Shown here: piece after piece, positions 1 to 36,089 of the stretch
Layout: each line of letters begins with the position of its first letter
Position numbering within the stretch: the stretch's first letter is position 1
NCBI GenBank assembly: GCA_903857795.1
Contig: CAIOGM010000050.1
Location: forward strand, 1-36,089
Length of the DNA: 36,089 nucleotides
Reading direction: 5' to 3'
From: an uncultured Geobacter sp.
GTDB lineage: Bacteria > Desulfobacterota > Desulfuromonadia > Geobacterales > CAIOGM01
Position numbers and translations under genes: made by a program
Notes under the pieces: model-generated
Seen by the model: the letters and a program-made list of their open reading frames with translations, nothing else
Told to the model about the DNA's origin: nothing
Databases searched by the model: none

Positions 1-2
1 AA

Positions 3-98
3 AATTGCAACCTGAAAAATGCCGACCTGACCGGAGCAAAAGGGGTGACTTCACCGGTCGAAGAGACCGCTGCCGAAGCAGAGGAGGGTGGACCATGA
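3..98 (+). CDS. Pentapeptide-repeat protein, 3' end only
   Basis: The first bases read in frame as the tail of a protein containing NLKNADLTGA, which fits the A(D/N)Lxx periodicity of pentapeptide repeats. A short acidic tail ending in EEGGP and a TGA stop follow. The 5' part lies outside the window, so full length and function cannot be judged. It converges with the minus-strand DUF6599 gene, with three bases between the two stop codons and no room for a separate terminator. Pentapeptide repeats form a right-handed beta helix and say little about function. The family call rests on barely two repeats, so it is tentative. Confidence 0.55.
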   Translation, partial: NCNLKNADLTGAKGVTSPVEETAAEAEEGGP

Positions 99-101
99 AC
101 C

Positions 102-1010
102 TTATTTCCCCACTCTCCGCCGGACTGTTTCCATGACCGGCAGTGCGGTCGACACATCCTGCAACCGGACTATGCCGAATACGAACCGCCCCACTTGCTC
201 CACCACTACCTTGCCGTAGAGAGGATCGATCCCGGCAATCACTCCCCTTCCGTTTGTCTTGACCGGCTGAGCCCCACCCCCGTTCGCCCGCAGGTACTCC
301 CGGTAGGCCATGAAGCTCTTTAATCCCTCTTCCGCAGACCCATCCAACACGATGAACAGCCGGACCGGCTTCCCGGCAATGACCCCATCGGCCAGCATCC
401 CACGATGGAAAAAGTCGTAGCCGAGCAGGCTGGTGGCGTTGTACAGAACAGTGCCCGGCGCCACTTCCGGGATGGCGAGCAGGTTGCTCTCAGACGGTTT
501 TTCCTGGCCGGCAGGGAGAAGTTTCGACACTGCCTGGGCACAGGCGACCAGGCTGCTCTTACCCGCGTCAGGGGTTCCCGTCGACTGAAGCCGGACAAAA
601 TAGCGCCCTTGGTAGAAAAAGAGCTGGGTCGGTGTCACGGCCCCTTCGGCCCCGATGGGGGCCGGGTCGGCCCCCTTGGGACGATAGTTGGCATAGAGGC
701 CGAAGGCGTCCAGCAGAGAGCCCACTCGATAGAGCTCAAGATCGAAGCCCTGCTCCTGCCGGGCGTAGCGCCCGGAGGCGAGGAGTTCGAACCCGTAGGG
801 GAAATAGAGTTCCGCCTCTCCGTTGATCCGGTCGGACAATCTCTCCCGGTCATAGAACTCTACCTTGCCGTCCAGGGACCAGCCCGGCCCGCACGATGGA
901 ACGGGAAGCAGGAGAGGCCGCGGAGGCTGCGGCGCATGGCCGGCGGCGGATACCCCACGACTGCAGAGGAAGAAGCCGAACAACAACAGTATGATGCGTA
1001 ATGGCGGCAC
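102..1010 (-). CDS. Exported DUF6599 family protein
   Basis: The product has about 302 residues. The N-terminus is hydrophobic (PPLRIILLLFGFFLCSRGVSA) with a likely signal peptidase site after VSA, so it is probably periplasmic. The mature part shows the features of the DUF6599 family: a NGEAELYFPYGFELL segment, then DAFGLYANYRPKG and a GRYFVRLQ strand. The biochemical role of the family is unknown. I chose the GTG at 1010 because a GGGGGT ribosome-binding site sits just upstream, inside the end of the preceding gene; the longer reading from 1094 would overlap that gene by 82 bases. Two bases separate it from the aldo/keto reductase gene, so the two are almost surely co-transcribed and may act in the same redox process at the membrane. 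The family call comes from remembered motifs and is fairly secure. Confidence 0.72.
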   Translation of the reverse strand: MPPLRIILLLFGFFLCSRGVSAAGHAPQPPRPLLLPVPSCGPGWSLDGKVEFYDRERLSDRINGEAELYFPYGFELLASGRYARQEQGFDLELYRVGSLLDAFGLYANYRPKGADPAPIGAEGAVTPTQLFFYQGRYFVRLQSTGTPDAGKSSLVACAQAVSKLLPAGQEKPSESNLLAIPEVAPGTVLYNATSLLGYDFFHRGMLADGVIAGKPVRLFIVLDGSAEEGLKSFMAYREYLRANGGGAQPVKTNGRGVIAGIDPLYGKVVVEQVGRFVFGIVRLQDVSTALPVMETVRRRVGK

Positions 1011-1012
1011 AG

Positions 1013-2191
1013 TTACCCCCACAGCTGCCGGGCCTGAGCCATCTTGGCGGAGATGTCCAGGCCGTTGATGCAGCGGGCCGTACAGGCAGAGCAATCCAGA
1101 CAGGTCGCCGCCGTGGCGGACGCGGGAAGCTCCCGGTAGGTGGCGCCGGCAAGTTCAGGGTTCCTGTACCCTTGCGCATACATCAGCGAGCGGTTGACGG
1201 TGCTGATCTCCACTCCCCGCGGGCACCCCTCTTCGCAGCTCCCACAGAGGTGACAATAGTAAGGCTGCACCGCCGCGCCGTAGATCCGCAGAGTCCGTTG
1301 GTCGGCTGCCCGCAGCGGCACACCCATGACGGCGATATTCTCCTTGAGCTCAACCAGGTCCTTCATGCCGGGAATCGCCAGGGCGATATGGGGATTATTG
1401 AGCACCCACTTGAGCGCCGCCTGGTGGGGTGACAGCCCCCCCAGGGCCGTAGTGGCATACCCCCCGACCTGGCTCTTCATGGCGATGATCCCGAGGCCCG
1501 TTTCAGCGGCGCGGGTGATGGCGTCGGTCAGCTCTTTACCGCTCTTGAAGTTGTAGGAAACCAGGATCGTGTCAAAGAAGCGGCTGGGATCCGCGGCCAC
1601 TGCATTGACCACGTCCGTAGGGTTCTTGTGGACGGCCGCCCCGCAGAAACGGATTTTCCCCTGTTTCTTGAGCAGGGTGAAGGCTTCCCGCGGTTCTGCT
1701 CTGAAGATCCGCTCCTTGTCGGCATTGGCGTCCAGTTGAATGATATCGATATAGTCGGTCCCCAAGGCTTTGAGGCTGGCCTCCACGTCCTTGATAATCG
1801 CCTCTTTCGTGTTCAACTCCGTCTGAATCTTCGTGGCCACGAACACCTTATGGCGAAAACCCTGCAGCGCCTTACCGACGATCTCCTCGTTCTTCCCCGC
1901 CATATATTTTCGGGAGGTGTTGACATAGTTGACGCCATGTTCGAAGGCGACCCGGATCACTTCCGGTTCCGGGGTCAGCATGGCGCCGAACCCGACCACC
2001 GAGACCTTGAGCCCGGTCCGCCCGAGGGTCCGATAGACGGGAGGCGGAAACGTGAAGGGGGCTTTCTCTGCGTACTCCTGCACCGCCTCGGCAAGGGCAT
2101 TCCCCCCCATGAGCGTCGATGTGGCGCCCATCAGACCGATGTGGAGGAAATCCCTCCGGTTCATTTCGATCAACTTATCTCTCTGACTCAT
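1013..2191 (-). CDS. Tat-exported aldo/keto reductase with two 4Fe-4S motifs
   Basis: The product has 392 residues. A twin-arginine motif (NRRDFL, residues 11-16) precedes a hydrophobic stretch, suggesting export of a folded cofactor-bearing protein. Residues about 52-320 form an aldo/keto reductase barrel (YRTLGRTGLKVSVVGFGA, then VFVATK, and FCGAAVH later). The C-terminus carries two cysteine clusters of the CxxCxxCxxxC type, CHLCGSCEEGCP near residue 335 and CLDCSACTARC near residue 372, each able to hold a 4Fe-4S cluster. The usual catalytic tetrad Asp-Tyr-Lys-His appears altered: N91 stands where Asp is expected and D154 where His is expected, while Y96 and K121 are kept. The start at 2191 has an AGGAG site at good distance; the reading frame continues upstream into repeat DNA but has no support there. 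Substrate unknown. It is followed directly by the DUF6599 gene. Confidence 0.85.
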   Translation of the reverse strand: MSQRDKLIEMNRRDFLHIGLMGATSTLMGGNALAEAVQEYAEKAPFTFPPPVYRTLGRTGLKVSVVGFGAMLTPEPEVIRVAFEHGVNYVNTSRKYMAGKNEEIVGKALQGFRHKVFVATKIQTELNTKEAIIKDVEASLKALGTDYIDIIQLDANADKERIFRAEPREAFTLLKKQGKIRFCGAAVHKNPTDVVNAVAADPSRFFDTILVSYNFKSGKELTDAITRAAETGLGIIAMKSQVGGYATTALGGLSPHQAALKWVLNNPHIALAIPGMKDLVELKENIAVMGVPLRAADQRTLRIYGAAVQPYYCHLCGSCEEGCPRGVEISTVNRSLMYAQGYRNPELAGATYRELPASATAATCLDCSACTARCINGLDISAKMAQARQLWG

Positions 2192-2220
2192 GGTTAACTC
2201 CTTTGTCCGGTTTTGGCGGA

Positions 2221-2328
2221 TCAGGCGACGTAAATTCCCGGTGCAATTTCTCGGGCCTGGCCGATGATGGCGAGGGTGGCCAGCAGTTCCGCTACCTTGT
2301 CGGTGCGGGCGCCGCTTGCCGCGCCCTA
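2221..2328 (-). pseudogene. Possible 3' remnant of a DNA methyltransferase-like gene
   Basis: Between the reductase and permease genes, one minus-strand frame ending in TGA at 2221 encodes a peptide with KVAELLATLAIIGQAREIA followed by PGIYVA. It looks like a real protein C-terminus rather than random sequence and resembles the tails I recall from class I restriction-modification methyltransferases of the Eco57I/PglX type. The frame is cut by a TAG at 2326-2328 and its upstream end runs into GC-rich hairpin repeats, so only about 30 residues survive. No start codon or ribosome-binding site is present. The family assignment is a weak guess from a short peptide; chance coding is possible. Confidence 0.3.
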
Positions 2329-2380
2329 CCTTGCCGCACCTCCTCGCCTGCGTCACTGTCGGGCGGAGCAAGCGCCGCCC
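2307..2380. repeat. Pair of short GC hairpin repeats
   Basis: Two short hairpins lie in this gap. One is GGGCGG-N8-CCGCCC at 2361-2380. The other, at 2307-2326, is a related GGGC...GCCC fold with a GCTTGCC centre. They share the AAGCG/CGCTT core and look like small interspersed palindromic units. They probably invaded the remnant gene next to them. Confidence 0.45.
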
Positions 2381-2402
2381 CTACGATTTCCGGACAAAAA
2401 GC

Positions 2403-2428
2403 AGATTCTTCGCTTCGCTCAGAATGAC
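2403..2428 (-). repeat. Interspersed 26-bp repeat overlapping the permease stop codon
   Basis: On the minus strand this unit begins GTCATTCTGA and continues GCGAAGCGAAGAATCT. A second copy lies at 31328-31353 with 22 of 26 bases identical. The unit supplies the last codons and the TGA stop of the nucleobase permease. Such units are known as scattered intergenic repeats in many bacterial genomes; their function is unknown. Confidence 0.7.
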
Positions 2429-3744
2429 AGTTTTTCATCCAGCCGCAGCAGCTGGTTGAGCAGCACCGCGAGGACCGTGCTGAGGGTCAGGGAGGAGTCG
2501 AAGAGCGGCCTGATAGCGTAGGGGACTCCGGCGAACAGGGCGGGGAGAAGATCGAGGCTGAGCCCGAAAATGAGGGAGATACCGATCACGAAGGTCCGGC
2601 GGTTGTCCATGCCGGCCCCCACGATGATCTGGATGCCCGAGGCGATCATGAAGCAGGTCACGAAGATGAGGATCGCCCCCATCACCGGCATCGGCATGAC
2701 GGAGATGACACCGGTTATCCTGGGGAAGAAGGCGAGCACGATGAACAGGCCGCCCGCCATGTAGCCGATAACCCGACTGGTGGCGCCCGAGGCGCTGCTG
2801 AAGGCCACATTGCTCGCCGAGGTGTCCGACGCCACCCCCCCCAGCACTCCGGAGAGTATGACGCAGACCGAATCCGCTACCAGTCCGTTGCCGATCCGTC
2901 TCGTATCCGGCGCCGTCCATTGGGTATCATTCACCTTTTCGCACATGATCAGGTTGCCGAACGACTTGAGCGCCCCGGTGATGGAGATGATGACGAACGT
3001 CGGGAGGAGGGACCATCTGAACGTGATGTTCCCGAACCCGTCATAGTTCGGGAGCGCGATCCACGGTGCGGAGGCGATACTCTGAAATTGTGCCGCCGTC
3101 AGCAGACCGGCCCCCACCGAGAGCAGATAGCCGGTGAGCATCCCCGCCAGGACGCTGTAGAGCTTGAGCTTTCCCTTTCCCCAGATGTTGACTCCCACCA
3201 TGACGAAGAGGGTTATAAACGCCACCAGCAGGCAGGTCACCTGGATCGGCTCCCCTTCGTAGTTGATCCCGAGGAATTTGGAAACCCCCAGGGGAATGAT
3301 CGATTCCGCCACCATGAGGACCACCAGCCCCGATATTTCCGGCGGGAAGAGAAACTTGATGCGGTGCAACCCGCGGGCAAAGACGATCTCGACCAGCCCC
3401 GCCACGATGGTCATGCCGCGCATCAGCGGCAATCCCCCGAGCCAGGCGGCCGCCATTGACGAGGCAAAGAAGTTCGGCCCGCAGAGGTTGGGGCAGAGGT
3501 AGCCGGAACCTAACCAGCGGAGACGCAGGGACTGGATGATCGTCCCGATGCCGCAGGAGATCATGGTGAGCGCCACCACCGACCGCACCTGGTCAAAGCC
3601 GCCGCCGATCTCGGATACCAGCACTATGGGGAAGGCGATTGAGCTGGACATGAGGAAGATATGCTGTACGCCGAGGAGAAACAGGACCGCCAGAGGGGGC
3701 GAGTCGTCCAGGCCATAAATGAGATGTTCCGGTCTCTTTGCCAT
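2419..3744 (-). CDS. NCS2-family nucleobase (uracil/xanthine) permease
   Basis: The product has 441 residues with about a dozen or more hydrophobic segments over its whole length. The N-terminus (IYGLDDSPPLAVLFLLGVQH) and the internal LVADSVCVILSGVLGG and AFSSASGATSRVIGYMAGG segments are typical of the nucleobase:cation symporter-2 (UraA/XanQ/UapA) family, which imports uracil, xanthine or uric acid with protons. The exact substrate cannot be read with confidence. ATG at 3744 follows a GGGAG site. The gene starts seven bases after the stop of the Cache-domain gene, so both probably belong to one leftward transcript. Its last codons are formed by an interspersed repeat, so the extreme C-terminus (KLSF) may not be ancestral. 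Confidence 0.9.
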   Translation of the reverse strand: MAKRPEHLIYGLDDSPPLAVLFLLGVQHIFLMSSSIAFPIVLVSEIGGGFDQVRSVVALTMISCGIGTIIQSLRLRWLGSGYLCPNLCGPNFFASSMAAAWLGGLPLMRGMTIVAGLVEIVFARGLHRIKFLFPPEISGLVVLMVAESIIPLGVSKFLGINYEGEPIQVTCLLVAFITLFVMVGVNIWGKGKLKLYSVLAGMLTGYLLSVGAGLLTAAQFQSIASAPWIALPNYDGFGNITFRWSLLPTFVIISITGALKSFGNLIMCEKVNDTQWTAPDTRRIGNGLVADSVCVILSGVLGGVASDTSASNVAFSSASGATSRVIGYMAGGLFIVLAFFPRITGVISVMPMPVMGAILIFVTCFMIASGIQIIVGAGMDNRRTFVIGISLIFGLSLDLLPALFAGVPYAIRPLFDSSLTLSTVLAVLLNQLLRLDEKLSF

Positions 3745-3751
3745 AAACTCC

Positions 3752-4720
3752 CTACTGTTTCATCCAGATCGGCGTCGCCAGGAAGAAATCGGAGCCGATC
3801 AGGAACGTCTTCCCCCCGGTCCTGACTTTTCTGACATACGCCAGTTTTCTCGAGGGGGTGGCCGCTCCCGGCCTGGGCCAGAGGTACTGCACCCATGCCT
3901 CGTCGTGGCTCTTGAGTTTGGCGATAATCTCCTTCATGACCGGCCGACCGATGGCGTCCGTGAAGTTGGAGAGGTCGCGTCCCTGCATCATGGGAAAGGC
4001 GGGGTCGACCAGGGCGCGTCCCTGCTCGTCGGTCACGTAGATGTAGGTTTCGAGGAAATTGAACCGGGACGAGGGGTCGCGGAACGCCCGGAACGCGGCG
4101 TCCTTCCCTTCTGCTGCAAGCAGCTCCGCCCCACGCCGGACGTTTTCCTCCACAAACAGCCGTTCAATCTTGGCATTGTAGATGCCGCTGCCGAGCAGGT
4201 AGACCTTGCCGTCAGGCACCACCACCTTGCGAATGTAGGCGGTTTTCCATTTTGGCAGAAACTCGTTCTTTTCATCCCAGTGGTAGAAGACCCAGCCGTT
4301 TGCGTCTCGTTGCGGCTTTCTGCCGATGTCGGTGACGTAGCCGAGAACCGGCTTGCCGTCCATGTCCCGAAATTTCATGAGATTCTTTCCGACCAACTCC
4401 GGGGAGGTGGCGTGAAAGACGTTGACGCCGTCCAGGTCATAGACGAAGAGGTAGTATTTACGGCTGAACCAGTGGGAATCCTCTCTGCGGAACTCTCCGA
4501 AGGCGGTCGTCCCGTTACGCTCCATGAGCGCGGCCGCGTCTTCGACGAAGCGGACCAGTTGTTTGGTATCTTCATACAGATACCGGCCGGTCCGGTCGGC
4601 GGCATGGACGGGAGAAATCCAGCAGAGAAGAGCGAAGATGAAGCAGAGCAGTGGCGCGCAGCGGATGAAGAGCAGCGAGCGGGCGCCTCTCTGGAGATAC
4701 CTTTCAACTCCTGTTTTCAA
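3752..4720 (-). CDS. Exported tandem Cache-domain protein
   Basis: The product has about 322 residues. A hydrophobic N-terminus (PLLCFIFALLCWISPVHAA) acts as a signal peptide or anchor. Two Cache-like ligand-binding modules follow. The first contains FVYDLDGVNVFHATSPELVG, then YHWDEKNEF and YIRKV; the second contains YIYVTDEQGRALVDPAFP, then LSNFTDAIGRP and KLAYVRKV. There is no kinase, cyclase or chemotaxis output domain, so it is a stand-alone periplasmic sensor or binding protein. The assigned start is a TTG inside the end of the preceding yehS-like gene (17-base overlap) with a GGGGG tract upstream; no better start is seen before the signal peptide, so the start is uncertain. It lies directly upstream of the NCS2 permease, which might share its ligand, but that is inference. 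Confidence 0.8.
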   Translation of the reverse strand: MKTGVERYLQRGARSLLFIRCAPLLCFIFALLCWISPVHAADRTGRYLYEDTKQLVRFVEDAAALMERNGTTAFGEFRREDSHWFSRKYYLFVYDLDGVNVFHATSPELVGKNLMKFRDMDGKPVLGYVTDIGRKPQRDANGWVFYHWDEKNEFLPKWKTAYIRKVVVPDGKVYLLGSGIYNAKIERLFVEENVRRGAELLAAEGKDAAFRAFRDPSSRFNFLETYIYVTDEQGRALVDPAFPMMQGRDLSNFTDAIGRPVMKEIIAKLKSHDEAWVQYLWPRPGAATPSRKLAYVRKVRTGGKTFLIGSDFFLATPIWMKQ

Positions 4721-5171
4721 GGGTCAGCCCCCGGACGAAGTTGCGGAGGAACTGGTCACCGCACGGCTTGTAATTTCTGTGCCCCTTGGCGCGAAACATG
4801 GCGGATAATTCCGGTTTTGAGAGCTGAACGCCGGCTTTCGCCAGGAGCAGGATCATCGCCTCTTCATTCAACTCCAGGGCGATCCTCAATTTCCGCAGGA
4901 TCAGGTTGTTGCTCAAGGTCACCGTAGCTTCCCTGCCGGCATCGGTGTTCTGCTCGTGCACCCCTCTGCGGCTGATGATCAGGCCGTCCAGAAATGCCCC
5001 CATCACCCGCTCTTCGCAGAGGGCAAAACCGGGCTCATCCTCTTTTTTCAGCAGCTTCAGCACCTCCAGAGGGGTGATGTCACCCCCGCCCAACCTGCAC
5101 GATTCGGCGATGGATTCGGCGTTCAGTTTCAGCGCGTAACGGAGCCTGCGCAGCAGATCGTTATGGGTCAT
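4704..5171 (-). CDS. yehS: DUF1456 (YehS-like) protein
   Basis: The product has 155 residues made of two related halves, each with a helix of the form LRRLRYALKLNAESI (first) and LRKLRIALELNEEAM (second) followed by LxxxEVLKLLK-like text. This internal duplication and the length fit the DUF1456/YehS family of small cytoplasmic proteins, whose function is not established. ATG at 5171 follows a short gap from the PhnA-like gene (10 bases), and its 3' end overlaps the Cache gene, so it belongs to the same leftward operon. No unusual features were seen. Confidence 0.85.
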   Translation of the reverse strand: MTHNDLLRRLRYALKLNAESIAESCRLGGGDITPLEVLKLLKKEDEPGFALCEERVMGAFLDGLIISRRGVHEQNTDAGREATVTLSNNLILRKLRIALELNEEAMILLLAKAGVQLSKPELSAMFRAKGHRNYKPCGDQFLRNFVRGLTLENRS

Positions 5172-5181
5172 TGGGGTATCC

Positions 5182-5520
5182 TTAGGCTTTCTTGACGAAC
5201 TCAGATTTCAGCTGCATGGCGCCTACGCCGTCGATCTTGCAGTCAATGTTGTGGTCGCCCGAGACGATCCGGATGTTTCTGACCTTGGCGCCGACCTTGA
5301 CCACCGATGACGATCCCTTGATCTTCAGATCCTTGATGACGGTCACCGAATCACCATCGTTGAGTATGTTGCCGAAGGCGTCGCGCACGACACGGCCGGC
5401 AGCTTCGTTCTCTGTTGCGGCCATTGGCCACTCGTGGGCGCATTCCGGGCAGACATACAGCTCTCCGTCTTCGTAGCTGTACTCCGAACTGCATGATGGG
5501 CATTTGGGTATGGTGGTCAT
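5182..5520 (-). CDS. yjdM: PhnA/YjdM zinc-ribbon protein
   Basis: The product has 112 residues. The N-terminal zinc ribbon has cysteines 7, 10, 24 and 27 (CPSC...CPEC). A PhnA-type beta domain follows, recognisable by [26 protein letters not shown] and the [10 protein letters not shown] strand. Despite the historic name, the family is not a phosphonoacetate hydrolase and its role is unclear. ATG at 5520 is preferred over the in-frame GTG at 5526 because the AAGGAG site lies five bases before the ATG and would touch the GTG. The ATG overlaps the stop of the upstream hydrolase (ATGA), suggesting translational coupling. Confidence 0.9.
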
Positions 5521-6326
5521 CTGCACTCCTTATTAACTTCCCTCAGAAACTCGATGATGGCTGTCACCAGCGGCTCCGGTTGTTCCGTCTGGATCGAATG
5601 GGCCGCGCCTTGGATCACCGTCAGGCGGGCGCCCGGTATCTGCTTTGCCAGGGCCACAGAGGTTGCGACCGGCATCAATTGATCCAGTTCCCCGGCTATT
5701 ACGCAGGTCGGCGCCGTGATCCGCCCCAGCGTGCCGGTTGCGTCATAGGAGGCGATTGCCCGGACCTGTTCACGGAAGGCCTGGGCCGACTGGGGGTAGG
5801 GGGAGCCGGATAGAACGGTGATCGCCTCTTCAACCTGGGGGCGGTTGTCAAAAAACCGCTCTGTGAAGAGCCAGTAGAAGAGGGAGCGAAACCAGGCCTC
5901 ACCATTGGCCCCGGAGTCACGCGCCGCGGCCCAGTCGGCCAGCAGCAGGTTGTTGCGGGGGGAGTTGCACGGCGCCGAAGCCACAAGCAGGAGAGACGCC
6001 ACCATCCGGGGAGAGCGGAGGGCGCTCTCCATGGCCACCATCCCCCCCATGGAGTGTCCCAGCAGGTGAACTCTTTCGAACCCCAGATGAGCGGCCAGGG
6101 CCAGACAGTCATCGGCCATGCGGCCGACGGTGAGCTCACTCCGGAGGGGGGAGCGCCCCGCTCCCCGGTTATCAGGGAGGATCAGGGTAAAATGGCGCGC
6201 CAGGGGGGGCACCACCGGTTGCCAACTCTGGGAGTCGGAGGCCAGTCCGGCGATGAGCATCAGCGGCGGGCCATTCCCGTGCAGTTCGTAATAGAGCGAT
6301 GTGTCATCGATAATCAGCTGCGGCAT
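5517..6326 (-). CDS. Alpha/beta-fold hydrolase
   Basis: The product has 269 residues with the full layout of an alpha/beta hydrolase: an oxyanion segment [16 protein letters not shown], the DNRGAGRS turn, the nucleophile elbow GHSMGG with Ser92, a cap region, the acid Asp215 in AGELDQLMP and the base His243 in [11 protein letters not shown]. All triad residues are present, so it should be an active esterase, lactonase or related enzyme. It resembles the BioH and 3-oxoadipate enol-lactonase branch, but the neighbours give no pathway, so no specific name is assigned. It has no signal peptide. It overlaps the GIY-YIG gene upstream by 13 bases and the yjdM-like gene by four. Confidence 0.85.
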
Positions 6327-6583
6327 CGCTCTTCGACTCCTGCGTGCGCCACGAGGAACTCCTTTTCTGCCCGCTTCATCGCCTTGATACGGGCTTCACG
6401 CGCGGCCGCGGAAGAGCGGCAGTGGCCCTGTTCGAGATAGACCATCCGTAACGGCCGTCGTCCCCGGAAATACTTGGCGCCACGCCCCTGAGCATGCTGG
6501 AGAAACCGCCGTTCACAGTCCGTGGTAATCCCCGTGTAGAAGGAGTTGTCCGAACAGAGGATCATGTAGACGTGCCAGTTCAA
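6314..6583 (-). CDS. GIY-YIG domain protein (UPF0213 type)
   Basis: This is a small protein of 89 residues. It contains the GIY-YIG signature in the form VYMILCSDNSFYTGITTD, followed by RRFLQHAQGRGAKYFRGRRP and a late KAMKRAEKEFLV segment, as in YhbQ/UPF0213 proteins. These single-domain nuclease-fold proteins are thought to act on DNA, but the cellular role is poorly known. The start is a TTG preceded by a GGGGGG tract. It is the first gene of the leftward run and overlaps the hydrolase gene. The upstream gap separates it from the divergently oriented pilus locus. Confidence 0.85.
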   Translation of the reverse strand: MNWHVYMILCSDNSFYTGITTDCERRFLQHAQGRGAKYFRGRRPLRMVYLEQGHCRSSAAAREARIKAMKRAEKEFLVAHAGVEERCRS

Positions 6584-6599
6584 GGCGGTTGCCCCCCGG

Positions 6600-6643
6600 T
6601 ATCATTAATCGGAACTGTTGGCGCCGCAGAGTATCACTAATCA
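6600..6643. promoter_or_regulatory. Direct repeat TATCAYTAATC, possible operator
   Basis: TATCATTAATCGG (from 6600) and TATCACTAATCAG (from 6632) are near-identical and start 32 bases apart, close to three helical turns. They lie just upstream of the GIY-YIG start, where a regulator of the leftward operon might bind. No regulator is known; chance is not excluded. Confidence 0.25.
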
Positions 6644-6746
6644 GCGGCGGAATTGCAATCAGAAGATTATCCCCCGAGAAATGTTTTTATAAATAGATTG
6701 TTTCATTGTTTCACTAAGTTACCATGTATTTATAATAAAATTTAAA

Positions 6747-6756
6747 ATGTATACAT
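6747..6756. promoter_or_regulatory. ATGTATACAT palindrome in AT-rich island
   Basis: A perfect 10-base palindrome lies about 20 bases upstream of the putative flp -35 box, inside a stretch (about 6680-6800) far richer in A+T than the rest of the window. Half-sites ATGTAT recur at 6724 and 6794. This could be an activator or repressor site, or simply AT-rich promoter DNA. Confidence 0.3.
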
Positions 6757-6774
6757 AATAATTAAAATATTATA

Positions 6775-6803
6775 TTGACACTAAATTTAATCATGTATAT
6801 AGT
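6775..6803 (+). promoter_or_regulatory. Sigma70-type promoter for flp/Tad locus
   Basis: A consensus -35 box TTGACA (6775-6780) and a -10 box TATAGT (6798-6803) are separated by exactly 17 bases. Transcription would begin near 6810, leaving an untranslated leader of about 210 nt before flp. Confidence 0.65.
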
Positions 6804-6809
6804 CCCGAC

Positions 6810-7018
6810 TCGCTGAACCATGGGAGCCATTATACGAAGCAAGGCCGGTCTGCCGGGCTCTGGGGTTCACCTGGAAAGTGAGGGGCAAAGATGCGTCCAA
6901 GAGATGAAAACTTCACGACGGAAAGGGGGGTGCAGGATGACGGGCTGATTACTTCCGGGAAAAAGAGTAACGATGTTATCTGTCAACAGAGACACATTAC
7001 AGCAATGGAGGTCTAATC
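6810..7018 (+). promoter_or_regulatory. Hairpin-rich 5' leader of the flp mRNA
   Basis: This stretch has no convincing gene. It holds a row of small inverted repeats: ATGG-GAG-CCAT, CCGG-TCTG-CCGG, TCAC-N7-GTGA and TGAA-AAC-TTCA. Its base composition returns to that of the genome after the AT-rich promoter island. It does not match the c-di-GMP (GEMM) or other riboswitch consensus I can recall. A 42-codon frame from 6820 lacks a ribosome-binding site. A regulatory RNA or mRNA-stabilising leader for an abundant pilin transcript is plausible. The flp ribosome-binding site GGAGG ends seven bases before the ATG. Confidence 0.4.
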
Positions 7019-7207
7019 ATGAAAAGGTTAACCGAACTGTATGTAAAGGGTCAGTCGATGCTGAAGGATGAAAAAGGGCAGACAATGGTCGAATACGGGC
7101 TGTTGCTTACCCTGGTGGCGCTGATTCTTGCCGCGGTGCTCTCCACCATGGAACTCGGAATAGGGCGTGCGTTCGCGAATATTACCGCCAAGTTTCCGCT
7201 TTCATAA
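7019..7207 (+). CDS. flp: Flp-family type IVb major pilin
   Basis: This is a 62-residue prepilin. After a charged leader of 20 residues comes the prepilin peptidase site KG/QTMVEYGLLL, with Glu at position 5 and Tyr at position 6 of the mature chain, as usual for Flp pilins. A hydrophobic helix (LLLTLVALILAAVLSTM) and a short tail follow. The mature protein of about 42 residues would polymerise into the Tad pilus. A GGAGG site precedes the ATG. It is the first gene of the Tad locus and a strong hairpin follows its stop, which probably makes its transcript more abundant than those downstream. Only one flp copy is present here, while many Tad loci carry several. Confidence 0.93.
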   Translation: MKRLTELYVKGQSMLKDEKGQTMVEYGLLLTLVALILAAVLSTMELGIGRAFANITAKFPLS

Positions 7208-7224
7208 CCGGCGCCTTACAGAGA

Positions 7225-7263
7225 GAGGCTCCGGGGGAAGGTGGACTCTTCTCCCGGAGCCTC
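7225..7263 (+). terminator. Hairpin after flp (partial terminator or mRNA stabiliser)
   Basis: A perfect 11-base inverted repeat, GAGGCTCCGGG and CCCGGAGCCTC, encloses 17 bases and can be lengthened to about 16 pairs (GGGGAAG with CTTCTCC, allowing a G-U pair). There is no T-run after it, so it is unlikely to stop transcription fully. It is well placed to protect the flp message from 3' decay and lower downstream expression. Confidence 0.6.
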
Positions 7264-7344
7264 CCGCTGCACAGCCGTTGGCCACGGGAACCCGGCCGCT
7301 TTCCGGCATGAACTCCGTCCATGAATCTTCACGAAAGGCAGCGG

Positions 7345-7731
7345 ATGAAATCACGCGATAAATCAGGGCAGGCACTGGTGGAACTGGCGCTGTCACTTAC
7401 TCTCCTGCTCCTCCTCGTCTTTGGGCTCTTCGAGTTCGGCAGGGCCATGTACGTCTTGAATACCCTCAACTACGCCGCACGTGAGGGGGCCCGCATCGCC
7501 TCGGTCAGTAATCCCCTGGACCGCGGCAATGTGACGAACCGGGTGCTGGAGATTCTTCCCCTCTCCCTGCAACCGGGAGCGGTCATCGCCATAACCCCCG
7601 TGGCGCCGCAACTGGGGGCGCCGGTAAAGGTAACGGTCCGGACCTCGTTTTCAACGATACTCCCCGAGCTGCTTCCGATGCTTGCCGGGATCACCTCCCT
7701 CGGCGCCGAGGCGTCAATGCGGTATGAATAA
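7345..7731 (+). CDS. tadE: TadE-like pseudopilin
   Basis: The product has about 128 residues. The N-terminus has a prepilin-like cleavage site, SG/QALVELALSL, with Glu at position 5, followed by the hydrophobic helix LLLLLVFGLFEFGRAMYV and the family segment LNYAAREGARIASV. This is the TadE/TadE-like pattern of minor pseudopilins that are processed by the Tad prepilin peptidase and take part in Flp pilus assembly. I prefer ATG at 7345 (AAAGG six bases upstream) over the in-frame ATG at 7321, which has no ribosome-binding site. It lies between flp and cpaB; its stop is 28 bases before the cpaB start. Confidence 0.85.
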   Translation: MKSRDKSGQALVELALSLTLLLLLVFGLFEFGRAMYVLNTLNYAAREGARIASVSNPLDRGNVTNRVLEILPLSLQPGAVIAITPVAPQLGAPVKVTVRTSFSTILPELLPMLAGITSLGAEASMRYE

Positions 7732-7759
7732 TTTTTTTACCAACCCCCATGGAGGAGTC

Positions 7760-8614
7760 ATGAGACGGCCCAGTTCGGTACTGATTACGACGGTAATAGC
7801 GTTTATTCTGGCGGGATGCTCGTCCCTGCTGGCCTACAACTACCTGAAAAAATTTAACCGTAAGCCGTTACAGGGGGTAGCCGTCGCCTCCGCGGCCACG
7901 GAGATTCAGGTCGGGACGAAGCTGGACGCCACCAATATCAAACTGGTGGCCTGGCCCAAGGAGAGTCTACCCGCCGGTTCCCATCAGGAAGCCAGGGGGC
8001 TGGTGGGGCGGATAGCCGTTCGTCCCATGACTGTCGGCGATATCGTCACCGAGCAGAAACTGATGCCGCTCACGGTCGCGGGAAAGGGGGGGCTCATGAC
8101 CTACATCGTGCCTCAGGGACATCGGGCCGTGACGGTTGCCGTCAACGAGGTGGCCGGGGTGGCCGGTTTCATCACCCCCAACAGCCGGGTGGATATCGTC
8201 CTGACTTCGGCCCTGCCGGGAGATAAAGAAGAAAACATGAGTAAAATCATCCTGCAGAATGTTCCGGTTCTGGCCAGCGGGCAGGTCACGGAGCAGAAAG
8301 AGGGGAAGCCGACCGTTGTCCCGACCGTCACCCTGGACCTGCTCCCCGATGACGCGGAAAAAATCATTGTCGGGGCCAGGAAAGGGACTCTCCAGCTCTT
8401 GCTGAGGAATGTCATCGACAGCGCTGCGGTCACAACCCGCGGAGCCACCATTACGACGCTGTTGGGCCATCGTGGGGATGGCGCTCTTCCGGCAAAGGCG
8501 GCGGCGCTGAGGAGGGAAGCGAAAGCCATCGCCCCGCTTCCTCTACAGGCAAAATGTTACGTAGAGATTATCAGGGGGGGGAGCAAGTCCACCCGTGAGT
8601 TCACCGCAGAATAA
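7760..8614 (+). CDS. cpaB: CpaB/RcpC Flp pilus assembly protein
   Basis: The product has 284 residues. An N-terminal hydrophobic segment (VLITTVIAFILAGCSSLLAY) leads into a SAF domain of about 65 residues (VAVASAATEIQVGTKLDATNIKL and later RPMTVGDIVTEQKL), then the RcpC/CpaB domain with VTVAVNEVAGVAGFITPNSRVDIVLTS, LQNVPVLASGQV and the VTLDLLPDDAEKIIVGARKGTLQLLLRN segment. In Tad systems CpaB sits in the periplasm and helps the secretin. ATG at 7760 has a GGAGGAG site; longer readings overlap tadE and have none. The LAGC at residues 17-20 looks like a lipobox, so it could be lipid-modified rather than anchored by a helix. Confidence 0.88.
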   Translation: MRRPSSVLITTVIAFILAGCSSLLAYNYLKKFNRKPLQGVAVASAATEIQVGTKLDATNIKLVAWPKESLPAGSHQEARGLVGRIAVRPMTVGDIVTEQKLMPLTVAGKGGLMTYIVPQGHRAVTVAVNEVAGVAGFITPNSRVDIVLTSALPGDKEENMSKIILQNVPVLASGQVTEQKEGKPTVVPTVTLDLLPDDAEKIIVGARKGTLQLLLRNVIDSAAVTTRGATITTLLGHRGDGALPAKAAALRREAKAIAPLPLQAKCYVEIIRGGSKSTREFTAE

Positions 8615-8639
8615 TTCCAAGATGAAATGAGGTGAAAGG

Positions 8640-10064
8640 ATGGGACTCCCCGGAATCGGTATTGCCCTGCATCTGCTGCTGTTCAGCCTCCTGCTCTTTC
8701 CCGGTTTCGCCTCTGCCGGAGTCGCCACTGAGGTGGTGCTCAACAAGAGCGTCCTCATCACCCTGCCGAAGCCGTGCGCACGGGTCTCCATCGCCGCCCC
8801 CGCCATCGCGAGACTGGTTGATATCTCACCGACTCAGTTGCAGATCATCGGGCTCAGGATCGGCAGTACGGATCTGATCGTCTGGGACAAGGGGGGGGAG
8901 AGTTCGTTTTACGACATCAGGGTCAAGGGGGACATCACTCTTCTGGAAAAACAGATCAGGGCGACGGCTCCCAAGGACCGCATCACGGTGGAATACGCCG
9001 AAGAGACGATTCTCCTTGCCGGAACGGCCGCCAACGATCAGACGGTTGAGAAGGTGGTTCAGATCGCCACGGCGTATGCGATCAGGGAGGGCGCCGCCTT
9101 CGGAGCGGGTAACGAGTCGGCTCTCCTCCCGCCGGGTGAAGCGACGGGGCGAAGAGCCGGAGCCGACTCCAAGGTGAAAATTATAAATCAGATCGCGGTC
9201 GGACAGCCCCAGCAGGTGCTTCTGGAGGTGAAGGTTGCACAGGTTGATAAGAACGCCCTGAAATCGTTGGGGATCAGCATGCTGGTCAAGGGGGCCGGCG
9301 GCGAGGGGTTTACCAACATGGTGGGTGCGCCTGACAGCGGGCCTACCGCCGGGTCCAAAGACGGGAGCCAGAATTCAATCCCCGGCATTGCCGGCAACAT
9401 CCCGTGGATGGGGGCCATCAGCCCCCTGGCCGGCTATCAGTTGGGGGGAGCGCTGTACAAGAGCGGCCTTGGCGGTGTGCTGAGGGCGCTGGCGACAAAA
9501 GATCTGGCGAAGATCCTGGCCGAACCCAACCTGCTGGTGAAGAGCGGTCAGGAGGGAACGTTTCTGGCCGGCAGCAAGATTCCCATCCAGGTGGTCACCG
9601 GGGTCGGCGCCATCTCCGGCACGACCATCGAGTTTATCAATGTGGGGGTGAAGCTCAACGTCAAACCGGTGGTGATGGAAAACGGCCTGATCTCGCTCAA
9701 GATCAATCCGGCCGAAGTCAGCAACGTGACCGGGACGCTGGCGGTCAACGGCTACCCGATCATCGACACCCGCGAGATCCGGACCGAAGTGGAGTTGAAG
9801 GGGGGCGAGAGCCTGATCCTCGGCGGACTACTCATGAAAGAGTCGATCAAGACCACATCGAAGATTCCGATCCTGGGAGATATCCCGTACCTGGGGGCGC
9901 TGTTCCGCTCGATCCAGGACGATGACAAGGAAAAGGAGCTGGTCTTCTTCATCACACCCAAGATCGTCATGGCCAATTCAGTCGGGGAAGAGCCGGAACT
10001 CCCCACCGACGCACCGCTGACACCGGAGCAGGAGAAGGATTTTCAATGGATCCCGACCCTGTGA
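8640..10064 (+). CDS. cpaC: CpaC/RcpA-type secretin of the Tad system
   Basis: The product has 474 residues. A signal peptide ends at about residue 26 (FASA/GVAT). The N-terminal pilus-formation domain (VLITLPKPCARVSIAAPAIARLVDISPTQ and VWDKGGESSFYDIRV) is followed by a BON-like region with VEYAEETILLAGTAAND, then a secretin core from about residue 180 with QIAVGQPQQVLLEVKVAQVDK, the AEPNLLVKSGQEGTFLAGSKIPI segment and the VELKGGESLILGGLL and IPILGDIPYLGALFRS motifs near the end. It forms the outer-membrane channel for the Flp pilus. AGGTG precedes the ATG. Its last 19 bases overlap the next gene. Confidence 0.93.
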   Translation: MGLPGIGIALHLLLFSLLLFPGFASAGVATEVVLNKSVLITLPKPCARVSIAAPAIARLVDISPTQLQIIGLRIGSTDLIVWDKGGESSFYDIRVKGDITLLEKQIRATAPKDRITVEYAEETILLAGTAANDQTVEKVVQIATAYAIREGAAFGAGNESALLPPGEATGRRAGADSKVKIINQIAVGQPQQVLLEVKVAQVDKNALKSLGISMLVKGAGGEGFTNMVGAPDSGPTAGSKDGSQNSIPGIAGNIPWMGAISPLAGYQLGGALYKSGLGGVLRALATKDLAKILAEPNLLVKSGQEGTFLAGSKIPIQVVTGVGAISGTTIEFINVGVKLNVKPVVMENGLISLKINPAEVSNVTGTLAVNGYPIIDTREIRTEVELKGGESLILGGLLMKESIKTTSKIPILGDIPYLGALFRSIQDDDKEKELVFFITPKIVMANSVGEEPELPTDAPLTPEQEKDFQWIPTL

Positions 10065-11074
10065 GAGTCATCGGCCGCAACCGGGAAGGATTTGTGATCG
10101 TCTACCTGGCGCTTGCCCTCCTGGCCATGATCGGATTTCTTGGCCTGACCATCGACCTCGGTCATCTGTATCTGGTGCGGGGAGAGCTGCAGAATGCCGC
10201 GGACGCATCGGCCCTGGCCGGAGCGGCGCTGCTCTACGCGGATCCCCTCACCCCTCACGGGGTGACTCTCGACTTGGGACGGGCCCGGGCCGCCGCAACA
10301 GGTTTTATCACTCAGAACAGCTCGGACGGGACGGCTCTTGCCGATGGGGCGATCACTGCCGGCTGCTGGAACCGTATCACTGAGCAGAAGGAGCCCTGCG
10401 CCACTCTCCCTCCGGAAGAGCCCCAGGCCGCGGCGGTGTTCGCCATCGTCGCCAGATCCGCCGGAAACAACGGAGGAGCGGTGCGGAACTTTTTTGCCAC
10501 AGCAGTCGGCGTAGCTGAATCCCCGGTCAGTTCACGGGAAGCAGCGGCAATGGTGGCGTTCATCGGCTCTGTTCCGGGTGGCGTGCTCTTCCCCATGGCG
10601 CTTCCCAGCTGCATGACCGATCACTATTTTTCCCGGACTCCTCTCCCCGCTCCGCCGATCACCATAACCATTCCGTCTCGCTACGCAGCCGGGGGGAGCG
10701 GCTGTTACACCGGGCAATGGAGTTCGTTCCAGAATGATCTCCCCGACATCGACCCGCTGCTGTCGGGGGGTAATCCGGATTCGCTCAAGAGGGATGACCT
10801 CGTCTGGATACAGCCTCTGGTCACCCCTTCTCCCTATCCGAATGTGGTCGTCAACAGGGATGTGCTCATGGCCATTGTGGACAGCGCCAGCGGGGATAGC
10901 TCAAGCCATGGACAGATGGCCATCAAGGGTTTTGCGACCTATCACATCGACTCAGTCAATCAGGCGGGTCACTCCATAGCGGGATATTTCATCGATTATT
11001 ATGCGACCTATCCCGGCGCCGGTCCGGGCGGAGCGCTCTCCAACAGCATCACGCCGCCTCGCATGGTTCAGTAG
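10046..11074 (+). CDS. tadG: TadG-like pilus-assembly protein
   Basis: The product has 342 residues. A single N-terminal hydrophobic helix (FVIVYLALALLAMIGFLGLTIDLGHLYLV) is followed by RGELQNAADASALAGAALL, the standard opening of TadG/TadE-like (DUF2134) proteins. The rest is a probable periplasmic domain, rich in Pro, Ser and Gly, with no von Willebrand A motif that I can see, so it is shorter than full TadG. The site NREG/FVIVY resembles a prepilin cleavage site but lacks Glu at position 5, so processing is doubtful. The start overlaps the secretin end by 19 bases and has an AAGGA site, which suggests coupled translation. Confidence 0.78.
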   Translation: MDPDPVRVIGRNREGFVIVYLALALLAMIGFLGLTIDLGHLYLVRGELQNAADASALAGAALLYADPLTPHGVTLDLGRARAAATGFITQNSSDGTALADGAITAGCWNRITEQKEPCATLPPEEPQAAAVFAIVARSAGNNGGAVRNFFATAVGVAESPVSSREAAAMVAFIGSVPGGVLFPMALPSCMTDHYFSRTPLPAPPITITIPSRYAAGGSGCYTGQWSSFQNDLPDIDPLLSGGNPDSLKRDDLVWIQPLVTPSPYPNVVVNRDVLMAIVDSASGDSSSHGQMAIKGFATYHIDSVNQAGHSIAGYFIDYYATYPGAGPGGALSNSITPPRMVQ

Positions 11075-11083
11075 CCTCAACGG

Positions 11084-12244
11084 ATGATCCGGGATCTTCT
11101 TATGCCGCCAAAACTGTCAATAATCATACTGGAGAGCGATGATATCGCCAAAAACGGTATTACCGCGGTGCTCAACTCGTTCAACGGCTCCATCGGCAAA
11201 ATCAGCGCCGTCGCCAATTTTCAGGAGGTGGTCTCGTCCATTCAGGCGGATGAGGCGCAGATCGTCTTCCTGGAGGTTCAAGAGCTCGAGCAGGGGGTCC
11301 GGGAGACGGCCTTTCTTGTCGCGCGCTTTCCCCACTCCACGGTGATCGCCACTGCCGCGGAACAGAGTTCCCACTGGATACTGCCGCTGATCCGGGCCGG
11401 GGCAGGCGAATATCTGACAAAACCGATCAGCGAGGCGGAGCTGACGGCCGCCATCCACAAGGTCATCAGGCTGCACCGGGGGAGGAACGGATCGGTCTCC
11501 GCCAAGGGGAGCGTCCTCTCCGTGTATAACCCGTCGGGAGGGATGGGAACCACGACCATCGCCGTCAACCTGGCGGCGTCACTGGCGGCTCTCGGGGAGA
11601 ATGTCGTCCTGGTCGATCTGAACCTCTGGAGCGGAGACGTCACGACCTTCCTTGACCTTGCGCCCCGCTATACCCTCTCCACCATCGCCGCCCGGGCAGG
11701 GGAGGTCGACGCCACTTTTCTCCGGAGTGTCATGGTGACGCACTCCTCTGGAGTACAGGTCCTCTGCGGACCGCCGGATTTGCGGGAAGCCGACAGGATT
11801 CAGCCCGAACAGCTTCGGGAGGTAGTCGCCCTGCTCCGGAGCATCTTCACCTACACCATCATCGATACCGGCGGTCAGCTCTTCGGCTGCAATCTGGCGA
11901 CGTTTGACAGCTCCGACCTGATCCTGTTCGTCACGCAGCTCAATCTGCCGGCTCTCAACAACGCCAAGCGCTATCTTGCCGCCATGGGCAACGAGGGGTT
12001 GGGGAGCGACAAGGTCAGATTGATTCTCAACAGATACAACTCCAAGGACGCCATCAAGGTCAGCGACGGCGAGAGGGTCCTCACCGCCAAGGCGTATCTC
12101 ACCGTGCCCAACGGAGATCAGGAGGTAACCGCCGCCATAAACGAGGGGGCGCCGCTGGTCACCAGAGCTCCCCGCTCACCGGTCGCGACGGCGCTGAAAG
12201 AGCTGGCGGGACGGATAACCGCGGAGAGACGGGGCGGCAAGTAG
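11084..12244 (+). CDS. cpaE: CpaE/TadZ-type pilus localisation ATPase
   Basis: The product has 386 residues. Residues about 10-125 form a receiver-like domain in which Glu replaces the phosphorylated Asp (IVFLEVQE), the atypical receiver known from TadZ/CpaE. The C-terminal part is a MinD/ParA-type ATPase: NPSGGMGTTTIAVNLAASLAA (deviant Walker A), VVLVDLNLWSGDVTTFLDLAPR, and YTIIDTGGQL (Walker B). In this group the protein places the Tad machine at a cell site. Both the early and the late lysine of the MinD P-loop are missing, so ATP hydrolysis may be weak. The start is unclear: ATG at 11084 and ATG at 11102 both have poor ribosome-binding sites. It is nine bases from tadG. Confidence 0.87.
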   Translation: MIRDLLMPPKLSIIILESDDIAKNGITAVLNSFNGSIGKISAVANFQEVVSSIQADEAQIVFLEVQELEQGVRETAFLVARFPHSTVIATAAEQSSHWILPLIRAGAGEYLTKPISEAELTAAIHKVIRLHRGRNGSVSAKGSVLSVYNPSGGMGTTTIAVNLAASLAALGENVVLVDLNLWSGDVTTFLDLAPRYTLSTIAARAGEVDATFLRSVMVTHSSGVQVLCGPPDLREADRIQPEQLREVVALLRSIFTYTIIDTGGQLFGCNLATFDSSDLILFVTQLNLPALNNAKRYLAAMGNEGLGSDKVRLILNRYNSKDAIKVSDGERVLTAKAYLTVPNGDQEVTAAINEGAPLVTRAPRSPVATALKELAGRITAERRGGK

Positions 12245-12306
12245 GTCGGGCTTGACAATACAGGCAGGATGAGCAGACATCCGCCGGGGAGATGAGGTCG
12301 TACCAT

Positions 12307-13632
12307 ATGGAATTATACAATCATTTCAACGCACATACTCCGCCGCCGGACGGCAAGGCTCCTCTGTTTTTTCAGGAGCTGAAGAGCCACATCCATCGCC
12401 GACTCATCGAGCGGATCGATCTCGCCCAGTTGGAGCTGCTCCGGAGCGGTGAACTGGCGTACGAAATCGGCACGGTACTCGAAACGCTCATTGCCGAGGA
12501 GGGGGTCCCCTTGAGCAGGCAGGAGAAGGAGCGGCTGATCATCGAAGTTCAGCATGAAACGTTCGGTCTGGGCCCCATAGAGCCGCTTTTGAGCTCGCCG
12601 GATATCTCCGATATTCTGGTCAACAATTACGCCAGCACCTACGTGGAGCGCCACGGCAAACTGGAAAAGAGCGACATCGTCTTCCGCGACAACAATCATC
12701 TGCTGCAGATCATCGAGAGAATCGTCTCCAAGGTGGGAAGGAGAATCGATGAGTCGTCCCCCTACGTGGACGCCCGGCTTCCCGACGGCTCCCGGGTCAA
12801 CGCCATTATCCCGCCGCTGGCCATCGACGGTCCGGTGCTCTCCATCCGCCGTTTCGGCCTGATTCCGCTCACCATGACCGACCTGCTGGCCTCGGGAACT
12901 CTCGATCAGCGGATAGCGACGATAATCGAAGGAGCGGTGAAATCCCGGCTCAATATTCTCATCTGCGGCGGTACCGGCACGGGTAAGACGACTCTGCTCA
13001 ACGTCATTTCGGAGTTTATCCCGGACAATGAGCGGATAATAACCATCGAGGATTCGGCCGAACTGCAGCTGAAGCAGGATCATGTGGTGCGCCTGGAGGC
13101 GCGTTCGGCAAATATCGAAGGGACCGGGGAGGTGACTCAGCGCGACCTGCTGCGCAACAGCCTCCGGATGCGCCCCAACCGGATCATCCTGGGAGAGGTG
13201 CGTGGCGGCGAGGCCCTGGATATGCTCCAGGCGATGAACACCGGCCATGACGGCTCGATCTCCACCATCCATGCGAACACGGTACGGGACGCCATGACCC
13301 GCTTGGCCACCATGGTGATGATGGCGGGAATGGAGCTGCCGGACAGGGTTATCAGGGAGCAGATCGCCTCAGCCATTAACCTGGTCATCCATCTGGTGAG
13401 ATTCCCCGACGGGACGCGCAGAGTCGTCAAGGTTTCGGAGATAACCGGCATGAAGGGGGCCGCCATCGAGATGCAGGACATCTTCTGTTTTGTGCAGAAG
13501 GGGGTGGATCACCAGGGGTGGGTGCAGGGAGAGTTTCAGCCGACCGGAGTCAGGCCCGCCTTCGCCGAACGGTTCGAGCTCTCCGGATTCACCCTGCCGC
13601 CGGACAGTTTCGAGGGAGAGGAGACCAGATGA
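12307..13632 (+). CDS. cpaF: CpaF/TadA pilus assembly ATPase
   Basis: The product has about 441 residues. An N-terminal helical domain (to about residue 110, ending near GLGPIEPLL) precedes a VirB11/TadA-type ATPase core. Visible motifs are Walker A CGGTGTGKTTLLN near residues 219-231, the Asp box IITIEDSAELQL, the Walker B ILGEVRGGEALDMLQAMNTGHDG and the His box STIHANT. It powers Flp pilus assembly at the inner membrane with TadB and TadC. I chose ATG at 12307, which has an AGG-type site nine bases upstream; ATG at 12292 is in frame but abuts the GGGGAG tract. The gene overlaps tadB by four bases. Confidence 0.94.
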   Translation: MELYNHFNAHTPPPDGKAPLFFQELKSHIHRRLIERIDLAQLELLRSGELAYEIGTVLETLIAEEGVPLSRQEKERLIIEVQHETFGLGPIEPLLSSPDISDILVNNYASTYVERHGKLEKSDIVFRDNNHLLQIIERIVSKVGRRIDESSPYVDARLPDGSRVNAIIPPLAIDGPVLSIRRFGLIPLTMTDLLASGTLDQRIATIIEGAVKSRLNILICGGTGTGKTTLLNVISEFIPDNERIITIEDSAELQLKQDHVVRLEARSANIEGTGEVTQRDLLRNSLRMRPNRIILGEVRGGEALDMLQAMNTGHDGSISTIHANTVRDAMTRLATMVMMAGMELPDRVIREQIASAINLVIHLVRFPDGTRRVVKVSEITGMKGAAIEMQDIFCFVQKGVDHQGWVQGEFQPTGVRPAFAERFELSGFTLPPDSFEGEETR

Positions 13633-14594
13633 GCCTGGAACTGGCGGTCACGATGCTCTTTGCCGCGGTGCTCCTGACCCTGTTGGCGCTCTATTCTCTC
13701 CTCCGGCTGGTTCTGAACTCTCCGGCCGCCAGGATGAAACAGAGATTGAGCCGGATGGCGGCCCGTGGCGCCGGCAGCTCCGCCGATGGAGTCACGAGTG
13801 AACTGCTGCGGAAGACGACACCAGGTGAAGAGTACATCTTCCACCTGCCGCTGATGGACGGAGTCAAGAAGCGGGTTGAGCACTCCGGCATCCCTGTCAC
13901 CCCGTTCCGTTTTGTCATCATCTCGGTAGTGGCCGCCTGCGCAGGGCTCATGGCCGGGATTCTCTTGAGCGGCAGGATGCCGGTGGCGCTTCTGGGGCTG
14001 CTCCTCTGCGGGGTGATTCCCTATGCCTGCCTGGGACAGTGCAAAAGGCGGCGCCAGAGCCGCTTCGACCACCAGCTACCGGATGCGCTCACCATGGTCA
14101 GCCGCTCGCTTCGGGCGGGGAACTCCCTCTCCGGCGCCCTTGAGATGCTCAGCCTGGAGATGCCGGAACCGACGGGGGGGCTCTTCAAGCGCGCCTGCGA
14201 ACAGCAGCGGCTGGGGATGCGAATAACCGATTCACTGGAAAAGCTCCTGGGAAGCATCGACAGTCTGGATCTGCATTACTTCGTGACGATCATCAGGATA
14301 ACCAGCGAAACCGGCGGCAATCTTGCGGAGATTCTGGACAAGCTGGCCACTACGATCACCTCGCGGGCGCTGATCCGCCGGCAGGTCAGGGTCTATTCGG
14401 CCCAGGGACGTCTGTCGGGGTATCTGCTCGCCGTACTGCCGGTGGTCGTATTTGCGGCGCTGTATACTCTGAACCCCGATTACATGAAGTTGTTTTTAAC
14501 GGAACAGAGCTGCCAGTACACGCTGCTGGCTGCGCTGCTCGCGCAATGCGCCGGGTTTCTGATGATCAAGAAGATCGTAACCATCCGCATTTAA
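13629..14594 (+). CDS. tadB: TadB-type inner-membrane platform protein
   Basis: The product has 321 residues and belongs to the type II secretion F family. An N-terminal membrane helix (VTMLFAAVLLTLLALYSLLRLVL) is followed by a soluble stretch, then two helices near residues 95-140, the T2SSF cytoplasmic domain with DHQLPDALTMVSRSLRAGNSLSGALEML, and C-terminal helices (GYLLAVLPVVVFAALYTL). With TadC it forms the membrane base on which CpaF acts. Its ATG overlaps the stop of cpaF (ATGA), evidence of coupled translation; the open frame before this is part of cpaF DNA. Confidence 0.92.
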   Translation: MSLELAVTMLFAAVLLTLLALYSLLRLVLNSPAARMKQRLSRMAARGAGSSADGVTSELLRKTTPGEEYIFHLPLMDGVKKRVEHSGIPVTPFRFVIISVVAACAGLMAGILLSGRMPVALLGLLLCGVIPYACLGQCKRRRQSRFDHQLPDALTMVSRSLRAGNSLSGALEMLSLEMPEPTGGLFKRACEQQRLGMRITDSLEKLLGSIDSLDLHYFVTIIRITSETGGNLAEILDKLATTITSRALIRRQVRVYSAQGRLSGYLLAVLPVVVFAALYTLNPDYMKLFLTEQSCQYTLLAALLAQCAGFLMIKKIVTIRI

Positions 14595-14633
14595 AGACGA
14601 CTGTCTCTGGTCGTTGAGCGGTCAGGAGGATCC

Positions 14634-15545
14634 ATGCTCACGCTCATCATCCTCTCCCTCTTTGCCGGTGTCATGCTTCTCAGCGCCAGCGTGCTCTATC
14701 CGCTGTTGAGCAGGGGTGACCTGGTCAGGGGGCGGGTTGCGCGGCTCATCTCCAGCGAAGAGGCGCAGCCCCGGCTGATCCGGAGTTCAACCAGTTGGCA
14801 GAGGATGCTCTCCCGGATGGGGGGGGCGCTGAAGCTGAAACCGGCGGATCTCCGTTCCTACCGGAGGATGCTCACGGCTGCGGGTTTCAGATCCGATGGA
14901 GTTTACCTCTTCCTGGGATGCAAGCTGTTCCTGGCCGGGGCGCTGCCGGCAGGCGCCCTGTTCCTGTCGGTACTGCACCAGGGACGGTTTGCCGGGAGCC
15001 GACTGCTGCTGACCGTCGCCTGTTCTATCTGCGGCTATCTCCTCCCCACACTCTGGCTGAGGCGGAAGGCGGAGCAACGAAAAACGGAAATTTTCCACTC
15101 GCTGCCGGACGTTCTCGACCTGCTGACCGTCTGTGTGGAGGCCGGCCTCAGCCTGAACGCCGCCCTGATCAAGACGACAGAAAATTTCCAGCAGAAAGAT
15201 GATCCGCTCATCAGGGAGATCACTATCGCGATCCAGGAGATCCGCGTGGGTAAACCCCGGAGCGAGGCGATGAAGGGGCTTGCAGAACGGACCATGGTGG
15301 ATGATGTCAGGTCATTTGTCACCCTGCTGCTGCAGACGGAGAAATTCGGCACCACTCTCGGCGGCGCCCTGCGCTGCTATTCCGATTCGCTCCGGACGAA
15401 GAGAAGGCAACTGGCCGAAGAGCAGGCCGCCCAGACGGCGGTGAAGATGCTGTTCCCCCTGGTGGTCTGTGTCTTCCCGGCCTTGCTCGTGGTGATCCTG
15501 ACCCCGGCGTTCTTCAAGCTCACCACCCTGTTCGGCACCTTCTGA
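14634..15545 (+). CDS. tadC: TadC-type inner-membrane platform protein
   Basis: The product has 303 residues with the same T2SSF pattern as its neighbour: an N-terminal helix (TLIILSLFAGVMLLSASVLYPLL), a mid-protein helix pair, the domain SLPDVLDLLTVCVEAGLSLNAALIKT, the VDDVRSFVTLLLQTEKFGTTLGGAL segment and a final helix (LVVCVFPALLVVILTPAFF). It is preceded by AGGAGG, 39 bases after tadB. Partner of TadB in the Flp assembly platform. Confidence 0.92.
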   Translation: MLTLIILSLFAGVMLLSASVLYPLLSRGDLVRGRVARLISSEEAQPRLIRSSTSWQRMLSRMGGALKLKPADLRSYRRMLTAAGFRSDGVYLFLGCKLFLAGALPAGALFLSVLHQGRFAGSRLLLTVACSICGYLLPTLWLRRKAEQRKTEIFHSLPDVLDLLTVCVEAGLSLNAALIKTTENFQQKDDPLIREITIAIQEIRVGKPRSEAMKGLAERTMVDDVRSFVTLLLQTEKFGTTLGGALRCYSDSLRTKRRQLAEEQAAQTAVKMLFPLVVCVFPALLVVILTPAFFKLTTLFGTF

Positions 15546-15576
15546 AACGGGCGCATCCACGGGAGGAGAGGAGGTG

Positions 15577-15999
15577 ATGGAACCGATGAAGGTCTTCAAT
15601 ACGACTTCGGGAAAAGAGCTGGCCGGCGATCTGCTTCTTGCGGAGAGTCTGCTGAGTCGGATGAAAGGGCTGTTGGGGAGAAGAGCCCTGGCGAGCGGAG
15701 AGGGGCTCTGGATCCGGCCGTGCAAGGGGGTGCATACCTTCGGCATGCGGTTTCCCATCGATCTGCTCTTTCTTGACCGGGAGCTCCGTGTCATCGCGGT
15801 CACTCGGGATCTCGCGCCGAACCGTCTGACGCGAATCCACATGAAAGCGGCCAGCGTCCTGGAGCTCCCGTCGGGGATGGCGGCGAGCACCACCACGGTG
15901 GTGGGAGATCAACTCTCTGTCCGGACTCCCACGGAATATTCAGCAGTCGAAAGCGGGAGAGCGCAATTACCCTTGACATACTCCATACCGTTGTTTTAG
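15577..15999 (+). CDS. DUF192 protein at the end of the Tad locus
   Basis: The product has about 140 residues and fits the DUF192 family: LLLAESLLSRMKGLLGRR at the start, then GLWIRPCKGVHTFGMRFPIDLLFLD, which is the family core, and VTRDLAPNRLTRI. The function is unknown. DUF192 genes are known next to Tad loci in some deltaproteobacteria, so a role in pilus assembly is possible. There is no signal peptide in this copy. The start is not certain: GTG 15574, ATG 15577 and ATG 15586 are all near the GGAGGAGAGGAGG tract, and 15577 gives the best spacing from the first GAGGAG. The stop codon overlaps the -10 box of the leuA promoter. Confidence 0.82.
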   Translation: MEPMKVFNTTSGKELAGDLLLAESLLSRMKGLLGRRALASGEGLWIRPCKGVHTFGMRFPIDLLFLDRELRVIAVTRDLAPNRLTRIHMKAASVLELPSGMAASTTTVVGDQLSVRTPTEYSAVESGRAQLPLTYSIPLF

Positions 16000-16002
16000 A
16001 AT
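15973..16002 (+). promoter_or_regulatory. Promoter for leuA T-box transcript
   Basis: TTGACA (15973-15978) and TAGAAT (15997-16002) are separated by 18 bases. Both boxes lie within or across the final codons of the DUF192 gene. Transcription should start near 16009, just before the T-box. Confidence 0.7.
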
Positions 16003-16136
16003 CACCAAAATCTGAAAAGGCAATGATGAGGAGTAGTAGTTCCCGTACTTTTCTCCAGAGAGCCGGTGGTTGGTGCGAACCGGTGTCAAGAGGGAATGAA
16101 CTCGCCTCGGAGCCGCACGGGTGAAAGGCCATTGAT

Positions 16137-16201
16137 GATTACGAATAACGAATGACGAATTGAGGCCGACAGTGCCAAGTCGTAATTCCTGATCCGTAAT
16201 C
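16137..16201. repeat. Inverted-repeat element inside the T-box leader
   Basis: The outer arms GATTACG and CGTAATC bound imperfect 25-base arms that match at 20 of 25 positions. The left arm contains the ACGAATAACGAATGACGAAT pattern, which I recall as a scattered repeat in related genomes. It sits where stems II and III of a T-box normally lie. Confidence 0.6.
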
Positions 16202-16302
16202 CCAATTGTTCAAGTAATCCTTGCCGTCACCCGCGTAAAGGGGATAGTTGAGGCCTGCCGGATTCCTGTCCGGAGGTGAAGAGGGTGGTACCGCGAAGCA
16301 AC

Positions 16303-16341
16303 GCCTTCGCCCCTTGTCGGGGTGGAGGCTTTTCGTTTTTT
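16303..16341 (+). terminator. T-box regulated terminator
   Basis: GCCTTCGCCCC (16303-16313) pairs with GGGGTGGAGGC (16319-16329) and a T-rich tail follows to 16341. The stem starts directly after the T-box sequence, so it competes with the antiterminator fold. Confidence 0.85.
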
Positions 16342-16391
16342 TACTGGAACAGAAATCTCTGAAACAAAAAACAGGAACGGGAGGAGCAGCC

Positions 16392-17930
16392 ATGAGCGCT
16401 TCACAGATCATCAGAATTTTCGATACCACCCTGCGGGACGGCGAACAGTCTCCGGGCAACAGCATGAACATCGAGGAGAAGCTGCGGATCGCCAAGCAGC
16501 TCCAGAAGCTGAACGTGGATGTCATCGAGGCCGGCTTCCCCATTGCCTCCGAAGGGGACTTCGAGGCGGTGAAACGGGTGGCCCAGAGCATCAAGGGGCC
16601 GGAGATCGCGGGGCTCTGCCGCTCCAGTGACAAGGACATCGACCGGGCCTGGGAGGCGCTCCAGTATGCCGGGGAGAAGGGGCGGATCCACACCTTCATC
16701 GCCACCTCCGACATCCACATGAAATACAAACTGCAGATGGAGCCGGGCAAGGTGCTGGAGGCGGCGGTGAGAGCGGTGAAGCGGGCCCGGGGGTACACGA
16801 AGAACGTGGAGTTCTCCTGCGAGGATGCGGTCCGGACCAGGCTGGAGTTCCTGGCCGAGGTGGTGGCGGCGGTCATCGACGCCGGGGCCACCACGGTCAA
16901 CATCCCGGATACCGTGGGCTACACCATTCCGGCCGAGTATTTCAACATCATCTCCTACCTGAAGCAGAACGTGAAGAACATCGATCAGGCGGTGATCTCG
17001 GTCCACTGCCATAACGACCTGGGGCTGGCCGTGGCCAACTCCATCGCCGCGGTCCAGGCCGGGGCGAGGCAGGTGGAGTGCACCATCAACGGCATCGGAG
17101 AGCGGGCGGGCAACTGTTCCCTGGAGGAGTTCGTCATGATCCTCAAGACCCGAGGAGACATCCTCCCCTTTGGGACCAGCGTCGCCACCGAGCAGTTGAC
17201 CCCGGCCAGCCGGCTCCTCTCCACCATCACCGGTTCCCTGGTACAGACCAATAAGGCCATCGTCGGGGCCAACGCCTTCGCCCATGAGGCGGGGATCCAC
17301 CAGCACGGGGTCATGATGGAGAAGTCCACCTACGAGATCATGACCCCCGAGTCGGTGGGGCTCAAGGCCAACGCCCTGGTTCTCGGCAAGCATTCGGGGC
17401 GTCACGCCTTCAAAAAACGGCTCATGGAGCTGGGCTACGACCTGGCCGATGACGATCTCAACAAGGCGTTCGGCAAGTTCAAGAGCCTGGCCGACCTGAA
17501 GAAGGAGGTCTTTGACGAAGACCTGGACGCCCTGGTGGCCGAGGAGGTCATGCGGCCGGCGGAGAAGTACCGGCTGGACCATATCACCGTCACCTGCGGC
17601 TCCTTTGCCGTGGCCACCGCCACCGTGCAGCTGGAGATCGACGGCGCCCCGGTTCGCACCGCGGAGCTGGGGGACGGGCCGGTGGACGCCACCTTCAAGG
17701 CGATCCAGAAGCTGACCAAGAGCAAGGCCAAGCTCCTCCAGTACAACGTGGGGGCCATCACCGGCGGCACCGACGCCCAGGGGGAGGCGACGGTGAGGAT
17801 GAGCGAAGGGAACACCACCGTGACCGGCCGCGGGTCGTCCACCGACATCATCGAGGCGTCGGCCCGGGCGTACATCAATGCACTCAACCGGATCCACTAC
17901 AAGCAGGAGCGGTTCGCCGACACCGTTTGA
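16392..17930 (+). CDS. leuA: 2-isopropylmalate synthase
   Basis: The product has 512 residues, the usual bacterial length. It catalyses the first committed step of leucine synthesis, joining acetyl-CoA and 2-oxoisovalerate. The catalytic domain begins IIRIFDTTLRDGEQSPGNSM and includes the metal-binding HCHNDLGLA and the NGIGERAGNCSLEE segment. The link domain has HEAGIHQHGV and LGKHSGRHA. The C-terminal domain (about residues 385-510, with GDGPVDATFKAI and VTGRGSSTDIIEASARAYINAL) is the leucine-sensing allosteric unit. ATG at 16392 has a GGAGGAG site; the long upstream reading lies in the T-box leader. Transcription is under the leucine T-box and translation product is expected to be feedback-inhibited. 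Confidence 0.97.
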   Translation: MSASQIIRIFDTTLRDGEQSPGNSMNIEEKLRIAKQLQKLNVDVIEAGFPIASEGDFEAVKRVAQSIKGPEIAGLCRSSDKDIDRAWEALQYAGEKGRIHTFIATSDIHMKYKLQMEPGKVLEAAVRAVKRARGYTKNVEFSCEDAVRTRLEFLAEVVAAVIDAGATTVNIPDTVGYTIPAEYFNIISYLKQNVKNIDQAVISVHCHNDLGLAVANSIAAVQAGARQVECTINGIGERAGNCSLEEFVMILKTRGDILPFGTSVATEQLTPASRLLSTITGSLVQTNKAIVGANAFAHEAGIHQHGVMMEKSTYEIMTPESVGLKANALVLGKHSGRHAFKKRLMELGYDLADDDLNKAFGKFKSLADLKKEVFDEDLDALVAEEVMRPAEKYRLDHITVTCGSFAVATATVQLEIDGAPVRTAELGDGPVDATFKAIQKLTKSKAKLLQYNVGAITGGTDAQGEATVRMSEGNTTVTGRGSSTDIIEASARAYINALNRIHYKQERFADTV

Positions 17931-17966
17931 CCTGATTCACCGGCCTCATGGCTTGAGAAGGAAAAG

Positions 17967-18007
17967 CGGGGTTACTGACGTTTAAGTCATTAACCCCGTT
18001 ATCTTTT
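17967..18007. terminator. Bidirectional terminator between leuA and the hybrid kinase
   Basis: CGGGGTTA (17967-17974) pairs with TAACCCCG (17991-17998), with an inner TGAC/GTCA stem. TTATCTTTT follows on the plus strand, and a CTTTTCC tail on the minus strand. The kinase stop codon lies in the loop, so one hairpin serves both converging genes. Confidence 0.85.
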
Positions 18008-21000
18008 CAATCTCTCCCTTCAGGAGAGTCAGCTGCTCGTCGAGCTGGTTCCAGAGATCGGTTGACCCTTCAGTTCCTCCTTGACGCCCCATGATTTCCA
18101 GGGCAAGGGTCAGCTCTGCCGCCGGCTTGGCGATAATCGCCAGGAGCGAGCCCTTGAGGGAGTGGGCCGTCGTGGCGATCTCCTGGGGATCGCCTCCGGC
18201 TACGGCGCTGGCCAGATCGCTCTGCTGACCGGGGAGCTGCCGGAGAAAGGTGGTCAGCAGCTCCAGGGCGAACTCCCGGTCATCTTCCCAGCACTCCAGC
18301 AGCCCGGCCCAGTCCAGAGCCGGCGGCCGGTTCTCCGCGGCCGCTCCTCCCTGCTCCATCGCCGGAGCGGGATGGGGTTCCCTGCCGGTGACAAGTTTTT
18401 CAATGGTCATGAGAAGCTCCTCGGCTTTGATCGGTTTGGTGATGTAGGCGTCCATGCCGGCTTCCAGGCATTTCTGAGCATCCCCTTTCATGGCGTAGGC
18501 CGTCATGGCCGAAATGGGGGTATGCCTGCCCGAGCCCTGTTCCCGGGCCCGAATGGCGGCGGTCGCCTGGTAGCCGTTCATCTCGGGCATCTGGATATCC
18601 ATGAAGACGATGTCGAAGCTCCCCTTTTCCCAGAGTTCGACCCCTTCACGGCCGTTTCCGGCGATGACCACCCGATGCCCCTGTTTTTCCAGTATCCTGG
18701 AGGCGACTTTCTGGTTGATCTCCACGTCTTCCACCAGCAGGACCGTGAGCTCTCGCCTCTTTTCCGGGGGGATGGGGAGCTCCTCCTCTGCCGGCGGATC
18801 GACCGGTTCACTGAAAAGCCGGATCATGGTCATTTCCAGCTCTTCCTGAATCACCGGCTTTATCAGATATCCGCCGATCCTGAGGGACCGACAGCGCTCG
18901 GCGTCGCTGTTGTGGCCGGCGCTGGGCATCATGAGGAGCTGGCACCGGTCGTACGCCGTGATCGCCCTGATCCGTGTCGCCAGCTCCCAGCCATCCATGC
19001 CGGGCATATGCACATCGATCAGGATGAGGTCGAACTTCTCTCCCGCCTCATGGGCCTTGCCGAGGAGGGAGAGCGCCGCGAGCGCCCCATGCGCCTCACC
19101 AATGGTCATCCGCCACTTCTTCAGGAGGTTGCGCAGGAGGCTCCGGTTAACGGCGTTGTCATCCACGATGAACGCCCGTTTTCCCCGGAGCAGCTCACGC
19201 GTGGCGGAGAGAGCCGTCGGCGCCCTGGCCTGGATCTCCAGGGGGAGGGTGAAGTGGAAGAGGCTCCCCTTCCCCTGGACGCTCTCCACCCAGAGCTCAC
19301 CCCCCATGAGGGTGACCATTTGCCGCGAGATGGTCAGACCCAGGCCGGTCCCGCCGTACTGCCGGGTGGTGGAGCCGTCCACCTGGGTGAAGGGGCTGAA
19401 GATATGCTCCAACATGGCTGCGGGGATACCGATGCCGCTGTCGGAGACCGTGAAATGGAGCCGGGTAGAGTGATCGTCCCCCCCGTTTTGGGTAATGGAG
19501 ATGGTGATCTCTCCCTGCTCGGTGAACTTGATGGCGTTTCCCACCAGGTTGATCAGCACCTGCCTGAGCTTGCCGGGGTCGCCGCAGAGGAAGTCGGGAA
19601 TCTCCGCGGCAATGTCGTAGTTCATGTCGAGCCGTTTCTGGAAGGCGCGGGAGGAGAGGGTCTTCAGGGTCCGACCGACGGTGTTGCGGAGGGAGAAAGG
19701 GATCCTCTCCAGATCGATCCGCCCCGCCTCGATCTTGGAAAAGTCGAGGATGTCGTTGATGATCGCCAGCAGGTTGTCGCTGGAGAGCTTCACCGCCTCG
19801 AGATAATCCTGTTGCTCCATGGTCAGGCCGGTATCCAGCAGCAGATCGGTCATGCCGATGATGCCGTTCATGGGGGTCCTGATCTCATGGCTCATGTTGG
19901 CCAGGAACTCGCTCTTCGCCTTGCTGGCGGCCTCGGCCGCCTCCCGCGCTTCGCACATCTCCCGTTCGTTCTGCGTGCGCAGAACCACCTCCTCTTCCAG
20001 CTGACGGTTCTTCTCCCCCACGGTCAATTCCCGGAGCGAGGTCTCTTCCAGCCGGGTCTTGAGGATGCTGTTTCTGGTGTTGAGATAGATGACGATGAAC
20101 ATCCCCGCCAGGATGATGACGGCCATCCCGCCGGAGGTGATCAGCAGGTTCCGGGGTGAATTGAGGTCGAAGGCGCCGGTGGCGTGAATGAAGGTGACCA
20201 GGGAGAACGGAGTGTCAGCCACGGGGAGCCGGAGCACGAAGATGTCGGAGTGCTGCCGGTCACGGGGGGCCAGGAGCGTCGGTATTCCCGCCGGTATCCG
20301 GGGGGGGAGCTTCAGGTGATCTGCGGGGATGCTGCTGCTGACCTTGCCGGGAATGAAGAGATACTCGTCATCCCGGGCGATGGCTGTGGAGGTTGCCCCC
20401 TCCTTTTCTCCGATGAAGTGGGAATAGACCAGTGAGAGCGGAATCCACCCCAGGACCCGGCCGGCGAAGCTCCCCTTGAACTGGTAGGGGACCGACACCA
20501 CCAGCTGGGGCTCCTTTTCTCCCCGGTCGAAGAGGAGCGACGTCTTCATGTTTTTCTGGAGGAAACGGTTAACTCCGGCGGGGCGGTGGCCGGCCATCTT
20601 TCCGCTATCCACCAGGATTTCTCCGGCTGCGTCCATGAAGACGAGTCGGCTATAGATGGGAGCGTCTTCCAGGCTCTTCTTTGAGAGCAACCGGTCGAAG
20701 AGCTCCCGGATGGTGAAGAGGCTGGCTCTGAGCCCGTACTCCAGGGACATCCCCAGGGCCTGATTCTCAAAGTAGGCGGAGAGCTCGCGGCTCTCCGCCA
20801 GATTCTGGAGGTCATCCTCACGTTCCCGGGAGAAGTAGCGGACCGCGGTGGCCCGTTTCTCCAACTCCTGGGTCAGCTGGCGAATCTGTGACTCCTGGAG
20901 CGCCACTCTCCCCCGGTACTGGGAGAGCACCAGGATGCCGATATAGACAATCAGCGCCAGGCAGAGCAGAAACGCAGCCACCTCGCCGAAGCGGCCGATC

Positions 21001-21020
21001 TTGCCGGAAACAGGATGCAC
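17982..21020 (-). CDS. Hybrid sensor histidine kinase with two receivers and Hpt
   Basis: The product has 1012 residues. Two membrane helices (about 15-33 and 302-322) flank a periplasmic region of about 270 residues, probably a double-Cache-like sensor. Then come a coiled coil, HisKA with the phosphoacceptor His378 ([16 protein letters not shown]), a HATPase domain ([12 protein letters not shown] near 558), receiver 1 with Asp669 ([13 protein letters not shown]), receiver 2 with Asp808 ([13 protein letters not shown]) and an Hpt domain with His953 ([13 protein letters not shown]). All phosphorelay residues are present. No output domain, so a separate response regulator is expected. The start is a GTG with a weak site, 22 bases after the solute-binding protein gene, so the two are one operon. 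BarA/EvgS-like layout; signal unknown. Confidence 0.92.
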
Positions 21021-21042
21021 GGGGTGTCTGGAAACTTGCCCC

Positions 21043-21930
21043 TTACTTATTGAAAAACTCGGGGAAATAGGAGTGAACCGTTGGGTAGTACTTCTTGACG
21101 ATCCGGTTGTAGGTGCCGTCTTTGCGGATCTTCTTGAAGAATTCGTTGAACGCCGCCTTCAGCTGGGGTGAATCTTTGGGGAAGGCGACCCCCATCTCCT
21201 GTCTCCCCGAGGTGGGGCCGATGATCTTGATCTTGCCGGGCCACTTCTCCAGGCCGATGAGGGCGTCGGGAACGTCGAGGATGGTCAGTTCAGCCTCGTT
21301 GTTGACCAGGGCCGGGGCCAGTTCATTGAGGTTGCCGTTGAAGATGACCACCTCGGCGCCGGTGGCGTCCAGTTTGTTCCCCGCCGGATCAAGGCAGGTC
21401 TTGGGGAGCGCCAGAAGTTTTTTCTCCTTGAGGAGGGCGCGGGTGAGGGCGATGTCCTTTTCCAGGCTCTTGGTCGACTTGATCGGTCTCATCTTTGAGT
21501 CGGCCCGGGCGATGAGCCAGATCTGGCTGGGGAAGGTGGGAGAGGAGAAATCCACGGCCTTCTTCCGCCAGGGGAGGATGGTGAAGCCGTTGGCGATGAG
21601 GTCCCCCTTCACCGGGACGCTCTCGCCGAACTCAACCTCTTCCCCCTTGGCCTTGACCTTCTTCCCGATGAGGTCCTCAACAACGGTCCCCCAGTCGCCC
21701 TTTACATATTCGTATTTGACTCCCAGCTGTTTGGCGAAGAGCTGGATGATCTCCACGTCCATGCCGTCGCCGGAGCCGGTGACGAAGTTGGCGTAGGGGA
21801 TGCCGATATGGCGCAGGACACCGGCTTTCTTGATTTCAGGCAGATCGCCTGCGAAGGCGGTTATGGCGCTCAGGGTGAGCGCGCCAAAGAGCAGTGACCC
21901 GGCGATTCTGTTCAGGGGACGTAACTTCAT
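21043..21930 (-). CDS. Orphan family-3 solute-binding protein
   Basis: The product has 295 residues. A signal peptide ([20 protein letters not shown]) is followed by a periplasmic binding fold of the SBP_bac_3 type: [21 protein letters not shown], the [20 protein letters not shown] segment, [18 protein letters not shown], and a late [22 protein letters not shown]. Such proteins bind amino acids or similar small solutes. ATG at 21930 has a GAGGAG site. There is no ABC permease or ATPase gene nearby; the next gene is the hybrid kinase on the same strand. It therefore more likely presents a ligand to that sensor than feeds a transporter, though that is inference. Confidence 0.88.
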
Positions 21931-21981
21931 GTACTCTCTCCTCGTGGGGTGGATTTCCGCAGGGTGCGGATTTTTGTGCAT

Positions 21982-22009
21982 CTTATAGAGTAACCTGCGC
22001 CGCTGTCAA
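21982..22009 (-). promoter_or_regulatory. Promoter for binding protein and kinase operon
   Basis: On the minus strand a consensus TTGACA (22009-22004) and TATAAG (21987-21982) are 16 bases apart. The leader is about 45 nt and ends with a GAGGAG site. Confidence 0.65.
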
Positions 22010-22130
22010 ATGGTACCTTGCGGGGTAACGGCGTATTTTGCAAAAAGAGAGGGATAACTGCCGGAAAATGGTCGCGGCGGAACCGGGCGGGAGGAGCGGT
22101 AAAAGGGGGAAAAGCGCTCCCTGTTTGCGG

Positions 22131-22159
22131 TTGCGGCACCCGGAAAGCTGTGTTATAAA
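22131..22159 (+). promoter_or_regulatory. Probable nadC promoter
   Basis: TTGCGG (22131-22136) and TATAAA (22154-22159) are 17 bases apart, giving a short leader before nadC. The -35 box matches only in its first half, so this is a moderate call. Confidence 0.45.
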
Positions 22160-22187
22160 GGGCGAACATTTCGGCCCTGGGGAGATC

Positions 22188-23021
22188 ATGATGGACACTG
22201 TTGATTCGATTATCAGAAACGCCTTGCGGGAAGATATTCACACCGGTGATATCACCACCAGGGCGGTCATCGGTGAGCCGCGTCCGGCCACGGCCCGGCT
22301 CATCGCCAAGGAGGAGTTTATCCTGGCGGGAATCCAGGTGGCGGCCCGGGTCTTCAGGATGCTCGACCCGGCGACGCTCTTCACTCCCCGGTTCACCGAC
22401 GGGGCGCGCTGTGCCCCCGGTGACGTCCTGGCGGAGATCTCCGGCGATGATGCGGTGATCCTCCAGGGGGAGCGGGTCGCCCTGAACCTGCTTCAGAGGA
22501 TGTGCGGCATCGCCACCTCCACCTCCCGCTATGTGGCGGCGGTGGCCGGGAGCCGGGCGAAGATCGTCGATACCCGCAAGACCACCCCAGGCCTGCGGGT
22601 TCTGGAGAAATATGCGGTCACCGTGGGAGGGGGCTCCAACCATCGGGCCGGACTCTATGACGCCGTGCTGATCAAGGAGAACCATATCGCCGCAGCCGGC
22701 GGGATCACCGTTGCGGTGACCCGCGCCCGCGCCTTCATCCCCCATACCATGAAGATCGAGGTGGAGACCGAGAACCTGGCGGAGGTGGCCGAGGCGGTGA
22801 CCTGCAAGGCGGATATCATCATGCTCGACAACATGGATAACTCCACCATGAGCCAGGCGGTGGCATACATTGCCGGCCGCGCCCTGGTGGAGGCGTCCGG
22901 CGGGGTCAACCTGGAGACGGTGCGGGGGATCGCCGAGACCGGGGTTGACCTGATTTCGGTGGGGGCTCTGACCCACTCCGCCCGGGCAGTGGACATCTCG
23001 CTATTGCTGGGGGGGGCGTGA
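22188..23021 (+). CDS. nadC: Nicotinate-nucleotide pyrophosphorylase (carboxylating)
   Basis: The product has 277 residues. It converts quinolinate and PRPP into nicotinate mononucleotide in de novo NAD synthesis. Family marks are REDIHTGDITTRAVI near the start, LNLLQRMCGIATSTSRYV, the active-site loop VDTRKTTPGLRVLEKYAVTVGGG, the HRAGLYDAVLIKENH segment, and VEVET/DIIMLDNMD with a final GVDLISVGALTHSARAVDISL. Two ATGs (22188 and 22191) follow GGGGAG; the second has the better spacing and would shorten the protein by one residue. The longer upstream reading has no support. It overlaps birA by four bases. Confidence 0.95.
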   Translation: MMDTVDSIIRNALREDIHTGDITTRAVIGEPRPATARLIAKEEFILAGIQVAARVFRMLDPATLFTPRFTDGARCAPGDVLAEISGDDAVILQGERVALNLLQRMCGIATSTSRYVAAVAGSRAKIVDTRKTTPGLRVLEKYAVTVGGGSNHRAGLYDAVLIKENHIAAAGGITVAVTRARAFIPHTMKIEVETENLAEVAEAVTCKADIIMLDNMDNSTMSQAVAYIAGRALVEASGGVNLETVRGIAETGVDLISVGALTHSARAVDISLLLGGA

Positions 23022-24034
23022 AGGGTGGGGCCGGCCAGCGGATCGACTCCCTCTCAGGGGAGATCGACCGGCTCCTCCTGGCCTCCTTCATGGCGCCCGA
23101 CGCCGGTTTCCTCTCCGGGGAGGAGCTGAGCGCGGCGGCTGACGTCTCCCGCACCACGATCTGGAAGCGGATCGAGCTGTTGCGGGAGCATGGTTTCGTC
23201 TTCGAATCGGTCCCCTCCCGGGGGTACCGTCTGGTCACGGTTCCCGATTTTCTTCACCCCGCCGCCATTGCCGCGGGGATGACGACCCGGCGTCTGGGGG
23301 GAACCATGGTGACCTTCTCGGAGACCGGTTCCACCAATGCCGTAGCGGCCCGCCTGGGTGAAGAGGGGGGCGCCGAGGGGACGGTGGTGCTGGCCGAGTC
23401 ACAGTCTCAGGGGAAGGGGCGGCTCGGTCGGATCTGGAGCTCTCCTCCCGGTGCGAATCTCTACTGTTCGATTCTCCTGCGTCCCCCCATCCCACCGACC
23501 TCCGCTCCCCAGCTCACCTTTGTTTCCGCCGTGGCCGTGGTTCGGGCCATCAAGCTCTGTACCGGTCTCTCCCCCATCATCAAATGGCCCAACGATATCC
23601 TCATCAACGGTGCCAAGGTGGCGGGGTTGCTCAATGAGATGACCGCGGAAACCGACCGGGTCGCCACCGTGGTGCTGGGGATCGGGGTCAACCTGAACAT
23701 GGTCCGGGAGCAGTTCCCGGCGGAGCTGCGCCATCCGGCCAGCTCGCTCTTCCTGGAGAGCGGGGTCAGGGTCGACCGGGTCGCCTTCACGAGAACCCTG
23801 CTTACGGCGCTGGACGACCTGTACGACCGGTATCTGGCTGGAGGCTATCCGGAGATCCGGGACGAGTGGCTTGCAGAGTGCGGCGTCATCGGCAAACTGG
23901 TGGGGGTCAGTGACGGAGTTCTTCAGGAACGGATGGGGGTGGCGCGGGGGATAGACGAAGGAGGAGCGCTGCTGCTGGAGCTTTCTGACGGATCCATCCA
24001 GCGGGTCTACTCCGGAGATGTGAGGCTGGTGTGA
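23018..24034 (+). CDS. birA: Biotin-protein ligase / biotin operon repressor
   Basis: The product has 338 residues. An N-terminal winged helix (about residues 25-75: FLSGEELSAAADVSRTTIWKRIELLREHGF) suggests a repressor as well as a ligase. The central ligase domain has the FSETGSTNAVA, then GRLGRIWSSPPGANLYCSILLRP and KWPNDILINGAKVAGLLNEM motifs, and the C-terminal SH3-like domain ends with DGSIQRVYSGDVRLV. It makes biotinyl-AMP and attaches biotin to carboxylase carrier protein. The start is a GTG overlapping the nadC stop (GTGA), so translation is coupled. The ligase glycine motif reads GRLGR where GRGRRGR is common. Confidence 0.94.
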   Translation: MKGGAGQRIDSLSGEIDRLLLASFMAPDAGFLSGEELSAAADVSRTTIWKRIELLREHGFVFESVPSRGYRLVTVPDFLHPAAIAAGMTTRRLGGTMVTFSETGSTNAVAARLGEEGGAEGTVVLAESQSQGKGRLGRIWSSPPGANLYCSILLRPPIPPTSAPQLTFVSAVAVVRAIKLCTGLSPIIKWPNDILINGAKVAGLLNEMTAETDRVATVVLGIGVNLNMVREQFPAELRHPASSLFLESGVRVDRVAFTRTLLTALDDLYDRYLAGGYPEIRDEWLAECGVIGKLVGVSDGVLQERMGVARGIDEGGALLLELSDGSIQRVYSGDVRLV

Positions 24035-24044
24035 ACCGGGTTAG

Positions 24045-24086
24045 GGGTTCTGGGTTCTGGGTTCTGGGTTCTGGGTTCTGGGTTCT
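24045..24086 (+). repeat. Six tandem GGGTTCT heptamers
   Basis: Six perfect direct copies of GGGTTCT fill 42 bases after birA. Degenerate relatives occur upstream of coaX (about 24313-24345). A related repeat flanks lysS at the far end of the window. No known protein site is implied; slippage-prone sequence with likely length variation. Confidence 0.9.
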
Positions 24087-24136
24087 ATAGTATTTCAGAT
24101 ATTGTTTTTTGGAAAATTGTTTGATGTTGGTTATAG

Positions 24137-24230
24137 CTCCCTCCCTTTCAAGGGGAGGGCTGGGGTGGGGATGGGTTTAGTACGAAGAGTTCCCCATCCC
24201 CCTCCTGACCTCCCCCTTGAAAAGGGAGGA
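24137..24230. repeat. Long inverted-repeat element between birA and coaX
   Basis: Two arms of about 39 bases, CTCCCTCCCTTTCAAGGGG-type and CCCCCTTGAAAAGGGAGG-type, surround about 15 bases of loop and can fold into a long hairpin, on either strand. Such C-rich/G-rich arms recur in many bacterial genomes as non-coding MITE-like units. Together with the heptamers this explains most of the 319-base gap; no gene is seen in it. Confidence 0.75.
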
Positions 24231-24353
24231 ACGTAACTGTGAATGATCGGCTTTACAGGTTCTATTTTCGTGAGCTGGATAGTTGCAGAGCAAAAATCTT
24301 TTTCTGAAAGTCTATAGGTTCTGGATTCGGGGTTATGGGTTAGTGGGGGTTTG

Positions 24354-25130
24354 ATGCTTCTGGTCATCGACATCGGCAATACCAATATCGTGCTCGGCGT
24401 GTATCAGGGGGAGCAGCTGGAGAGCGAGTGGCGGGTCGCCACGGACAAGGCCAAGACCCCGGATGAGTACGGTATCCTGGTGCGGAGCCTCTTCGCCTTT
24501 TCCGGACGCGATTTTGCCGATATCGACGCCATCATCATCTCTTCGGTGGTCCCCACCATGACCGGGATCATGGAGCGGTTGGCCCGGCAGTTCTTCAACC
24601 TGAAGCCGTATGTGGTGGGGCCCGGCATCCGGACCGGGATGGTGATCCAGTATGACAATCCCCGCGAGGTGGGGGCGGACCGGATCGTCAACGCCGTTGC
24701 CGGGTACGAGAAGTACCGTACCGCGCTCATCATCGTCGACTTCGGCACCGCCACCACCTTCGACTATGTGAACCGGAAAGGAGAGTACTGCGGCGGGGCC
24801 ATCGCCCCCGGTCTCTCCATCTCCATGGAGGCGCTATTTCAGAAGGCGAGCAAGCTCCCCCGGGTGGAGGTGGTAAAACCCCCTTTCGTCATCGCCAGGA
24901 ATACGGTCAACTCCATGCAGGCCGGCATCGTCTTCGGTTATGTGGGGCTCGTCGACGGGATCGTCACCCGGATGAAGGCGGAGGGGAAGGAAAACCCTTT
25001 CGTCATCGCCACCGGCGGTCTGGCCATGCTCATCGCCCCGGAGTCCCGGACCATTGAGGCGGTGGAAGAGCACCTGACCCTGGAGGGGCTGAGAATACTC
25101 TATGAACGGAATAAACAGGCAGAGGTATAG
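24354..25130 (+). CDS. coaX: Type III pantothenate kinase
   Basis: The product has 258 residues. It phosphorylates pantothenate, the first step of CoA synthesis, and belongs to the ASKHA fold. Visible motifs are the phosphate-binding [19 protein letters not shown], the ISSVVPTMT strand, [15 protein letters not shown], the [13 protein letters not shown] loop and [23 protein letters not shown]. Length is normal. I start at ATG 24354, with a GGGGG tract close upstream, rather than at the TTG three bases earlier. The upstream gap is filled with repeats, so the promoter may lie within them. Distance to the EF-G-like gene is 65 bases. Confidence 0.95.
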
Positions 25131-25177
25131 GTTGAGGCTGAAGACATCTCCTTAACCTCAACCTCAACCTCAACCTG
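25130..25177. repeat. AACCTC hexamer repeat with inverted partner
   Basis: AGGTTGAGGCTGA (25130-25142) is followed by three tandem AACCTC units plus AACCT (25154-25176), giving an imperfect hairpin directly after the coaX stop. The reverse complement of the tandem part is a GAGGTT hexamer run identical in unit to the repeat in the MglA-like coding sequence. Confidence 0.8.
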
Positions 25178-25195
25178 ACTTAAAAGGGGGGTTTT

Positions 25196-27286
25196 ATGGG
25201 CGCGTTTGAAACGACCAAGATCAGGAATCTCGGCATTGTGGCTCACGGCGGGGCGGGCAAAACATCGCTGACCGAGGCCATCCTCTACACCACGGGGATG
25301 ATCGATCGTCTCGGGCGGGTGGACGATGGCACCTCCACCATGGACTTCGAGCCGGAAGAGATCAAACGGAAGATCTCCATCACGTCGGCCCTGGATCACT
25401 GCCACTGGAAGGAACACTCCATCCATATCGTCGACACCCCCGGATACGGCAACTTCATCGCCGATACCCGGGCCTGTATGCGGGCGCTGGACTGCGCGGT
25501 GGTCATCCTCTCCGCCATCTCCGGCGTCAAGGCCCAGACCGAAGAGGTCTGGGCGTGGGCCAACGAGTTCGAGATTCCCCGGATCGCCTTCGTCAACAAG
25601 ATGGACCGGGAGCGGGCCAACTTCTTTCGGGCTATCGATGACATGGAGAAGGCCCTGGGAGCCCGGGGGGTCGCCATCCAGATCCCCATGGGAGTCGAGG
25701 CGAGCTTCTCCGGCGTCATCGACCTGATCCGGATGAAGGCCTTCACCTATGCCGGCGACCAGTCCGGCAGCTGTACGGAAGGGGAGATTCCAGCCGATCT
25801 CCTGGAAGAGGCCCGGCGACTCCGCGAGATGATGGTGGAAACCGTGGCCGAGGCCTATGACGCCCTCACGGAGAAGTATCTGGAAAGCGGCGAGCTGACC
25901 GAGGAGGAGATCCTGGACGGCTTACGGGTTGGCACCATGCGCAACACCTTTACCCCGGTCCTCTGCGGCTCCGCCATGCAGAATATCGGCGTGGCTCACC
26001 TCCTGGATGCTGTCTGCGCTCATCTCCCTTCCCCCCTGGACCGGACCCCGGCCGTGGGGAGCGGCCCCAAGAGCGGCGAGATCGTCCAGCGGGCGCCTGC
26101 CGAGTCGGAGCCGTTCTCGGCCCTGGTCTTCAAGACCACCTCCGACCCCTACACCGGCAAGATCACCATCTTCCGGGTCTATTCCGGTCTGCTCAACTCC
26201 GACTCCCTGATCTACAACTCCACCAAGGATGTTCAGGAGCGGATCGGTCAGCTCTTCGAGCTGGAGGGGAAGAAGCAGAAACCGATCAAGCAGGCGGTGG
26301 CCGGCGACATCGTGGCGGTGGCCAAGCTCAAGGAGACCGTCACCGGCGATACCCTCTGCGACGAATCCAATCCCATCGTCTATGAACCGGCAAAACAGCT
26401 CCTGCCGGTGATCTCCTATGCCATCGAACCGAAGACCAAGGCCGACGAGGACAAGATCCACAATGCCCTCCACCGGATGATCGAGGAGGAGCCGACCCTG
26501 GAGTCCCACCGCGACACCCAGACCAAGGAGATGATCATCTCCGGCATGGGGCAGGTCCACCTGGAGGTCATCGTCGAGAAGCTGAAGCGGAAGTTCGGGG
26601 TGGAGGTGCTCCTCAAGACCCCCAAGGTCCCCTATCTGGAGACCATCCGTGGCAACGCCAAGGTGCAGGGAAAATACAAGAAGCAGTCCGGGGGACGGGG
26701 GCAGTTTGGCGACTGCTGGATCGAGATGTCCCCCACCGGCCGGGGAGAAGGGTACATCTTCGAAGACAAGATCGTCGGCGGGGTCATTCCCCGCCAGTAT
26801 ATCCCGGCGGTGGACAAGGGGATTCATGAGGCGTCCCAGGAGGGGTTCCTGGCCGGCTATCCGGTGGTTGACTTCAAGGTCGCCCTGGTCTACGGCTCCT
26901 TTCACACGGTTGATTCTTCGGAGATGGCCTTCAAGGTGGCCGGTTCCATGGCGTTCAAGAAGGCGATGGAGCTCTGCAAGCCGGTCCTTCTGGAGCCCAT
27001 CGTCACCATGAAGGTCACCGTTCCCGACGAGAGCATGGGGGAGGTCATCGGTGATCTGAACTCCCGGCGCGGCAAGGTGGTCGGGGTGGAGCCCAAGGCC
27101 AACTCCCAGATCATCCGTGCGGTGGTTCCCATGTCCGAGGTGCTGGCCTACTCCAACGACCTCAAGTCGATGACCAGCGACCGGGGGCTCTTCAGCATGG
27201 AATTTTCCCATTATGAAGAGGTCCCCGGTCATATGGCGCAGAAGGTCATAGCCGAGGCGGCCGCGGAAAAGAGCGCCAGGGGATAG
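25196..27286 (+). CDS. Elongation factor G-like GTPase (EF-G2 type)
   Basis: The product has 696 residues with the EF-G domain layout (G domain, II, III with GRGQFGDCW, IV and V). G1 is AHGGAGKT (16-23), unlike the AHIDAGKT of canonical EF-G. Switch I reads EEIKRKISI where EF-G has an ERGITI-type run. G3 is DTPGYGNF (80-87), so Tyr84 stands at the place of the catalytic His of DTPGHVDF. G4 is NKMD (134-137). This matches the EF-G2/EF-G-like subfamily, whose translocation role is uncertain and which can have altered GTPase activity. It starts with AAGGGGGG before ATG 25196, and a terminator follows the stop. I therefore avoid the symbol fusA. Confidence 0.88.
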   Translation: MGAFETTKIRNLGIVAHGGAGKTSLTEAILYTTGMIDRLGRVDDGTSTMDFEPEEIKRKISITSALDHCHWKEHSIHIVDTPGYGNFIADTRACMRALDCAVVILSAISGVKAQTEEVWAWANEFEIPRIAFVNKMDRERANFFRAIDDMEKALGARGVAIQIPMGVEASFSGVIDLIRMKAFTYAGDQSGSCTEGEIPADLLEEARRLREMMVETVAEAYDALTEKYLESGELTEEEILDGLRVGTMRNTFTPVLCGSAMQNIGVAHLLDAVCAHLPSPLDRTPAVGSGPKSGEIVQRAPAESEPFSALVFKTTSDPYTGKITIFRVYSGLLNSDSLIYNSTKDVQERIGQLFELEGKKQKPIKQAVAGDIVAVAKLKETVTGDTLCDESNPIVYEPAKQLLPVISYAIEPKTKADEDKIHNALHRMIEEEPTLESHRDTQTKEMIISGMGQVHLEVIVEKLKRKFGVEVLLKTPKVPYLETIRGNAKVQGKYKKQSGGRGQFGDCWIEMSPTGRGEGYIFEDKIVGGVIPRQYIPAVDKGIHEASQEGFLAGYPVVDFKVALVYGSFHTVDSSEMAFKVAGSMAFKKAMELCKPVLLEPIVTMKVTVPDESMGEVIGDLNSRRGKVVGVEPKANSQIIRAVVPMSEVLAYSNDLKSMTSDRGLFSMEFSHYEEVPGHMAQKVIAEAAAEKSARG

Positions 27287-27297
27287 GGGCGGGTAGC

Positions 27298-27332
27298 GAC
27301 CGACCCCCGCCGGGGGGCGGTCTGATCTTTTT
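27298..27332 (+). terminator. Terminator after the EF-G-like gene
   Basis: GACCGACCCCC pairs with GGGGGCGGTC across a short loop and a TTTTT run follows at 27328-27332. It separates the EF-G-like gene from the SPOR-domain gene. Confidence 0.75.
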
Positions 27333-27366
27333 GGTTCCCGGCCGGTCCGGGTGAGGGAGTGCTGGT

Positions 27367-28422
27367 ATGAAGAGTGTGAGGCAGATGGAAAAGGACGGTC
27401 AGATGGAAACTTCGCGTGAGGCTCTTCTCGGGGGGTGGAGGCGGATTCTCCTGCTGTTGATCCTCGTCCTGCTGGCGCTCTTTGCCTATCTCTATTATTT
27501 CACGGATCTGATCAAGAACCATGGCGCAACGCAGCAGGCGGTCACTACGGGTCGCAAGCCGTTACCCCGCAAGGGAGGGGCGTTGGGCGTCAGCTCATCG
27601 TCAGTAACTGGGGTGCAGGCCGGCGTCTCCTCGGCAAAACAGGGGGTGAAGCCCCTCCCTGCGGCGCCCAAGGGGGGAGCAGTTGTCCCGCCGAAACCGG
27701 TTCCGGTCGCTCCTCAGATCCCGAAACAGGCGCCTCAGGCGGCTCCAGCGCCGAAACCGGTGGCCGCAACCGCTGAACAGCCGAAGAAAGGGGCTCCGCC
27801 GCAACAGAAGAGTGTGGTTCCCCCTCTCCCTGCGGCCGCGGTCGCTCCCAAGAAGCTTATCCCTGTTGTCGCGCCTCCTGCCCCTGTCGCCGTGGCCAAA
27901 CCCCAACCCCCCGCGCCGGCAGTAACGCCCAGCGCCAAGGCGGCGCCGGGGGAGGTCGGTGGCAAGGGGAGCTATGCCGTCCACTGCGGCCCCTTCGTGA
28001 CCCTCCAGGAGCTGGGAGCGGCCCGGGGAGTTCTGAAGAGGGAGGGGTTGACTCCGCTCCTCATTCACGGCCCCCGGCGGCCGACCATCATGTATCGCCT
28101 CTATGTGGCGACGTTCCCCGACGCTCCGGCAGCCGCCGTGGAGCTGCACAAGGTCCAGGCGGCGGCCCCCGGCGCCTTTGTGCTCCCCCTGAACGATGCT
28201 CACGAACTCTTTGCCGGCTCATACCACGAAGAGAAGGGGGCCAAGCAGGAGCAGGAGCGGTTGTCGGCAAAGGGGATAAAGGTGGAACTCCGGCAGGTCA
28301 CCACCCCGGTGGCGTCCCGGCTGCTCACTGCCGGAGCGTTCCCGACCCGGGAGGCGGCGAGCCCCCTGGTCGCTCGTCTGAAGAAGGAGGGGATTCCCTG
28401 CAGCATCACCCGCCATCGCTGA
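27367..28422 (+). CDS. Membrane-anchored tandem SPOR-like domain protein
   Basis: The product has 351 residues. A short cytoplasmic N-terminus (about 25 residues) leads to one membrane helix (RILLLLILVLLALFAYLYYF, about 26-44). A long Pro/Ala/Lys/Val-rich linker (about 55-195) spans the periplasm. The C-terminus has two SPOR-like modules: YAVHCGPFVTLQELGAARGVLKREG with RLYVATFPD, and the second with AHELFAGSYHEEKGAKQEQERLSAKG then RLLTAGAFPTREAASPLVARLKKEG. SPOR domains bind denuded peptidoglycan at division sites. ATG at 27367 has a GGGAG site. The next gene starts one base after its stop. The specific role is unknown. Confidence 0.78.
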   Translation: MKSVRQMEKDGQMETSREALLGGWRRILLLLILVLLALFAYLYYFTDLIKNHGATQQAVTTGRKPLPRKGGALGVSSSSVTGVQAGVSSAKQGVKPLPAAPKGGAVVPPKPVPVAPQIPKQAPQAAPAPKPVAATAEQPKKGAPPQQKSVVPPLPAAAVAPKKLIPVVAPPAPVAVAKPQPPAPAVTPSAKAAPGEVGGKGSYAVHCGPFVTLQELGAARGVLKREGLTPLLIHGPRRPTIMYRLYVATFPDAPAAAVELHKVQAAAPGAFVLPLNDAHELFAGSYHEEKGAKQEQERLSAKGIKVELRQVTTPVASRLLTAGAFPTREAASPLVARLKKEGIPCSITRHR

Positions 28423-28423
28423 C

Positions 28424-29302
28424 GTGGAGCCTGGAGCCGGGAAAGGGGTCGTCAGGCTCTCGCCGGCTGCTGCCCGGTTGGTGGGAGTCGAGGCACGGGA
28501 AGAGGAGCAGCTGGAGTTTCTAGGAGGAAGCTCTTCCCTGCCGTTCTCTGAAACCTGCAGCGTCATCTGTGTTCTGGCGGGGAGCCGGAATCGGCGGGTC
28601 CAGGAGGCGGCGCTTCAGACGCTCCGTTCCATGACTCCGGACAACCTGGCCGAGTTTCTCTCCGACCCGCAGCTGCATCCCCGGTTCCTGGAGTTGATCG
28701 CCCGGGTTCATGCCGGAGATCCTGTCGTGGCCGAACTGGTGGTCTGGCACCCGGCGGTTACGGACTCCACCCGCAAGGCGCTGGAGGGGGCCCCGGCGGA
28801 TTCACTGATCGGCGAGGCTGAGAGTGAGGGGGACGAAGAGGCGCAGCTCACTGAATTCGGGATTCCCGAAAGCGAGATCGACCCGGTGCAGTTCCGGACC
28901 GCCTATCAGCAGGTGCAGCAGCTGGGGATCGGTGACAAGATCAAGATGGCCCTGACCGGCAACAAGGAGTGGCGCACCGTTCTCATCAAGGAGACCATCA
29001 AGCCGATCTGCTGCTCGGTGCTGAAAAACCCCCGGATTACCGAGTCTGAGATCCTCACCATTGCCCGCTCCTCCGTGCAGTATGATGACATCATCCGGAT
29101 CATCTGCGCCAATCGGGAGTGGCTCAAGAAGTATCCGATCCGTAAGGCTCTGGTGGAAAATCACCGGACCCCTCTGCCGGTGGCGTTGAAACTGCTCGCC
29201 ACTCTCGGGGAAAAAGATCTTGCATCACTGGGGAAGAGCAAGAACATCTCGTCGGTGATCGCCACCCAGGCGCGAAAGATGGCCCTGACGAAGCGGAGTT
29301 AA
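28424..29302 (+). CDS. HEAT-like deltaproteobacterial protein
   Basis: The product has 292 residues, predicted mostly helical and soluble. An N-terminal half contains a HEAT-like stretch (RNRRVQEAALQTLRSMTPDNLAEFL). The C-terminal half has a repeated pattern I recall from conserved deltaproteobacterial proteins: KIKMALTGNKEWRTVLIKE, then PRITESEILTIARSSVQYDDIIRIICANREWLKKYPIRKALVENHRTPLPVALKLL, then KDLASLGKSKNIS. Function unknown; likely a protein-binding scaffold. The start is a GTG one base after the SPOR gene stop and has no clear ribosome-binding site, so the true start may be downstream or translation may be coupled. It lies 25 bases before the MglA-like gene. Confidence 0.75.
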   Translation: MEPGAGKGVVRLSPAAARLVGVEAREEEQLEFLGGSSSLPFSETCSVICVLAGSRNRRVQEAALQTLRSMTPDNLAEFLSDPQLHPRFLELIARVHAGDPVVAELVVWHPAVTDSTRKALEGAPADSLIGEAESEGDEEAQLTEFGIPESEIDPVQFRTAYQQVQQLGIGDKIKMALTGNKEWRTVLIKETIKPICCSVLKNPRITESEILTIARSSVQYDDIIRIICANREWLKKYPIRKALVENHRTPLPVALKLLATLGEKDLASLGKSKNISSVIATQARKMALTKRS

Positions 29303-29327
29303 ACCGTATCAGGAAAGGAGAAGTCTC

Positions 29328-30341
29328 ATGGCGCTGTTCAATCATGTCAGCAGGGAAGCAAACGCTAAGATCGTCTACTTTGGTCCCGGGAACGGCGGGA
29401 AGGAGAGCTCGGTCACTCATGTCTATCGGAAACTTAGTCCCGACTCCCGCAGCCCCTTCAAGGCGATGTCGCTGCAGGGGGACCGGATGCTCTGCTTCGA
29501 TTTCCGTCCCGCGGAAAAAGGGATAGACGGGTACAACGTCCGGTTTCATCTCTATACGGTGGTCGATGAGGTTCAGAAGCTGAACAGCTGGAAGATGGCG
29601 CTCAAGGGGGCCGACGGTGTCCTCTTCGTGGCCGATTCCCATCCGGCCAGGCAGAAGGAGAACCTGGACCGGTTGAACGAGCTGCAGGAGCTCCTTGCGG
29701 CGGAGGGGTCCGGTATCGACCAGATTCCCTTGGTGATCCAGTACAACCGGCGCGACATCCCCGACGCCGTCCCCCTGGATGAGATGCAGCGGCGACTCAA
29801 CCGCTTCAACGTCCCGGGTTTTCCCTCGGTCGCCACCAGCGGCGACGGGGTTCTCCCGCCACTCTCCTGCCTGATCAAGATGGTCCTCGGCCGGATCAGG
29901 GAGACACTGGCGGCTAAGGCCAAGGTTGAGGCGGAGGTTGAGGCTGAGGTTGAGGCTGAGGTTGAGGTTGAGGTAGAGGCTAAGGCTGAGGCTGAGGCTG
30001 AGGTTGAGGTTGAGGTTGAGACCGGGGCGATGCCGGAAGCCGCCCAAGAAACGGTGACCGGGGGGGCCGAGGCGTCGGCAGTAATCCCGGAGGTCGATGC
30101 TGCACCCTCCTGCGAAGAGCCTGCAGAGCCGCTCCCTGGTGAAGAAGCGGTTTCCGCCGAAGAAGCTGCCACTGCCGAAGAAGCCGCACCGGAAGAGGAA
30201 GAGTTCCGTCTGGAGATCACCGGGGGGGGCTTTCTGGCCGACGGCAGGCTGACCGTTCCGGTCATGGTCACCGCAGGAGGTGGGTGCCGGGAGTTCAACC
30301 TGGTCATCACCCTTGCCGGGGTCGAGCCGCGCCAGGGGTGA
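29328..30341 (+). CDS. MglA-like GTPase-fold protein with degenerate active site and acidic linker
   Basis: The product has 337 residues. Residues 1-197 resemble the MglA small-GTPase fold (KIVYFGPGNGGKESS, FDFRPAEKG, FHLYTVVDEVQ, ALKGADGVLFVADSHP, LVIQYNRRDIPDA). The P-loop ends in GKE (Lys25, Glu26) where MglA has GKT/S. The PGQ switch is replaced by VDE (79-81), so the catalytic Gln is missing. NKRD is NRRD (140-143). Nucleotide binding or hydrolysis is thus probably impaired. Residues about 199-231 are a Val/Ala/Glu repeat encoded by GAGGTT-type hexamers. A Glu/Ala-rich stretch and a small C-terminal beta-rich domain (FRLEITGGGFLADGRLTVPV) follow. Ends at a strong terminator. Part of the SPOR/HEAT cassette. 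Confidence 0.8.
   Translation: MALFNHVSREANAKIVYFGPGNGGKESSVTHVYRKLSPDSRSPFKAMSLQGDRMLCFDFRPAEKGIDGYNVRFHLYTVVDEVQKLNSWKMALKGADGVLFVADSHPARQKENLDRLNELQELLAAEGSGIDQIPLVIQYNRRDIPDAVPLDEMQRRLNRFNVPGFPSVATSGDGVLPPLSCLIKMVLGRIRETLAAKAKVEAEVEAEVEAEVEVEVEAKAEAEAEVEVEVETGAMPEAAQETVTGGAEASAVIPEVDAAPSCEEPAEPLPGEEAVSAEEAATAEEAAPEEEEFRLEITGGGFLADGRLTVPVMVTAGGGCREFNLVITLAGVEPRQG
29923..30020 (+). repeat. GAGGTT-type hexamer repeat within the MglA-like gene
   Basis: About 98 bases are built from near-perfect hexamers GAGGTT and GAGGCT, which give a VE/AE dipeptide pattern in the protein. The repeat unit is the same as the AACCTC repeat on the opposite strand at 25154-25176. It keeps the reading frame because its unit is six bases. 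Confidence 0.9.
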
Positions 30342-30367
30342 TGAAATCAGCGTAATCTGCAGGGAGG

Positions 30368-30403
30368 CCGCTCACCCGCGTCGGCGCGGGGCGAGCGGTT
30401 TTT
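30368..30403 (+). terminator. Strong terminator after the MglA-like gene
   Basis: CCGCTC (30368-30373) pairs with GAGCGG (30393-30398) and CCCGCG pairs with CGCGGG around a TCGG loop; TTTTT follows at 30399-30403. It closes the cassette before the radical SAM gene. Confidence 0.88.
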
Positions 30404-30436
30404 CTATCTGGGGAGAGCCGCCGGAGGGGACGAAAG

Positions 30437-31318
30437 ATGCCGCAGTACGTCGAACCGCTGTTCCGGCCGCCATCGGAGGCCCGGTCACTCATCTTCCAGA
30501 TTACCATCGGCTGCTCCCAGAACAGCTGCGCCTTCTGCGGCATGTACAAGGGGAAGCGGTTCCGGCTGAGGCCGGTGGCGGAGATCCTGGCGGAGATCGC
30601 CGCCATCCCGAGAGGGTATGCCGCTCAAGTGGATCGGGTTTTTCTTGCCGATGGTGACGCCCTGGTCTACCCCTTTCAGGGGCTCTGCAGCATCCTTGAC
30701 CTCCTTTCTGAAACCTTCCCCCGCCTGACCCGGGTCGGCTCCTACGCCTCCCCCAACAGCCTGACCACCAAGAGTCTGACGGAGCTGGAGAGGCTGCGGG
30801 AGAAGCGGCTCAAGCTCCTCTACTTCGGCCTGGAGTCCGGCGACGACGAGACCCTCCGGGCCGTCAATAAGGGATTTTGTGGAGGCGAGATGGCGGAGCT
30901 CTGCCTCAAGGCGCGGAGCGCGGGGATGAAGCTCTCGGTGACCGCCATCCTGGGGCTGGCGGGAAAGGGGAGGAGTCTGGAGCACGCCCGGGCGACGGCA
31001 GGGTGGGTCAACCGGGTCTCACCGGAGTATTTCTCCCTGTTGACCCTCTTCCTGCGCCACAACGACGAGTTCATCCGCTCCCTGGAGCAGTGCAACCGCC
31101 GGGAGCTGATGGAGGAGGCGCGGGAGATCGTCGGAGAGCTGAACCCGGCCAGGACCATCCTCCGCTCCAACCATGTCTCCAACTTTCTCAACCTGGCGGG
31201 GAGCTATCCCAAGGATCGGGAGCGGCTCATCGCCGACGCGGATAACGCCATGATTCAGGCAGGGCGAATACCGGGGTTCCTTGAGGAGATTCCGGGTTAT
31301 GGGGAGGAGTATTACTGA
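30437..31318 (+). CDS. Radical SAM protein with CX4CX2C motif
   Basis: The product has 293 residues. The 4Fe-4S motif is C26-X4-C31-X2-C34 (GCSQNSCAFCGMYKGKRF), not the classic CX3CX2C. The barrel is recognisable from VFLADGDALVYPF, the GSYASPNSLTTKSLTEL run and YFGLESGDDETLRAVNKG, as in the widely distributed IGCS-N-C-FC-MYK group of radical SAM proteins, whose reaction is unknown. No extra domain is seen. A weak purine-rich stretch (GGAGGGGACG) precedes the start. It stands after a terminator and 64 bases before the pyrophosphatase gene, and may be transcribed on its own or with that gene. Confidence 0.85.
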   Translation: MPQYVEPLFRPPSEARSLIFQITIGCSQNSCAFCGMYKGKRFRLRPVAEILAEIAAIPRGYAAQVDRVFLADGDALVYPFQGLCSILDLLSETFPRLTRVGSYASPNSLTTKSLTELERLREKRLKLLYFGLESGDDETLRAVNKGFCGGEMAELCLKARSAGMKLSVTAILGLAGKGRSLEHARATAGWVNRVSPEYFSLLTLFLRHNDEFIRSLEQCNRRELMEEAREIVGELNPARTILRSNHVSNFLNLAGSYPKDRERLIADADNAMIQAGRIPGFLEEIPGYGEEYY

Positions 31319-31327
31319 TTCCAGGTT

Positions 31328-31353
31328 GTCATCCTGAACGTAGCGAAGGATCT
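31328..31353 (+). repeat. Second copy of the 26-bp interspersed repeat
   Basis: This reads GTCATCCTGA followed by ACGTAGCGAAGGATCT and matches the copy at 2403-2428 (opposite strand) at 22 of 26 bases. It lies just upstream of the pyrophosphatase ribosome-binding site. Confidence 0.7.
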
Positions 31354-31382
31354 TTTTGACCGACATTTTACGGGAGAATACC

Positions 31383-33029
31383 TTGAGTAAACAGATCTAC
31401 GTCATCGGCCATCGGAATCCGGATACCGATTCCATCGCTTCGGCAATAGCCTACGCGGAGCTGAAAAAGAAATTGGGGTACTCAAAAGTCCGGGCAGCCA
31501 TGGCGGGGACCCCCAATCCCCAGACCCGCTCTATCCTGGAACGGTTGGAGATCGATCCCCCCCTTTACCTGGCCGATGTGCACCCCAAGGTCCGTGACGT
31601 CATCAAACGGCAGCCGGTTACCGCCGCGGCGACCATCTCCCTGAAGGAGGCGCTGGAGCTGTTTCATCGACATAACGTCCGGGTCCTCCCCGTGGTGGAC
31701 GGAAAGAATGCCCCACTGGGGATCGTCACTCTCCTGCGGCTGTCGGAAAAATACCTGTTGGCCGGCACGGACCGGATGCGTGGAGTGGATACCTCCCTCC
31801 GCTCCCTGGCGGCCTGTCTCGGGGCGACCTTCATCACCGGTGACTCCCGGGACACCATTGAACACCTCCACCTCTTCATCGGCGCCATGCGGGAGGAGTC
31901 GTTCACCAGCCGGATCGAGGGGTATGACCCGGCGTCTCTTCTGGTCATGACCGGGGATCGCCGCTCCATTCAGCATGCGGCCATCCAGATGGGGGTAAGG
32001 CTCCTGGTGGTGACGGGGGGACCGCACGTGGACGAAGAGCTGCAAGAGCTGGCCCGGACAAACGGGGTCACGATCCTTTCCACCCCTTATGATACGGCAA
32101 CCGCCGCTTCCCTGACCCGGCTTTCCACGCCGCTGACGGAATTCGTGGAGGCGCACTATGAACAGGTGGGGGTGGCCGAACCGTTGGAGAACCTCCGGCT
32201 CAAGCTCCTCCACTCGGGAGAGTCAGCGGTGGTGGTGGTGGAGGAGGACGGAACCGTGGCCGGGGTCGCCACCAAGTCGTCGCTTTTGGCGCCGCTCCCC
32301 TATGCCCTGATCCTCGTGGACCATAATGAGCTGGCCCAGGCGGTGCCGGGGGCCGAGTCGGTGGAGATCCTGGAGGTGATTGATCATCACAAGCTCGGCA
32401 ATCCCCCCACGAACCAGCCGATCACCTTCATGGCGGCGCCGGTGGGGAGCACCTGCACCGTGGTGGCCTCTCTCTACCGGGAGCGGGGGATCGATCCGGA
32501 ACCGCGGATCGCGGCGCTCCTTTTGGCGGGGATTCTCACGGATACCGTCATCCTCAAGTCGCCCACCACCACCACCCGGGACCGGGAGCTTGTCACCTGG
32601 CTGGAGCCGCTGGCAGGGCTCGATCATGCCGCGTTCGGCCGGGAGATCTTCTCTTCCTGTAGCGGGTTTTCCGCCTACGACTCTCCGGAGAGGGCGATTC
32701 GCGCCGACTTCAAGCAGTTTGCCGCCGGAGAGACGCTCTTCGGCATCGGGCAGGTGGAGGTGGTCGGCTTCGATGAATTCTACGCCATCAGGGAGACCCT
32801 GCGCGCCTCCCTCAGAACGGTGCGGGAGGAGGAGCGTCTCGCCATGGCGGGGCTCATGGTGACCGACATCTACACCGAGTCGACCCTCTTCCTGGTGGAG
32901 GGGAAGAACGAGCTGGCCCATGTCATGGGGTACCCCCAGATCGAGCCGCACCTCTACGAACTGAAGGGGGTCATGTCCCGCAAGAAGCAGATGGTGCCGC
33001 ACCTGCTGAAGGTACTGGGGGCGCTCTGA
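31383..33029 (+). CDS. Putative manganese-dependent inorganic pyrophosphatase (CBS-DRTGG)
   Basis: The product has 548 residues, much longer than a plain family-II pyrophosphatase. The DHH catalytic domain begins IYVIGHRNPDTDSIASAIAYAEL. A regulatory insert of about 230 residues follows, holding two CBS domains (the first near FHRHNVRVLPVVDGKNAPLGIV, the second near LLHSGESAVVVVEEDGTVAGVAT) around a DRTGG domain (LVMTGDRRSIQHAAIQMGV). The DHH motif is VIDHHKLGNP, and DHHA2 follows with LAGILTDTVILKSPTTTTRDRE. Such enzymes hydrolyse pyrophosphate and are tuned by adenine nucleotides. The start is a TTG with GGGAG seven bases upstream; a frame begun earlier runs into the repeat. No operon partner is obvious. 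Confidence 0.88.
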   Translation: MSKQIYVIGHRNPDTDSIASAIAYAELKKKLGYSKVRAAMAGTPNPQTRSILERLEIDPPLYLADVHPKVRDVIKRQPVTAAATISLKEALELFHRHNVRVLPVVDGKNAPLGIVTLLRLSEKYLLAGTDRMRGVDTSLRSLAACLGATFITGDSRDTIEHLHLFIGAMREESFTSRIEGYDPASLLVMTGDRRSIQHAAIQMGVRLLVVTGGPHVDEELQELARTNGVTILSTPYDTATAASLTRLSTPLTEFVEAHYEQVGVAEPLENLRLKLLHSGESAVVVVEEDGTVAGVATKSSLLAPLPYALILVDHNELAQAVPGAESVEILEVIDHHKLGNPPTNQPITFMAAPVGSTCTVVASLYRERGIDPEPRIAALLLAGILTDTVILKSPTTTTRDRELVTWLEPLAGLDHAAFGREIFSSCSGFSAYDSPERAIRADFKQFAAGETLFGIGQVEVVGFDEFYAIRETLRASLRTVREEERLAMAGLMVTDIYTESTLFLVEGKNELAHVMGYPQIEPHLYELKGVMSRKKQMVPHLLKVLGAL

Positions 33030-33048
33030 CCCGGAGAGAGGCCATGCC

Positions 33049-33077
33049 TTGACATTTGAGCGCCGATGTAGTTAACT
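33049..33077 (+). promoter_or_regulatory. Promoter of the RCC1 lipoprotein gene
   Basis: TTGACA (33049-33054) is followed after 17 bases by TTAACT (33072-33077), a weak -10 box. It lies in the 87-base gap before the lipoprotein gene, which also has a GGAG ribosome-binding site. Confidence 0.5.
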
Positions 33078-33116
33078 CCCGACGTCCGCAACCCTCTACT
33101 ATGGAGAATTACTATC

Positions 33117-34373
33117 ATGAGATCATCGAAATACGCCCTAATCGCGGCAGCCATCCTGATGACGCTGACGGCCTGTGGCGGCGGCAGTTCCACCTCCAGT
33201 TGGCCCACGTCATCGCAACCGGTTGCCGCAGCCTACATCCAGAGTGTCGCCTTTCGTAATCACACCGCCATGGCATGGGGGAGCAACGGCTACGGTCAGT
33301 TGGGGAACGGTAACTCGGGCAACAGCCTGACGCCGGTTCCGGTAACAGGCGCACCCAGGTTGGTGGAAATCGCAACAGGGGGGACCCATACCGTTGCGGT
33401 GGATATGGGAAGCACTGTCTGGACGTGGGGGAACAACGGCTACGGCCAGTTGGGAAGCGGAACGGTGACGGCGAGGTACCAGCCGGCAAAGGTGTTCAAA
33501 AACAGCACCAGCGCCCACACCTACCTGACCAATATCACCAACGTCTCCTCTGGAGGCAATCACACTCTGGCGCTGGATGCGACAGGGACCGTCTGGGCCT
33601 GGGGCGCCAATACCTGGGGTCAGGTGGGGTATGACACAACTACCCTAGGCTACAGCATGACGGCATGGCCGGTTCAGAATCTCCCCCTTGGTGGATTCAA
33701 AGCGACCTTGATTGCCGCCGGCGGAGGTCACAGCCTGGCTCTGGACTACTCCGGATCGGTCTGGTCCTGGGGAAACAACTATGAAGGCCAACTGGGTAAT
33801 GGGACCGCGGTCAACAGTGGAGTGCCGGTACAGGTCGTTATCGGGAGCGGGTTGGGAGTTCTGAAGAACGTCGTCGCCATCGCGGCCGGCGGCAGTCACA
33901 GCGTTGCAGTCGTGACTGACGGCAGCGCCGATACGACCAAAAATATGGTTATATCGTGGGGATACAACAACTATGGCCAGTTGGGCAACAATTCGCAGGT
34001 CAACTCGCTGGTCCCGGTGCCGGTCGTCGACGGTAACAACATCCCCCTGACCGGAGTAATCGCCATTGCCGCCGGGGCCAACCACACTCTGGCGCTGAAG
34101 AGTGACGGGACGGTATGGAGCTGGGGTTATAACGGCTGGGGACAGTTGGGAATCGGTACAACGGTGGACAGTCACGTGGCGGTTCGGGTTCCGGGCCTTT
34201 CCTTCATAGACAGGATCAGCGCCGTCGGTAACCACACCCTGGTCTTTTTCGGGGGAACGGCCTGGAGCTGGGGTGACAATGCCTATGGTCAGCTGGGGCT
34301 CAATTCCACCAACTATGTCATGACGCCGACGCAGCTCACCGGCGCCGGATACCGGTCCGGCCTTTTCCCTTGA
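33117..34373 (+). CDS. RCC1-repeat beta-propeller lipoprotein
   Basis: The product has 418 residues. The signal peptide has a lipobox LTAC (Cys20), so it is probably lipid-anchored and exported. Seven copies of the RCC1-type pattern WG-x-N-x-x-GQLG are visible ([70 protein letters not shown]), matching a seven-bladed propeller; the family segment HTLAL also recurs between them. In bacteria such proteins are widespread but mostly of unknown role, probably binding surface ligands. It stands alone between pyrophosphatase and lysS with its own promoter. Ribosome-binding site GGAG precedes the ATG. Confidence 0.9.
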
Positions 34374-34455
34374 CTGCCTCCGGGGAAACCGCTATCTTCC
34401 CTGTTTACTGAAAATTGACATCCAATGGGTATTCCCTGAAAGGTCCGACCTTCAT

Positions 34456-35934
34456 ATGGAAGAGCTGCACGAACTGACGCTCCAGCGTCGCCGCAAGGTA
34501 AACAAGATGTGGGAGGAGGGGATCAACCCCTATCCCAATGACTTCACCCCCCGCCAGACCTCGGCCGACCTCATCGCCGCCTACGGGGAGCTGACCGAGA
34601 TCCCCGAAAACGCCGAGACCTTCGTGGTGGCCGGCAGGATCATGGCCCGCCGCTCCTTCGGCAAGGCCGCCTTCATCCAGCTTCAGGATCGCAAGGGGCG
34701 GATGCAGCTCTACGTCAAGAAGGATGTGGTGGGGGATGAGCTCTTCGCCCTCTTCGAGACCTTCGATCTGGGGGACATCATCGGCGCCCACGGGTGGCCC
34801 TTTCGGACCAAGACCGGCGAACTGTCGCTCCATGTGACCTCCATCCGGCTCCTGACCAAGTCGTTTCTGCCGCTTCCCGAGAAGTTTCACGGCCTCACCG
34901 ACGTGGAGACCCGCTACCGTCAGCGGTACGTGGACCTGATCGTCAACCCGGAATCGCGCGCCGTCTTTGTCAAGCGTTCCCGGGTCATCACCCTCATCCG
35001 TGACTTCATGGTGAAAAACGACTTCCTGGAAGTCGAGACCCCCATGATGCAGCAGATCCCCGGCGGCGCCACGGCCCGCCCCTTTGTCACCCACCACAAC
35101 GCCCTGGACATGGACCTCTACCTCCGGATCGCTCCCGAGCTCTACCTCAAGCGGCTCGTGGTGGGGGGGTTCGATCGGGTCTTCGAGATCAACCGGAACT
35201 TCAGGAACGAAGGGATCTCCGTCCGGCACAACCCCGAATTCACCATGATGGAGTTCTACCGGGCCTACGCCACCTACGAAGACCTCATCGTCTACACCGA
35301 GGAGCTCTTCTGTCACGTGGCCCAGGAGCTCCTCGGCGCCCTCGACTTCACCTGCCAGGGGGAGGCCATCAGTTTCCAGCGCCCCTGGAAGCGGCTCACC
35401 GTGAAAGAGGCGGTGCTGGAGTACGGTGCCATCGACCGGAAGAGCCTGGAGGACCGGGATCTGGCCTACGCCTATGCCCAGAAGATCGGCCTGGATCTCC
35501 CCGAGAGCATCAGCTACGGACGGCTCCTCATGGAGATCTTCGAGGAGGTGGCGGAAACGAAGCTGATCCAGCCGACCTTCATCACCGCCTATCCCACCGA
35601 AATATCCCCTCTCTCCCGCAAAAACGATGACGATCCGGAGATCGTGGACCGGTTCGAGCTGTTTATCGGGGGGCGCGAGATCGCCAACGCCTTCTCGGAG
35701 CTGAACGACCCGGTGGATCAGAAGGAGCGGTTCCTCGCCCAGGTCCTCCTCAAGGACAAGGGGGATGAAGAGGCCCACTACATGGATGAAGATTATATCC
35801 GGGCATTGGAGTACGGTATGCCCCCCACCGCAGGCGAAGGGATCGGCATCGACCGGCTGGTGATGCTCCTCACCGATTCCCCCTCCATCCGCGACGTCAT
35901 CCTCTTCCCGCAGCTGCGGAAGGAAACGAGGTAA
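34456..35934 (+). CDS. lysS: Lysine--tRNA ligase (class II)
   Basis: The product has 492 residues. The N-terminal OB-fold tRNA-binding domain (about 50-160, [24 protein letters not shown]) precedes the class II core. Motif 1 includes [21 protein letters not shown], motif 2 is [35 protein letters not shown] and motif 3 ends with [29 protein letters not shown]. It charges tRNA-Lys. ATG at 34456 has a modest AAAGG site farther upstream than usual. A repeat hairpin and then the LolC-like gene follow, an order common in these bacteria. Confidence 0.96.
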
Positions 35935-35940
35935 TAAACT

Positions 35941-36007
35941 GTTCAACGTTCAGGGTTCTATGTTCAAGGTTTTAAACCCTGAACCCTGAACCCTGAACCT
36001 TGAACGG
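35941..36007. repeat. CCCTGAA-type repeat forming a hairpin between lysS and lolC
   Basis: Left arm GTTCAACGTTCAGGG-type and right arm CCCTGAACCTTGAAC-type can pair over about 32 positions with five mismatches. The right arm has three tandem CCCTGAA heptamers. The unit resembles GGGTTCT tandem copies at 24045. It may act as a weak terminator (GGTTTTC tail), yet the genes around it are usually co-transcribed. Confidence 0.8.
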
Positions 36008-36018
36008 TTTTCAAAACT

Positions 36019-36089
36019 ATGCCCTACGAGCTGTTCGTCGCCTTGCGCTACCTGCGGGCCAAGAGGAAATCCGCCTTCATCTCCTTCAT
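36019..36089 (+). CDS. lolC: LolC/LolE-type lipoprotein-releasing permease, 5' end
   Basis: Only the first 23 codons are in the window. They read MPYELFVALRYLRAKRKSAF and continue into ISFI, the characteristic opening of LolC/LolE proteins, in which the amphipathic start precedes the first membrane helix. These inner-membrane permeases extract lipoproteins for delivery to the outer membrane. The gene follows lysS, an order common in Geobacter-type genomes. No strong ribosome-binding site is seen, so the start is less certain than the family. Confidence 0.75.
   Translation, partial: MPYELFVALRYLRAKRKSAFISF

Follow-up and report, generated by a model that had tools for sequence, protein, structure and literature searches.

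A conserved SPOR, alpha-solenoid and MglA2 gene block behind an EF-G II-like gene in Geobacterales: a possible adaptor module with a pseudo-GTPase

Three closely packed genes on the forward strand of contig CAIOGM010000050.1 from an uncultured Geobacter sp. (GCA_903857795.1; order Geobacterales, class Desulfuromonadia, phylum Desulfobacterota) encode a SPOR-domain membrane protein, an alpha-solenoid and MglA2, a degenerate MglA-type protein. The window, i.e., the whole stretch of DNA that was analysed, comprises 36,089 nucleotides, and the features of the locus are compiled in Table 1. The open reading frames of the initial annotation were confirmed, the three genes being separated by 1 and 25 bases. 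Of the two terminators that had been proposed to flank the block, the hairpin after MglA2 is indeed strong, but the one before the SPOR gene is weak. A terminator scan of the window overall yielded no more candidates than shuffled sequences.

Table 1. Features of the SPOR/solenoid/MglA2 locus (positions refer to the window).
Feature	Position	Strand	Remark
EF-G paralogue, 696 aa, EFG II-like	25196..27286	+	constant upstream neighbour of the solenoid gene; beyond the cassette initially annotated
Weak terminator candidate	27298..27333	+	hairpin between EF-G and SPOR genes, T5 at distance; z -1.16
SPOR-domain membrane protein, 351 aa	27367..28422	+	
Predicted transmembrane helix, residues 27-45	27445..27501	+	one strong stretch
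Best-scoring SPOR domain, residues 283-348	28213..28410	+	Pfam
Alpha-solenoid, 292 aa, HEAT/LRV-like	28424..29302	+	GTG start; cytoplasmic; without curated family
N-terminal helical lobe, residues 14-122	28463..28789	+	variable; many relatives from other classes lack it
C-terminal solenoid domain, residues 154-291	28883..29296	+	pI 10.1; conserved core; occurs alone across the phylum
MglA2, 337 aa	29328..30341	+	degenerate G domain of the MglA type, followed by an acidic linker and a C-terminal beta domain
P-loop GPGNGGKE	29382..29405	+	Lys25 kept, Mg-binding Thr26 to Glu
Switch 1, position 54	29487..29489	+	Thr to Met
Switch 2, position aligned to Gln82	29568..29570	+	Glu
In-frame 6/12-base tandem repeat	29912..30020	+	encodes Glu/Val/Ala-rich acidic linker
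C-terminal beta-strand domain, residues 294-328	30207..30311	+	also in MglA2 outside the order
Strong intrinsic terminator, end of block	30361..30405	+	z -4.54; 0/200 shuffles equal it

The SPOR protein consists of a short cytoplasmic N-terminus, one transmembrane helix, a Pro/Ala-rich linker and C-terminal SPOR domains. It matched Pfam PF05036 in two stretches (E 2.1e-12; 47.6 bits, gathering cut-off 21), which together with the predicted helix is in agreement with its proposed nature as a probable peptidoglycan-binding-type membrane protein. PF05036 domain(s) and the single-TM architecture are shared with FtsN, DamX, RlpA and DedD; in contrast to these, the SPOR gene of the window has no tie to a division operon.

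For the solenoid, the AlphaFold2 model (pLDDT 85) consists of two all-helical lobes joined by a low-confidence linker. It contains repeated helical hairpins, as expected for the HEAT-like scaffold that had been suggested, so that this description fits the predicted fold. Searches of Pfam, NCBIfam and PHROGs with the window protein gave no significant match, and a sequence search of the PDB returned nothing significant. Its relatives showed weak matches to HEAT, HEAT_2 and LRV_2 (best 7.7e-5, HEAT_2), and comparison of the model using Foldseek and VIA-align resulted in generic ARM/HEAT/PUF matches only. The protein has the helical repeat fold in common with the HEAT, ARM and LRV alpha-solenoids and an NP-x-TP repeat signature with LRV, but differs in having no significant match to any curated family. 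Its C-terminal domain is strongly basic in all members examined (pI 9.8-11.5), and across 21 members the core has 30 invariant columns. Many genomes of the order encode, at a different site, another helical-repeat family without annotation (~265 aa; L096-L103), consisting of two copies of one ~90-residue unit with ~26% identity to the solenoid C-domain. Apparent solenoid fusions of 738-854 aa in L186-L188 were rejected because they arise from reading through the overlapping EF-G gene out of frame. Proteins in which the C-domain is joined to two or three DUF4388 domains (L184:3200-5974, L185:808-3618 and L199:2785-3972) look like real fusions, and those of L184 and L185 are followed by an MglA gene at a distance of 1.3-1.9 kb. 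A literature search on DUF4388 together with MglA found nothing.

MglA2 of the window aligned to Myxococcus xanthus MglA with an E-value of 1e-45, and Foldseek matched its model to MglA-GDP with a TM score of 0.94 (rmsd 1.3). Beyond the MglA fold, the model shows a long helix, the acidic linker and a small beta domain. The G-domain fold is shared with the Ras-like polarity GTPase MglA of M. xanthus and Thermus (~42% identity over 190 residues), and the threonine of the TxxG motif in switch 2 is kept. In contrast to these proteins, MglA2 lacks T26, T54, G81, Q82 and the lysine of NKxD (T26>E, T54>M, G81>D, Q82>E, NKRD>NRRD), carries the additional C-terminal linker and beta domain and has no adjoining MglB; the MglB of this genome sits with the canonical MglA at G000:C38. 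In M. xanthus MglA, Mg2+ coordination is completed by Thr54, and Arg53 acts as the arginine finger (PMC6876712). The linker repeat comprises 18 hexamer copies, and a strain-to-strain change of its length is possible without a frameshift. A 947-aa MglA2 (L208:243-3086) has an extremely acidic linker that is ~700 residues long.

Proteins of this type have been described before. In the accessible part of the account by Fremgen et al. (2010; PMC3000849), the group II 'MglA2' proteins include G. sulfurreducens NP_952979.1 (291 aa) and have in common with the window protein the size class (225-327 aa), an extra C-terminal domain and no MglB partner; the same part makes no mention of motif loss, a solenoid, a SPOR gene or an EF-G neighbour. 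NP_952979.1 is likely the G. sulfurreducens form of this MglA2 gene. A literature search for functional data on G. sulfurreducens MglA returned no study of MglA function by title or abstract.

The damaged GTPase site that had been noticed in the window protein is real and common to the whole order. The full motif set (Lys25, Thr26, Thr54, Gln82 and NKxD) was present in all 25 MglA2 proteins from outside the order and in none of the 94 distinct MglA2 sequences inside it. Among these 94, Thr54 was found in 1, Gln82 in 4, Thr26 or Ser in 33 and a strict NKxD in 62, and in the genus of the window neither Thr26 nor a strict NKxD occurs (0/4 each). In a maximum-likelihood tree, a single branch (100/100, length 0.48) separated all MglA2 proteins of the order from the rest; therefore, the loss is most simply explained by one event in the stem, with further decay later. 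The branching of the tree within the order is not trusted, owing to the thinning of its rows and to some long terminal branches. In the same tree, MglA1 formed one clade (98/92); MglA2 as a whole is not shown as one clade. Despite the decay of the G domain, the N-terminus, Lys25 and the C-terminal beta domain are conserved. The linkers are net negative in 98% of the rows of the order and 96% of those of the phylum; acidic linkers are common and no proof of contact with the solenoid. Since MglA2 outside the order is fully armed by motif, the term pseudo-GTPase fits one lineage and not the module.

The loci in which gene order was examined more closely had been chosen for containing the solenoid or MglA2, so the proportions apply to this selection rather than to genomes in general. 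Of the 141 genomes of the order, 133 carry the solenoid gene and 140 MglA-like genes. EF-G, SPOR, solenoid and MglA2 followed each other in that order in all 20 loci picked to cover its families. The tight SPOR-solenoid-MglA2 arrangement was present in 72 of 80 named Geobacterales/Desulfuromonadales loci (Geobacter, Geomonas, Geotalea, Oryzomonas, Trichlorobacter, Desulfuromonas and others), several of the remaining ones being cut by contig ends. This conservation is far beyond chance, and the proposal that the three genes belong together, which an absence of the co-occurrence in other genomes was to refute, survived this test within the order. At the level of the class, the solenoid occurs in 258 of 277 genomes, with EF-G upstream in 13/13 loci and SPOR in 11/13; outside the order, MglA2 followed the solenoid in only 2 of 14 class loci examined. 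Of 395 genomes sampled across the phylum, 129 have the C-terminal solenoid domain, which frequently makes up a separate protein of ~150 aa. Among 60 genomes outside the class, this domain lies directly upstream of MglA2 (~10-50 bases, same strand) in 17, compared to a roughly estimated chance expectation of ~0.05 such pairs, and it is present with no detectable MglA in 11. In some of these genomes outside the class, SPOR precedes the solenoid as well (L204-L209, L211).

The most constant neighbour of the solenoid is the EF-G gene, not MglA: where more than 3.5 kb of sequence precede the solenoid, EF-G lies upstream in 116 of 119 loci. Because of this constancy, the frequently overlapping gene ends and the persistence of the pair in loci where no birA-coaX was found upstream and in genomes with no detected MglA, EF-G is counted in the conserved string. 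As birA-coaX-EF-G is itself a conserved string, part of the linkage between EF-G and the solenoid is old gene order. The G2 motif of the window paralogue reads RKISI in place of RGITI, which is present in the other full-length EF-G of the genome, and RGITI was not seen in any solenoid-adjacent EF-G with a readable motif. A missing RGITI is the published mark of the EFG II subfamily, which Margus et al. (2011; PMC3150367) described as widespread and divergent in function. The window EF-G shares this mark, but its assignment is based solely on that motif and on an NCBIfam match of the PRK12740 type.

In the genus of the window, the block is eroding. Three of the four genomes (G001, G002 and G003) have lost the solenoid and kept EF-G, SPOR and MglA2, and G140 from another family is in the same state. 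Of the positions with at least 90% conservation in the other members, the window solenoid retains 73%, the lowest value of 21 (next 84%). The near-complete genomes G001, G002, G003 and G140 also lack true MglA and MglB, which are present in nearly all relatives. MglA2 persists in them, indicating some use without the solenoid as partner. The solenoid was missing in four of 103 good genomes of the order, all without true MglA, and 3 of the 99 others lack true MglA (naive Fisher p 8e-6). With no more than two independent losses behind it, this association can be called suggestive. The complete genomes G052, G106 and G137 retain the solenoid without true MglA.

Our tentative explanation, to which we assign a probability of about 45%, is an old adaptor module whose switch became a fixed pseudo-GTPase platform in this order. 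The three genes would be the downstream part of an old string consisting of EF-G II, SPOR, solenoid and MglA2. The solenoid would serve as a basic cytoplasmic adaptor and MglA2, a paralogue of MglA, would in most of the phylum be a working GTP switch partnering it, judging from the motifs. In the stem of the order, MglA2 would then have lost the residues for hydrolysis and Mg2+ binding and turned into a platform that no longer cycles and still serves the module. The SPOR protein, added to the module, would provide the anchor in membrane and peptidoglycan. We infer physical binding among these proteins, and contact of the acidic MglA2 tail with the basic solenoid would be the simplest link. The adaptor explanation is in agreement with the motif counts inside and outside the order, the single branch, the beta domain retained during decay, the net negative linkers, the basic solenoid domain, the structural models of solenoid and MglA2, the gene order within the order and the adjacent pairs outside the class. 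It is at odds with the rarity of MglA2 behind the solenoid in the rest of the class, the genomes with the domain and no detectable MglA, and the MglA2 proteins kept without a solenoid.

The initial annotation had suggested a polarity or division module with a pseudo-GTPase adaptor. As the GTPase damage extends over the whole order, the adaptor part is reasonable, and the suggestion is supported in part; the polarity or division part stays conjectural, given that MglA2 has no MglB partner and persists in four genomes without true MglA and MglB, and that the cassette had left out the EF-G II-like gene. The almost invariable position behind this gene, which encodes a poorly understood translation factor, also indicates that the real job of the block may not be cell polarity alone. 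The coincidence of solenoid loss with loss of true MglA-MglB in two lineages lends weak support to a polarity link, and the DUF4388 fusions in some relatives point the same way. A polarity or type IV pilus module tied to the true MglA-MglB system nevertheless appears unlikely to us: the co-loss is confined to two independent lineages, MglA2 stays where MglA-MglB is gone, and three genomes without true MglA keep the solenoid.

The main rival, in our estimate somewhat unlikely, is that the solenoid is primarily a partner of the EF-G II-like protein in translation or at the ribosome, and that MglA2 and SPOR were added later, placing or regulating it. Such a role would account for EF-G upstream of the solenoid in 20/20, 13/13, 69/69 and 14/17 loci with enough sequence, for start/stop overlaps of 1-11 bases in several of them and for the adjacency in loci where no birA-coaX was found upstream and in genomes without detected MglA. 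The strongly basic domain and the weak structural matches to PUF RNA-binding repeats would fit as well, but the PUF matches (Z ~6) are in the range of unrelated helical repeats, EF-G remains where the solenoid is lost, and the old birA-coaX-EF-G order explains part of the linkage. A further reading, in which the solenoid is a dedicated EF-G II partner and SPOR and MglA2 tether or gate a translation-linked complex at the membrane or septum, the gate being fixed as a pseudo-GTPase in Geobacter relatives, seems distinctly improbable. We consider it very improbable that the genes are neighbours by inherited order only, with MglA2 decaying toward loss. The conserved birA-coaX-EF-G order, the long branches, the NKxD loss in parts of the order and the erosion in this genus are compatible with it; however, MglA2 was present in all examined loci of the order with its N-terminus, Lys25 and beta domain conserved, and the solenoid core retains its invariant columns.

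MglA2 is a clear example from nature of how a Ras-like switch of bacteria turns into a pseudo-GTPase, with armed relatives in neighbouring classes, one branch of catalytic-residue loss, and nucleotide-recognition residues lost later in sublineages of the order. For EFG II, the solenoid represents a testable handle: a conserved, unannotated and strongly basic partner candidate. If the translation-linked complex tethered or gated by SPOR and MglA2 exists, EF-G II would gain an accessory protein that is conserved and a defined place in the cell. In Geobacter sulfurreducens, a laboratory strain amenable to genetics, the entire block can be deleted.

Directly past the terminator, the window carries a radical SAM gene (30437-31318). 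At this place, an MgtC-like gene is found in many relatives from the same order, and the adjacency of MglA2 and MgtC is conserved among them; the window differs in this respect. Further downstream (31356-33029) lies a gene for a DHH/DHHA2 phosphoesterase with CBS and DRTGG domains, i.e., of the regulated pyrophosphatase type, whose first listed in-frame start is TTG.
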